Source of the DNA: Anthostomella pinea
Lineage: Eukaryota; Ascomycota; Sordariomycetes; Xylariales; Xylariaceae
Direction of reading: 5' to 3'
NCBI GenBank assembly: GCA_963556695.1
Contig: CAUWAG010000006.1
Location: 248,001 to 312,000, forward strand
Length of the DNA: 64,000 nt
Positions 1 through 64,000 of the stretch are shown here, one piece after another. The number at the start of each line of letters is the position of its first letter. Position 1 is the stretch's first letter. The position numbers and the translations under genes are program-made. The notes beneath the pieces are model-generated. The model was given only the letters and a program-made list of their open reading frames with translations, had not been told where the DNA came from and ran no database searches.

Positions 1-209
1 ACTCCCTTGGCACGTGCCGGATGGGTGCGCGGGCGGAGATGGGGGTTGTCGACCCGGGACGGGGCGTGTACGGGGTCAGCGGCCTCAAGATCGCCGACAT
101 GAGCATCGCGCTGCAGAACGTGGCGGCAAATACGGCCAGCACGGCGATGGCTATCGGGGAGAAGGCGGCTGATCTCTTCATACGGGAGCTTGGCCTGGCC
201 AAGCATTAG
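1..209 (+). CDS. GMC oxidoreductase, C-terminal end (5' part outside window)
   Basis: Frame 3 is open from the first bases to a TAG at 207-209. It reads SLGTCRMG near the start, which is the conserved GT-C-MG stretch of glucose-methanol-choline oxidoreductases. Further on it has the family's C-terminal signature: VVDP, then VYGVSGLKIADMSI, then N-T-A-S-T-A and a final IGEKAADLF. These enzymes are FAD-dependent alcohol, sugar or aryl-alcohol oxidases/dehydrogenases; the C-terminal block packs against the FAD and carries active-site residues. The substrate cannot be told from the last ~69 residues. The first in-frame ATG (21) is internal, not the start. Confidence 0.85.
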   Translation, partial: SLGTCRMGARAEMGVVDPGRGVYGVSGLKIADMSIALQNVAANTASTAMAIGEKAADLFIRELGLAKH

Positions 210-1860
210 GGCTAGGTGAGCCAGCCGTGCAGGGCGGCGTCCGTATGTCTGTTATGCACGTGTTCTTATTCTTCCAATGGTGGAATCCATGGAAAAAAAA
301 GCGCAAGTAGTACATATGTAGGTGACCTTGCTGCTGGATCTGGTCCTGAATATTTCTCGAAGTTCAACAAGTAATGACGTTCGTTACGCTAGGTAGTGCG
401 CGACACGCGGTCTGGGTGCCAGATACCGCGTCTAATGCAAAATCCGTGAGAGTGTATATAGTCTAACTACATATGCCTTCGTTACAAGCGAAACCCCGTA
501 TCCTGCAAGCAGCCCTGCAATTAAGCTGTTCAAGTCTTGTAGCGACGGCATCATGTGCCCACCAACCCCTCCGACGCGTCCCAAGCGAATACCGACTCCC
601 TGGGTATGTCCATTTAGCCTGAATAAGATCCAGGACGATGGGAACTTTGGGGGCTCAAATATTATACGCAGTAATCTACGCGATGGAACGGCAAGAAGTC
701 TAGCTCTTAACGTCGCCAAGTATCGGGCCAACAACACAGATCCGCCAGTTCGCATCGGCCTTCGTCACCAACGCCATACCAATATACAGCTTCTTGCTCA
801 AGGAAAGCCTCGGAGTTGACTACTGGTGGCTATGATGACAGATGGGCTCTTACCATACTGACGGCCACACCGCCGACCGTAGACGCCCGGCACAAAATTT
901 GAGAGGTCCTCGATAAGGAGCAGGAATCGCGACTGGGGAATACGACAACGGATTCAGACCAGGCAGCCAAGACGAATGTGCTCACCCTGCTTCTGGCGTA
1001 TATGGTACCCGAGGAGGAAGCTGGATCGCTTCGAGTATTCTGATCGAGTCAAATATGCCGTGTTACTGGGGTGCGTCGGCAGTGACACCAACTCTCCATG
1101 GACCAGAACCCAGGTTGATGATCAAGACGATTGGTCTCCGAAGGAGAAGGATTCGAGCTTGTTCGACTGTCAGATCCGGCAGCGGGGTATGTAGCGGCGA
1201 CGAGTCCCTCAACTCCGCCTTGGCAAGCCAGGTCTGTCGTCACTGGCGCCGTACACAGTCGGTGATTGGTGTAGTCGAAGAGGCTATTCCGGCTTGGGCG
1301 AGTTACTCACCGTAAACGACAACGAAAGCTCGTGAGTGGTGAGTGGTGGCCTGGTCTTGCCGACGGTACAGCTTGGCATCAGCAGACATTGTGCTTATGC
1401 AGCTTGGCTCGTCGAGTCGTCACCCATGAAGAGAGGGAAAGGCAAGATGCAGTCCGTCTAACGGGCCAGGACCCCATGGGCCATACAGATCCCCAATCCC
1501 AGGTCACTACCCCAAGTTTCTGGGGCCGGCAGGACATCAATAGACCCCTGCTCCTACTCCATACCCCAGACTCACAATCAGGGTCTCTGTATGGTCATGG
1601 GTTGTGCAGAGGAACCCTGCAATGGGCATGCGAGGCGTGCCAGCTGCGTAGCAATGGTGGTCTAGACGATATGGTGTGGCCCTTAATATATGAGGGCTGG
1701 AGTATATCAGATGGTGGTCCCGTCGTTCTCAGCTCGCTCTCCAGGCAGAATATCAGCAGAAGAGAACCGCTCTGTGTTTTCAAGTCAAGGGTCAACACCA
1801 TTGCTCGAGTTCGTTTACTCGTGCCTGTTCCGGGCCATCTTCGACACTTGATCCTCATGA
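210..1860. other. No recognisable gene
   Basis: Only short open frames occur, the longest 209 codons at 1332-1961 on the plus strand, with no recognisable motif and a composition unlike the neighbouring genes. A frame near 722-830 contains a hydrophobic run ending in GVDYWWL that could be a scrap of an old membrane-protein gene, but stops surround it. Confidence 0.5.
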
Positions 1861-4241
1861 ATGCCAGGAGTGCATCACGAAGCCACAGCAAAGATGGTTG
1901 CCCTCATCAAAAATGCACAAACAGGTGCCTCCGACCCTATCCTCACACGTCTCGCGAATAAGGACAAGGTTTGCTGGTATAAGAAGGCCAACTTGCGCCT
2001 GCTCTACCTCATGCTCTTCCCGACATGTATGGGCATCGAATTGACCTCCGGGTTCGACTCATAGATGATCAAAGCTCTTCAGATAGTGCCTTCGTGGAAC
2101 GCTTGTGTGTTCCATCTCTGCTCTGCGTGCGTGACGTCGGGGCTTCTTGCTGACAAGTGATGGATGGGTACAGACTTTGGTGGACCTGATGGTGCACTCA
2201 AGGGGATCATCTCGGCCGCGTACTCGCTTGGTGCCATTCTCTCGCTGCCGTTCATCGGTATCATTAACGATCAGTTCGGGCGTCACGGGTCTATCGCTGG
2301 AGGCTCATTGATCATGGTCATTGGTGCCCTGATCCAGGGTCTCTCTGTCAACGGTAAGCAAGGAGTCGTCTGTATACCTGGTAACTGAGCCATTGACTGG
2401 TTTGTTCAGCCGGCATGTACGTGTTTGCGCGTTTGGTTCTCGGGTTTGGCATTCCTACGTGCATCGTCTCGGGTTCCTCTTTGATTGGAGAGCTTGCTTA
2501 TCCCAAGGAGCGCCCTGTTTTGACCTCGTTGTTCAACGTCTCGTACTTCGTCGGCCAGCTCCTAGCCGCTGGGATTTGCTTTGGAACGAACAACATTGCC
2601 AGCAACTACGCGTGGAAAATCCCGTCATGGCTCCAGATGTGCCCTTCGCTGGTGCAAATCGCCTTTGTCTTGTGAGAGCACCCACTACCTCTAACTTCGG
2701 AGTCATGACTGACCTATCAAGTTTCATCCCCGAAAGTCCGAGATGGCTGATTACCAAGGAGAGGAGCGACGAGGCATACGCTATCCTGGCCAAGTATCAC
2801 GGTGAAGGTGACCACGAGTCCGAGTTCGTGAAGGCCGAGTTCGCATAGTTGCAGACCACTATCAGCATTGAACTGGAGCATTCGAAGAAATCATACAAGG
2901 ACCTTGCAGCGACGAGTGGAATGAGACGACGGATGCTGATCAGCGCAGCCCTTGGACTCTTCACACAGGTTAGCAATGCGACTATCCACCGCCCTGCATG
3001 ATCAGACAACTAACTGCAAATGTCTTACAGTGGTCTGGAAATACCCGTATGTCTCTTCGATCTACGCTGCTACCTTCCTTACCTTTGAGCGGCTTTTCTT
3101 ACCCTTCAGCTTGTAGTCATATCGTACTACCTCGGTGACATATTGGACATGATCGGCAAACCCGATCCTATCTTCCAACAGCAAATCAACGTGGCTGTAA
3201 GTCATTTCTCTTCATTTTCAGAATGTTTGTGCCATCGGTATCCACTTCTTCCACCTTACGAGCTCTACGTGCCATATGTGATTCCAGGGGGTGGCTCCCA
3301 TACCTGCCCTTGGCCCAAAGCCTGTAGATAATGCCCTGCTAACAGAAGCACCAAAGATCTCAGCATGGTACCTGATCAACGGAACCGTAGCGTCTCTGCT
3401 CGTGACCAAGTTCAAGCGCCGGACGATGTACCTTACCTGCACGACTAGTTTGCTATGCGTCTACATCGGCTGGACGATCAGCATGGAACGAGCCATAACC
3501 GCCGTCGATGCCGGGACTACCAACAATGCCGCGAACGGACTTGTCCTGTTCTTCATCTTCCTCTACAGCGCGGCCTACAACATCGGCTACAACGCTCTGA
3601 CTTACAGTGAGCCACCCAGTGTAACGTCCTGCTTGCATGGCAATTGATGATATATGCCAGCGTTCATGGTCGAACTCTGGCCCTACGCCGAGCGATCTCG
3701 TGGCATTGCGTTCTTCCAGCTGTTCGGTCGCCTCGCGGGCTTCTTCACGACATTCGTCAACCCGATTGGACTTAAGAACGCAAGCTGGAAGTACCTGATA
3801 TCTTACTGCTGCTTCCTGGCTTTCGAAATCGTGTTTGTCTACTTCGTAAGTGATTGCAAGATCTATCCGGTCCCAATTATGGTGATCTTCTGGGTGCAAA
3901 CGTCCAAGATGGACTTGTCTCGGGTGCTCTTTGCTCTCGAGGCATGGACATTGGTTCCCTACTTTTCACTAGATTTTCTTCGAAGTAATATTAAATGCGA
4001 AACCAGCTCTTCCCGGAGACCTTCGGCCGCACTTTGGAAGAACTTGCTTTCCGTAAGTTCACCCGCAACTCGTGATTGGGAGGCTTTTGACTAACAACTG
4101 CTGCCAGTGTTCGAGGACAAGGCGCTTGCCGATGAAGCTGTACATGCCGTGGAGAAGGTTGTTGGATATGATAGAGCGCTTGACAGAGCGGAGAGAGACC
4201 CGAAGACAGAGACGGTTGAAGTGACCAAGCAGGAACTTTGA
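1861..4241 (+). pseudogene. MFS sugar/lactose-permease-type transporter, with two in-frame stops
   Basis: Twelve-helix sugar porter of the major facilitator superfamily, plasma-membrane sugar uptake in the intact family. Recognisable blocks in order: LRLLYLMLFPTCMGIELTSGFDS, VPSWNAYFGGPDGALKG, a GRxGS-type loop after helix 2-3 (FGRHGSI), IPESPRWL (PESPRxL motif), KFKRRTMYL, and a C-terminal PETFGRTLEELAF. Several introns are clear, for example 2105-2173, which restores WNAYFGG, and one starting at GTAAGC after SVN. The expected serine after GFDS is TAG (2062-2064), and a TAG (2846-2848) stands after EFVKAEFA where the family has Glu/Gln. The reading frame near 3200-3340 and at 3970-4010 is also hard to join. 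The splice sites are otherwise well kept, so inactivation looks recent; sequencing error at both stops is less likely but possible. Confidence 0.8.
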
Positions 4242-4523
4242 ATGGTACGGCCCAATGTGTCTAGTCACATTTTAGATGCTGCAGGTCACCAGTGCTTGCG
4301 TAACACGAGATTTGGTCAATCACCTATATATAGCGTACCATGACAGCTGTTAATCAGTAAGACTATCTATCTGCACCATTGGCCAAGATGGGAAGAGTGA
4401 GGCTAGACAGCTTAAGGATGTACATCGAACAAGGTACCAGCTGTCTCAAGCTTCGAATACTGGGCCACGCAGCTTGGTGAGGGGGAGGGGTCAGCCAACC
4501 CAACTACCAAACCCATCGACAAC

Positions 4524-5882
4524 ATGACATCGTCTCAGGTCTTCCATGGGACCGTCATTCACTCTCTGGGCCCGGACCAGCTAGAGGTCATAGAGAATGG
4601 CTTGATTATCATCGGTCCAGACGGCGCAATCTCTGATCTGGCAAAGTCCATTCCAAGAGAGTTGTTCCAGCAGCATTTGTCTTCACGCAAGCCTGCCATT
4701 GAGGACTACGAAATCCACTACCTCGAGCGAGGGGACTTTCTCATTCCCGGCTTCGTCGACACACACAACCACGCCCCTCAATGGGCGCAGCGCGGTCTCG
4801 GCCAGAGCATGCACATACTGGACTGGCTGGACAAGGTCACCTTCCCCAACGAAGCCCGGTTCCGCGATCCAGAGTATGCGAGGCGCGTCTATTCCAGCTG
4901 CGTCGATGGCTTCCTCCAGCAGGGCGTCACGACGGCGTCTTACTATGGGTCAATGCATGCCGAGGCTACCAAGATACTCGCGGACCTGTGTCTCGAGAAG
5001 GGGCAGAGGGCCTTCGTGGGCAAATGCAACATGAATCGCAATGCGCCAGATTATTATCGAGACGCCACGGTCGAGTCATCGCTGAAGGATACAGAAGATT
5101 GCATTGCGCATATTCGAGCGATTGACCCTGAAGGTCACTTCATCAAACATGTGCTCACGCCCCGGTTCGCTATTACCTGCGAGGACGCGCTGCTCGCTGG
5201 CCTGGGTGAAATCGCGAAGGCGAACCCTGACTTGCCCATCCAGACACACTTCAACGAGGCAGAGCAAGAGATGTCGTTCACCAAGACACTGTTCCCCAGC
5301 TTCGAGAACGAGGCGGATCTCTACGAACACTTTGGCCTCCTCACCAAACGGTCGATCCTCGCTCACTGCTGTTACATGTCAGAGTACGAGTTGGAACGCG
5401 TCAAAGATATCGAGTGCGGCGTGGCTCATTGCCCCATCTCGAACATGACTGTCGGCGGTGGCTTCATGGCCGCCCCGGTGCGCGAGTTCCTGCGGCGCGA
5501 CATCAGAGTCGGTCTTGGTACGGACAGTGGCGGCGGCTTCTCGAGTAGCATCCTGGATGCGATGCGGCAAGCCCTTGTTGCGTCAAACGCGAGGGAGGTT
5601 ATGAGCCAGGGCCAAGACAAGGTATTGTCGATTGCAGAGGTCTTCTACCTGGCCACTCTCGGCGGTGCCCGGGTCTGCTGTCTCGAAGATCGAGTTGGCA
5701 ATTTTGCAGTCGGGAAGGAGTTTGATGCATTGATCGTCAGCTCGAAGAGCAGACGTCCCGGCGTAATGACCATGGTGGAGGGCGAAGACACCCCGCAGAC
5801 GATCTTTGAGAAGTTCATTATGACGGGTGATGATCGAAATATCAAGCAGGTTTTCGTGCGCGGGCGCTCTGTGAAAGACTAG
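4524..5882 (+). CDS. Guanine deaminase (amidohydrolase superfamily)
   Basis: Single-exon 452-residue protein, close to the usual length of eukaryotic guanine deaminase, which hydrolyses guanine to xanthine and ammonia in the cytosol (purine salvage and nitrogen scavenging). The family signature PGFVDTHNHAPQ lies at residues 75-86 and supplies the zinc-binding H81/H83. QTHFNEAEQE (240-249) gives zinc-ligand H242 and catalytic E245, ILAHCCYM gives H281, and GLGTDSGGG gives the metal-site D334. The start ATG follows a purine at -3 and is the first in-frame Met. No intron or break is seen. It follows the dead sugar transporter with about 280 bp between; no shared regulation is evident. Confidence 0.93.
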   Translation: MTSSQVFHGTVIHSLGPDQLEVIENGLIIIGPDGAISDLAKSIPRELFQQHLSSRKPAIEDYEIHYLERGDFLIPGFVDTHNHAPQWAQRGLGQSMHILDWLDKVTFPNEARFRDPEYARRVYSSCVDGFLQQGVTTASYYGSMHAEATKILADLCLEKGQRAFVGKCNMNRNAPDYYRDATVESSLKDTEDCIAHIRAIDPEGHFIKHVLTPRFAITCEDALLAGLGEIAKANPDLPIQTHFNEAEQEMSFTKTLFPSFENEADLYEHFGLLTKRSILAHCCYMSEYELERVKDIECGVAHCPISNMTVGGGFMAAPVREFLRRDIRVGLGTDSGGGFSSSILDAMRQALVASNAREVMSQGQDKVLSIAEVFYLATLGGARVCCLEDRVGNFAVGKEFDALIVSSKSRRPGVMTMVEGEDTPQTIFEKFIMTGDDRNIKQVFVRGRSVKD

Positions 5883-6009
5883 ACAATGCCAAGCAGAGGG
5901 CACAATAGTTTGCAGAATCCCCTGGACCCGGTGCATACGAAGTCAAGGGCAAGTGCGATGGACGATAGGGAGAGGGTGGCCAACATGGAAATTGGTAATA
6001 ACTATGTGA

Positions 6010-6340
6010 CGCGTGGCGCCCGTTATACTTATTAGTATACTTAACGTATACTTATCTTAAGGTAGTCTTTTTATATCTTTTCATATATATTTAATTTTTA
6101 TTTAGTTAATTAATAACAAAGTCACGTTATATTAGTATTCGTAATTATATCTAATATGTATTTAAATTTAAAGTATTATTTTAATAATAATATGTATTAC
6201 CTTATTAAAACTTAAATATAATATATCGAGATTTTACCGCGCTTTATAAGACTTATTAAAACTATCTAAATAAATCAACTTAAGTCTTATATTATAACAA
6301 CAAATATTTTATACTTAATCAAATTTTTTAAAAAGAGTTA
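6010..6340. repeat. AT-rich, RIP-like block (left part)
   Basis: Base composition changes abruptly shortly after the guanine deaminase: the sequence becomes almost entirely A and T, rich in TA dinucleotides, with no coding frame. This is the look of a repeat mutated by repeat-induced point mutation. It is the left flank of the transposon inserted at 6341 and continues on the other side at 8406. Confidence 0.75.
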
Positions 6341-6438
6341 ACATAGATAACAAGCGAGCGGCAATTATAAACAAACGGCAACTTTTTACCAGCCACCTAA
6401 CCTTTTCATCAAGGCTCTAAATTGATCAACCAACAATA

Positions 6439-8299
6439 ATGTCATTGCGTTATAGCAAATCAGACTTACAGCTTGCTGTCCAAGTTAAACAACGCGACCC
6501 TCATATTACCATTGACAAGCTTTCTAAGACTTTTCACGTCCCATATAATACCTTAAAGGCTAGAATCGCCGGCCGACCATCACGATGCAATAGCATGCCT
6601 AATACTTTGGAATTTACAAATTCTGAAGAGAATGCTATTTGTTCCTTTATAATCGACCTGGATGCGCAAGCATTTCCTCCCGGTACAGTTATGTTGAAGA
6701 TATAGCGAATCAATTATTGGCAGCGCGGGAGACTGGACGTGTCAGAAAGAACTGGACGCGGAACTTCATCCAACTTACACTAGGCCTTTGGACACGTTTT
6801 CATCAGAAGACAGATTACCAAAGGGTCTTAAATAAAGATCCAGATATGTATTGCACATAGTTCTGCCAAGTTGCGGCAGCAATCGCAAAACATGGCATCC
6901 AAGACGCGGATATTTATAACTTTGATGAGGCTAGGTTTATGATGGGCATTATTAGGTCCGGTATGGTCATTATAAGCGACAGAAGACATGACAGGCCTAG
7001 ACAAGCTCAGCAAGGTAACAGGGAATGGTCTACAGCAATTTCTGCTATAATACCAATGGTTGGGTGGTCCTGTCATTTATTATTATAGCGCAAAACCCAC
7101 CTCGCATCATGGTATTGCGATACGACATTACTACGCGATTGGAAGGTGGCCGTGTCCGACAACGGGTGGCCTATAAACGAGATTGGTTTGAAATGGATTC
7201 AGCATTTTGACAAGTATACCAGACCGTGAATGACTGCTGGTAAACAACTCCTCATCCCAAATAGTTACAAAAGCCACCATTCTCAAGTTTTTAAAGATTA
7301 TTGCCAGAACAATAGCATTATTTGTTGGAACAGGCTTGAACGATCAATCATAATACTCGAGTATGGGGTCAAGGTCATGATGTTGCTGATGGTTGGATTG
7401 AGAGGAATCTAGCTGGACTCGAAGATCTGGCCAAGTGCCCTCTCAATCCACTATCTTATCTTATCTAATCATACATGTGGGTCCTGGTATAGATGGTTTG
7501 CAGTCTGGAATCGCATGGATCCAACATTATTACCCTTTATATGCCTGCCTACTCGTCACACAGGCTCCAGCCTTTAGATATCAGTTGTTTTAGCCTGTTC
7601 AAACAAGCTGACAGTCGCATGATTAAGGATCTCATCTGGCGTCATATAGCCCACATTTTGAAGGAGGACTTCCTCACAACGTTTTGTGAAGCACACAATG
7701 CTGTAATGACACCAGGAAACATCCGAACAGGTTTCAGTGCCACTGGCCTTGTTCCTTTTGACCCAGAAAATGTCATTTTAAAGCTGGATGCTGTCACTAT
7801 CGTACAAACACCGTTGCCAGACCCCAATCTACCACCCACTACTTGGACTTTGAAGACACCTATTACCATTAACAAAGCGGTAAACCAATCGGTTTATATC
7901 CGGAATCAAGTCAGAAACCACCAGGGAAGCTCACCTACATCAATAGTTGATGCATTAAGCTCGTTTTCAAAGGCTACATACGGTCTTATGCATAAGGTCG
8001 CTTTGGTTGATTCCCGGGTCCGCGAGCTAGAGAATGCCAATCACCTACTAAGTAAACGCTGGAGGACAAAAAACAAATGTCTAGTGAAAGAAGGAATACT
8101 TTCTGTTGAAGATACAGTAGGTCTCCAGGCTGTAAAGGATGGTAGTGAGCTGGCAAGACAGGAAATGGGTGAAGGTAGTCTTCATCCAAGGAGGGCAGCA
8201 GCGCGTGAGCGACGTTGTGGCGTTTGCGGCAACACTGGCCATAATGCGCAAACTTGTATAATAGAGATGGAAACGTCTGAAGAAAAAGAATCTGATTGA
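6439..8299 (+). pseudogene. Pogo/Fot1-type DDE transposase, frameshifted
   Basis: The N-terminus (from ATG 6439) is a psq-type helix-turn-helix: QLAVQVKQRDPHITIDKLSKTF followed by VPYNTLKARIAGR. The frame then breaks near 6690, continues in another frame with ANQLLAAR and the KTDYQRVL block, and has further stops near 6860. The catalytic-core traces IYNFDEARFMMG, WSTAISAI and HSSHLLQPLD-like YSSHRLQPLD are visible. The last open part (7493-8299) ends in a zinc-knuckle, CGVCGNTGHNAQTC, common in this fungal lineage. Removing the 203-bp LTR and one TTATT restores NNSIITLYMPAYSSH across the insertion. With several frameshifts and stops the product cannot be functional. Confidence 0.8.
7324..7526. 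mobile_element. Solo LTR (203 bp) inserted in the transposase gene
   Basis: The insert begins TGTTGGA and ends TCCAACA, the TG...CA inverted ends typical of LTR retrotransposons. It is flanked by a perfect 5-bp direct repeat, TTATT, at 7319-7323 and 7527-7531. Excising it rejoins the transposase reading frame. No internal retrotransposon sequence, primer-binding site or polypurine tract accompanies it, so it is a solo LTR left by recombination between two LTRs. Confidence 0.85.
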
Positions 8300-8405
8300 T
8301 TAGATTAAATTAAATGCGTTGTGGTCGAGTTATTTGACATGTTGGTTAGAAGGTTAGTGAAAAGTTGCCGTTCGCTTGTAATTGCCGCTCGCTTGTCATC
8401 CACGT

Positions 8406-9900
8406 TAATGTTAATATATTTTTAAGCTTATAGTTTAAAATACATTTATTATAAAAAAGATATTTATTACTTTAAATCTAATATTGAACAATATATTAAC
8501 CTTAATGATTAAAGTTATAAATAACGTTTAAACATAAGTTTTTTTTTATTAATTTAACTAAGTAGCTAATTAAAATGGTTTAAAAAACTTGCAAAAATGT
8601 TTAAAAATGGTAATTTAAATATAAGTTTTAATAGCAATATTAACGCTTTATTTAAAGAAGTAAGCATTAACCGTAATAAACTTCGTTAATATAAGAGCTT
8701 TTATCTTAATCGTTTTTAAAAAAAATCGACATATTAACCGATTATAATATAGTTAAAAAACGTTATGAATTTTTATTAACGATATAAATAATCTACTTTT
8801 TGAAGACCTTAGTTTAGTTAATATTTAAAATATAAGCTGTTATTCTTTTAAATATTATTACTTATCTACTTATTTTTTTCTTCCTAAGCTATTTATTTTA
8901 ATAAATTGATTTGTTTGAATTTAAAAAAAGTTTATTAGTTTTATAATAAAGATCTTTAACTCGTTTATAAGGGTACTTGAAGCGGTAAATAATATAAGTT
9001 AAATTTAAATTTAATCATACGTTAGTTAAATTAATATTACAGATCTTTTATATTAAAAAGCATAAAGCAAATTTTAAAAGATAAGATAACATAAAAGATT
9101 TTGGTGGAATAAATAAATGGTTTAACTAGCTAATAAAAAACGTTATAATAGAAGCGTAAATATTAAGCTTTAATAATTAGGCGTATTTATTAATATTAAT
9201 ATCGTTATCAATAAATTTAATTAATAAGGCTTGCATAAAAATAGAATAAATACCGTTTAATTTAAAACATACCGTACTTTTCAGAAATTTATTAACGTCA
9301 TTAATAAAATTTTAAACTTAATAGCGTTAAAAGATTTATATCAAGCCTTAAACGAAGCTATAAACGTATTAAAAATAAAATAAAACTTGATAATTTTTTT
9401 AAAGAATTGACGTTAAACTTTAAGTTTTTATTTAATAAAATAACTAGCGACAAAACTTTAAAAAGACCTTTTAATATTAATAGCGGTTTTTTTAACTTGT
9501 CTTGATTACAACATAAATGTTTTAAAGTGTCACGATGCCTGCGGCGTTGTGTGGTAATCTGGTGTTGTATTCCGAAAATAACAAGGTGAGGAAGGAAAGG
9601 GAAGCCTGCCAAGGTGTGGTCCCGTTCCTTATCTAATCTACAAGTGACCTGATGACTCAGCATCCAACCAGGTGGATGCAGCTGTACACCGTCACGTTAA
9701 GCATGACTTGTTATCATTAAAAATTAATATTAAAAAGATAACGGGCTTTAACTGTTTAATATAATCGGTATTAAGTATAATGATACAGCGCTACAATATT
9801 AAAAAAGTTTAAAGCATAACGAAAGGCCGGAAAACTCTTACTAACTAGATCCCTAATATTTTGCGCTAATTTAACTCGTTATTAGGGGATTTGGTGTGAT
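8406..9900. repeat. AT-rich, RIP-like block (right part)
   Basis: Nearly pure A/T sequence with no coding frame, continuous in character with 6010-6340; it is broken only by a normal-composition island at 9528-9696. The right boundary, near 9900, abuts the cut end of a transporter gene. The original repeat cannot be identified from the mutated sequence. Confidence 0.75.
9528..9696. other. Normal-composition island inside the AT-rich block
   Basis: About 170 bp of mixed-composition DNA stands alone within the AT-rich tract. The hexamer GTCACG occurs at both edges (9529-9534 and 9691-9696), which would fit a target-site duplication around a small insertion. The left edge TGTCACGATGCC also resembles the start of some fungal LTRs. 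No inverted ends are seen, so its identity is open. Confidence 0.35.
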
Positions 9901-9905
9901 GCTCG

Positions 9906-10738
9906 CTTAGGTACTAATAGTTCCAAACGCACGGACAATAAATACGGAGGAAGGTGAGAGAGGAGGGCCCCGAGGAGCAGGGGAAGGACGATACCCCCGA
10001 CGCCGCCGGCGCTCCACACGATGCCGTAGCCAAGCCCTTCCGCTGGGCGAACCACTCGTCGATGTACAGCTGGCAAGGGCAGAAGGCGACGCAACCGCTG
10101 ATGCCGAAGAGGAATCCCTGCGTCGCTATGAGTTGGGGCACGCTGGTGCAGAAGGAGCTCATGGCCATAAATAGAGAGGCGGCAAAGAGGCCTGCGAGCG
10201 TGGACCATCGCGCCCAGCGGGGGTAGAGGCGGCAGAGTACGAGAGCGAACGGCGTTGCTAGATACATGGTTCCCTGATTCCTCGTCAGGTCTCGTGCGCG
10301 ACTAGGAAGCGGGTTGCTAGGCAGGTAGGTAGGTAGGTAGAGTCTTCTCACTGTGGTTGTAGTCCCGATGACGGGGATGTTGCCCGAGCTTGCGAATGGC
10401 TCGTGGGTGCTGTAGAACTTCTGGAACACACCAAACGGAATTCCGAATCCTGATAAATTTCCCGAGTCAGCTCACTGCAATGCATGGGTACGGGTACCGG
10501 TCCCCATTGAACGGGCGTGTAAGACCTCACCAAATATAAGAGCTTCGACTACCCAGCAAGCGGCCAGGAAGCGCCTTGCCTCCTTTCCCCTATCGACGGG
10601 TGGCAAGGCCGACTCGACGGCACTTGAAGCACGAGGCCCGATGATTCTGTTCTCTGCGTTCTCTGCGTTCTCTGATTTGACTCCTCCACGGGGTGTGCCT
10701 GCGTCGAGCTCATTGAGTTCAACTGATTCTCGAGCCAT
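9906..10738 (-). pseudogene. Monocarboxylate-transporter-like MFS gene, frameshifted and truncated
   Basis: Exon 1 (10738-10531) starts MARESVELNE and ends in a hydrophobic ACWVVEALIFG. Exon 2 (10449-10352) reads FGIPFGVFQKFYSTHEPF, a hallmark of fungal monocarboxylate-permease-like MFS proteins. Exon 3 from 10273 carries GTMYLATPFALVLCRLYPRW and QLYIDEWFAQRKG. Intron borders are canonical. At about 10030 one nucleotide is missing: the continuation GYGIVWSAGGVGGIVLPLLL is in another frame. The gene then stops at the AT-rich block, so only roughly the first five of twelve expected membrane segments remain. Intact relatives move short organic acids or related solutes across the plasma membrane. 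The truncation is most simply explained by insertion or deletion linked to the repeat block. Confidence 0.75.
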
Positions 10739-12119
10739 GGCGAACTGAACGATTGGAGGAAGAAACGCTCTTGACAAGACGAGTGGATGAGGTCCTCTCG
10801 GTTTGTGAAATAGGGTATGAGAGGCACAGAGTCTAATGAAGTCGGAATAGTGAATACCTGCCTTCCTATAGACAGGCTCGCAATGCGGGGCTTGTCCGGT
10901 GTAGCTGCCAGCCGTTCACCGCGTGTGCTTATTACAGTCGATTTCGCCATCCAACCACTGCTCTACTCGGCCCCTGGCCAGTCATCGGCCCTAAGCTCTG
11001 GGTGACTGGACCTGTCGACTAACTATCGATTTGCCTCGTCTGATTTCCTCACCGAGCCAGGTCTCCGTCTGTTCATCGTCGACTGCCTCGGATTGCCATA
11101 GACTGGCGTGGCAGCTCCGGGTGGTCGTCGACAAGCAATTCATCCATCTCTTCTTCGGGCATCTGTTGTATTTCTAAGTATTGGATTTACCGGGCCAGTC
11201 TTGTCACCGTCCAGTCTTTCACCGTGCTCGCCCGCTTTGAGGGCGGTACTTTACCATCTATCTCGTATCTCTCGTTGCCAGTAAGGTACATAGCAGTCAG
11301 CACCGGCTGAGAAGACGCGTCGCCTGCGGAAAAACACGTGCCTTCGGTGGTGATGCACGACCTCACAGCTTGGACCGATAGGTACGGGACCAGATGAGGC
11401 AGCTATGCTTGGGATGGCGCCTATGCCACGGTGAGTAGACTCGTACATTCATACTCTATTCGGATTAAACTACAGAGTGTCGGCAAACCATAGCTGCATC
11501 TTGTCACACATGCGTTTCGTTCGCTGGTGATTTACCTCTGACTGGAGCCTGCGTCGAACCCACGAGAAGGTATCCTGGCAGGCTTCATATTTACTGAGCA
11601 ACTTTAGTAGGAGACTGCCTTCACTGGCGATTCCGAGTATCTGAGAGCACCCTGAGAGCTAGCTGGCTATGAGAGGACTCCTGAACGCACACGACGCGCT
11701 TGATCGCGCTTGATGGCCAGGGCGTCCTCCACGACGTTGCGACAGGTCGTCAACACTGTGCGCCAGGGCCAACTGCGAAATCTGATCAAGGCTTCCGCTA
11801 GATTCAAGGAGCTTGAATGAAACTGCTGAGACGAAGGCGTGCACAGGGTGAGCCGAAACGGATCGGACCTAGCAGCTCCAAATCATCGCATGGTCAGTGT
11901 TAGACGCAGCTGGTCTAGAATCCACACACACAGTACCTGCCGTAGCCCTTAGAACACTTCGACATGGAACTCTTATAGCCTGTATGGGACACCGCAGCAA
12001 GTAGATTGATGTCCAAACAGATGGAGGCGACTCCAAACTTTGGTGGAAAATTTAAGAGTGCACCAAGGTGGTCATCCAGACAACGACAGCTGCCCCTACC
12101 AAACGGGTAGGATATGTGC
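10739..12119. other. No gene recognised
   Basis: Between the broken transporter and the tRNA gene there are only short overlapping frames with no motif. The 5' flank of the transporter holds nothing I can assign with confidence. Confidence 0.45.
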
Positions 12120-12126
12120 AAAAAAG
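12120..12126 (-). terminator. RNA polymerase III terminator (T7 on minus strand)
   Basis: Seven consecutive A on the plus strand give T7 on the transcribed strand, ten nucleotides after the end of the tRNA. This is the normal position and form of a polymerase III stop. Confidence 0.75.
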
Positions 12127-12172
12127 GGTTTGAATTAGCATCTCTCAGTTTCGATCTGAGGACCTCCGGGTT

Positions 12173-12221
12173 GCATGTTTTGAAATCATGATTAACTCGT
12201 AGTTAAATCACAATTACGTTA
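12173..12221 (-). other. 49-nt canonical tRNA intron (position 37/38)
   Basis: It sits one nucleotide after the anticodon CAT, exactly where nuclear tRNA introns are cut by the tRNA splicing endonuclease. Removing it closes the seven-nucleotide anticodon loop. It is A/T-rich, like many fungal tRNA introns. Confidence 0.8.
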
Positions 12222-12232
12222 TATGAGCCCGG

Positions 12233-12291
12233 CTAGCGCATTGTTAGTTAATCCCGCTGCTCTAATAAGACAAGGAGCAATATATGCTTAC
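12233..12291 (-). other. 59-nt non-canonical insert in the initiator tRNA (position 26/27)
   Basis: The insert starts GTAAGC, has TTAACTAAC (CTAAC at 12247-12243) and ends GCTAG. These are the donor, branch-site and acceptor of a typical fungal spliceosomal intron, at a typical length, but inside a polymerase III gene. GCAT near its 5' end can pair with ATGC near its 3' end, so a tRNA-endonuclease-type structure is also conceivable. It contains GCAGCGG, which also occurs in the D arm of exon 1. Confidence 0.7.
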
Positions 12292-12466
12292 CGCGCTTCC
12301 GCTGCGCCAAGATGCTTGTGGTTGATGATGTAATTTTGGAGCGATATCCGTATCCATATAGGTTTGACCTACGGAGCGCCAGGCGGTTGTTTGGCTGGCA
12401 TAGGTTCCCCCATTCATTTGTCACGACCCCGTCTTGTGAGTCACAGCGCCGTTGCCTATGATAAGG

Positions 12467-12566
12467 TATGCCGAACTTCCGATATTCATGATATGCCGAA
12501 TTTCCGATATCTCTGACATCCCGAACTTCCAATATCTATGAAATGCCGAACTCCCGTCATCTATGA
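12467..12566. repeat. 25-bp tandem repeat, four copies
   Basis: Four head-to-tail units of exactly 25 bp (12467-12491, 12492-12516, 12517-12541, 12542-12566) share a core close to ATGCCGAACTTCCGATATCT. They differ at a few positions each. The array starts about 150 bp upstream of the initiator tRNA gene. Confidence 0.85.
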
Positions 12567-12628
12567 TAATAAATCCACTTCTATCTCCTAGACCCAGGAG
12601 AGACCCGTTTTAGGTGCCTAGCAGACAC

Positions 12629-12754
12629 CATCCCTTCAGTGCCCGTTTCGGCACCAGGTAAACCCGTACCCATTAATACCCCAGTTCTAGGACAGTGATT
12701 GGGTGCATAGACCCTGTAGGGTCCATTGGTGCTGAAACGGGCACTGAAGGGATG
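12629..12754. repeat. 126-bp element with 28-bp inverted ends (MITE-like)
   Basis: The sequence at 12629-12656 and the reverse complement of 12727-12754 match at 27 of 28 positions, around a 70-bp centre without a coding frame. It looks like a miniature inverted-repeat element or a long hairpin. I do not see a clear target duplication. Confidence 0.65.
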
Positions 12755-12966
12755 AATTACGGACTTACAGCCATGACCAACGTAAGCATCTGGTCATCAT
12801 GAGCACTACAGCTTCCCAACGATGAACAAACAGTTTCTCCTAAAGTTATACTAAAACAATGCTGTGTTTCGTCTTGTTTGTCACTCTCTCCCTCTCTCTT
12901 TCTATATCTCTCCAACCCTAGATTTCATCAACAATAGTACGACATCTTTTCATAGAGTTATCAAAC

Positions 12967-14564
12967 ATGGCACCACCTCAGATCGAGAACAACAAATCCC
13001 CGGGAGACCCGGTGCCAACCCTCGCAGAAGGTCAACCTCTTCGAAACCCTGCAGCGACCCTCCAGATCAGGTCTCGCTTTGGTGGTGGAGGACTTGGGTT
13101 GTTGGAAGACACTGCGCTCATCGAGACCTTGGCCCACTTCCCTAGAGAGCGAATTCCGGAGCGTGTTGTTCATGCCAAAGCCGCCGGAGCCTATGGCGAA
13201 TTTGAAGTCACCCACGATATTTCAGACCTCACCGATGCAGACTTTCTCACGGGAGTCGGAAAGAAGACGCCGTGCCTTGCGCGCATATCCACCGTCGCTG
13301 GGGAGAAGGGTGCCGCCGACACCGTCCGCGATATTCGAGGATGGGCCCTGAAGCTGTTCACTCAAGAGGGCAACCAAGACTTTGTCTTCAACGACTTGCC
13401 GGTCTTCTTCATCCGTGATCCGATCAAGTTTCCGTCTCTCAACAGATCTCACAAGCGTGACCCTCAAACCAACATCCCAAACCCCAACCGTTTCTGGGAC
13501 TTTCACAACCACAACCAGGAAGGCATCCACTGCTTGATGCAGCTGTTCGGTGCACGTGGTGTTCCAGAGTCTGTCCGCAACATCAACGGATATGGCAACC
13601 ACACTTACAAGATTGGAAAGGCAGACGGATCGTTCAAATACATCAAGTTCCACTTCAAGCCCGACGCAGGTGTCAAGAACATGCCAGCTGCCAGAGCTGC
13701 AAAGCTCGCAGGTAGCGACCCAGACTACCACACCCGTGACCTGTTTGAGGCTATTGAAAGAGGCGAGTTCCCAGCGTGGACACTCAACTTTCAAATCATG
13801 GACCCAAAGGAGGCAGAGACTTACCGCTGGAATATCTTTGACATGACCAAGATCTGGCCTCACTCCGACTACCCTCTCAGACCTGTCGGCAAGTTGACAT
13901 TGAACCAGAACGTAAGTTGCCACCACGAGTCCAACCAGATTACGTGCTAACACTCTACAAGCCTCTCAACTACTTCCAAGACATTGAGCAGGCCGCCTTT
14001 TCTCCTTCGAACATGGTCCCTGGATTTGCCCCGTCTGCTGATATCAGTGAGTCTTGAGAAGTCGTTCATTCCGAAGAAAGCTAAACTAACGCCCCTATAG
14101 TGCTCCAAGCCCGCATGTTCTCCTACCCGGATGCAGCCCGCTACCGGCTCGGACCAAACTACCAACAGCTTCCACCAAACACACCTCTGAGCCGCGTCTA
14201 CGCTCCATACCAGCGCGACGGCCCCGGATCCGTCAACGGAAACTACGGCTCCGACCCCGATTACGTCCGCTCGCAGTTCAAACCGCTAGGAAAGGCCAGA
14301 TATCAACGCGACATCGCTCACGACGAATGGGTCGGCAAAGCGGTCGAGTACTCGTCCGAGGTCGAAGAAGCCGACTTTGAGCAAGCACGCATGCTGTGGG
14401 AACTGATGGGCAAGAAGAAGGAACAGGGCATCTTGATCGACAACTTGGTGGGCCACATGGGCAAGTGCCAGGCTGATATCAAGAAAGACGCCATTAGATG
14501 TTTTGCGCGCGTCGACAAGAGCTTGGGTGACGAGTTGGCGAAGAGGATGGAGGTCACGATATAG
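12967..14564 (+). CDS. Catalase (heme, monofunctional, small-subunit type)
   Basis: Three exons (12967-13911, 13962-14046, 14101-14564) give 497 residues, the size of small-subunit catalases, which turn hydrogen peroxide into water and oxygen. RVVHAKAAGAYG contains the distal catalytic H69, FVFNDLPVFFIRDP contains N142, and ARMFSYPDAARYRLG in exon 3 holds the proximal heme-ligand tyrosine. The intron borders are GTAAGT...ACAAG and GTGAGT...TATAG; the second splits the ATG of MLQARMF. No signal peptide is seen and the C-terminus (MEVTI) lacks a peroxisomal SKL-type tail, so a cytosolic enzyme is likely. The start ATG is the first in frame and is followed by the usual variable N-terminus. Confidence 0.95.
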
Positions 14565-16242
14565 CGCTCTTTCCCTGCTGGGCGGGGTCCTCTTCCGCGT
14601 GAGCTCTCTGGGGTTTTCTTCGGGGAAGAAGACTCGGGGTGAGATCAGGCGCAGATGCTGCAGTAGTTGATGATGGGGATCTTCGCATCATGGCATCTTT
14701 GACCGCTCAAGACGCATTTCAGCAGATGAGCTGAGTCCGGCCGGCTGCCCAAGATAGACATGAGGATGACACGAGACGAACTCAATGGAAAGCCAGATTG
14801 ATGAACACAAAGTCTTCAATACATCTTGAAGCGGTAACGTCATTTTCTGACGTGAGCATGCTACCTCCTGAACTCATATTCGCAAGATGCAGATGTGGCT
14901 GACGGGATTTGGCAGCAGCCGTCGCGTCGGATGGCACACTATCAAGGGGTAAGCTTATCCCGAACAATCCGCGCCCAACGTCGGCCGGGTGTGCAGGTAT
15001 CAGGCTCTCGTAAATTCGGGCAATTGCGTGGTTGTAGCTAGCTGCCTCCTGTAGGAACAATTGCCACGATCCGCCAAGCTGAGGTGCTGTCAGCTTCAAT
15101 GTTGTTGCTCCCTCGGATACTGGTCTCTCTACCTTACCTAAGTACGTGTTAAGTAGTGCACGTACCACGCAGCACGGGCTTCAAGTTGTTCCCTCTGGAG
15201 CGATTAAGTTTTTGACTCTCAGGAACGAATCCTACAAGTCGTCACCAACCTGTGCCACGCATCCTGGCATCCTCTCAAGTCGATCATTCCCGAGATGAAC
15301 AGCTGGATCACTCGAAACTTTTAGACCAGGCTTCAAAATATTGTTTCATTGAGGATCGGTCGCCGACATAACCATGACGCCGGCCGCGCTTGTTGACAGT
15401 TGTTGCCAATGAGGCGAATGAGGCAAATGAGACCCCCACAATGCGACTCTTCAAAGACAAGCCTCATCGCCAACGACATGTGCTCCTTGCCAACAAGTGC
15501 AAAGCGTTGGTAAAGCAACAATATGCGAAATGTCGGAGCGTGCGCGTAATAAATGAAATTGGACCCCGTCATCTCATCCGTGACCCGGTGAAAGGAGTGA
15601 GATCCATCAGGGCCTCGACCATCGCAGAATAGCCCTTCCTGTCAGCCTACGGTGATTACCACAAGATTACCTATCTTATGCAGCACCCAATAGACCGGCA
15701 CACCTGGCTGACCGGTGGGAAGCCGCTGATCTGAATGCATAAGGATGCAAGGTACCCGTTGGGGCTCCGTCCCGGGTCAGCCCAGACGTCACTGCGCGCC
15801 GCTGATCGCATCCTAGCAAATCCTTGCGACGCCGACGCGGCCCAAGGGCCAAATCCCAAAATTAGAAAACACCACCAACATCTCGCTCTCCAGAGTCCAG
15901 AGTCTGGACTCCAGACATGGTTTGGGTGTGTCGATGTTTCACCGTCCAGCCCCCGGGGGCCGGGACAGCCCTACCGTCAGCTGACGTACAAGCTGGCTCC
16001 TTGCGGGTTCTGCCCAAGGTTGACAACGCACACTTCGCCGTATGGTCACCCTTGCCGTGACCTATCCCCGCCAGGGTGGCATCTGGCATATCATGTTATT
16101 GCGAAAGCTCATAAATCGTGGGCTTGCCCCCATGGGTTTGTGAGAAAAAAGACCTTGCTCTCGGTATCTCTGTCTGTCTCATTCAATTCGCTCTCTACAA
16201 TCACTTCTTCTTCGCTGCCACTTCGGTAGTTCATTGCCAAAG
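14565..16242. other. Intergenic, no gene recognised
   Basis: Contains the 3' flank of catalase and the promoter side of the glucanase gene. The open frames here (for example 14782-15168 minus, 15735-16229 plus) carry no recognisable domain. Confidence 0.45.
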
Positions 16243-17148
16243 ATGGCACTCCTTCAGATCACCAAGACCGTCGCTTCTCTAGCAGCGTGTGTGCTTCTCG
16301 CGAGCCCTGCCCTCGCCATGCCCGTGGAGACAAGGCAGGCCATTTCTCCCCGTGGTACAGGGAAGCGTATGCTTCTATGGCCGTACACGAACACCCAGGA
16401 GGTTGAAAGCGGTTCCTGCAAGACTCTGTCCACCACGGCGCAACAGCTGGCGTCGTCGAGTCAGATCAGCATGGTGTCCAACTGGGAGACCTGGCAGCCG
16501 AAGGAGGTTCCCACCGATCTCCCCTTCAGCCCCACGGTGAAGGACCAGGCTCACCTCAGCGGCAATGGCTGGACCGGTCTCCAATCCGTCATCTCGGCCA
16601 AGAGCAATGTCATCGTGCAGTTCTACAACGAGCCGAACTTGAATGGCATCGATGCGACGACGGCCGCCCAAGACTGGAAGGACCACATGGTGCCGCTGCG
16701 GAACAACAACAAGGGCCTCAAGCTCGTCACGCCGGCCTGCACCAGCGACCCCAGCAGCAAGGCCTGGATGGATTCGTTCATGGGCGCCTTGGGAGACGAC
16801 GAGCAGCCCGACTATATCGGCCTCCACTATTACACGACCTCAACGAACCCCGTGAAGTTCGAACTGGACTACGCACAAGGCTTCATCGAGTCCGGATACA
16901 AGGACTACGGAAATTCCAAAATCCCCGTCATGATTACCGAGATGAGCAGCACGAGCCGCGACCCCGCGCAGGTGCAGCAGTTCATCGAGCAAATGTCCAC
17001 GTACCTGGACGGCAAGGACTGGGTGCACGCCTACGGATTCACCGGAGTCTCGACGGCCGTTGCCGACTCCTTCTCCAGCCCTGCGGCACAGCTGCTCTCT
17101 AGCGATGGAACTCTGAATGCGTTGGGCAAGATGGTGGCTGGGATATAA
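16243..17148 (+). CDS. Secreted glycoside hydrolase, GH128 (asl1-like) beta-glucanase type
   Basis: The 301-residue protein starts at ATG 16243 with a signal peptide (MALLQITKTV, a hydrophobic core and a cut after SPALA). A possible KR processing site lies about 40 residues in. The mature part has the fold signatures of the glycosyl hydrolase catalytic core/asl1 group: LLWPYTN, SNWETWQP, VIVQFYNEPNL with the likely acid E130, DYIGLHYY, and VMITEMSS with the likely nucleophile E233. Characterised GH128 members hydrolyse beta-1,3-glucan, so roles in the organism's own wall remodelling or in degrading other glucans are both possible. No intron and no binding module are visible. Confidence 0.82.
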   Translation: MALLQITKTVASLAACVLLASPALAMPVETRQAISPRGTGKRMLLWPYTNTQEVESGSCKTLSTTAQQLASSSQISMVSNWETWQPKEVPTDLPFSPTVKDQAHLSGNGWTGLQSVISAKSNVIVQFYNEPNLNGIDATTAAQDWKDHMVPLRNNNKGLKLVTPACTSDPSSKAWMDSFMGALGDDEQPDYIGLHYYTTSTNPVKFELDYAQGFIESGYKDYGNSKIPVMITEMSSTSRDPAQVQQFIEQMSTYLDGKDWVHAYGFTGVSTAVADSFSSPAAQLLSSDGTLNALGKMVAGI

Positions 17149-18988
17149 GGGATGGAACTGGGCCGGGAAGAGCTCAGGGTATTGGGATATCTCGGAAAAG
17201 GGACCTGGCGGCAGCATGGGCGGGCATTGGATAAGCGCGATGGCGTTGGCTTCTCTTTCTTTACCTCTTCTTCTTCTTCTTCTTTACCTCTTCTTCGACC
17301 TTTGATACCTTTTGCTTTTCTTCTGTATTACTACACTTTTTATATTCTTGTATATAGGATAGACCTCCAATAGGATAGACCTCCAATAGGGTATACCACC
17401 TTGTCACAAACACAAATCTGCCAGCGCAGTCGTTGCATTTCTAGAGATCGTGACCATACCTTCTTTATTATCTTCAGGCTCCAGCGACGTCTCTGTGTGT
17501 TGTAACTCTGAGTCCAAGGACCCTTCTATATGCCCTCGGGACCATGGGCGCTCGACCTCTGATATGTGTAGCAAACGACAGACTGATAGGATAACCGATC
17601 TAGACGACCAATCTTTCGTCTTGGAGGACAAGTAGATAACATTCCCGCTAAACGAGTTGGTTCGGGTCCGTTGTGCCCACGGGTTTTGCGACCCGTCCCG
17701 ATGGGCTGGTGCATGTTTATTATTAGAGTGAGTAGCCCCGATGGCGGGAACCACATCGGGTGACGACCGGACACAGGCCGAACCTAGTAACCATTACGCG
17801 TTGGTGGTCCAGAACCAGCCTATTCTTGGTATCGTTACCTTCCATACTGTATGTTGCTGGTCGTGGCCTCGCGCGTGGGGCGCGACATTCCTGGGGCGCC
17901 GGATCCGGTTCTGCCCTGGAAGTCGACTCGGAGATGAACGTCGCCAAGTTCGGCCGTGTGGTCAGTGGTTCCGCCCGAGACGCAACAACATCAACCGGGA
18001 GGGCTCTGTTCTTCACATCTATCCAACCAAAATTGACAATGCTTCCAAGACATAGAGACTCGTTCTGAATTGATTGCACCGGGGAACCCCTCCTGCACGA
18101 CAAGCCTCTCGGTGCAACCCAGCTGCATCGGGCCGCATGGCAGGGAGACCCTTATGACGATGGATCATGCCATATCTGGCGGAATAGGTCCAGCAATGGG
18201 TCCATCGCGAGCCCCTCGTCTGTTGAGGGTTGCCGACTTTCCCAGGGGGTAGTTCAAGCGACTCCGGGGCAGCTGACAGCGGGAGCGAGAAATACCTAGG
18301 TAGTTTCAGCGTAGTTCTAGGCCTCTAGCACGCATCAATTCAGCCCTGCGGTTCTAGTGGTAGTGGAGCATAGAGTGACGTGGCAGCTGGACCCGACCTA
18401 AAAATAAAGTAAAAATAAAAATAAGAATAAACCCGTGGATGGGAATCGTCGGCAATCTGCGTTCAATGTTCACATCGCGCCATTTCTGATGGGCAGCATC
18501 GGTACCTCCCCGAGGACCCTGGCTGCCTGGCTAAAGCATGTAAAAGTTTCATCACATCAGGCCACTCCGGGCGAGTGCCCCCCTCATGACCATCAATATG
18601 TACGCGCGTGACACCGGATGCGAACACGATGTAGGTCGGCAGCGTCCGGGTCTCTGTCACAGTTCTTTCTCGTTTTCGACGCCCCTATCGTCGACCAAAG
18701 CTTTTCTTTTCTACCTGAGCACTTGGACGAGACAGCTGACTGAAGGTATTCTTGGTTCTGTTACCCCGCGCGTCATCTTGTCCGGGCTTCGTCGATCGTC
18801 GAAGAGAGAACAGACAGTGTTCCGGAGACAGTGCAGGTCTTGTGCACGGTGAACCTCGGTCACGAGTCTCACGACTGCACCCGCCATAAAAGCAAGTGGC
18901 CTCCAGTTAAGCAACATCTTGTGTCCCACGTTCAACTCCTGTAAACTCCTCATCCTGCGCATCCCCCGACGTCAACCATCCCGCCATT
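17149..18988. other. Intergenic; CTT microsatellite, no gene recognised
   Basis: A CTT/TTC-rich run lies at about 17263-17300, and a short tandem duplication of about 18 bp (TAGGATAGACCTCCAA) around 17355-17390. Frames at 17723-18103 and 17741-18068 overlap on both strands and lack motifs. The last part is the flavohemoglobin promoter. Confidence 0.45.
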
Positions 18989-20332
18989 ATGGCGCTCAGC
19001 AGACAAGAGGCCGAGCTGGTCAAGGAGACCATCCCGGCTCTGCGACACCACGGAGAACACATCTCGACCGTCTTTTACAAGACCATGCTACGCGAACATC
19101 CGGAGCTCAACAACTACTTCAACACCGTCAACATGCAGAACGGCAAGCAACCGCGAGCCCTCACAGCTCTCATCCTGGCCTTTGCGTCCAACATTGTTAA
19201 CATCAGTGAGCTGGGGCCCAAGATGGAGAGAGTCGCCCAGAAGCATGCCTCGCTGAACATCCAGCCCGGCCACTACGAAATCGTCGGCAAATACCTGTTG
19301 CGTGCCTTCTCTGCCGTGCTGGGCCCGGCCATGACTGCCGACGTGAAGCAGGCTTGGCAAAAAGCATATTGGCAGATGGCGAAGATGCTCACGGGCCGAG
19401 AAGTGCAGATCTACCGCGACTTCGCAGGATGGACGGGCTGGCGTAAGTTCAGGATCTTCAGCAAGAACGCTGAGACCAAGGACGGAGATATCGTATCGTT
19501 ATCGCTCAGGCCCGTCGACTCGAGGCCACTACCCACCTTCATGCCCGGCCAATATGTGACAATGCGCCTACGACTCCCCGATCTGAAGTATACAAATCTG
19601 CGACAGTATTCGCTAAGCAGTGCGCCGCGCCCCGACCAATACCGAGTCACGGTAAAGAGGGACATGGGCACCGACCGAGACTTCACAACCGAGTCGCCAA
19701 GAAGCTCAATGGCCGACGACGACGACCCGCCAAAGTCGTCAGCTGCCAGTAGCGCGTCGGACAGCAGCATCGGCAGCATCCGTCCGCACAAACCTGGACT
19801 CGTATCAAACACGCTGATCGACGAGTTCAAGGTAGGCGACTTGGTCGAGTTGACCCATCCGGCGGGTGAGTTCTTCCTCGACACGGCCGACCCGAGCACC
19901 ACGCCCCTGGTGCTGATCTCAGCGGGCGTGTGTGCCTCTCCACTCTTTTCCATCCTCGACACGGTTACATCCATGAAGGTCAATCGACCTGTGTCCTGGA
20001 TCCAGGGCTCGCGGCACGATGCGCCCTTCCAGCAGCAGGTCGAGGCCATCGCCGCGGCACACCCCAACGTTCGAACCAAATTCTTCCGCTCGCGGCTCGC
20101 CGACAGTGACGTGCTGTCGTACACGTCCACCTTCAAGGACGACTTTCAGGCCCTGCTGCCCGCGGACCTGTGTCTGGATAGCAGCCTGGCGCAGTACTAC
20201 ATCTGCGGGCCCGAGAAGTTCATGCTGGAGATCTCGGCCTTGCTGCAGAAGTACGGCGTCGACACCGCGAGGGTCCGCTTCGAGCTGCACAGCGTGGGTT
20301 ACTTCGAGGTAAAGAGCAAAAACATGGCTTAG
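18989..20332 (+). CDS. Flavohemoglobin / nitric oxide dioxygenase
   Basis: The 447-residue single-exon protein has a globin domain (about 1-140) followed by FAD- and NAD-binding reductase domains. In the globin part, the ELNNYF phenylalanine and the proximal heme histidine H86 (QKHASL) are in place. RQYSLS (205-210) is the FAD motif, SAGVCASP (311-318) stands where the family has SAGVGxTP, and CGPEKFM is the C-terminal nucleotide-binding motif. It oxidises NO to nitrate using O2 and NAD(P)H, protecting against nitrosative stress. Compared with bacterial enzymes of about 400 residues, it has an extra Ser/Asp-rich stretch at about 228-268 (DDDDPPKSSAASS) inside the FAD domain. No targeting signal is seen. 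Confidence 0.95.
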   Translation: MALSRQEAELVKETIPALRHHGEHISTVFYKTMLREHPELNNYFNTVNMQNGKQPRALTALILAFASNIVNISELGPKMERVAQKHASLNIQPGHYEIVGKYLLRAFSAVLGPAMTADVKQAWQKAYWQMAKMLTGREVQIYRDFAGWTGWRKFRIFSKNAETKDGDIVSLSLRPVDSRPLPTFMPGQYVTMRLRLPDLKYTNLRQYSLSSAPRPDQYRVTVKRDMGTDRDFTTESPRSSMADDDDPPKSSAASSASDSSIGSIRPHKPGLVSNTLIDEFKVGDLVELTHPAGEFFLDTADPSTTPLVLISAGVCASPLFSILDTVTSMKVNRPVSWIQGSRHDAPFQQQVEAIAAAHPNVRTKFFRSRLADSDVLSYTSTFKDDFQALLPADLCLDSSLAQYYICGPEKFMLEISALLQKYGVDTARVRFELHSVGYFEVKSKNMA

Positions 20333-20869
20333 GCGGTATATGATGGATGGTTTGGGATCTGGTGCGGGCGGCGTATACACGGTATATAGACCAGGACGGA
20401 ACGGTATGGGATAGACTGGCAACGAATTGAACGACCAACTCCATTCAGATGTAATATACTGGAATTCACGTTACGTCCCTGGTGCGGCTGTGACTCAATG
20501 CCCCTTTTCTGTCCGCCCGGCCTTACCCGTGCGCATACGCAGCTGAGGGATGATGATGATGACGCCGACTGGGAATAAAAATGAAGGTGACACTTGAGGT
20601 TTTCATGTTTCTAATTATAATCATTCATTGAGCCACCAGTGGCCCACCATCGTGGCTGTGTACTGATGAGCACAGCAAGCGCGACGCGTGAAGGTACATC
20701 ATTGAACCAACCAACATCAACAACGTACGAATCTCATCTCGCAATTGGAATTGCCCATCCTCGACTCATCGCCTACTACGCTGTTGCTTCCCGCTCCTCC
20801 CAGCAAGTCGTCATCCTTGATCGCCATGACCGCCGGTACCACAGTCCAGAAGTCGAGACATCAGAGCAA
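20333..20869. other. Intergenic, no gene recognised
   Basis: 3' flank of the flavohemoglobin gene and 5' flank of the F-box gene. The frame of the latter is open upstream to 20639, but the added residues look like translated leader. Confidence 0.4.
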
Positions 20870-22162
20870 ATGAACCACCCTCGATCGGATCACATACTCA
20901 AGCTTCCTGATGAGCTCCTCGACAGCATCTGTGCGAATGTGCGACCCAGCGCCAAGACACTGGCTCTCGTCTGTCGCCGCTTCGACCGCGTCGCTACGCC
21001 CCACCTCTACCTTGATCTGACATTGCATGTGCTGTCTGATCTGACGAGGGATGTGTACTCTCTTCAAGCCATAGCTTATACCAAAGTCCTTCATCGAACA
21101 CTAAAGAAGAACCCTGCACTCTGGCCTTTCTGTAGGAACCTGACTTGTTACTTCGACTACCTTCTAGAACCGGGATCCCGCTCGTATCTGCCCAACGACA
21201 TCTTCACCTGGCTGACGGCCGTCCAGAAGCTTGAGGTAGGCGTGATACGTGGAAGTGATACGCGTTTGACTCTAGCCCGGCATGCCATCCAGCACATGCC
21301 TGGCCTGACACATCTCAAACTCCATAGTGATGTCGATGGCATCGATCTACCAGAGATAGTCCAAGCGACTCTTGCATGAACTTGCGTGTACTTGACTTCA
21401 CTGGTATCTCCATGCAAGGTCTGCCACAGGATTGAGCCCAGTTAAAGGTACGACACTTATCAATCTGCAACGTTTCTCATGCTAAATCAAATCGTTCGAA
21501 TCTGTAGGCGATGGTAGGTACGGGTAGCCATTACCGACTTGAGGCTATGCAGCTTTCTCCAGACTCCTGAAGTTCTCGAGGCTCTTGTGAGATGGCCCAG
21601 AGCCTTGGAAAGGTTTGAGGTGCGGTCCTTATTTGGTTACGACTATGCCGCTCACGGTCTCTACCGCGAATGGAGTCTCGCGACCCTGAAACCCATACTG
21701 GATCACCACGCATCAACCTTGAAGTTCATCAACGTACGCGGCGTCTGTAGAGAAGGACTGGACGGCTTCAACCTATCCAGTTTCACAGCGTTGGAAGACC
21801 TCCAATTATGCTCCGGAACAACCGGGCTCGATGTGGCTCACATTCCAAACCTCTCGAGCCCTAGTCTCACAAAGATTATCTGGAACCAAACTCTCGAAGA
21901 CCAACAATGTCAGGAAGGGCTGGGTTCTTTCCAACAGCCTGAGGAAGAGTGGTTGCGCGCACTCGGTAAAGCGGCTGTGGCACTTGGGTCGACGCTGAAG
22001 GCTATACACGTTGTTTTTACACCGGAGCCTTACGTCTGCAGGGAGGACCTCGTATATCCATGGGACATCATGGACTGTCGCCTCCGAGTTTGGCTTCAAT
22101 GGCATTCAGCTGTCCTACAACACACCTACAATCAGCAAGGAGGATTTCACGAATGGGATTGA
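20870..22162 (+). pseudogene. F-box protein, probably broken by a frameshift
   Basis: From ATG 20870 the protein begins MNHPRSDHILKLPDELLDSICANV and continues SAKTLALVCRRFDRVATPHLY, a fungal F-box that would bind Skp1 in an SCF ubiquitin ligase. It continues with leucine-rich segments to 21379. The next conserved-looking stretch, NLRVLDFTGISMQGLPQD, is in a different frame directly after it and ends in TGA. The C-terminal part (21539-22162) is open again, with SSFTALEDLQL and PSLTKIIW. An intron with ends GTACGA...TGCAG could join the last two, but no intron accounts for the first frame change. It may be a pseudogene, or carry a sequence error near 21376. Confidence 0.6.
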
Positions 22163-22333
22163 AGAGTGGGATACCACACGGTCTTTGTGATAGGACCATA
22201 CAAGGCAAACAATGATAGCCCGACTCTCGGAGACTCCCCAGGGATGCCTGAAGGTCGTGAAGGTATTACAGACGTTAGCCGAAGCTGGCCCTCTTTGATC
22301 CCGGGAGCTCTTGGTTCATGCAAGAGGACGCTA

Positions 22334-23682
22334 CAATCGGGGGACAAAAGTCTCCGTACAGCCCCATTTCTGGACCCCTGACCTGCTACACCTCACAACT
22401 CAATTGAACCACAACACACTCAATTCTGGTCAGAAAATTCTCAAATAAAGTGTATTTAATAGCCAGTTCAGTAATGCGTGTATAATCCACCAGCGCGCCT
22501 ACATGCGGCGATGCGATCGCGAACAGACACGATCAGCACGCGTACCTGCTCAGGATCGATCTCGGACCACGCCCTCTTAATCAAGTCGTGTCCGTACTGG
22601 TAATGAGGGATGTTGTCTTTTAATTTTGAGAATTCAGGCTCAATAGCACGTATCTGCCTCTTCAGAAGTCGCCAGACGTGCTCGATGGGGTTGAGATTAG
22701 GGCTATAAAGAAGCCAGTCAATACAGTGAATCCTGTGCTCTTTTAGCCATTTTAGAACACCTCCTGAGAGATAAATTTTCGTGTTATCTTGAACAAAAGG
22801 ATCTCCAGCTTCATAGAAAGAAAGGAGGCCGTTCTCAAGGACCTATTTGTATAATTCTACGGATACTCCTCCGCGCGGAGCATCCGGATCAAGTAGGCAG
22901 AAGATCAACTTGCCCAGTCCTCTTTCTCCATCGCGTAGCCAGATCTAAGACCATATTATTATCAAAATACGAGGCTTTCCATGACTCGTAGGGTTCACGA
23001 GATTATAACAGTACCGCTCTGACGAGTATCGGATAACCCAATCGCCTGGATTATCCGATTCATTTTAGACCGTACACTTGTCAAAGGACAGTGCCTTTAA
23101 GAGCTCGAGAATACGCTCCGGATGGTCATAATATTCGGCAAATTCGCGCCTTATCCGAGCCGTCTCCTTATTCAGCTCGATCTTCTTGGCTGTTTGCTAT
23201 TTCTCAAATCCTTTGGCGTGGCAGAGGCGCTTAATAGTCTTCACACAGCAGAGAACGCGGGCCTTATTTCAGATCTTTTGCCACAAGGCCCTGGGAAAGT
23301 CCCTCGCTGCCTGAATAGCACGGGCGTATTTGCGAGTGTTCAGAGCACTTGGTCGACCACTTCTGGGAACAGATTTCGTGGTGGTGGTGGTCTCAAAGCG
23401 CTTGACAGTCTTAGTGATGGTGGCAGGGCGCGTGGTTTTGAACGCGGCGGCAACCTCCTTGCGGCTCTGCCCCAGCACTCTCGCCGCCACAATCGCAGAG
23501 TGAGCATCGCGAGTGAACTCCCCGTTCGGCGCGCGACTGCCGCTCAATTCGTCTCCAAAAGATCGAAATACCATCGTGATTTACGTTGTAAAGAGAGTGT
23601 TGAAGTTGAAGGGTGGTTAATGCGTTGTTTTAATGGTCGGAGATTAGTGGTGGGGTGTACGGAGACTTTTGTCCACCCAGTT
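22334..23682 (-). mobile_element. Tc1/mariner-type transposon, about 1.35 kb, inactive
   Basis: Terminal inverted repeats contain the shared core GGACAAAAGTCTCCGTACA at 22342-22360 and, reversed, at 23657-23675. TA dinucleotides at 22332-22333 and 23683-23684 are equidistant from the core on both sides, fitting a TA target duplication. The transposase is on the minus strand and is disrupted by stops. A relative lies at 55469-56814. Confidence 0.85.
22480..23574 (-). pseudogene. Tc1/mariner transposase with several in-frame stops
   Basis: The N-terminal helix-turn-helix part is open from 23574 (MVFRSFGDELSG... then RKEVAAAFKTTRPATITKTV and RSGRPSALN) to a stop near 23269. After several stops the catalytic part follows: SFDKCTV with the first Asp and then TAA, DNPGDWVIRY, DAPRGGVS, YEAGDPFVQDNTKIY with the second Asp, and SPNLNPIEHVW with the catalytic Glu. 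This is the DD34E-like layout of fungal Tc1 elements. The stops look like C-to-T changes of Gln or Arg codons. Confidence 0.8.
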
Positions 23683-24287
23683 TAACGGTGGTGAAGGCGA
23701 AGGTCAATGCTAGACAAGTCGCATGGTGTCGATAGAGGGGTCTGGAGTGAGAGGACTCGAACGACCACCGAACCGCTACTTCCTACACTGCAAACGATAT
23801 TATCCACCGTCGCGCTGGTGTTCGTCCCAGGATCATTCCTAGGATACTCTAAGCTAAGGTGGTATATAATACGTAAATACATGTGTTCGTGCACACTTCG
23901 TTGTTAGCAGAGCTCTTCTTCATGCCGTGCCCAAACCTACTGACTCTGACCGAGGCCATCCAGTGTCCCAGTCCGCATCCCGAGCGTACTACGTTGTTTT
24001 ATCATATAACAAACACATAAGTCATCTTCACTGCTCACGCCCCAAAACCTTCATAGTGGACCCAGGAACTACCGATCTTCCCCCGTCCAAGCCGACCCTT
24101 GGCCAGCACTCAAGCAGCGTGGAGAAGGTCGGAAGCGTATATCTCTTATCACACGCATCATCCGTGTGTGTCATACCACAGAGCTAAAGACCTGGCGACA
24201 GCACCGCGGCGCCCACGGGCAACGTACGGCCTCGTTACTGAATATCACATACCACGCAAATTTGAACACGCGTCCTGTGATCACATC
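23683..24287. other. Intergenic, no gene recognised
   Basis: Short frames only, without motifs; lies between the transposon and the DUF3431 relic. Confidence 0.4.
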
Positions 24288-24700
24288 CTACAGCTCCGTC
24301 TCGAGCAGCCACTCGCGAAACCTCACATAGTCGCTCTGCGGCCGCTCTAGTATCGCCTCCCGCGTGACGCCCAACTGCGCGCAGCTCGCCACGGCCACGA
24401 CATCAGAGACCGGCACCACCGGCAGCAACTCCCGAAAGCGCGCGCGTACGCGTGCTTGGTCGTGAACTCGTCGTCCACGTCCATGTCGATGTCGGCCTCG
24501 TCGAGCGAGGGCCGGATCTCGGCCGGGTGCCCCTGACGACCCAGACGCAGCGCTGGTTGGCGTAGCCCAGTTCTTATAAGCGAGGCCGGCGGGAGCGTTG
24601 CAGCGTGGCAGCGCGTCCTAGTCCGGATCGTCGTTGTGCGAGGCGAACCGCGACGCGTGCACGAATATCACGGCGACCGGGAGGGGGGCGTCGGGAATTG
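24288..24700 (-). pseudogene. DUF3431-family protein, C-terminal relic
   Basis: Reading the minus strand with frame changes gives a run of family-like blocks: FVHASRFASHNDDPD, then a stop and a changed-frame GYANQRCVWV, then PAEIRPSLDEADIDM, FRELLPVVPVSDVV, ASCAQLGVTREAILER and SDYVRFREWLLETEL before TAG at 24288-24290. This order matches the C-terminal half of fungal DUF3431 proteins, whose function is not established. At least two frameshifts and one nonsense codon separate the blocks, and the N-terminal half is not found upstream. The very GC-rich sequence contrasts with the surroundings. Confidence 0.6.
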
Positions 24701-25604
24701 TAGATGCGCTTGTGCCAAGTCGACAAGTGCGTGTACAGTCAGCTTGTGTCCTCGTTTATTGTGCTGGCTACTACGATTTCTAGCTCGTGGGACGATGAAG
24801 AAGTTGGATTGCTTCCTCATGAGCAAGGCCGGCTTAGACATCGCCGCCGGCCACGGCCTGTCGGGCTGCCAAGGTCTCGCGCTTGTACGAGACCAGGAGG
24901 CGGAGCGCGCACGTCACAGGGGTTGCGATGACGGCCGCACGGGACCGACTGCCGGCTTTTGTTCTTGTTGTTGTCGTCCACATATTCCCAAGCTCGACAC
25001 GAGGACAGTGCCCGGTCGCGATTTGGAGGTGAGACATTCACATTCTGTGACTGAGACACGGCCAATACAGGGTTTTGGATGCTTATTAGAGGCATGGTGA
25101 CTTACCTGCCGCTGAGATGATCATCGCATCCGTCAGCACTCCTACTCGGGGAGTCACTGATGAAAAACCGGTCGCGCGAATCACAAGCCCGAGGCTTCAC
25201 TTATGATCTATGGAGGTGCAGCTCGATGGCTTACGCACCGCCTAGCGGCCCATGTCGCGTTCCAATTATTCGAGGCTTCAGTCGAGGTTTGGGAGATGCA
25301 TGTTTTGACCCCTCTGCCATGGCACGAGATTCATTCGTGCCTCGAATGAGACATGACATTGTGCAAGTCTGGTGGCATGCCACCCACAAGGGATGGGAAA
25401 GTCAGACACCATTCCGATTCAAATTTTGTACACTCATCTTCGCATTCCAAGGTTTCACTACTGATAGAATCTAAATGGACTGAAATCCCTATGATGCAGG
25501 GAGCCAAGTGTCCTGTCGGCTTGCTACTATTCAGCATCCGCATCTGCACCTAACGTGGCTCTCTCTGATAACCTCTCGGCTTCAAAACCTGCGTCGAGAA
25601 CAAT
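24701..25604. other. No gene recognised
   Basis: Continues the GC-rich strip beside the DUF3431 relic, then ordinary intergenic sequence. Frames such as 24636-25100 plus overlap the relic and look like its shadows. Confidence 0.4.
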
Positions 25605-25928
25605 ATGGCGACCGAAAACATGAGGACCGAAAAGATGGCCCAGGTCGCCTACCCAACTGCAGTACACCTGGGCTTATACCCAGCGACAATATCGTCGGCA
25701 AGCTCAAGAAATGCGTCGCCTTCTCCGTATCCGTCGACCACTTTCGAGGACATGAACCACCCAAAGACATTGACGAACCCTACACAAGACCTCGAAGCAG
25801 GAGGACGGTTAACGACGGCATGCAGGAGGATTTCGAAAGCCCTGGCCATATTCCTGATGATCGCCGGCGTCGTCGGACTAGCTACGTCCATGTTCGGTCT
25901 CATATACGCTGCTGCCAATCAGCGATGA
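25605..25928 (+). CDS. Small predicted single-pass membrane protein (hypothetical)
   Basis: This 107-codon frame is not assigned to a family. Its first 75 residues are polar and Ser/Pro/Thr-rich (SSASSRNASPSPYPSTTF). They are followed by a basic strip ACRRISKAL and one clear hydrophobic helix, AIFLMIAGVVGLATSMFGLI, ending YAAANQR. That layout suggests a tail-anchored or single-pass membrane protein. The AAC before ATG gives an acceptable start context. It could also be the last exon of a longer gene or a chance frame. Confidence 0.4.
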   Translation: MATENMRTEKMAQVAYPTAVHLGLYPATISSASSRNASPSPYPSTTFEDMNHPKTLTNPTQDLEAGGRLTTACRRISKALAIFLMIAGVVGLATSMFGLIYAAANQR

Positions 25929-26770
25929 GTGGCATAATACGGCAATGACAATGAACTTGGCCTAGCTCTGTGGACGGCATGATAGCAACCATGTGGCTCG
26001 AACCAACGTCTCGATACGCAGTATCTCAAAGCTAGGATAATCGGCTCTGTTGGCTACCCCTAACGGAAGCGAGTTATGTTAGAACCAAACACGATATGGA
26101 AGGGTTGGAGGTTCAAGCGATTATGGGCTACTGGCTGGGAGGTGGACGAGAAAGCGCGGTCGGCCTTTGTCTTTTTACGCTGATTATGAAACGAAACTGT
26201 GCTTGCACTCGAGTATAATAATCTTTTCGCACAGACGATGTACAAGGTTCGATGGTTATTTCAGGCATCTTGTCGGATAAGCAATTCATTACGTCGCCAT
26301 GGAATCTCATGGCTGCGGCAAATGGACGACGTTGATTTGAGGACATGGTATCCAGGCAGATAATATAGGACGACAAACATGAGTGACGCCTTGAAGCAGT
26401 GAGATACTTTCCGCTTTGCGTACTTCCGTGTGTTTCAGTGCTCGCTAGCCTTATATTCCGCATTCGTCGTCTTGCCACTCCCACACTAAGCGACTTGCTT
26501 CAACCACCGTGCGAACAAAGAGACGTTTGCGTCAAGTCCATCACTCGAGGCTTGAAGTCTTCAATACTCTTTACAATGCTCTTTCTTTGCCATCGCGCCA
26601 GCTGTATATTTCTCCAGGGTCGATCTCCGCGCTGTTCCTTCAAAACCGTTGTCCTCCTGCGTAGTCGAGACTGCTGTGATGCAATTATCTGACTTCGACC
26701 AACCCCGATTCTGAACGCAACCTTATCAGCTCTTGGCGGACTTAACAACTCGCCGTAGTCATTCTTAGAG
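25929..26770. other. Intergenic, no gene recognised
   Basis: Promoter side of the gene starting at 26771. Antisense frames here share no motif with known proteins. Confidence 0.4.
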
Positions 26771-28937
26771 ATGCCGCCCAAAAAGAATAAGAACAACGGA
26801 GAGGCAAAGCCAAGTCTGTCAAAATTCAAGGCGGCAACCTCGTCCGCCCGTTGTATTTCGAGCCCTTGGGTCAAGTTCGGATGGATTGAAGCTATCAAGC
26901 CAGAAGTCAACCAGATAATCGAGACGGTCAAGGGAGATATATCCGCCATGTATACTCTGCAGATTCCGAGAGACCGTCCCATAGACCCCTTTTCGATCCG
27001 CAACGCCTTGTTCTGGGAGCATCGACACCTGGCTAACCAACGGGTCATCTCTACACCCTCGGCAGATCACCTGAATTTCTGGTCAAGCGACCATGCCCAG
27101 TTCGTCGAAACACTCCAGAAGGTCTGTCGTCAGGTACCTGAGGACCGTGGGAGCATCCGGATGCACTACTTCTTTGAAGGGATCCGAGAGCGAGAATTCC
27201 TGCTGTGGCCAGTCAAAATCGGCAACGTCTATGTTACGATTTTCCTGCGCATACAGGATAAAGAGAATCTGGCCAGTCGCGGTGACGGTCTTCCTCATTA
27301 CCCCCGGGAGTACATCAATCGCGAGGTGACCGATATCGTGATAGTCGACCCCTTGCCAGCAGGACGGGGAGAGAGAAGGGCCATGATTCTTCACAGACTG
27401 GATTATATACTGCTCGAGGCTTGTATCGACATCTCGGCAGACCACAACATTCACAATTTTAGGACCAGGGACGTGGAAGATGAGTGGGAGACCGGGCTTA
27501 TTGCCTATGCTATCTCTCGCGAGCTCATGCGACGTCTCAGGGTAGTCCTGTGGAGAAGAGAGTTTCTTCGACGGGATCACTACGACCTTCTCTGGGTTGC
27601 CTTTGAGGAGCATTATGACATTGATGGTTATAGAGAGGGTCTCATGGCCGTAAGTTCATTCCAGATTACCGAGTCCAACATCCCGCAAGCTTTCCTGTCC
27701 CGGAGACACCGTTTAGTGTCTGACCAGATCACCGAAATCGCATGAGGTTAATACTGACCCAAAAATACCTAGGCATGTTCACACCTAGTCATCGAAAAGT
27801 CCAACATGCATGTTCGAATGGGTCTCGAGGTTCCGAGCAAAGCAGCAAAGTTCGATAACCATCTACTGAGCCACCTGACCGCCACCCTCAATCACCTCCA
27901 CGCCGGAACAGGTCCCCGATGAGAAGTATGAAGCGTTCCAATCTCCGACACACAGTGTCGCTGCTCGGGTACCGGAGCAATGGCGACACGTTGGGGGCCC
28001 AGAGACTGCCGCAGACCAGGACATGGACGAAGGTTCCACGCAAACTACAGTCGAAGAGGACCCCGCGAGTCAGAGCAACACGGGGAACGACCTGGGCTCT
28101 TCTGTGGCCTCGGAAGAGGATGAGCCATCTGAACTAGCCCTCACACCCGTAGAATCGACGCAACCGCCACCTTTCACCTCGAAGCGAGACCTGGCCCCAG
28201 GCTCCGAACAGGATCCTCGCGAGCACCTTCAGCTACAAAAACTCAACATACAAGACGGGGCGGGGAAGCCGCAGAGGTACCATCCCACGCAGGTTGATCT
28301 ACCTCACGAGACGAGTCAACCCATCCAGGAGACCCAAGACCAGGAGATGACAGGCACAGGTGCCGAAGAAGGGGGTTTCGATGAGACGCAGACCAGCGCA
28401 TACCAGCACAACTACACCTCCGAAGGCGCCGTCGCGAGCCCTCTTCCCATCACGCCAGTGCAACCCCGGGCACCAGTAGCGCCCATGATGTCCACCGACA
28501 TCCCGCAAACCGTTATCCCGGGGCTCGGAAGCCTCAGCGCACTTCAGAATCCAATCACGAAAGACAACGAGGCGGAATCCCTCTTCGTAGTCGAGACGCC
28601 CCAACGCGCACAATCCCCCTGGTTAGGTGCTAACCAAACCGGCCAGAGTCCTCAGTCGACGGTTCCTGCGACGCAGTATCCCGAGTCCCCCGTCCCGCAG
28701 GGCGAGTACGACGTTGCAGCTGGGAGGTCGCTGGCGCAATCTGCGCTGCAGGTGATGAAGATGGGCCATGCGCCGACTGGTGTGCCCGCGGTCGGGCCTG
28801 GTGACCTGGCTTCGCAGGCACAGCAGCCGGGACCGTATGACGAGCAGGCGGCGGTTGATGGTTACTCGCTGAAGCGATCAATGGACGGTGGTGAGGATTC
28901 CGCGTCCAAGAGGCCGAAGTACGAAGATGGCCAGTAA
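26771..28937 (+). CDS. Unrecognised protein: globular N-part plus long disordered tail
   Basis: Exon 1 (26771-27649) starts MPPKKNKNNGEAKPSLSKF, a basic N-terminus, and encodes a folded-looking domain. It includes FLLWPVKIGNVYVTIFLRIQDKE, VTDIVIVDPLPAG and EDEWETGLIAYAISRELMRRL. A canonical intron (27650-27772) leads to CSHLVIEKSNMHVRMGLEVPSKAAKF. The order of a W-x-P strand, a VDP turn and a W-x-TGL helix recalls C48/Ulp1-like peptidases, but the His and Cys expected there are not visible, so this is only a suggestion. The tail (from about 27912 to 28937) is Gln/Pro/Glu-rich and ends KRPKYEDGQ, a likely nuclear signal. Between exon 2 and the tail the frame shifts by one nucleotide near 27911 without an obvious intron. 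Confidence 0.55.
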
Positions 28938-29107
28938 GATTCAGATTCACAAGAACGGTGTTTGGCTTCTTCATTGTGTGTTCTGGAAGAAGTCTTAAAT
29001 AGCCTATAGCCTACAGTATGTGTTTGAAGCGAAATATTATCTACATAGAATGTTCGTCTGGGCCCAGAGCCATGCTGTGAAGTCTGTGTCTCGCGGTCCG
29101 TCGCCGC

Positions 29108-30273
29108 TTAAGCCGAAACGCACTGCGAGTAGTATTCATTCATGCCTGTACAAGTTCCCTCGGCACAAGTCGTGGCTCCAGTCCAGTTGGCGCCACCACA
29201 CTGTCCGTAGAGCGCTACTGCACCTGATCCCCCAGTGCTGCTTGGGGTCGCGCCGCCCGTCGTGATGGTCGCAACCGTGGTAGCCACCTTTGTCGGGGTG
29301 ACTGACGCGGCCGAAGATGCTGCTTTGGATGAGGTGGCCAACGCAGCTGAACTCGCTGCCTTGGACGTGACCTTGGCCAAGGTCGTCGGCGCACTTGCCG
29401 CCAGACTACTGCTTCCTGCGGCGCTGGACACCTTAGAGGTTCCAGACGAGGCCACCGCCGTCGGGATCGTACCGCTGGAAGCCGCGGTGGAAGTTACGAT
29501 GGCCGCACTCGTCGCCATCGATGGCGAAGAGCCGGATGCGCCACAGGTGGCTACCGGACCACCAGGTGCTGTGTAGGTCGCCGCGTCGAATCCGTAGTAG
29601 ACGTCAGGGATATAGATATCGGGATCCGTGGCATTGTACGCTCCTGGGAGGGAGATCGTGGGGTTGCAGCCTCCTCCAGTGCCAGTGATTGTGAGTTGGG
29701 CACAGCCGATGTAGAACTGCGCACCACCGATGGTTTCGGCTGCGTGAAGTGCCAACATCTCAGATCGCAGCTGAGAGATTATTAGCGATAATTGCTGAAT
29801 ATGAGGAGAAAGTAGCTTACCAGGTAGTCACCAGATTCCAACCCAGTAGGGAGAGTGAACGTGTAGTTGCCACCGGCATTCGCGATGACCTGGTTGGCCC
29901 AGGTACCATTTACGTTGTCGAGCTCGTCGATCTTGAACCAACCCGCACCGACGCCAGACTCTAGAGAGGCGTCATCGACAGGGCCGAACAGCATGTGAGT
30001 GATGGGGCCTGGATGGCTGGAAACGTCCCAGTTGACTATGATCTTGTCGCCTTCGTTCGCAGCGTAGGTTTCGACACCGGAGGGAACGGTTTCGCCGTCG
30101 ACATTGCAGGCGATGTTGTTGCTCGTCACATCGGTGACCGGGCTGTTGCTTGGCGGCATGCGCACGGCGACTTGATACCCGGGGGACACGCCATTGACCC
30201 AGAATTGGTGGAAGTTCTGGTGGGCGGCAACGGTGGCGACCAGCGTGGAGGCGACAAGGACTGACTTGAACAT
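29108..30273 (-). CDS. Lytic polysaccharide monooxygenase AA9 with CBM1
   Basis: Two exons (30273-29821 and 29770-29108; 50-nt intron) encode 371 residues. Signal peptide [17 protein letters not shown] is followed directly by the mature N-terminal histidine ([11 protein letters not shown]), the first ligand of the copper histidine brace. The second histidine is in [13 protein letters not shown], and [11 protein letters not shown] supplies the conserved Gln/Tyr of the copper site. The AA9 domain ends near [10 protein letters not shown] Ser/Thr/Ala-rich linker of about 100 residues leads to a C-terminal CBM1 ([20 protein letters not shown] ... YYSQC). The enzyme oxidatively cleaves crystalline cellulose, outside the cell. 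It is convergent with the unrecognised gene ending at 28937. Confidence 0.95.
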
Positions 30274-32276
30274 CTTGAATGAATGAAGTGCGAATCACGG
30301 ATCGCAGAAGGTCTTAATACCAGATTCGGAATGAAACGAAAGACTGAAGTGGAAAAATGAGTGAAAGAGGCAGGCCGAAGAAGACGATGATGACCCAGAG
30401 AAGAGAGAGGACGTGACATTGCGGCGGGAAGCTGCCTTTATGAACTTAGAGGCCATCGTCACGGTGCGTACTTGTGCTACCGGAAAGACTCTACCCAGCA
30501 TTCGACCCTCTCTGGTAACCTGGTTGACATATGTCGATGATAGATTGCGGCTCGTGGCCCTTCATCTGCAGGCTCGGGAGACAACCTTCACTCGGATTCG
30601 CGATTGGGTTCTGAGTTACATCGTGAGCACAACTGGTATAGTCGTTCCACCTGGCCATCGGCGGCTTGTGAAACAGAACACGGTGAAACACGTCTCCCAG
30701 GTCCACAACCACTCTATTCGAGCCTGACCCACCACGGCCCTGGCGCGTTGCACGGTTGCAGTACCGGGAAATCGGGTCCTTCGACACAGCCCTGCTTCGG
30801 TAAAGTCTCCTACTGGTGGAAACTTGGAGATGGCGCGGACGACCGAGAAAGTTCAGATGAACTCCAGGACCAGTGCATTTCCCCTGAGGCGATCCCATCA
30901 GATCTTCCGGCTGGAATTTCGCCTGTCGAAGGAACCATCGTGGGTCTGTTCAAGCAACATGCAACCAATGCGACGGAACAATTTACTGGAGTGCCAATAG
31001 CCATCAAGGAGTGTTGAGATCAGCAACCCTCGCCTATCCTCGACAGGCGCCTACGTACATTAGCCCACAGTCCCGGCGTCAACTGGTCAGGGGCCTGGCC
31101 TGTTTTCAGGTCTGCCGACGAACTCATTGCCTGGAATTGCCTGTGGCCCGTCGCGAAGGCGTGACTGACTGTGCGGTACTCCCAGGTCATCCGCCACATC
31201 ATGCGGCGTAGTTCGGGCGGCAGTCGAGCAAAGCTGCGTTCGCCAGGTTGATCAAGAGTCAACTGGCCCATCTAGACCATGACTTCACGGATGTGGGTAG
31301 ATTCACATAGATGCTCCCTACGGTATCTACGCTGGTTCGGCGTTTTCTGTCGTCCGGTGGATGAGACGAGAAACGAGCACCAAAAAGAGACGAGAGAAAG
31401 TGAAGGGCAAAAATTGTAAAACAAAACATACAACACCGAGGATTCGCTGGTTGTCACCGACCCAACTACTGATCCGGCGGTATCAGGCTTATTTAAGGCA
31501 GAGCGGACGGGATGCCAAGTCCTCCTAATCCTATGGTCGTATGTGATCTAGATTATCTTCAATGAGACACTATAAGGTGCTACTAGGGTGATCAGTTCAA
31601 CGAGCTCTTGGTGGTGATTAAGAGTTGTTGAATGGCGCACAAGCCACCGTGGCGTTCAGGGAGGTGGCAGTGCACCAACAAGGCCAATAGGGCATTTTTG
31701 GGCTACTTAGCCCACAGAAGGATTTTCGCAGAGATACAACAAGAATACGGATTACACCAGAATATACGTCTTCACCCATCTAAAAGCCCCCACGCTCTGT
31801 TTGACAAGAGTCCTTCTAGCTACCTGGTAGTCAGCCCCTACGGAAGGTTTCAAGGCAGTGATGAATCTCCCCAGTACTTGCGCTTGACTATGACGGCCAT
31901 CTTGGTTGATGCTCGTGATCAGCGATCGCACGCTGGAGACGAAGTAAGTTGTTTTCAGAGCCATAAGAAGTGATAGCGCGATCGTTCCAGTCGAGTGTCA
32001 AGTGGCCTTCCTCTTTTGATCGTGACTACCCTAAACCTTCTCAGATTGGACTGCCTGCCTACTGCGTAGGTAGGTACTCCACCACCAGCCTTTCCCCTCT
32101 TCATCGCTACTTCCGGTCTTATGGATCATGTTGCCGTGGTAGTCACGATGCACGCAACGATGAGGTAACTAGACAATTCAAGAGCTACATATCCTCATCA
32201 CTAACTAACTACCTACAGGTACTATATATACTCCATACCTGATGTACCGCCCAATCATTCCATATACAGTACTTCC
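30274..32276. other. Intergenic, no gene recognised
   Basis: About 2 kb between the AA9 5' end and the AA13 3' end. Frames at 30604-31017 (plus) and 30491-30898 (minus) overlap each other and neither shows a domain, signal peptide or repeat. Confidence 0.4.
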
Positions 32277-33626
32277 TTATCGCCAGGTGCTGCCCACAAT
32301 GACAGCACTCTCGCACGACGAATCCGTGCCAGCCACAGTGTAGCTTCGGTTCGGATCGCTCTCCCAGCTCGCCGTCCCCGATGACGCGACGTTGATAAAC
32401 TTGTACTCAAACGTTGTACCCGGTGCCAAGTTCACCGTGTAAGTCCATACGGGGTTCGCGGTCGTGTACTGCGCGGCCGACAGCGCGGGCGCGGAGTCCA
32501 CGTCCCAGTTGCCGAGCTCGGAGATCGAGCCGACCAACTTGATCGTCTGGCCGTAGGTCGTGGTGACTTGCTCGGTGAAGGTCACGGCCACGCTGCTAAG
32601 CGAGCAGGGGGTGGTTGTAGATGTTGTTGTCGGTACAGCCGTAGACGTCGTTGTCGGTACAGCTGTAGATGTGGACGTGGACGTACTACCGCCACCATCA
32701 CCGCCGCCCACGATCGCAATGTCGGCACAGCTGAGGTATATCTGCCCCGTCTGGAACGAGTTCCACTTCCAGCTCAGCAGGGTGTGCCCGCTGCTCGCGA
32801 AATCGGCCGGGATCTTTACCTGCTTCGAGACGGTGTAGCCGCCTGCAATGGTCGTGAGGCACGACCCCAAAGCCGCATTGTCGACGCCTTGGCATTTCGG
32901 ATTAGTCGCCGCTTCGAAGCCGTTGCAGGTGAACCAGTCATTGCGCCAGCACGGCTCGTCCTCCGTGCAGTCGGCGCTGTAATCGCACTGCGACGTGTGG
33001 GTCAGTACCTAGGAACAAAGGGGCAAGAAGCAGTTTGGGACATTTCGCTTACCTCATTCCCATCCACGTCCGTACACGCGAGCACGCCAGCCTCGAAGCA
33101 GTCCTCGGCGGCCTGCTTCTCATCGTCACTGGGCAAATAGGTGGGATCGAGAAACAGGTCCACCAGCGTCTGGTTGCTGCACAATCGGTAGGTGAACATG
33201 CCCCCGTGGTCGCCGTTGTGGTCGACGCACCACTGCACGTCGATGGTGTCACCCGCATTGTAGCTCGCCACCGTGTCCTCGCCCCAGCCGTAGGTGCTGG
33301 ACGGCTGGTTGTAGTCGACGCTGACTCGCGCGTTGTACCCGCAGATGCCGCTACGAGAGACGGCCGCCGAGTCGAGGTCCGGCCACGAGGCGACCGGCTC
33401 GAGGATGGTGCATTCGGGGCAGGTGTCTACACCGGCCTAGGGACGAGGGGAGGGATGTCAGTGGGTGGCGATGAACCTAGCAGGTTTGGAAAGGGGTCGG
33501 CCGGCTATCACTCACCTCATACCCAAGTCGAGTGCGGCTTGAGGGTATTGTAAGGTACCCATGGCCGGCGACTAGGGGAACGACGCCTGCTACCAGCAGG
33601 GCAATGGTACCCGACATGGACTTCAT
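32277..33626 (-). CDS. Starch-active lytic polysaccharide monooxygenase AA13 with CBM20
   Basis: Three exons (33626-33516, 33436-33053, 33008-32277) give 408 residues. The signal peptide from [14 protein letters not shown] is cut so that [16 protein letters not shown] starts the mature protein with the copper-binding histidine. AA13 blocks follow: [45 protein letters not shown] with the second histidine, and [13 protein letters not shown] analogue [14 protein letters not shown], then [22 protein letters not shown] Thr/Ser linker ([12 protein letters not shown]) joins a CBM20 starch-binding domain, with [26 protein letters not shown] and FEYKFINV. It oxidatively opens resistant starch. A TATATAAG element about 135 nt upstream of the ATG could be the TATA box. 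Confidence 0.94.
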
Positions 33627-36555
33627 CTTCGTATTGAAACGAGTATATCGACTAACTTGGTGTTGAAGCAGCGCAATGACTCGAAGGAAAGGGGAGAACC
33701 AAGAAAGTTCGTCGATGATGAACAGATATTCCAATTACCTATGATACTGCCGGAGATCTATCCTTATATACCCACGAGCGGAGCTGGCTTACATCTTCAG
33801 TCTCTCACTCAATTGCAGCAGCCTCCTGGATCCGACTCCATCGTCAACCTTCAACTGCTATAGTCAATCTCCGTCTGCTATGGGTAGTCAACCTCCGCAG
33901 CGGACCATAAAAAGGCCCGAGGTAGTCGCATTGCGCCGAGTAGAGCCGCGGACGAAGCACAGAGTGAAGACTCTTCCAAGCGAAGAGTTCTCGTATGCGC
34001 CACGTCACCCGACTCATATCGACACAAACCCCGCCCTCACTCCGCCTTCATCGATGAAGTCTGCCACCATCGTACCATCCGTAAATCTCGGGCGATTTTG
34101 CAGTCGGGCCGCGCTACATGCCCGCCGGGCGTTCGTCGGCGAGGCCATCATGATCCCAAGCGAAGGGACGCATAACTGCGGCGTGTATAAGGTAGGTAAG
34201 GTGCAAGACCAATGGGCGGCGGCTATAAAAAGGGGTCGAGTCCTGTACTGCAACTCCAGGTCAGGTGGGATTCTCCCCAATGGTCCTCCCCCAGGTTTAT
34301 GTACCCCAACTTCCATACCCGCATCTAGCCACCTTGGTTACTCCACGAATCACGATCATAGAAATTACCGACCGAACAACCGCCGAGTGAGCGTCCAGAC
34401 CACGGCAGACCTATCCGGTTTGAGGCTCCTTCCCCGGGAATCACCCCGATCTAGACGGCGCCGTCGCTCTCGGACGTTATGTCAGGTGCCGACTACATTA
34501 GCGTTAGGTATAATGCTAACCGAGATATAGCAACGCAAGAGGCGATTGTCATTTGTTTAGGAAAGATTGTTCCTTGGCCTTCGTAATTCCGCTTCATTTG
34601 TCTTCAGCAACATGGTGGCTTATGTCAGTGTTGACCTTGGGTCTTGAGCAGTTGATATACGCGAAGCACTAACCACCATGATGGCTTCAGCCAAACAATC
34701 AAGATCGAATGATCTCCAACAAGGCTCAGATATGCTTCAGTAGTAGTCGCAGCCATGACTGTCCGGTCATAGTTGCATGCTTGACCAGAGCTATCATATA
34801 CCAGACAGTCCTTATAGGCATCTTGACAGCGAAACCAGCGCACCTGGTTCGAACATTGGTTACCCATCGCCGATAATATTGGCTAAATGGCTCAGACTCC
34901 GACGTAACAGCAATATCCAGACTGCCTTCTAATGTTATCAGCTTTATGGGCTGCTTCAGCTATACGTCAGGTGAACGGAGAGAGCAAGCAGAACTGCCTG
35001 GTCAACCTTCTTGAGAGGAAAGTCTCATCGCTATGGCCTCCGGAGCCAACTACTCCAAGTCGATGACATCCACCGCGCCTGAATTCAGTGGCGTCTAGCC
35101 AGAGGGGATGGTCCGCTGTGTTCAGTATCGGTATGCGCAGATACCAGGACCCTATGGATCTTTGGCCAGGTCTCCCCGTAGTACAATGGCGGACAAAATT
35201 CAACGCTGGGTATTCTGCTACCAATAATATTGGAGATGCCGAAACGTCTAGAGAACATGGTTGAGACTAGATGACGGGCTCGCCAAGGAGCCGGGGCAAC
35301 GCCGCGGAAGCCTCCCTCATTGTGAAGTCGCCTTGGAGGCTATCCAATCAAAGTCTAGACACACTCTGACTGGCTCGCTCTTGTGAGCTGCGCAACGTAG
35401 TTCTTCACGTCGCAGTTTGAGTATCCCGGGTTCACTTCGCCTGGGATCTAGGCGAGATATTCTCGACGATGAGCTACAGTGTCCCAGACCGACCACATGC
35501 TTATCTCATCATCAAGTGCTACCATTCCATTGACAAGAGCTACACGAAGCCCTTGAAAAACCTTGCAATTAATCTAGTGTTCTGAATCCTCGGTTTCCTG
35601 AGGCACCAGTGTAGTCGATAAACAGGTCGTTCAACTTTTGCTACAGAACAGTTCGCTTGAGCGGTGGTACACATATGGCTTCGATTACGAGGTTTCGACT
35701 CGTGCGACATCTTGACCTGATGTCTAAGACTCAAGAAATTGTGAAGAAACGACGAAATCACAGCAATCTGGCTGCATACAAGCTTAGGGGTATAAACAGG
35801 GGAGTTACCTTTCATGTGGACAGCGATACGTCTGCTTCGTATGCGTGGCGGTTTCCGACTGCTGATCAGCAATCGACAGGCCTGGATGTTTGGACAATCT
35901 CGCAATGTTGCGCGTGAGTATCCCAGTCATTAGCAGTTCTGATGGATAGACATAATGCCTCTCAACATCTCCGCCTCACCTTCCGATCAGGATCATGATG
36001 CGGCCAGGGATATACTTCATTGGTTTTCCGCAGAGCCAATGTAGCTATTACTCACTCCCATCGTAACAGTTGCCCATAATACCAAGAAAGCCACCATACG
36101 CAGTCAGCCGCACTAGCAGTGGAGTATACATCCGAATTGGTGATCATTAGCTATATATGAGTTGCTGCCGAGGAGTCTTGACTTCGGTTCCGCGTTCAGC
36201 CTTGTCGACTTGGTTTGGACAGGAACATCAAATGGCTGCATCTCTTGGACCTAGAAGTATATATATAATGGCGGTATGAGCTACAGTGAAAAGGGAGAAG
36301 ATTCGAGGGAGTCCGCACCGTCCGGTCGCGCCGTTTCGACATTGAAAATTATGCAGTGCCGGCTGACGGTATGTATGGACATGCCCTAGGCAACCAAAAT
36401 GATCAACGAGGCAACGTGCCCGAGCATCACCGTACCTGAGCAACGTACACTAGCAAATAGTCTTCCGGAGATTTTCTTACTGTGGCGACCACACAAGCGC
36501 AGGCAGGTCCTTCTCTTTCGGCAATCCATTGCTATCCGTACCGAAGCACAGCACC
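33627..36555. other. Long gene-poor stretch
   Basis: Nearly 3 kb without a frame I can support. A cysteine-containing minus frame at 34625-34867 (SNQVRWFRCQDAYKDCLVYD) lacks a signal peptide and a clear start. No repeats, inverted ends or RNA genes were seen. Confidence 0.4.
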
Positions 36556-37640
36556 ATGAGTTGGGAGGATCACGATGCGGGCTTGTATGCCTTTGGTGAT
36601 CACCTGCATACTGCGAACATCAGCAACCCGACTCATGAGAGTCACGAGCGAAGGGTATGGCACGCAGTGCACTCAGTTCTTGTGTGCAAGCATCCATCTA
36701 TCGAGAGGCTGACTTTTGGGTTTCCAACAGGGATTTCACCGAGATACAACATCCCACGAAAACAACGCACCCGACATGATCGATCCTCGTCTTTCAGCAA
36801 GAAGACCCAAGTACACTCATTGGAATACCCCTAGCTCCTCACCAGGCATACATCGACTTCCATGGACCTAAATACAACATACTACCCCTTTACGCGGCCA
36901 GCGGTCCCGGTATGTACAGAGACGGCCAGCTTCACAACCCCAATCAGACTCTGCAGTACGGCCAAAGCACCGCGTACCAGTCAGACATGCGTTTATCTGC
37001 CCAGTATGGCCCAGTCGCTCATTCAGGCGGACCGTACCTTAGCGGAACCTCGGCACCGACAAACCAACTAGGCGGACCATCCCAGGCTGTCCCCAGAACT
37101 AGGAACGCTGCACTTGAGGATAATTCTTCGTCAATTCTGGAAGGGAGTGCACATGCTTTTACAGCCGAAGACCATGACGGCACCACCGCGCCGCTGCCCA
37201 AGCGGAAGCGAAAAAGAGCATCCAACCCGTGCCAGCGGTGTAGACGCATAAAACGACCCTGCCAGGAACAGCGACCACGGTGCTCGAGCTGCGAGCTTGC
37301 AGACGAAGATTGCGTTTACGTACCCGGCAAGAGACGCGGCCCGGCCCCCAAGAGCAACGCCTCAACGCTGGCAGAGGGAATACTGGGGCTGATTCACAGA
37401 GACAACCCAGATCTCGAGAATCAAATCAAGGAATTTCTGGAGGGACAGGACGAAAGCGGCAAACAGAGAGTCGCGTACATCGAGGCCGAGGAGAACAAGT
37501 CAGACTTGGTGAAGTCGTTTCGAAGTGGTTCGCTTTCAGGCCTGTTTGGAGCATCAGAGGAACGATCCAGCGTATCTTCAGTTGAGGTCTTGCCCCGTCG
37601 CGTTTCTCTGGTTTTCCTGCCTTCTTGGGAAGCTTGGTAG
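36556..37640 (+). CDS. Zn2Cys6 (GAL4-type) DNA-binding protein, short
   Basis: Exon 1 (36556-36654) reads MSWEDHDAGLYAFGDHLH; an intron GTATGG...CAACAG (36655-36730) follows. The middle exon structure between 36731 and about 36870 is uncertain because two frames must be joined. From 36912 to 37640 the frame is continuous. A basic stretch PLPKRKRKRASNP precedes the zinc cluster CQRCRRIKRPC...RCSSCELADEDC, spaced C-x2-C-x6-C-x6-C-x2-C-x6-C, followed by VYVPGKRRGPAPK. The rest (about 80 residues) is charged and Ser-rich. There is no fungal-specific regulatory (middle homology) domain, which most such regulators have. It probably acts in the nucleus on CGG-containing sites; targets are unknown. 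The ending SWEAW before TAG may be a truncation. Confidence 0.7.
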
Positions 37641-38494
37641 CCCTATGCATGACAGCTCCGAGAGATGCCCACCGCCCCGGGATCGTTAGGGGTAGGGTTA
37701 GGCAGGAAGGAGCTCAAGGAGCAGAACCGATCGTCTAAGCTGCTCCATGGAGACTATGGCGATACCTGGGCAAGATGATTCCTCGTAACCTTCACAACGC
37801 TTCAGACGTGAGGAATACGAGAGACAAGCCCTCATAGACAAATGTGTATGTAAGACTGCAGAGAGAGGAGGAGGAAGTTAATGATGCAAAGGTCCCGTCT
37901 CGATACAATGTCCCAATGTACTCATCTCATAAGACTCCAGCACACTGTTCGCGCTGATGAGTGTGCATTTCATGTTGGGGGTTTCATTTGGCCCCATAAG
38001 TTACGGTTCAACGGACAAAACCTGATGGTGTGCATGTCGGCGCACCATTTATACTCGATAGATGCTGCAGCTGCCTGTTGCATGCGCACATTCAGATTGC
38101 ATTACAGTCACTGGATGAGGCATGAAGGTGTGACTTTCAATTGTATCTCTTTTCAACTGTACTGCACCCCGGATCTTGCTACTTGATGACCCGTGTCCCA
38201 AACTAACTCATCTCCGTGCTTGCAAATCGCTGCTTGAAGCTCAGGTACAGTGCGTGTATCCGTCTCAGCAACATGCATATGTCTCCTTCCTCCCATATCC
38301 CCCCATATCCTCCCATAAGCCATTCGATAATGTTGCTGGTAATGCAGCCAGTTAACTCACGCCATGCATTATGCATCCTAACACCGTAGATGCACCGACG
38401 ACTTCGGTATTGCCGATGCGTTGTCGTTGTTGTCCCGAGAACTAGGCTTCGTCCGCTGTTGTGCCCACGACCGCTGAATAAATTTCCTCTCTGC
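37641..38494. other. Intergenic, no gene recognised
   Basis: Holds a short telomere-like run (TTAGGGGTAGGGTTAGG at 37686-37702), too short to be an array, and otherwise nothing recognisable. Confidence 0.4.
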
Positions 38495-39427
38495 TCATTT
38501 CCAGATAGCGGCCTGAACGGTTGACTTGACTCGGTGCGGTCTTTTCGTGCTTTTTGAGGGCGCGTTTGGTATGATAACATGCTCAGACGCCGGTCGCTGC
38601 TGTGGCGGGAAAAGCTCCGTGGACAACCCGGATGGCAGTTTGGCGGTTTTAAGGTTTTTGTCGGCGGCGGTTTTTTTGCGAGGAGATTCGGCCTCAGGTT
38701 CGCGGTTTTTGAGGGTCAGACCATTACGACAGGCGCAAGTTCGCCTGTGATCGAACAGGCTGGGTCCTTGTTGCCTGTTCGGATGTCTTTGCTCGGCCCA
38801 GAGATGGCTGAAGGTGGGCGTGCAGCTGAAGTAGAGCGCCTTGGACAGCGCACGCATCTGATTCGTGATCAGCTGGCCAGGCTCGGCCTTGAGTAGCATG
38901 ATTTCCTTCATCTTGTCCCAGACGTGGACGTAGCAGTGGTGTTGCGTGACTCCTGCGAGAATGTTTTCCCTGTTGAGATGTGAGGCGTCTGAGACGTAAC
39001 GCTGGACCATTCTGGTAACCACCCCTCTGAACTGTTGGCACTCAGCAGGCCACTTATTGGTCGTTTGGCAGAAGCGGTGGTTGCGTCTGAGAGACGCCTC
39101 GATGTCTTCGAGCATCGTTGGGTCGTGCTCGGCCAGACTTTTCATGAGGGCTTCGGCGTCGCGTTGGTGCTTTCTTATTGCTCGGAGTAGCAAAGCGCTG
39201 TCTTGGACTTTGTTGAGCTCGTGGAAGACTCGATGGTCTACACCGCTGATGTTTTCTCCTGGCGTATGTGACTCGGGGGAGCCCGGCGGCGTGTCTTGCG
39301 TGGCCTGCGGTGTCGACGCTGTATCGCTTGATGCTGGGCCTGGTTGACTCGACTTGCTGAACCTGATGGTTACACTCTCTTCGAGAGAAACCTTCAGTAA
39401 TTCCTTTGCTAGCGGCGAGTAACCCAT
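38495..39427 (-). CDS. Hypothetical protein, 310 residues
   Basis: A long uninterrupted frame from ATG 39427 (MGYSPLAKELLKVSLEE). The first ~65 residues are Ser/Pro/Thr-rich and probably disordered. Residues ~65-215 look helical and folded (DHRVFHELNKVQDSALLLRAI, DAEALMKSLAEHDPTMLEDI, FRGVVTRMVQRYVSDASHLN). The tail is Lys/Arg-rich (ESPRKKTAADKNLK, KSTKRPHRVK), which would suit nuclear or nucleic-acid association. I do not recognise the family. Length and composition support a real gene, but the only test here is the open frame. A second minus frame (39490-39750) upstream might be a 5' exon, without clear splice sites. Confidence 0.45.
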   Translation of the reverse strand: MGYSPLAKELLKVSLEESVTIRFSKSSQPGPASSDTASTPQATQDTPPGSPESHTPGENISGVDHRVFHELNKVQDSALLLRAIRKHQRDAEALMKSLAEHDPTMLEDIEASLRRNHRFCQTTNKWPAECQQFRGVVTRMVQRYVSDASHLNRENILAGVTQHHCYVHVWDKMKEIMLLKAEPGQLITNQMRALSKALYFSCTPTFSHLWAEQRHPNRQQGPSLFDHRRTCACRNGLTLKNREPEAESPRKKTAADKNLKTAKLPSGLSTELFPPQQRPASEHVIIPNAPSKSTKRPHRVKSTVQAAIWK

Positions 39428-41225
39428 CTTTGCTATCTGACGTTGAAATAGGCAGTGGCTGTTAGAGTAAGTTCGGTGCCTGAGGTTGATTATAATTTAT
39501 GTTGGTGGTTGGTTGAATAGGTTAGGTGTATGGACTTGGTTTTGTCGGTGGTTTTATGAATGAGTTCAGGCTCTCGTGTCGGGCCTGTAAGAAATGGGGC
39601 GATGGCCAAGTTAAAAGATGGAAACGCTTCTCCGAAATCAATTAATTCACTCAGAGTGGGGAGCTGTGTTATAGTTTCTACATTGAGCGCGTTAGAAAAC
39701 TCTATTGGCCCCGGAGAAGGGTTGAATGTATAATCTCTAACTACTCCCATTGATAGTCAACTCCACCCTCAATGTCCAGTCGTAGAGTTACCATGAGCTT
39801 GGTATTGACCTCCAGACGTAGCGATGTGTCCATAATATATACAATTCATTTCGCATCTCGAAAAAGAAGATGCACCAGTGTCGCATTCCTCTCGATAATC
39901 CTCTCAATGCGTGTGGTCATCTCAGGTTTTGCTTCGCTTCCAAGTACCCTCCCACGCAGCCCACCGTGCTTGAAACTCTATAAATCCATCTCCGCAACTT
40001 CAGTGGCTACAAGGTTTGGCCAAACTTCAGCCTTTACTTGATGTACAGTGATACAATCAGCAACTGTGGGACGGCTGAGTCTATATTTTCACAGCAAACT
40101 TCGTTTCGATGCGGCCTGCCAGGCTCTCCCGCCTTGGTGCATCAGATTCTCAGAAGCATAACTTTTTAACTTTTCAGGGCATATTTTCCCACCTCTGACA
40201 GCCTCTGGAAGTAGAAGACAGTTTCTTTAGTAGGTAGTTCCCCATGAGTTTACCATGGAGCAATGAAGCCTCTTGGATACCATCGCTATGGTGTTGAGTG
40301 CACTACTCCAGCACCAGCTATACCTGCAATACGAACCACAGTAACTGAAACCTCTAGACTAAAATATAATACTTCCACAGTCTGCGCTCCGCTGGCCCTG
40401 AACGCAGTCATTCGGTTGGAGCGCATGGACACCTCGCCGTGCGCAGTACCACAATCATGGTGCGTACAAGGTACGAGGCATTCCGTAGACTTCGTGTTCC
40501 CAACCCAGCAGACTGAGAGATGGTATCGACGTTGTGGAAGCAATCCAGGCTCTGCCGCAACCTTGAGCAAATTAACGATACTTTAATTTTATTTTATTTT
40601 ATTTTAATTTTAGTGGCATATGGCTGAACTCTGTTCGTCTTCTCCCTCAGCCTTGACGCCAATATGGCTCCAGCGCATCCGGTAGAATCCGGCCGCGACT
40701 CCACGGTCATTCCGATGGAGTGAACGAACAAAGAACCCCCCTGTCTGAAGGGCGGTTTAGTGTGGTTCCTGACACCGGCGAGCTGAAAGGGGCAAACGCT
40801 AGCCTCCGTCTCACTTGCTCGCTCAGCCTCAGAACTCCACAGCACTAGGTAAGCTGTGCCTACCATTTTTGCCGTTGTGACTCAAACGCCGTGAAGCAGC
40901 TGCCTGAATAGACGTATCATTTCGAGCCTGAGTCTCAGTCACATCTGGCAAGAGAGACCCACGGCGTCTTTTCCTTACTTAAGACGAAGGCGCCCCTCCC
41001 GTCGTCTTTGCATCTACCGCGCACTCTCCCTCTCCCTCTCTGTGTAGTATCAAGGGTTTTGACGGAGCTTCTCTTCTGCCTTCTATCCTCTCAACATCTG
41101 TTCTCTCAACATCTGCTACTCGATCCGTGCGAGCTGGTCTCTTCAGATCTCGGGACGAACTTCTGGAATTCCCTCTTGCCCAGTGCAGACCAAATAGGAG
41201 CGCTACCGGCCGCACCACCGTCAAG
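39428..41225. other. Intergenic, no gene recognised
   Basis: Contains a short (TTTTA)n microsatellite at about 40585-40611. The C/T-rich stretch before 41226 is the 5' leader of the next gene; its frame is open back to 41127, but the added residues look like translated leader. Confidence 0.45.
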
Positions 41226-43322
41226 ATGCCATCTGCAGGTCACACCGGGATCAACATGTCGCCCCTCGGCCACCAGCGTTTACTCCTCGACATCCGGGAG
41301 ATGATAGAACAGCCGTATCCGAACATTACTCTCATCCCCGAAGACCACGATATCCGGTCAGCATGTTTGGTCCTGACACCTGATAATTATGAGCCGCTCC
41401 ATCTCACCGTCAGAGTTGGGGACCAGTATCCTCTGAATGCGCCAGAGGTATCCATGGACTCAGATATCATCCACCCAAATGTATTTGGAGACTACATCTG
41501 TGCGACCATCTTGAATACGTCGGACGGATGGACCCCGGCCTACACGCTCAAGGGCACCGCGATTCAACTACTCAGTTTCTTCGACAGCGAGAGCCTCGAG
41601 CGGGACTACGGAGGAGGACGACAAGACTTGGCTGATTATCAAAATGTCGACGCCAGGTACCTGAAAGAGCCATACAAGTGCAACAAATGCCACTTTGGCT
41701 CTACATACCTGCAGTCAATACGGCCGCGACAGGCTACCTCACGCGCTTATGATGCGCGCGTGGACGCCATTCCCGAGCAGTGGCCCATCTTGGGCGAAGT
41801 TGTTACGCCCCCGAAAGGCTCTCTGGGGCGAACGTCGAACATCTCGCGGGTCACGGATGGCACACAGCAACTTGACTCCGACGGGCCGCCCAGTGCAGTA
41901 TTCGCCATGAACAAATTACCCAACGAGGTCCTACTGCTGATCATCGACCACCTCGAGGACTTCAAGCACCTGACTACCTTCGCCAGCGCCTGGCCTAGAG
42001 TCAGCGCAATCGTCCGTGACTTCGATGTCGTCCGGCAGCGGGAACTGCAATGTTTCTGCCTCAAGCAGGGATACCAGTCCGCCGGGCTCGGCGTGGGAGT
42101 TGACGTCAATCGAGGCCAGCTCTCATCCGAGTTCGAGCTTCTGTCCCGACAGGCCTACCGAGAGCTGAGCGTCCGCTGGTCAATTCACCATGTGCCCTTC
42201 CAATACTGGCTGCCTCTGCCAATCTCCCGACGACACTGGGGCAAAGTGAAGGGCGATCTCAAGGACTTCAAGGACCAGGTGAATCCGCATATCAAGAGCG
42301 CAACGAACTCCGATGCTCGATTCTTGTTCACCTTCATGAACGATATCGTGGTCAGGCTGAATGAAGTCGCGGTCGACACGGGCTACGAGATCGGAAGACA
42401 CGCTAAAAAGAAGAGTACCCTTCTCCATGCATCAGAAAAGGCCATCGAGTCCTACTTCCACCTCTTCCACCTGCTCGTCTGCCTAGCCACCGAGAACCCC
42501 TCCGTCGTGCAACAGGCCAACCAGCTGCTGCAGAACTTCGCCGCTGGCAAGCAGTCCAAGACCGACTGCCCCAACCTCGGCCACCTCCTCATCGCCCTTC
42601 TGATCTCCGACGTCGAGGTGACCGAGGCGTTGACCAAGTCCATCGTCACTGAGGCCATCACCCGCAACGTCGTCTGGCTGCTGAACAGCATGCCGGAGCT
42701 GTCGTTCATGGAGAGGCAGAGCGTGTCGCCCTACCGCCTCGACAAGACGTTTCAAGGGTCGCGTACCTCCTACCGCCTACTCATGTTCTCGGAGCTATTC
42801 CGGCGGACTGCGCGGCCCTCCCACCAGAAGCCCCTGACCCAAGTGCGCGACGAGCTCTTTGAGCGCCACGGCGCACCGCCGCGCGACGCAGCGGCCCGTC
42901 TGGCGTCTGAGGTGCGACGTCTGCACACTATCAATGACTTCCCGGCCTTCATGAAGGAGATGGGCATTCGCAAAGCGCCTGCCCCAGACAACTTCACGGA
43001 CGTGCTGCGCAAGACCGTCGATGCCAGCATGCGCAAGGGGTATTCCCGACCGGGGCTGACACAGGACGACGCCATGCTCTTGCGCCATCAGAGGGACCCC
43101 GATCTGTTGCTGACGAATGCGCAGAAGGAAGCGGTGGGTAACTACCGGTACATCAATGTCAATCTGGAGCGGGTCAGCTTCTTTCCTGGAGGTCGAGGTC
43201 GTGGTGGATTTCGCGGAGGACGCGGAGACGGCCGTGGACGAGGAAATGGAAATGGTGGCCGAGGTGGTCCGATGCCTAGAGGTAGAGGTGGTTACAGTAG
43301 AGGCTTTCTTGGAGGATACTAG
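41226..43322 (+). CDS. E2-like UBC domain + F-box + RGG-tail fusion protein
   Basis: A 698-residue single-exon protein from ATG 41226 (TCAAG before ATG). Residues ~15-120 match the ubiquitin-conjugating core: QYPLNAPEVSMDSDIIHPN with the HPN motif, then C92 in YICATIL at the active-cysteine position, and DGWTPAYTLKG after it. A CNKC pair lies at 152-155. An F-box follows at ~229-265 (MNKLPNEVLLLIIDHLEDF, SAWPRVSAIV). Residues ~270-640 form a long helical region of unknown fold. The last ~50 residues are GRGRGGFRGGRG-type RGG repeats, usually RNA-binding and methylated. F-boxes bind Skp1, so the layout puts a substrate-receptor module and an E2-like domain in one chain. Whether C92 is catalytic is unknown. 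Confidence 0.85.
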   Translation: MPSAGHTGINMSPLGHQRLLLDIREMIEQPYPNITLIPEDHDIRSACLVLTPDNYEPLHLTVRVGDQYPLNAPEVSMDSDIIHPNVFGDYICATILNTSDGWTPAYTLKGTAIQLLSFFDSESLERDYGGGRQDLADYQNVDARYLKEPYKCNKCHFGSTYLQSIRPRQATSRAYDARVDAIPEQWPILGEVVTPPKGSLGRTSNISRVTDGTQQLDSDGPPSAVFAMNKLPNEVLLLIIDHLEDFKHLTTFASAWPRVSAIVRDFDVVRQRELQCFCLKQGYQSAGLGVGVDVNRGQLSSEFELLSRQAYRELSVRWSIHHVPFQYWLPLPISRRHWGKVKGDLKDFKDQVNPHIKSATNSDARFLFTFMNDIVVRLNEVAVDTGYEIGRHAKKKSTLLHASEKAIESYFHLFHLLVCLATENPSVVQQANQLLQNFAAGKQSKTDCPNLGHLLIALLISDVEVTEALTKSIVTEAITRNVVWLLNSMPELSFMERQSVSPYRLDKTFQGSRTSYRLLMFSELFRRTARPSHQKPLTQVRDELFERHGAPPRDAAARLASEVRRLHTINDFPAFMKEMGIRKAPAPDNFTDVLRKTVDASMRKGYSRPGLTQDDAMLLRHQRDPDLLLTNAQKEAVGNYRYINVNLERVSFFPGGRGRGGFRGGRGDGRGRGNGNGGRGGPMPRGRGGYSRGFLGGY

Positions 43323-43624
43323 CCCTCGTCATCGGGCTGCGTCGATGATTAGACCTAGTCGTGGGTAGCGAGCTTCTTGATCCGGGTAGCCCAAATGGAT
43401 GCAGCATTACTTCACAGTTGCTTACTACTTTTCCCATGTACTACCTTCGCCAACTCACTCTCGTGACTTGCTTAACTCAACGGTAAACCAGTATACACCA
43501 TTGACTTGTCCCGAATTGTTCGAGGCCAGCAGAGCAAAGCAGGGTTAGTTATCACTTCTCTGATTGAACCAGCCCTTGGGTTTTCACCAGCAATGAGCAG
43601 CTGGATCTAAAGATCGCAGACCAC
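43323..43624. other. Convergent intergenic gap
   Basis: Short 3' flanks of two convergent genes; nothing else is seen. Confidence 0.5.
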
Positions 43625-44954
43625 CTAGATGCCCTTCGATGCCAAAGCCTCCCCATCGATCCAGAGCACGTTTCCGGTCGCACCCTCAGGAGTGATGAAC
43701 ACACCGGCAGGCGATCGGTACGGTTCGACTACTTCACTATCCAACACAATCGTCACATTCCCCGCCTTCATCGCCTCGACATCGTAGCCCGGCCCATTGT
43801 CGTCGTAGACCGCCATGAACGTAGTGTTACCGTACCTCGGATCCGTGTCTCCCCACTCGATATAGCCTTCTGGCTTAATACTAGCATCTAGATAAGTATT
43901 CAAGAATATGCTTCTGTGCTGCGCATTCCAAGGCCGACCGAGGGCACATTGTCCCGCGATCTCCGCTGCGATCGTATCGTTGGCGGCGATGACGCGCGAA
44001 GAGGCGACGTAGACACCGTACTTGTTCGTGAATGTCGTATTGGTCCCTACGACACAGTCAACACAGAGAAAACCCCCCTCTACACCACACCGAAGGAGGG
44101 GAACACTCACCCTTCCACGCCGTAATCCCACCACCGCAGTTCCGCAACGCCAAAGTCGACCTCTCAACCCACGCCGTCCCGAACCCGTACAGGAAGTCCA
44201 CCTGGCCCGCAACGACACTGTCGTAGAAAAACGCATTGCCCAGCTTACCCACGTACACCGTGTCCTGGTAGCTGTAGAACCCGCAGGCATAGAACCCTGC
44301 ATTCGCATAACCCACGGTGAGCGCTAGTGCCGGGCCCGCCGCTTCGAGGGCGTACGTGTTGCGAAAGTCGATGTTGTAGGCCCGGAAGTCGGCGCTGCCG
44401 AAGGGCGTGTCGGCGGGTACGGCGAAGCCCGTGGGGCCTGTTCCTGTTAGTGAGGCGTTCCATGTTGGCGCCACGGTCAGCACGCTCGTGATGGCATTGT
44501 CGACGAGTTTCCCCGTGTTGTCAGTGTTGCCGGCTGCCCAGACGACCTGAACTTCGTTGCGGTGGTCTGTGTCGGATGTGACATCTGCGTAGGCTTTCCC
44601 CTGGGACGGCGCATCGCTCATGCCGAGCAGAGTCAGCGGTCTCGGTCTCGTGACGTTTAGTTGCTCCGTGTAGGTCCCGGGCGCTACCAGGATCACCTGG
44701 GAGGAGTTGTCGTGCGGGAGCGAGTCGATGGCCGATTGGATTGTGGTAAAGCTGACGCGAGAGCTGTTTTGGCTGACAAATAGAGTTCCTGGAGGGCAGC
44801 CCTGGAGTGGCCGCCACGTCTTGCGTTGGCAGTCGGCATAGGTCCTCACTGGAGCTGCGTGCGTTGCCCTGGCCCTACGTGCTGTCGAGCTTGCAAGAAC
44901 CAGTGGAGAGACGACGGCTACGACAGCTACGACAAATGCATAGAGGGACTTCAT
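43625..44954 (-). CDS. Pectinesterase, carbohydrate esterase family 8
   Basis: Two exons (44954-44111 and 44046-43625; 64-nt intron GTGAGT...CGTAG) give 421 residues. A signal peptide (MKSLYAFVVAVVAVVSPLVLAS) marks secretion. Family blocks are present: SRVSFTTIQSAIDSLP, VAPGTYTEQ, YQDTVYVGK with the first catalytic Asp, GQVDFLYGFGTAWVE with the second Asp, and LGRPWN with the substrate-binding Arg. It removes methyl esters from pectin and so prepares it for pectinases. It is somewhat longer than common fungal pectinesterases owing to an N-terminal extension and a long insert around 115-190. A TATATA box lies ~90 nt upstream. It is convergent with the E2-like/F-box gene. Confidence 0.92.
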
Positions 44955-45703
44955 TATGAGCTGCCCTTACGAACCGTCAAGTCGTGGAGGTGTCGTCACC
45001 CCGATGTGTTCATGCCAGCGCCTGCGCTCGCTTCCTAAGTTCCTATATATCCCCTCAGCCCCTCTGCTCTCAGTGGACTGATAAGTTATACCTTGTCAGA
45101 ATTCATTGATGTGGTTCGCGGCTTTTCTTCCCCGCGACTTCAATGTTCTCCGCACATAATTAAGTTCCCCGGCTCCCCAACAGCTTGAAGTTGGAGGAGA
45201 TGAGCAATAGCCCAGACCACCTGGGACCACATGGACCACCCGGACACGCCGGAGACCGAGCAGCCTTAAACGTTCAACGTTCAACGTGAATCTATTATAA
45301 GCGACAATTCCACTGTGGCGAGCAAGGAGCGGGTCGACTGCGTAGCCAGTACTGCCAGAAATGGCAGGTAGGGCATCGGAACTTACTATAATTAAAAGTT
45401 CCATCGTAGTCTTCTCTAATATGAATGTACATCGGAACTTATTGAAATTAAAAGTTCCATTGAATTAGGAAGAGTATCCTTCCTTACGTTTGAGCACATC
45501 TATTTATGTAGACAGTCTCACCCCTGCATTCGGTCACCGAATCAATTAGATCTGGTAACTAAACATCAATAACGTTAACGACGTACGCAACTAGGCATTA
45601 AGCACAGGTAAAAGTGGCGAGTCGGAAGTGCTTAAAAGCCTGCAATAGCATCCTCGTATAGCAACTGTGGAATCAAGTAACAAACAACCAGCAACCACCA
45701 TAA
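44955..45703. other. Intergenic region upstream of the pectinesterase
   Basis: Contains the pectinesterase promoter and the paired palindromes at 45376-45459. No coding frame is supported. Confidence 0.45.
45376..45459. repeat. Two near-identical palindromes (GGAACTT ... AAGTTCC)
   Basis: A palindrome with arms GGAACTT/AAGTTCC and an A/T-rich centre occurs at 45378-45402 and again at 45434-45458, each within an almost identical context (ATCGGAACTTA...AATTAAAAGTTCCAT). The copies are 56 bp apart. Confidence 0.75.
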
Positions 45704-46950
45704 ATTGATTGATTGATTGATTGTATTTAACGTGGGGGATTGCTCCCCAGTAGTGCAAACCACGCCTCCCAGAGCCTCTGCATCGCAGGGTTGTGGAGGT
45801 ATCAAGATAATAAGTACAGTCAGTCCCGCACACGAGCCCATCCCCGTTGTTGCGGCGGTATGACCTTGGGTCATCCATCTGGTCCTTCAAGAACAGCTAT
45901 CTATCGAGGGCAGATTGATGATAATAAGTTGCCCTTCTCCACGAATTTTGCCCATTCTGTGCTCCTCTCCTCTAAGTATTGTAAACAAGCTGTCCTAGAC
46001 GAGTACCTGGGCAGTAGCCGATTTTTCCCCAATCTCTTACAAAAGAAAATGTGTTGTGGTATTTTCTTCTTACCACAGCTGCAGTGATTATTCGAGTCTG
46101 TATGCCCAAAGCGTTCATGGTATCTGACAAAGTCGCCATGTCCAGATCTGGCCGCTAGAAGTCTGTGTAAAGTACTCCTCTTAAAAGATATAAGGTCTCT
46201 TTTAGTTACTGCATGTGAGTATACTTCTTGATACCTAGGTTCTGATCAGTCTTTCCACCATTAGTTGAACTCTTTCTTGCCCTTTCTTTTGAGATCTTTC
46301 TTAACCCAAGAGATTATAGGAAGGTTTATTATATCTGTTTCTAGCATGGTATCCTCTTTTGTTAGTGTGTCAGCAGCTTCGTTGCCATTAATATCTCTGT
46401 GTCCAGGAATCCACTTGACGGTCACTCCAGGAGTGTGTGCTGTGGCAAGTTCTTGAAATCGTAGAAAAATGTTCTGTGATGTCTCGGGTGGAGTCCTATT
46501 GAGCCCATCTACCACTGACGTGTTGTCCAGGCAGACATATAGCTGTTTTCCGTGTCCAATTGCCCTGGCTGCTGCAAGACCTTGGAGAGCGCCATGGACT
46601 TCAGCATCTATTATTTCTGCTTGGAAAAGTCTGTCTTTTCCCCGGTATATTTCTTGTGTAGTATTGCCTTTCCTGATGGTGTAGCCCCATCCAGTGCGGG
46701 TTGTGCCTTTGTCGTCCAATTATGATCCATCTGAGTAGATGACAAGGTCAGTGTTCACATTTCTCTCTTATAATTGGCCGTATGGCGCAATGGTCAAATG
46801 TGCCTGGTTGTGTTCTCGTTTGTGCGGTGGGTGACAAGAACAAGTGGGTTCGAATCCTGCTATGGCCCCCTTCTGACCCGGCTTGTGCCAGTCGACAACC
46901 AGCACACGACAGTGGAGAGGCCCCTTATCGCAGAGCCCGATAGCCACATA

Positions 46951-48885
46951 ACATCTCACCCCCCCTGCGGACCACCCCCCCACGGACCACTCCACACCAC
47001 ACCACTCTCATTCAGATGAAGCCATCTACAACCACCACAGTTGCTAAATACACTAAGGTCGTGGTGTTCTAACCATAATACAGCTCCCAGAATCCGATTC
47101 CGACCCTAAATCTTCACCAGGGACCTCTTGTGGGACCTCTTTGCCTGCAGCGGAGTCCCTATAGACCCTTCTGTTCCTCAGCTCCATTTTGGCCTCCCTT
47201 ATGTTAGTCATTGTGACGAATCGTTCCCCTGGTGTTGGTTTGACTGCTTTTCGAGTGGTATTAGCCTTTTTAGCCACTTGAGCCTCAAGCAGCTCACATT
47301 TGGCCCGTAGATTTGTAATGGTAGCAGCCTGAATATCCATGGCCTTGCCAGCCTTCCGCACCAACAAGCGCTCAGAGGGCCCCCCAAAAGAAGGGTCCTT
47401 TCTTTCGAGTTTTTGAGCACTCTCCCGCAAAGCCCGGCTTCCAGAGGGTGTTATGACAATGGTTTTAGCTACCATCTCGAGAAAATCTGGTGTTGTGGCT
47501 CGCTCGGAAGCCTTAGGGTCCCTCTGGCGTGCCCTGGCCACCCCCTTGTCCTTTAGAATCACATATTTCGATTTCAACGCCTCCGCTCTATTGCGAGGAA
47601 CAATCCCAGTCTTTTTCCAGGCAATTCTGATGTTGAGGAGCGTCATTGTGTCCTTCCGGGCCTGCTCGTAGCACTCCAAAACCTCCTCCTTAGATGGCCT
47701 GAGTCCCAGACGGCCGCTGGGCGTCTCCTGGAGTAAGGTCTTCAACCTCTTCTTCACCAAATTGAAGACTCCCACATCTAACACCTGGACTACATGGGAG
47801 CAGTGAGGTTCATAAAAGATCAACCATACTTTGTTTCTCAAGCAGGTGGCTAGGAACTCGTCATTCGTGTGGGAGTCGTGGCCATCACACACCAAAACCA
47901 CCCATGTGTTGCCGTGGACCTCCCGAATATGAGGAATAAAGATACGTTGAAGCCATTCTAACGCAATGGGATTCGAGGTCCATCCATTAGGCGACGTAAT
48001 AAACCTCCAGTCAGTGAATTTGCCCTCGTTTTGGTTGCTAAATCACTGGGCTTGTACGTTAACCCCCTTGAGAATCACCAGCGGCGGCAAGGTCTCACCA
48101 GATCCGCTCACACACTCTAGGGCAGTTATCCATTCACCCTTCTCGACCCCTTTCTTCATAGCCACGTTGCCGGAGGCCTCGGAGACCACCCAATGGGAGT
48201 CCCCAACCCCCTGGGCGATTCCCATTTTGTCGACGTTGTACCAGCGTGCTGGCATGAGGTTAACCACGTCAGGGGCGTCACACCGATTGAAAAAAATGTT
48301 AATATTTGCCGCTGTAGCACCATTCACTCGGTTATAGTCGATAATACGAGACTTCATTATCTTGACTTCCGGGTTTCGAGACAGGAACTTGGATGCCCAA
48401 TTTTTCCCTAATTCTCGAGCATCACCGGTGGCATGGAGCATCCGCTGGGCCATGAGACGGAACTTAGAGACCGCCGGAGAATACCCTAGCCGTGCTTGCC
48501 CCAGGGCCTAGCTTGCCAGCTTATGTTCGAGATACGGTGAGAGAGCCTGTTGGAGAGCGCTGGTCTCATTCCGCGTTGGGGTGCCAGAGATTTGTCGGTT
48601 GATGTACAAGCGACTGATTTGCCATTCGAGGGCTGACGAGCGGACTGGAGCTCCGCGTTGGATGGCCAAAATGGCGGCTTCGGCTTTTATTTGACGGTCG
48701 TAAAATGACATCATGAGATTCAGCAGTAGATAAGGATTCAAATAGAGTGCTTTGTGAAAAAAAGATGCAAAAGTGATGGTGTAGATGGTGGATCACCATA
48801 ATCCTGGTGATTGGTGAATTACGCGTTTGTGGGTCAGAACGCGCTGGTCCGCGAGGGGGTGGTCCGCAGGGGGGTGGGAGATGTT
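46951..48885 (-). mobile_element. Pogo-family DNA transposon, 1,935 bp, inside the SINE
   Basis: Inverted terminal repeats of about 40 bp begin ACATCTC and share CCCCCCTGCGGACCACCCCC between the left end (46951 on) and the reverse complement of the right end (to 48885). TA dinucleotides at 46949-46950 and 48886-48887 are the target duplication. The element encodes one transposase on the minus strand with two nonsense codons. Being the innermost insertion it is the youngest of the three nested elements. Confidence 0.87.
47053..48714 (-). pseudogene. Pogo-type transposase, nearly intact, two in-frame stops
   Basis: One frame runs from MMSFYDRQ (48714) to TAA/TAG at 47053, about 554 codons, with only two interruptions: TAG at 48508-48510 (before ALGQARLGYSP) and TGA at 48043-48045 (before FSNQNEGKF, where Trp is expected). 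It contains a helix-turn-helix N-terminus (SALEWQISRLYINRQISGTP), then ARELGKNWASKFLSRNPEVK. The DDE core follows: YNVDKMGIAQG with the first Asp, VVLVCDGHDSHTNDEF with the second, and HVVQVLDVGVFN with the third. A long basic C-terminus ends SESDSGSCIMVRTPRP. Both stops fit single C-to-T/G-to-A transitions. VDKMG has Lys where relatives usually have Glu. Confidence 0.83.
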
Positions 48886-50497
48886 AGCTTGTCTCCACAA
48901 TACCCACTCCTGCGAGGTTTTTCCCCTTGTGGTTTCCCTCGCCAGCAGATAACAAACACCCACTTCACCCACCAATGCGACATATATCGAACGGCTACTG
49001 GAACGATGTGTTTACCAGAGGACTGAGGTTCACTGGGTCGTTTTGTCACTGGACAGGAGGTTTTTCTGACGGAATTGTGCTTGGGTATTGACTAAAACCA
49101 TCTGGTCACTCCAGGTTGGTACCGCTACAGCGAGGATAGGCTCGTGCGCGGATCTGAATGTATCTAGACTGACACCTCTACAACCTTGCGATGCAATGGC
49201 TCTGGAAGGCGTGGTTTGCCCTATGGAGGGACTGCACCCACCGATAAATACAGTCAATCAATCAATCAATCTCTCTTATAATTATTCCTTGAAGAGCTCT
49301 GTCTTTTTGTCTTTTCCTTTCGGATTGGGGACTTTTTTCATAATGGCTTGGTGAGTATTGATCTCTGGAAGTCAGGGACTAGCTGGAAGTTCCTTTGTAG
49401 CCTTGTTGGTTCCTTGCGAGCTTGTACTTGGAGCCTGCCAACACGAGGGTGTCTTTGGTCTAAATGTCCGAGTCATAGGTCATGACGCCGTCTTATTGCC
49501 TCTGCAAGAACTCCTGCTGGAGGAATCTGTGATTTAAAGCGTAGGATATGTCCAGGATGTGTTTTCCAGACCGGCAGGATAGCCCTGATCGCTGTTCGTA
49601 GTACAGCATCTATCGTTCCAAGAAGCCCCTTAATGCGACATGTTGATGTCTCACCTGAGCTCCTGATTTTTTTGATTCCTGGGTACCAGGCCTCTAAGTC
49701 ATGTGTAAGAATAGGAATAACACAAGCTTTTACAGCCCTCCTAGTTGACTTTACTGGGAGTCCTTTGACTGTGTTGTTTAGTCCTCAAAGGTGATTTGCT
49801 ACCTTACTAGCTTTCTCGGCCCAGTAGGAAACATGATCTTTGAAGTTTAGTTTTCTATCCAGCAGGACATCTAGCTATTGCATGGAAACCTTGGTTGTTT
49901 CGTTCATTGTCCCGTGGCAGACTGGAGGGTTGTCTGAGTTCTTTTTCCTTAAGAAGTGCATGATCTCAGTTTTGTCGGGGTCAAATTCAATAGCGTTGTT
50001 ATGTCCCTATTAGTTGAGCAAATGAAGATTTTCAGAAGCCTCTGTAGCTGTTTCCTTAAGGTTCTTTCTAATACAGAGAGTTGCTAGGTCGTCTGCATAT
50101 ACAAAGCGTCTTCTTTTCATGCGAAGTTGGGCACAGATTGGCTCGGTATACAGCATGTAAAGGATAGGAGAGGCTGGTGAGCCTTGTGGTAGCCCGCAAG
50201 TGAGAGCTTTTATATCAGTCATGATACCTTCAAACCGAACCCTTGCGGACCGAGATTTTTTACTAATACATAACTAAGTACAAGTTCCCTTCGCTTGGAG
50301 TTATCTACACAACGCTACCAGAGGATCCTCGAGAGAGTGTGGACCCGCTATGTATGGTTTTCCATCAGAACAAGTGGCGATGGAAGCTTCCGCGGAATCC
50401 TACTTACCTAGACGGTATCATATCCATTTAATGGATCACTGCTGCCTAACAGGTAGCCATCTGGTTAGAGTACAACATGTTCTTCTAAGACCAATAC

Positions 50498-50673
50498 ACC
50501 AGATGGATGACCCCAAAGTCATACAGCCGCAACAACGGGGATGGGCCCGTGAGCGGGACTGACTGTACTTATTATCTTGATACCTCCACAACCCTGCGAT
50601 GCAGAGGCTCTGGGAGGCGTGGTTTGCACTACTGAGGAGCGATCCCCCACGTTAAATACAATCAATCAATCAA
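50498..50673 (+). mobile_element. 5'-truncated LINE 3' end (176 bp) with 15-bp target duplication
   Basis: TTCTAAGACCAATAC occurs at 50483-50497 and 50674-50688, flanking a 176-bp segment that ends in (CAAT)n. The segment is the plus-strand counterpart of the LINE 3' UTR at 45704-45885 with only a handful of differences, so it is a recent, severely 5'-truncated insertion of the same LINE family in the opposite orientation. Confidence 0.88.
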
Positions 50674-50688
50674 TTCTAAGACCAATAC

Positions 50689-52029
50689 CAAAAACACGGT
50701 TGCCACCATGAGCACGCTCAGCATCCCCGTCAGAGGTGTGTGTCCCTTCGAAACTCTGGGCAAGGTTTATTTGATGTGTGCATACTCAGTATACAGATGC
50801 GCAGGCGAGATTAAACGGCGGGGGCATCTTTTGCTGCGTGATCGAGAGGTAGAGCTGCTACTATGGACTTCATTTCCAGTGCTTGCCCTATTGAGACTTT
50901 GAGGGCATTATGAGTTCTCTATCACGAGTTTTCAGACGTCGACTTCCTTTCTGAGAGACGGCGTCTTTCCAACAGGCACAAATACTCCCTATAATTTACA
51001 GCATAGCTTGCCGAGGGCGGCACGACGGGGAATTACGCTGTACCTACAGTGTACACGTATTGCTTTGCAGCCGAAGAATTCGTAGCATGATCGCTACCCC
51101 AACAAAAGTAGCAAGATAGAATATCCCCCTATCTGGCTGCCCGCTTGCCTGCGCCCGAGCTTAGTACGGATATCTTGCACAGGATCGTGGCCTCGGCGAG
51201 TCTAAGAGGGGTATGTACAACAAGTCGCGACTGGAAGGGACGTTCGGTAGTAAACTGAATGCGTAAATCTAGTTGGTAGCGCTCTCGTGGGTGGCCTTGG
51301 GGCAATGCTAGCTAACGGCCATGACATCGGCTATGATGGTGGATCTGACAGAACTGATGTCTACGCAGTCGGTACCCTGCAACGTATTCCATTCAAGCCG
51401 GTATATAGTCACGTTCAGTGTCGTCGATGCGTGGCGGCGAGGGAATTATCACTTTAATTCGCGGCAGCCGTTGTCAAACAGCGGCATAGATGGTTTTGTG
51501 GTTGATAGCATGTATTTTGATGATTTCTAGTATGTGTATGTACATGGAAGAATCTTTTAATGTGTTATATAGCACATTAAATGCCCTCAGAGCCCTTGTG
51601 ATTACACTGCCAACTCCCTCAACGCCATTGCGGCTTGCATGCCTCTTAACAGCCGTTGCTCTGGCATCCCCTGCGAATTTGTGTGCTGGGGTAGGAAATA
51701 GTCGTCATTAAGCCGACGTCTTTTGGCCCCTTTGTAGGTATGCCATCCAATCACTCCAACCATATTTCAGACAGAACAAAACAGAAGAAACTGGATGGCT
51801 GGCTCCCCAAAGTATGGACTTGAAAATTGCTCGCACGCGTGTGTTTGCCAAAGTCAGAGCAAGGACGACGACGCCGAGGGAAATGGGAACTGGACCACGT
51901 TACCGGTAGTACATCTAGTGCAAATACCCGGCTTAATATTTGCAGTGGGATATGCAAGAACCATGCGGCTGCTCTGGAATCACCATGCGCTTCTTATTTC
52001 CTCCGTGTTTAATACATACAGGTTAGCTT
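50689..52029. other. No gene recognised
   Basis: Ordinary-composition sequence with short frames only. The minus strand just right of 51751 may hold a degenerate 3' end of the CorA-like gene. Confidence 0.4.
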
Positions 52030-54847
52030 GAGTTGATACTCAATGGTCAATTGGTTGTCGCCAAACTCAGCGTTTTTCATGCCAAATATGCTAGACATGA
52101 ACGACAGGGGCGACTGCATTTTATGTTAGATACACTCGACTATGTGAGCTGTGGGAACTTACGAAGATAATGGTGACCACTGTGAACACCATGATGGTGC
52201 GCCCTTGGTTGAAACCCTCCTTCGACAACTTGACTGATTGGAGAGCCTGCACAACACTGTCTTGCTGCTGTCTAAGCTGCGATAAGTCTTTGACCTGCAG
52301 CGAGTTTAGCAAAGAAATCCAGTCTATGCCACATGCGTGACCTTACCACGTCCGCAGCGGCCGAGGCACTCTTCAGGAGCTTTTCTAGGTAGTCGACGCG
52401 ATCTCTCACGTTACGGAGGAGGTCTTCTGCACCGACTTTGAACCTGTCGAGATGTGCGGGTTCGGTTTGGTTCAAGTCGATCTGCTTAGACAGGATAGTG
52501 AGAACATGGTGGATGAACTGCTTGAAAGTATCCAGCTGTGTTCTGTTGATTGAAATCATGATCTCCAGTTCTTCGACGATGTCATGGATCTCCTTTTCGA
52601 GTTCACCTTCGACACCGGCTGTCCAATGGGGTATTGCAAGGTCAAGGTCAGCGTCGCTGCTTTGTTGACGGTTGATTCTTCTGGCTCGATCGATCCAGTC
52701 CCAGAGTCGCCAAATTCGACAGTCTGCTTCTGAGTCTACACCGGGCGTTGTGAGTTAGGGCCTGTATACTGTTGGACATTGCAATTTGGATACGTACAAA
52801 GCCTCGTATGGCTTCTGAAAACGCGTCCAGGACCCGTGGCTGACCGGTATAGTCTTTGGTCCTGTTGAAGAAAGTGTTCGAGCATTCGTCCATAATGACT
52901 AAAGCGATATCGCACGCAGAATTGGCCGGCTTTCCTGAACTAAGGCGTGCTTTGACTGCTTCGAAAACGCCTGAAGGGTCATGGCCTGTGGTGCCATACC
53001 GTCGGGGAAAGCACGCAACGATGGTTTGGTTGTCCAGCATCCACATCCACAACTGATCGACCATGACAACCCGAGAGACTTCCCGAATGTTGGTTCGGCA
53101 CTGGCGGCAGCCTCGATCTCCCCACATGTACTCGTGGCCTTCCCATTGACGTGTTTCTGCATTGAAGCGGTGGTGGGAACCCACTTCAGGAGTCGTAGCC
53201 CGATATACTACCTGGGTCCGATCTTTGGCCCGCGTACTGCTAAGCGTCGTGTAGTACCCTGGTCCAGGGTGCGACGCGGGTGGACACAGGGGTTGTCAAA
53301 AAGGTACTTCTGGAGTAACTTCTTGTCGCGGTAATCGTTCATCCCTTCGAAGAGGCGCGCTGCATCGATCAAGTACTGACCAAGCTTACTTCTGGCAATC
53401 AATCTCCCACGGCGGTCTGTCTCGATTTTGCAGCTTCCAGTAGAGTAACCTGTCACCCTCTGGACTAGTGTTTCCATCCTAGTAATCTTCTGAAATGATA
53501 CTGGAATGTCGGTTCCCCGACCGAAGTAAGCATCTGCACTTATTCCGACTGGCACACCCCATTCGAGCTGATGGATTCTTCGACTTGTGAGTGGTTGGAG
53601 ATCTCTTCTTCGGTGCTGCCTACGTCTCTTGGAAGCCAATTCCATTTGGTCCCGTTTGAAACGGTTGGAGGCTGCTAGCTTATCTATTTGGCGGGAGAAG
53701 GTATTGAGTTGCCTGGAAGTTTCCCAATGAAGAAATGGTGACTTCGTAGGAAGTGAATGAGATACAGATCTTCTTCTTGGATTGATGGACCAACTCACAA
53801 GCAGAACGACGTTCCTAGTTCGCTCGAGGCCACGTTCTAGGACATCCTTGACTCAGGGGTGTTCTATGGCAGGTGGGTGGGAAGAGCTTACCTGTAGAGA
53901 CAGAGTCGCAGAATGGTCGCATGAAGCGAGACGTGGGGTTCATCTGCAGACCATAGGACTGCGATCTCCAGTGAGACTCTCGTAGGAGCATAGCAGTCTG
54001 TGAGGTTGCCATAGTACCACGTTGCCGGGAGAGATCGGGACGTTCTTCGCCGTAGTAAGACGCCATGGCTTGCTAGGAGACGACCTGATCAGAAATCTGC
54101 TTTGCGAGGACTAGATAACCTTACCTCCACCCACTGAGGGCAGTTTGTCAGCGAGAACAGAACTAAGTATCTTGAGGGAGAGCATACCGTCATGTTGTTG
54201 GATGGAATATGCACCAGCCTGACCGCGCCTGGAAGTCGGGATTTGGATAATACGCCATTTGCAGGGTCGTCGGAAGACGACTTGGCTATCAGGCTAACCG
54301 TGATGGTTTGACCTGGGAACCTACCATCGACTCTGACATCGGAGTCATTCAGAGGCTGGCCATCTTCAAATTGCATGATAGGTACCAGAACGTGTTGGTC
54401 GGGGTCGTAATCGAGGTCGTGATGGCCGGGCTTATGAATCCCACCAGCACCCATCTTCTCATGGCGCGGAAAGATTTATGGGGGTGTGCCGGTCCTAAGC
54501 CCTTGTCTAGCACGCCATGCGCGGGTGCGCTGGATGTTACCGACAAATTCAGTCGATATTCTCCAAGCGATTCCGCTTAGCTCCAGTGTCAGTCCGAGGA
54601 GTTGCTCGTCCGGGTCGCATGAAAGGGCACTACGCAGGAAGTCGATGCGACGAAGATGATCCATGCAGTCAGATTTCCACTGTAGCCTTTCGGAACTTGT
54701 CTCTGGGTCCGCGTGATTGGGACCCTCCAAGAAACTTTGACGATCCCATATCTCAATGCAGCCAAGGAAATGGCGGATGTGGTCGGTGATGTTCTCATCA
54801 TGCGGAGCATCGCTCAGGCAGGACGGACGAGGGTCGTCATCGTCCAT
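52030..54847 (-). pseudogene. CorA-like membrane protein, frameshifted
   Basis: A multi-exon gene from ATG 54847 (MDDDDPRPSCLSDAP). It includes HDLDYDPDQHVLVPIMQFEDG, YYGEERPDLSRQRGTMA, SKLGQYLIDAARLFEGMNDYRDK and HPRRTLDQ. These are followed by VVMVDQLWMWMLDNQTIVACFPRRYG, a coiled region with RVDYLEKLLKSA, and the first CorA membrane helix RTIMVFTVVTIIF plus SPLSFMSSIFGMKN. The order fits fungal CorA-like proteins that pair a cytosolic helical part with two C-terminal membrane helices. Splice sites are well kept (for example 52760-52800 and 52300-52350). However, TAA at 54476-54478 interrupts exon 1. One base is missing after HPRRTLDQ (about 53262), so YYTTLSSTRAKDRTQVVYR is out of frame. 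The GMN motif reads GMK, and the second membrane helix is not clear. Confidence 0.62.
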
Positions 54848-55468
54848 CGTGGGCCAAGGCTAGCCCAACTGGCAGTGGTGTAAGAGTGACTGTGTATTTG
54901 TTCCAGCGATGGCCGTCGGAATGATGTCAACAGCCTGGTTGACGACTCGCAGGAGGAGGAAGGAACGATGTTGATTCAGCCAGCCAGATGGAAGGGAGGT
55001 GCGAGGAAGATTTATAATACTCCGGCCAAGATTGCATTGGTGTTATGACCGGGAGGGGTCGCCGATCCTGCTACGTTGGGGGCCAGGATGACTCCCGCCT
55101 GCATGTATGCAAGGCTACAAAAACAACAAATCAAGCATGTGTTGTCCAGTTTCGCTAGTACATAGAAGTTTCCCGCCGATGACATTGGCCCACCCTTGAC
55201 CTTGGTCTAAAAACCAAGGTCATCCCGTAGCCATTACTGGCAATAAGGTATCCAAAGTAGCATACAGAAGTGAAAGAGCCGGCCAGAACACACGAGCACT
55301 GTGACTTTATCACTGCGGGTCAGGAAATCATTGGAGGAATAAACATCCGATAAATAGATAAATAGCCTTTTCGGTCATCACCTGGACCAGCGAGCGTAAC
55401 ATTGAAAAGCCCGCACAGAGACACATTGAGAAGCTTAACCCATTGCTTCATCTGACATAAGATAGGTA
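54848..55468. other. Intergenic, no gene recognised
   Basis: 5' flank of the CorA-like gene and left flank of the Tc1 element. It contains the short inverted repeat ACCTTGGT/ACCAAGGT near 55198-55222, too short to interpret. Confidence 0.4.
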
Positions 55469-56814
55469 CACTGACCCTCCAAAAGTCTCCGAGCATCCAC
55501 CACGCTAGTTTCAAAACGCGTCTACGCGCTCGCGACCCCCTTCCTTCTTCACCTTTTATAAACTCAACACCAAAACGATGGATTTACAAAAGGCTGGTAC
55601 AATCCTGACCGCAAATTGCGGGCCAAACCAGGAATTTACTTTCGAAGCTCGTGTAGCTATTGTGGCTGCCAGGGCGGCAGGCGCAAGGCGCGACGATGTC
55701 GCAAACGCGTTCCATCTGGATCGGCCTCAAACCGTAACCGACATTATCAACACTGTTAGAGAGCATAACACCACGGTCTCTCAACCTTGAGAGGGAGCCA
55801 CACGGACTCTAAACAAGCGTGAAGAAGCTCAACTAGTTAAAATAACACAATAATACCCCAGGGCCGCCTATAGAGAGCTCAAGAAAGAGAGCAGGGTCCT
55901 CAGCTCCCATACCATTATTAAGTGCGTTCCTTGCGCTCACGGGCTTTGTAAATAGAAAGCGGCAAAGCGGATCAAGCTTACAGAAGATGACGCACGAGAG
56001 AGGCTTGCTTTTTGCAATAAATACGATTCCCTGGAGGCTCTGGAGGAGCTGATGTGAACGCTCTTCTCAGACGAAGTCACGGTCCAGAATTCATCTGATA
56101 ATCCGGGCGATTGGTTCATGCACCTCTCTTCTGAACGTTACAGGCAGGATCTCGTGAACCCTCGGAGCCATGGGAGACCCCGTATCTCCATTATGTGTTG
56201 GGCCTTGATCTGGTTACACGGCAGAGAAGGTGGCCTAGGCAAAATCATCTTTTGCGAGCCCGATAAGGATGCTCCTCGCGGAGGAGTATCTTCAGCTTCA
56301 TATCAAGACGTCCTTGAGGAAGGGCTCCTTCCGTTCTATGAGGCTGGGGATCCTTTTATGCAAGATAACGCTCGCATCCATCGATTTGGAGGCACTCCAG
56401 AGTGGCTAGAGGAGCACGGCATCTGGACAATCGACTGGCTTGCTCACAGCCCTGATTTGAACCCGATCAAGCACGTTTGGGCACTTCTAAAGAAGCAGAT
56501 ACGGAGAATCGAGCCTGGTTTTGCTGATTTGAAGGCTAATATTGCCCACGAGGCATATACCAGACAGTTAATCGAAAGGGCGTGGTCAGATATCGATCCT
56601 GAGGATGTACGCGTTCTCGTCGAATCTCTCGGCAACCGAATCGCCGCAGTGAAAAGGGCAGGTGGTTGGTACACACACTATTGAACTTATACAATGCAGT
56701 TTTTTTCATATTATTACAGTGAGAGATGGGTGCATGATGAATGCTGAAAGTTGGAGGGTGTAGGCGTGTAGGGCTGCTCGAAAAGTGGGCTCGGAGACTT
56801 CTGGTCGGGGAGTG
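55469..56814 (+). mobile_element. Tc1/mariner-type transposon, 1,346 bp, inactive
   Basis: Imperfect inverted ends of about 26 bp start CACT and share AAGTCTCCGAGC between 55469 onward and the reverse complement of the sequence ending at 56814. TA at 55467-55468 and 56815-56816 flank it. The size and the AAGTCTCCG core agree with the element at 22334-23682; the two lie in opposite orientation. Confidence 0.82.
55578..56684 (+). pseudogene. Tc1/mariner transposase with four in-frame stops
   Basis: A single frame runs from MDLQKAGTILTANCG (55578) to TGA after GGWYTHY (56682-56684), interrupted by TGA at 55788-55790 and by TAA, TAG and TGA further on to about 56057. All four can arise from Arg/Gln codons by C-to-T change. 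Recognisable parts are EARVAIVAARAAGARRDDVANAF (helix-turn-helix), LFSDEVTVQNSSDNPGDW (first Asp), DAPRGGVSSASYQDVLEEG, MQDNARIHR (second Asp) and SPDLNPIKHVW. The last motif has Lys where the catalytic Glu belongs, a further G-to-A-type change. Confidence 0.82.
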
Positions 56815-57011
56815 TAACTTGAGATACAGTTAGACACCAAGTACACATTGAATGTATACCAGTCGCTGCTAACCAGCGTGAAAGGCTTACGGGATGCCAG
56901 CATCCCGCACAGATCCCCAGTAACTACAAATATATATCCCAAAATCCCGCCTACTATACACTTGAAACAAGACAGTGCGCCCAGAGTTGTGGCACTTGGG
57001 CTCGAAAGACC

Positions 57012-58788
57012 TCAATACCACTCTCCCGGACCAAGATCAATCTCCTTCCCCTTCTTGACCTGCTGCATGATGTCGTCGATGCTCCAAGGCGCAAACTTAT
57101 ACCCTTTGGGATAATTCGGCTTGATCTCCTTCGTGTCTTCCAGACCGACTCCCTTCCGCATGGCACCCACACACATTTTGTAGTTCTCGTACGCGTAGAC
57201 CTCGGCGTCGTGCTCCCAGATCCACTTGGGCAGTCGGGGCGAAGACTTGCGCGGGTCAAGCTTCACCTGGGCCCAGTCGGTCTTTTGCAGCAGCTCCGCG
57301 TTGGAGAAGCCGATCTTCTGGGCGCAAGCGGTTCGCGTGAATCTATGATGAAGTACTGGGTTAGATCGTTGTCGTTGCAAAAGATCGCATCTTGCAAGAT
57401 GGATTCTTACCTCAATGTCTTGTGCACCTTGACCGCCTGCTGTATCTTGTCTTTACCTCCGATCTGGAGGCATGATGCGAGCGACACAGCGTCTTCGAAC
57501 GCCTGCGTCGCGCCGTTGCCAGAAGAGGGCAAGAAGCTGTGCGCACTGTCTCCTATCTGTACCACGCGATGCGATGGCGACGCCCATTGAAGCTGGGGAT
57601 CCCTCCACCACAGCTCGTAGTTGACGATGGTACCGGACGGGGTGCATTTCACGAGCCGCTGGAAGATCGGGGACCACTCGGGGACGCCATCAGGTGTGTT
57701 TCCCATGGCGTCTAGCACCTCCTCAGCTTCGATGGTGTTGTTCCAGGACTCGGTCTCGGACCCAGTGACCTAGAAAGAAGGGTGTCAGTCCCGAGCCCGG
57801 CTTGGTATTGGCCAGTCTGTGCTTACATCGTGGTTGATGATCCAGACCACCACATCGTCGCGTGTGAGAGTCAAAGCATATGATCCAGGCCTGCAGCAAT
57901 GGTCAGCTTCCCCTCCACTTTCAGATCTTTCGCGGCTTGTTACTCACGCAAACCATGTTCTCACCACCGGATCGGTTCCATCCTTGAGCCCGAAGAATTT
58001 CTTGACCTCCGGATCGGCGTTGAGACATTCGACCGGCATCACAGCGCGCCACATGGCACGACCAGAAGACCGCGCGCGAACTTCACCTCCCATCAGCTCG
58101 TTCGCCTTGGATCCGATACCGTCGGCAGCAACCACGAGATCAGCCTTGAACCTCGTCCCGTCATCGAGCTCAACGCCGCCCTTCTGATCATCCTCGAAGT
58201 AGGCCTTGACGCGTGATCCGTATTCAATCGGGATCCCAAGCTTCTCGACCTGCTCGAGTAGCATTCGGTGCACAAGCGGCCGCATCTGGAACGCCCCTGG
58301 AGCATTTCCGGGGTCCAGCCCGGCAGCATGGAGGCGGTCGGAGACCTTCTGTGGCGGAAGCATCAGGGCGCCGTCGTGCTTGTACGTCTCGATCCACGCA
58401 TTGTGGAGAGATATATCATCGTACCGTCGCTTCATCTCGGGCCAGTGCCGGAGGAAGCGGGTGGCGCTCAAGCCCATGAAGTACATGTCCCCTATCTCAG
58501 TGGTCAGCTAGCCGCCTGGTCCAGCACGCGTCCTTCTCAAAACCTACCGGAGACGTCTGGGACGGAGTGGCGCTCAAGAACGCGCACATTGTGTCCTTTG
58601 CGGGTGAACTCGAGCGCGGCCGTCAGACCGCCGAACCCAGCTCCGACGATGAGCACGTCAATACCGGTGCTTGGGTATGTCCCGACAGGTGCGAACTTCA
58701 ATGCATCAGCTTGCGATATGACACTCAGGTGTCGTACATTGTTGCGCGCTTCCTGAGAATCGACACGAGCCAAAATCTCGAAACACAT
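57012..58788 (-). CDS. FAD-dependent monooxygenase (salicylate-hydroxylase-like)
   Basis: Five exons (58788-58548, 58491-57948, 57890-57827, 57769-57411, 57342-57012) join in frame to 512 residues. The N-terminal FAD dinucleotide motif VLIVGAGFGGLTAALEF is preceded by a ~45-residue extension. The DG motif is in DLVVAADGIGSKANEL and the GD motif is VVQIGDSAHSFLPSSGNGATQAFEDAVSLA, together defining the class A flavoprotein hydroxylases. WRAVMPVE and MRPLVHRMLLEQ are typical of the salicylate-hydroxylase-like subgroup. It hydroxylates a small aromatic or polyketide-like substrate using NAD(P)H and O2. Neighbouring genes give no hint of the pathway. All intron borders are GT-AG and the gene looks intact. 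Confidence 0.92.
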
Positions 58789-60631
58789 GTTGAGGGTGTA
58801 GATCGGGCTATGTGCGTAGATTGGGCGACGTGTGTAGATTGGGCGACTGGGCGATACTGCTTTCTTCTGAGTGGGAATGGCGTAATGAACAGATCGAGTG
58901 GTTGGATAATGTAGAAGTAGAGGATCGTGTACAGCATAATATGTCCTCCTTCGATAAGCCCCTACTCCACAGACCTATCGGGTATAGGAAGTCTCCAGAG
59001 CAGCCGAATGACATGAGGCTCAGCAACGGCGACGTGGCCAGCGCACGCCCATGTTTCGAGTAGAAACCAAGGGTTGACTGAGCAATGCATACGATGCTTT
59101 GCTTCGCCCCCAAGGAGCCCGTTCCTCCGCAGCGCAGTGAAACCTCGAGAAGAAGTCGAGAATAACTTGGGATACCACTTCGCGTGACATGGCAACGTAC
59201 CGCGGACGGCCAAAGCGCGCCTGAGCGCTGACACAGTTCAGCATACGTACTCAGCATACGTACACTGTCTTGGCCAGTGTCCATGGTGGGAATATCCATT
59301 TGCAGAGTAGATTTTACGAACCAACGGCCTTTCGACACGTAGCCGTGAAACGTTTCTGCTCTCAGGAACAAGAGTTTCCGGGAAGGACAAGCAGTCCGGG
59401 CTGCAAGGTCTCGATATCATGGCATCTCCAACAGTACCGAGTCTTACTATCACTACATCTCTGGATGGTGACCAATATCCTCGCATTCGATGGATGAAGA
59501 CGTTGTAGACTCGGCAAGGGGTGTAAGCCAGGCGAAGCAGCATCACCGTCTTTTCCGCAACCTCTGGGCGTACAAAGATAGGAGTTCATGAGTATGAAGT
59601 CTGAAAGTCATTCATAGGGTCAAAGAGCTGGGCGCCAACGCTAGTTATGAAACATCCACGTTTACGGCAAGCGATGGGGTGTCCGGAGTCTTGTTGTGGA
59701 GGAGTCCGGTGGTCGGCCCCGGCGCCTCTTGCCGGCCGCGCGCCGGCTACATAGTTCAGATGAAATGTAAAAATAGCTCATAAGTAAGAGTTTCGCTCGA
59801 GTCCCAAGTCAAGGGCTGGACTGTTGCGCGACGGTTCCTACTAAGATGTCAGAAAGATAATGTGAAACCGCATCAACCTGCCTTCAACAAAGCTCGTTTG
59901 ATCCGGCCTTTAGAGCGACGCAAGATTGGATGTTGCTCTAGGTAGGCATCAACCAGGTCAACGTCCACGAGTCTACGCAGAGTTCGTGTAGTATTATTAG
60001 AGTTCCCGACCCGTCTGCGTCGAGACAATGAAGAATGTTTCCAGCTCGGAGCTTTCTTGTAGCTAAGTCTGGCAAATCGCCCTTCATGACCGGACCTTAT
60101 CATTATTTGCCATGACAGCCCTTCACCATTATTCGCCATAACAGCCCTTCCAGGAGGAATCATGGCTTAACATGGATGGCATCGCAGTCGTAGGACCGTC
60201 TGTACCGGGTCGCGCGGGTGAAGAGGAACTGCAGCGCGAGACGGAGACTTACGTACCTTGCATAAACTGCAAGACGAGCTCGGCGACGACAGGCTCGAGA
60301 CTTGTCGTGAAAGCCATTGAGTCTTTCGAGTATGAATCGGCTCATGCATCACCACACGCGGAACCATATGCGTCCCAAAGCGGAAGGTGGCCGACTCCGG
60401 GATCCTAGAAGCCGGGAGGTGCGGCTCCACCATCTGGAGATGCCAGGGTCAGGTTGTTTGTCATCTTCATCCTGTTCCCCTCTCGTAGACTTACAACACT
60501 CACAGCGACCCTTTGATCATTCAGCTAGAATTGGTACCGTTACTCAAGTGGCCTTGAGTGTACTCCCAGTCCTGGTCTCTTCACTCGGAACGACCCGAAC
60601 CCCAGAGCCTTGCGGAAAGCCGGAATACATA
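58789..60631. other. Intergenic, no gene recognised
   Basis: Includes an 18-bp duplication (GTAGATTGGGCGAC) near 58815-58845. Frames on both strands overlap without motifs. Confidence 0.4.
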
Positions 60632-62278
60632 ATGCGGGGTCTACGCATACGTCTCACCTGCCTCCTCGGCATCGCCGCCATCTGTGGCTGCGTCAGCGCG
60701 GCCGGCGCCAGGAAGACGCCGCAGATCCAGACGCTGCCTTCTCTGCGCGAGCAGGCCAAAGTCATCGATGGCTGGACCGAGGAGCGCCTGGAGCTCATAC
60801 CGGGGCTACTGCGCAAGTACGGCGTTGACGCGTGGCTGGTGTGTCATACCAACTCATATCATGTCATCTACGGCCATGCTTTCCTCATCTACGATACCCA
60901 ATCTTATACACAGCCGCCTATCATGCCAATGATGTTGCACTAACCAGTCCCCGCAGATGAGCCAGCGCGAGTACGCCGAAGACACTGTCTTCTGGGCCCT
61001 CAAAGAAGCCACGCAGTCCTCAGCGCGCCGCCGCACCACAATGCTTTTCGTCGCAGACCCGCCCGGATCTTACACCTGGATCGACAACACAAAGCAAGTG
61101 TGGGCTGACCTGCGGGAGCTCTTCGCGGAGCGGCGGCCCGAGACCGTGGCGCTGAACACGCACTCGGAGATCGCGTTCTCGGGCGGCCTGCACGCGGGCG
61201 AGTTCGAGGCGATTGTGGAGGGGCTGGGCGAGGAGTGGACGGGCACGTTCGTGCTGGAGCCCATGTTGGGTGTCGAGGTTGTGGCAACTATGGTGGGGAG
61301 TCGGCTAGAGTGGTATATGAAGATGCAGGAGACGGCGTGGGCGATTATTGCGGAGGCGTTTAGTGAGAAGGTTATCGTGCCGGGGAAGTCGTCGAGTTGG
61401 GTAAGTCTTCCTTCTACTATTTCCTACATTGACATGTGTGAGACATTTCATGACGAAGCTGGAGTAAGTTGTCATGCTGATGAACTGGGTCTTAGGACGT
61501 CGAGTGGTGGATGCGAGAGAGGATCCAGTCCCTCAACTACACGACTTGGTTCCAACCTGGCGTGTTTATCTTGACTGGCGAGGGCTTCCCAGCGGTGACG
61601 AGTGATGACCCGAGGGGTGATGACCCGAGGGCACCAAATCGCCCCATCCGGTACGGCGACCTCATACATACCGACTTCGGCGTCACAGCCCTGGGCCTGA
61701 ATACGGACACACAGCACCTGGGTTACGTCCTATATCCCGGAGAGACGGAAGAAGACGTGCCAAAGGGTATGATCGACGGCCTGAAGAAGGTCAACAGGCT
61801 TCAGGATATCGTCAGGGAGAACATGAAGATTGGTGTGACGGGCAACGTGATACTGAAGGCGGCTCTCGCACAGATGCACGATGAGGGTATCGAGGGCAAG
61901 ATCTACTGCCATCCCACCGGGGAGTGGGGCCACTCGGCAGGAACAGTCATTGGTAAGTCCTGCCCCTATATCCTGTGCCACTGTGAGATCCTCTTCCTCT
62001 GCAGACCGTACTAAGCAGTTGCAGGCATGTCGAACCTTCAAAAGAACGTGCCAGTTCTAGGGGACCTGCCGCTGCTGAAGAACACGTACTACAGCATCGA
62101 GCTTTTTGCCGAGCACTTCGTCCCGGAGAGGAACATGACAATCAAGTTTGCACAGGAGGAAGATGTGTACTGGGATGACGAGACGAGCAGCTGGGAGTGG
62201 GTATATGGGAGACAAGAAGAGCTTCTCCTGATCAGGACCCCGGCTGAGGATGCTTCTCAGGGGCCGGCAGAACTGTAG
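60632..62278 (+). CDS. Secreted M24-fold (Xaa-Pro peptidase/creatinase-like) protein
   Basis: Four exons (60632-60838, 60957-61400, 61496-61952, 62025-62278) give 453 residues. The protein starts with a signal peptide (MRGLRIRLTCLLGIAAICGCVSA). The N-terminal domain contains KYGVDAWL followed after the intron by MSQREYAEDTVFW, as in prolidase-like proteins. The catalytic domain has candidate metal ligands in HTDFGVTALGLNTDTQH (two Asp), GEWGHSAGT (His), YSIELFAEH (Glu) and AQEEDVYW (Glu), i.e. the five-ligand layout of M24 metallopeptidases. Likely an extracellular proline-specific peptidase or a relative with another substrate. A small internal duplication gives DDPRGDDPRA at about 61606-61635. 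The first intron (118 nt, donor GTGTGT) is inferred from protein continuity. Confidence 0.85.
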
Positions 62279-64000
62279 ACTGGTGGATAGGGCATATTGT
62301 GCATCGACGATGTCTGCTTCTTGGCTTCATAGCAGGAGGTGGTGAGAGTATTGTTCGACACGAGCCTGTAACCCGGGGGATGCATGTACCTTTTTGGGGC
62401 ATGCAGCCAAGGCGTGCCGAAGTTTCCCGACTGCGTGCCGCATCGGGAGCCAGGAACTAGGTAAACATCGATGTACCTGTAGTTCTCCTCTGCTTTCGTG
62501 TGACTCTATCCCCAGATGCTTGTGAGAAAAAGAGGGGCTTGGCATCTACCAGACCCCCGGATCCGCCCAATCAGTGACTGTGCGGGGCCGCTCTCATGCG
62601 GACGTTGGGGAGGGATGCGCCGCCGAGGGTGGAAATATGATGCAATCATGCTTCGAGGTGCATCTTTCGCGCAGCTGCGTTGAAGCAAGACATGGCTGCT
62701 ATGTCTGTAGTAAACACCGGGAACACATCGGATGCTGAGACCTGATTCACTCGAGAAACCCGCCTACAGGCTGACACTGTGGTCCGCTGGAGTATTGAAG
62801 TCAGCGAGTGATGGGTGTCTGGGTCATTCATGAGCCGAAGTGGTGTGTAGGTGGACGTATGGTATACCCAACTTTGGGTACACATGGCCATGTTGTCCAC
62901 ATGCTTATCCGGCGACGTGTGATACCAGTGTTTGAAGGAGGGAATAGGTGGAAGATATGACGAGATAATGGATGGGTAATTGGTTATAACTTAAGGAATG
63001 ACTTGAACCCCCCTTTCCGAATATGAGTAAATCATGCACATAGACCGATCTGGTCGGATTGCCCATTTGGATGATGCCGAGCGCTTGCAACTACCCAACG
63101 CAGGTCAGTAAGGTCAGTAAGAATCGTCACCAGGCCTGAAACCGAGTATTGGGGTAGTTATATATAGTACCTTGGATCTTGAAGGGTTGATGACTTATGT
63201 ACGGCGACCAAAGGCTACAGCCGGGAAACGAGCAGCCTTCATGGTCGGACAGCGTGGCTTGTGAGGTTGCGCCAACGAGGTTCTATACGATCTGTGGCCG
63301 AATTGACCCAGCAGCTTGGTAGCTTCAGATCTCAAGGCGGCGGTCTGCGGCTGTGCATAGTTTTATAATCAGTAAGATGAAAGGATGATAAGGCGGTACT
63401 ATGGTACAGTGACCTTCTTACAGACAGATTGCTTCGATGGTCTGGTGTACTTGCCATGTCTAAATAATAATCTTGGGTGCAGTAGTCTGTCTTCCATTGT
63501 TGGCTAATAATAAATCGTGGAAGGCGACTTGCAGCCTGCAGCTCTTGGATCGTTCCATCCCTTTTCTGCATGCACCTTCATGTTTCCTGCCTCACGCTCG
63601 CGCTCACGGCCTGAGGAACTCCTTCCAAGTGCCTCGCTTTTCCCCGTTCGCTTAGGTTCCTGTCAACATTGAAGACAATTGGCGATACTGGGTACTTGTT
63701 TTGGTTTGCTGGCTGAGAGAACCCCCATCCATTTCCATTTCCATTTCCATTTCCATTATCTTCACTGCGAGGGAAGTATCATCAGCCGGTGTTTGTGTGA
63801 CGTTATTGGCTGCATGACGGAGCAGGACGGGCGATCCATTCGCGGTAGCATCGATCCTGCGAATGACGTTTTGCCCGCTGCCCGCTGTCCGCTGCTAGAG
63901 AGACAAGACCCAGACCCCGGGACCCAGACTGCCAGACCACAAGGACACCGACGACGGGCGACGTCGCTCTGCGAAACACCTCACCACCTCACCACATGTA
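62279..64000. other. Intergenic; hexanucleotide repeat, no gene recognised
   Basis: Contains nearly five copies of CCATTT at 63729-63757. The C-rich, CTCACCAC-type sequence at the right edge looks like the leader of a gene starting beyond the window, but no start is inside. Confidence 0.45.

Follow-up and report, generated by a model that had tools for sequence, protein, structure and literature searches.

Initiator tRNA-Met genes of Anthostomella pinea that very likely carry a spliceosomal-type intron, in one gene alongside a 37/38 intron

The initiator tRNA-Met locus

The gene considered here lies in a 64,000-nt stretch of the Anthostomella pinea genome, which was analysed as a whole and is referred to as the window (C4:248001-312000 of an assembly of 53.7 Mb in 16 contigs). 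The minus strand at window positions 12136-12316 encodes a eukaryotic initiator tRNA-Met split into three exons; the locus takes up 181 nt including A73, and the exons sum to 72 nt (25 + 11 + 36). A second copy of the gene is found on contig C16. The features of the window gene, in the direction of transcription, are as follows.

12354..12360, minus strand: TATATGG, a possible TFIIIB site 44 nt 5' of nt 1 (43 nt in the C16 copy)
12292..12316, minus strand: tRNA-iMet exon 1, nt 1-26, with the acceptor 5' strand, A box and D arm; identical in the C16 copy
12309-12299, minus strand: A box, inside exon 1
12233..12291, minus strand: 59-nt insert at site 26/27, a candidate spliceosomal-type intron (GTAAGC...CTAAC...TAG, 19.05 bits)
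12286..12291, minus strand: predicted 5' splice site GTAAGC, with GTAAGCAT in common with the C16 copy
12243..12247, minus strand: predicted branch-point sequence CTAAC, 7 nt from the TAG acceptor
12233..12235, minus strand: predicted 3' splice site TAG, the end of the 26/27 insert
12222..12232, minus strand: tRNA-iMet exon 2, nt 27-37, CCGGGCTCATA, containing the CAT anticodon
12172..12221, minus strand: 50-nt intron at site 37/38, of the tRNA-endonuclease type by its position; absent from the C16 copy
12136..12171, minus strand: tRNA-iMet exon 3, nt 38-73, with the T loop ATCGAAA and the B box
12156-12148, minus strand: B box, inside exon 3
12120..12125, minus strand: Pol III terminator, a T6 run downstream of the gene

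These coordinates bear out the first-pass annotation of an initiator tRNA-Met in three minus-strand segments that add to 72 nt, with the T loop ATCGAAA and a 59-nt insert at 26/27 (12291-12233), and correct it in its details. The end of the locus moves from 12137 to 12136, since the discriminator base A73 had been dropped; the second insert is indeed at 37/38, at a length of 50 nt (12221-12172) rather than 49 nt; and the terminator is T6 (12125-12120), not T7.

Eukaryotic initiator tRNA-Met is marked by A1:U72, GGG:CCC at 29-31:39-41, A54, A60 and the CAT anticodon, all of which are present in the joined 72-mer. Against reference sequences, the 72-mer is identical at 60/72 positions to yeast iMet and at 47/75 to yeast eMet; for the human pair the values are 54/72 and 53/74, so that whole-length identity does not discriminate there. 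Over nt 26-48 it matches iMet at 20/23 positions and eMet at 17/23, for human and yeast alike. All the features expected of a Pol III gene are found, namely the A box, the B box, a T-run 3' of the gene (T6 in the window copy, T5 in the C16 copy) and the absence of an internal TTTT, the longest inner T-run being 3 in the window copy and 2 in the C16 copy. The lack of TTTT within Pol III introns is not counted as evidence in its own right, since 14 of 21 mRNA introns of this genome lack TTTT too. Neither ARAGORN nor Rfam at its gathering threshold reports the window initiator tRNA, which is expected because it bears two long inserts.

The insert at 37/38 occupies the canonical site and offers a possible pair between C32 and the G at intron position -3; scored as a spliceosomal intron, with the PWM described below, it reaches -12.3 bits. 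Judged by its site and this pairing, it is an ordinary tRNA intron. It resembles canonical eukaryotic 37/38 introns, and in this genome elongator tRNA-Met and further tRNAs also have introns in the anticodon loop: among the best 10 of 15 Rfam-matched loci, seven tRNAs have an anticodon-loop insert and three have none. The insert at 26/27 does not fit this category.

A second canonical gene on contig C16

The second initiator gene, at C16:1444501-1444627, has a 55-nt insert at the same 26/27 site and no insert at 37/38. Its exons are identical to those of the window gene at all 72 positions. Its insert, GTAAGC...CTAAC...AAG, starts with GTAAGCAT as the window insert does, and in both copies 7 nt separate the branch sequence from the acceptor. 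Outside these elements the two loci share little: the 500-bp flanks are no more alike than shuffled sequences (125/200 and 44/200 shuffles as good), and neither are the intron cores between GTAAGCAT and CTAAC (991/5000 as good). The suggestion of the first-pass annotation that the window gene might be a recently interrupted copy is unsupported, because the C16 gene is interrupted at the same site by an insert with a diverged core and preserved splice signals; its other suggestion, of a rare second intron that entails unusual processing of an essential tRNA, stands. With exons and splice signals conserved amid diverged surroundings, the 26/27 introns look, from these two copies, as though they were kept by selection. 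It is also conceivable that the inserts at this one site were gained independently in the two genes.

One feature of the C16 copy deserves attention. A competing CAG lies 3 nt before the required AAG, and its use would add 3 bases to the exon. Tandem acceptors often favour CAG. The branch gap to this CAG would be 4 nt, below the 6-nt minimum among the 21 mRNA introns of the reference set.

Splice signals of the 26/27 insert

The reference for scoring was a PWM of 21 mRNA introns of 50-126 nt, obtained by aligning one beta-tubulin and one catalase to loci of these families in this genome with a spliced aligner that allows GT and AG only. It comprises 23 tubulin introns, from which 4 were removed by eye as alignment artefacts, with 2 catalase introns added; the removal of 4/23 by eye makes the PWM lean toward consensus introns. 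The window insert scores 19.05 bits and the C16 insert 17.7 bits, within the leave-one-out range of the mRNA introns (4.0-22.3). For neither insert did any of 100,000 mononucleotide shuffles score as high. The borders can be shifted by one base because a G is repeated, and with both registers allowed, 0/20,000 shuffles were as good as the 26/27 insert. The window initiator gene is therefore not a product of chance, as the spliced 72-mer matches the second gene exactly and the insert beats all shuffles.

The individual signals are equally of the kind that this genome uses in mRNA introns. The 5' site alone contributes 7.0 bits; exact GTAAGC is absent from the 21 mRNA introns, among which GTAAGT, GTAAGA and GTAAGG are present. 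In both copies an AG acceptor directly abuts the exon (TAG in the window, AAG on C16), and a YTRAY-type branch sequence, CTAAC, lies at the usual acceptor distance of the genome. Among the 21 mRNA introns, 2 are without any branch motif, 1 has only a distant one, and the shortest gap is 6 nt. Two introns of the catalase gene in the window, of 50 nt and 54 nt, have CTAAC at the same spacing as the 26/27 insert, and one of them ends in AAG. A comparable geometry is described for the short U2 introns of Hypoxylon, with a YTRAY-type branch about 7 nt from the acceptor: in PMC9024468, the internal introns of stwintrons have a gap of 7 nt in 49 of 81 unique cases, 6 nt in 11 and 8 nt in 5. Those introns differ in that they lie in protein genes and hence in Pol II transcripts. 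The possibility that the insert is a repeated introner-like element was rejected, as a 74-base BLAST query had itself as its sole match in this genome.

Overall, the insert at 26/27 is most likely a U2-type spliceosomal intron, a point that the first-pass annotation had missed; the unusual processing would most likely be the work of the spliceosome, because the arrangement GT...CTAAC...AG is that of the mRNA introns of this genome.

Candidate introns in a U6 gene, and other Pol III genes

A search of the genome for U6 snRNA returned four loci (L070, L071, L072 and L073). One of these, L072 (C16:2508026-2508168 and downstream), is a U6 snRNA gene with three GT-AG inserts of 49, 55 and 53 nt, each starting with GT and carrying a branch-like motif 6-8 nt before NAG, with scores of 14.1, 20.1 and 19.05 bits. 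One insert sits inside the ACAGAGA region, and one of the introns begins with GTAAGC. With the inserts removed, L072 is identical to human U6 in 85/115 alignment columns; the other three loci, compared over their first 110 bases, reach 72/113, 69/117 and 64/133. This comparison leans toward L072 because its borders were picked to fit the known U6; one extra T is present in its stem-loop region relative to the human sequence. By Rfam score the order is different, intronless L070 reaching 65.5 bits and L072 39.9 bits, under the family cut-off, as inserts depress such scores. L070, L071 and L073 are intronless and more diverged U6-like loci, and L070, by eye, adjoins a tandem repeat. As the best-conserved U6 locus has three such introns, the spliceosome may process Pol III transcripts in this fungus.

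Precedent exists in Schizosaccharomyces pombe, whose Pol III-transcribed U6 snRNA gene has an mRNA-type spliceosomal intron (Tani and Ohshima, 1989, 1991, cited by PMC8917221). The two cases are alike in having a short spliceosomal intron within an essential Pol III RNA; they differ in that the host RNA here is a tRNA, that the window copy adds an endonuclease-type intron, and that splicing is here predicted from sequence. Among the matches listed in a search of titles and opening abstracts of the open-access literature, no spliceosomal intron in a tRNA was found.

The SRP RNA gives a full-length match (297 nt for 293 model positions) in which no intron is seen, and a lone 5S rRNA gene in the window (31425-31544; 67.8 bits) is likewise matched over its full length, with no long insert. 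A gapped pattern that places GTAAG immediately behind the D arm in other tRNAs matched 47 places, against 96 in a backward control, and 0/47 had a 4-bp D stem, a negative that weighs little because the pattern misses 7-nt D loops, the initiator included, and GTGAG donors. As the Rfam survey of all tRNAs scored 63 of 2100 candidates, further tRNA genes with spliceosomal introns are possible. Searches for the junction of exon 1 with GTRWG gave 0 matches each in a viral and a genome contig collection, both without fungal genomes, where 0 were expected.

Removal by the tRNA splicing endonuclease

Introns outside 37/38, sometimes beside a 37/38 intron and in essential tRNAs, are described for Cyanidioschyzon merolae and for cryptomonad nucleomorphs (PMC4090602 and PMC3978253). 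PMC4090602 credits their removal to splicing endonucleases of broader recognition and describes how very short ones are excised as not understood. It could be argued that the insert at 26/27 belongs with these non-canonical tRNA introns, and the window copy lends this some appeal: AGCG of exon 1 and CGCT of the intron form 4/4 pairs of a central helix exactly at the place of a bulge-helix-bulge. However, the outer helix of the window copy has 1/4 pairs in register, and in the C16 copy the central helix reaches 0-1/4 in the three registers tried and the outer helix 1/4 in register. One base aside, the outer helix has 3/4 pairs in both copies, but the central helix falls to 2/4 in the window copy and 1/4 in the C16 copy. 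What the copies have conserved is GTAAGC, CTAAC, their spacing and AG, that is, the signals of a spliceosome substrate, and there is no bulge-helix-bulge common to both. Since the central helix occurs in one of two copies, it would be an unlikely route for splicing both, and removal of the 26/27 insert by the tRNA endonuclease appears improbable.

Variant genes without the 26/27 insert

Intact, uninterrupted initiator copies had been named in the first-pass annotation as part of what would count against its reading. No canonical one was found within the mismatch limits of the genome searches, and three variant genes without the insert exist. A pattern for the D-arm half (up to 2 mismatches) matched 13 places, of which two are the initiator genes of the window and C16, and one for the T-arm half (up to 1 mismatch) matched 9, including the same two. 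For an unbroken 26/27 junction, with up to 3 mismatches allowed, there were 7 matches, none a canonical initiator and one a variant on C9; the uninterrupted anticodon arm (up to 2 mismatches) was matched in the C16 copy and, at 2 mismatches, in one other place. An initiator-type T arm with a GCTA end has 5 exact matches, in both canonical genes and in three variants, with 9 places at one mismatch and 178 in total at up to 2, where a backward control gave 135. A gapped pattern combining a CAT anticodon loop with a standard T loop matched 252 places and was not used as evidence.

The three variant CAT tRNA genes (L040, L042 and L043; C2:6291400, C7:125131 and C9:3517796) have A1:U72, A54 and A60, 8-nt inserts at 37/38 and no insert at 26/27, and the C9 variant differs from those on C2 and C7 by compensated stem changes. 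It is possible to suppose that both interrupted genes are dead or unspliced and that these variants supply the initiator. A1:U72, A54, A60 and GGAA in the D loop, all borne by the variants, are initiator-like marks. Over their whole length the variants are identical at 53/73 and 56/73 positions to the canonical initiator and at 47/79 and 45/77 to the elongator; they are also nearer to yeast iMet (57/75 and 59/76) than to yeast eMet (48/75 and 49/75), and the human sequences give no clear answer (iMet 53/75 and 48/73; eMet 50/74 and 54/76). The reading of the variants as elongators was abandoned once standard elongator tRNA-Met genes (L092 and L093) were seen to be present; with these two, the variants are not required as elongators. 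Against a supply from the variants alone, their anticodon stem has the elongator-like AGG:CCT at 29-31:39-41 in place of the canonical GGG:CCC, and their nt 26-48 match the human and yeast elongators at 21/23 positions and the initiators at 16/23. Moreover, the interrupted genes have kept identical exons, A box, B box, terminators and splice signals despite the lost similarity of flanks and cores, which is hard to reconcile with dead genes, and this explanation is accordingly considered unlikely. Yet the variants are closer over their whole length to yeast iMet and lack the 26/27 insert, so that the interrupted genes may not be the sole source of initiator tRNA, should the variants be able to initiate.

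Lastly, the insert at 26/27 might be a structural element or a product of chance that is never removed and resembles an intron by coincidence. This reading gains a little from there being two copies to compare, but is scarcely credible given that no shuffle equals the score of either copy and that two genes bear these signals at one site although their intron cores have diverged.

Proposed processing and its implications

It is very likely that the canonical initiator tRNA genes with a spliceosomal intron, one of them needing two splicing systems, are a real and unusual phenomenon. The favoured reading, to which we assign a probability of roughly 0.78, is that the initiator tRNA-Met gene in the window is functional and that its primary transcript would contain two kinds of intron, a 59-nt U2-type intron at 26/27 and a 50-nt intron of the tRNA-endonuclease/ligase type at 37/38. 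As the intact A and B boxes and the T-run suggest, Pol III would transcribe the locus through to the T-run. The spliceosome, to judge by GTAAGC, CTAAC, their spacing and AG, would excise the 26/27 intron in the nucleus and thereby rejoin the D-arm/anticodon-arm junction. The tRNA endonuclease and ligase would then excise the 37/38 intron, as its position and the C32:G-3 pair indicate, the order of the two events being a guess. The C16 gene would require the spliceosomal step alone.

An essential nuclear tRNA would in this case probably depend on the spliceosome of mRNA, through a U2 intron at 26/27 of the canonical initiator genes, one gene needing both the spliceosome and the tRNA endonuclease. 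The introns of tRNA and mRNA are taught as separate worlds, served by separate machines, a divide that a spliceosomal intron in a tRNA would breach. If true, a tRNA transcribed by Pol III could be a substrate of the spliceosome, and spliceosome activity would bear on how much initiator tRNA is available, a new coupling of splicing capacity with the initiation of translation. Further, automatic tRNA finders can overlook the initiator tRNA of a genome, as ARAGORN and the Rfam gathering threshold did here.

Genomic setting

The gamma-tubulin exons of this genome are 95% identical to those of Truncatella angustata and 94% to those of Neoarthrinium moseri, with many other Sordariomycetes at 90-93%. 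The fungus is accordingly taken to stand close to the first two species, both of them members of the Amphisphaeriales within the Sordariomycetes; T. angustata belongs to the Xylariomycetidae. The Xylariomycetidae also include Hypoxylon. The catalase gene that adjoins the tRNA, from window position 12922 onward, is 85% identical to Neophaeococcomyces mojaviensis, above the named Sordariomycetes among the matches listed. Horizontal transfer of this gene is possible, and as its nearest named match is N. mojaviensis, single genes can mislead on placement.

Four copies of a 25-bp tandem repeat, at window positions 12468-12566, precede the tRNA gene by about 150 bp. Open reading frames at 7493-8299, 47053-48042 and 56058-56684 of the window may encode DDE transposases, which they resemble by eye. 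Clusters of tRNA matches on C2, C9, C13, C15 and C16 look like nuclear copies of mitochondrial DNA; their spacing and scores equal those found on the 32.6-kb contig C1.
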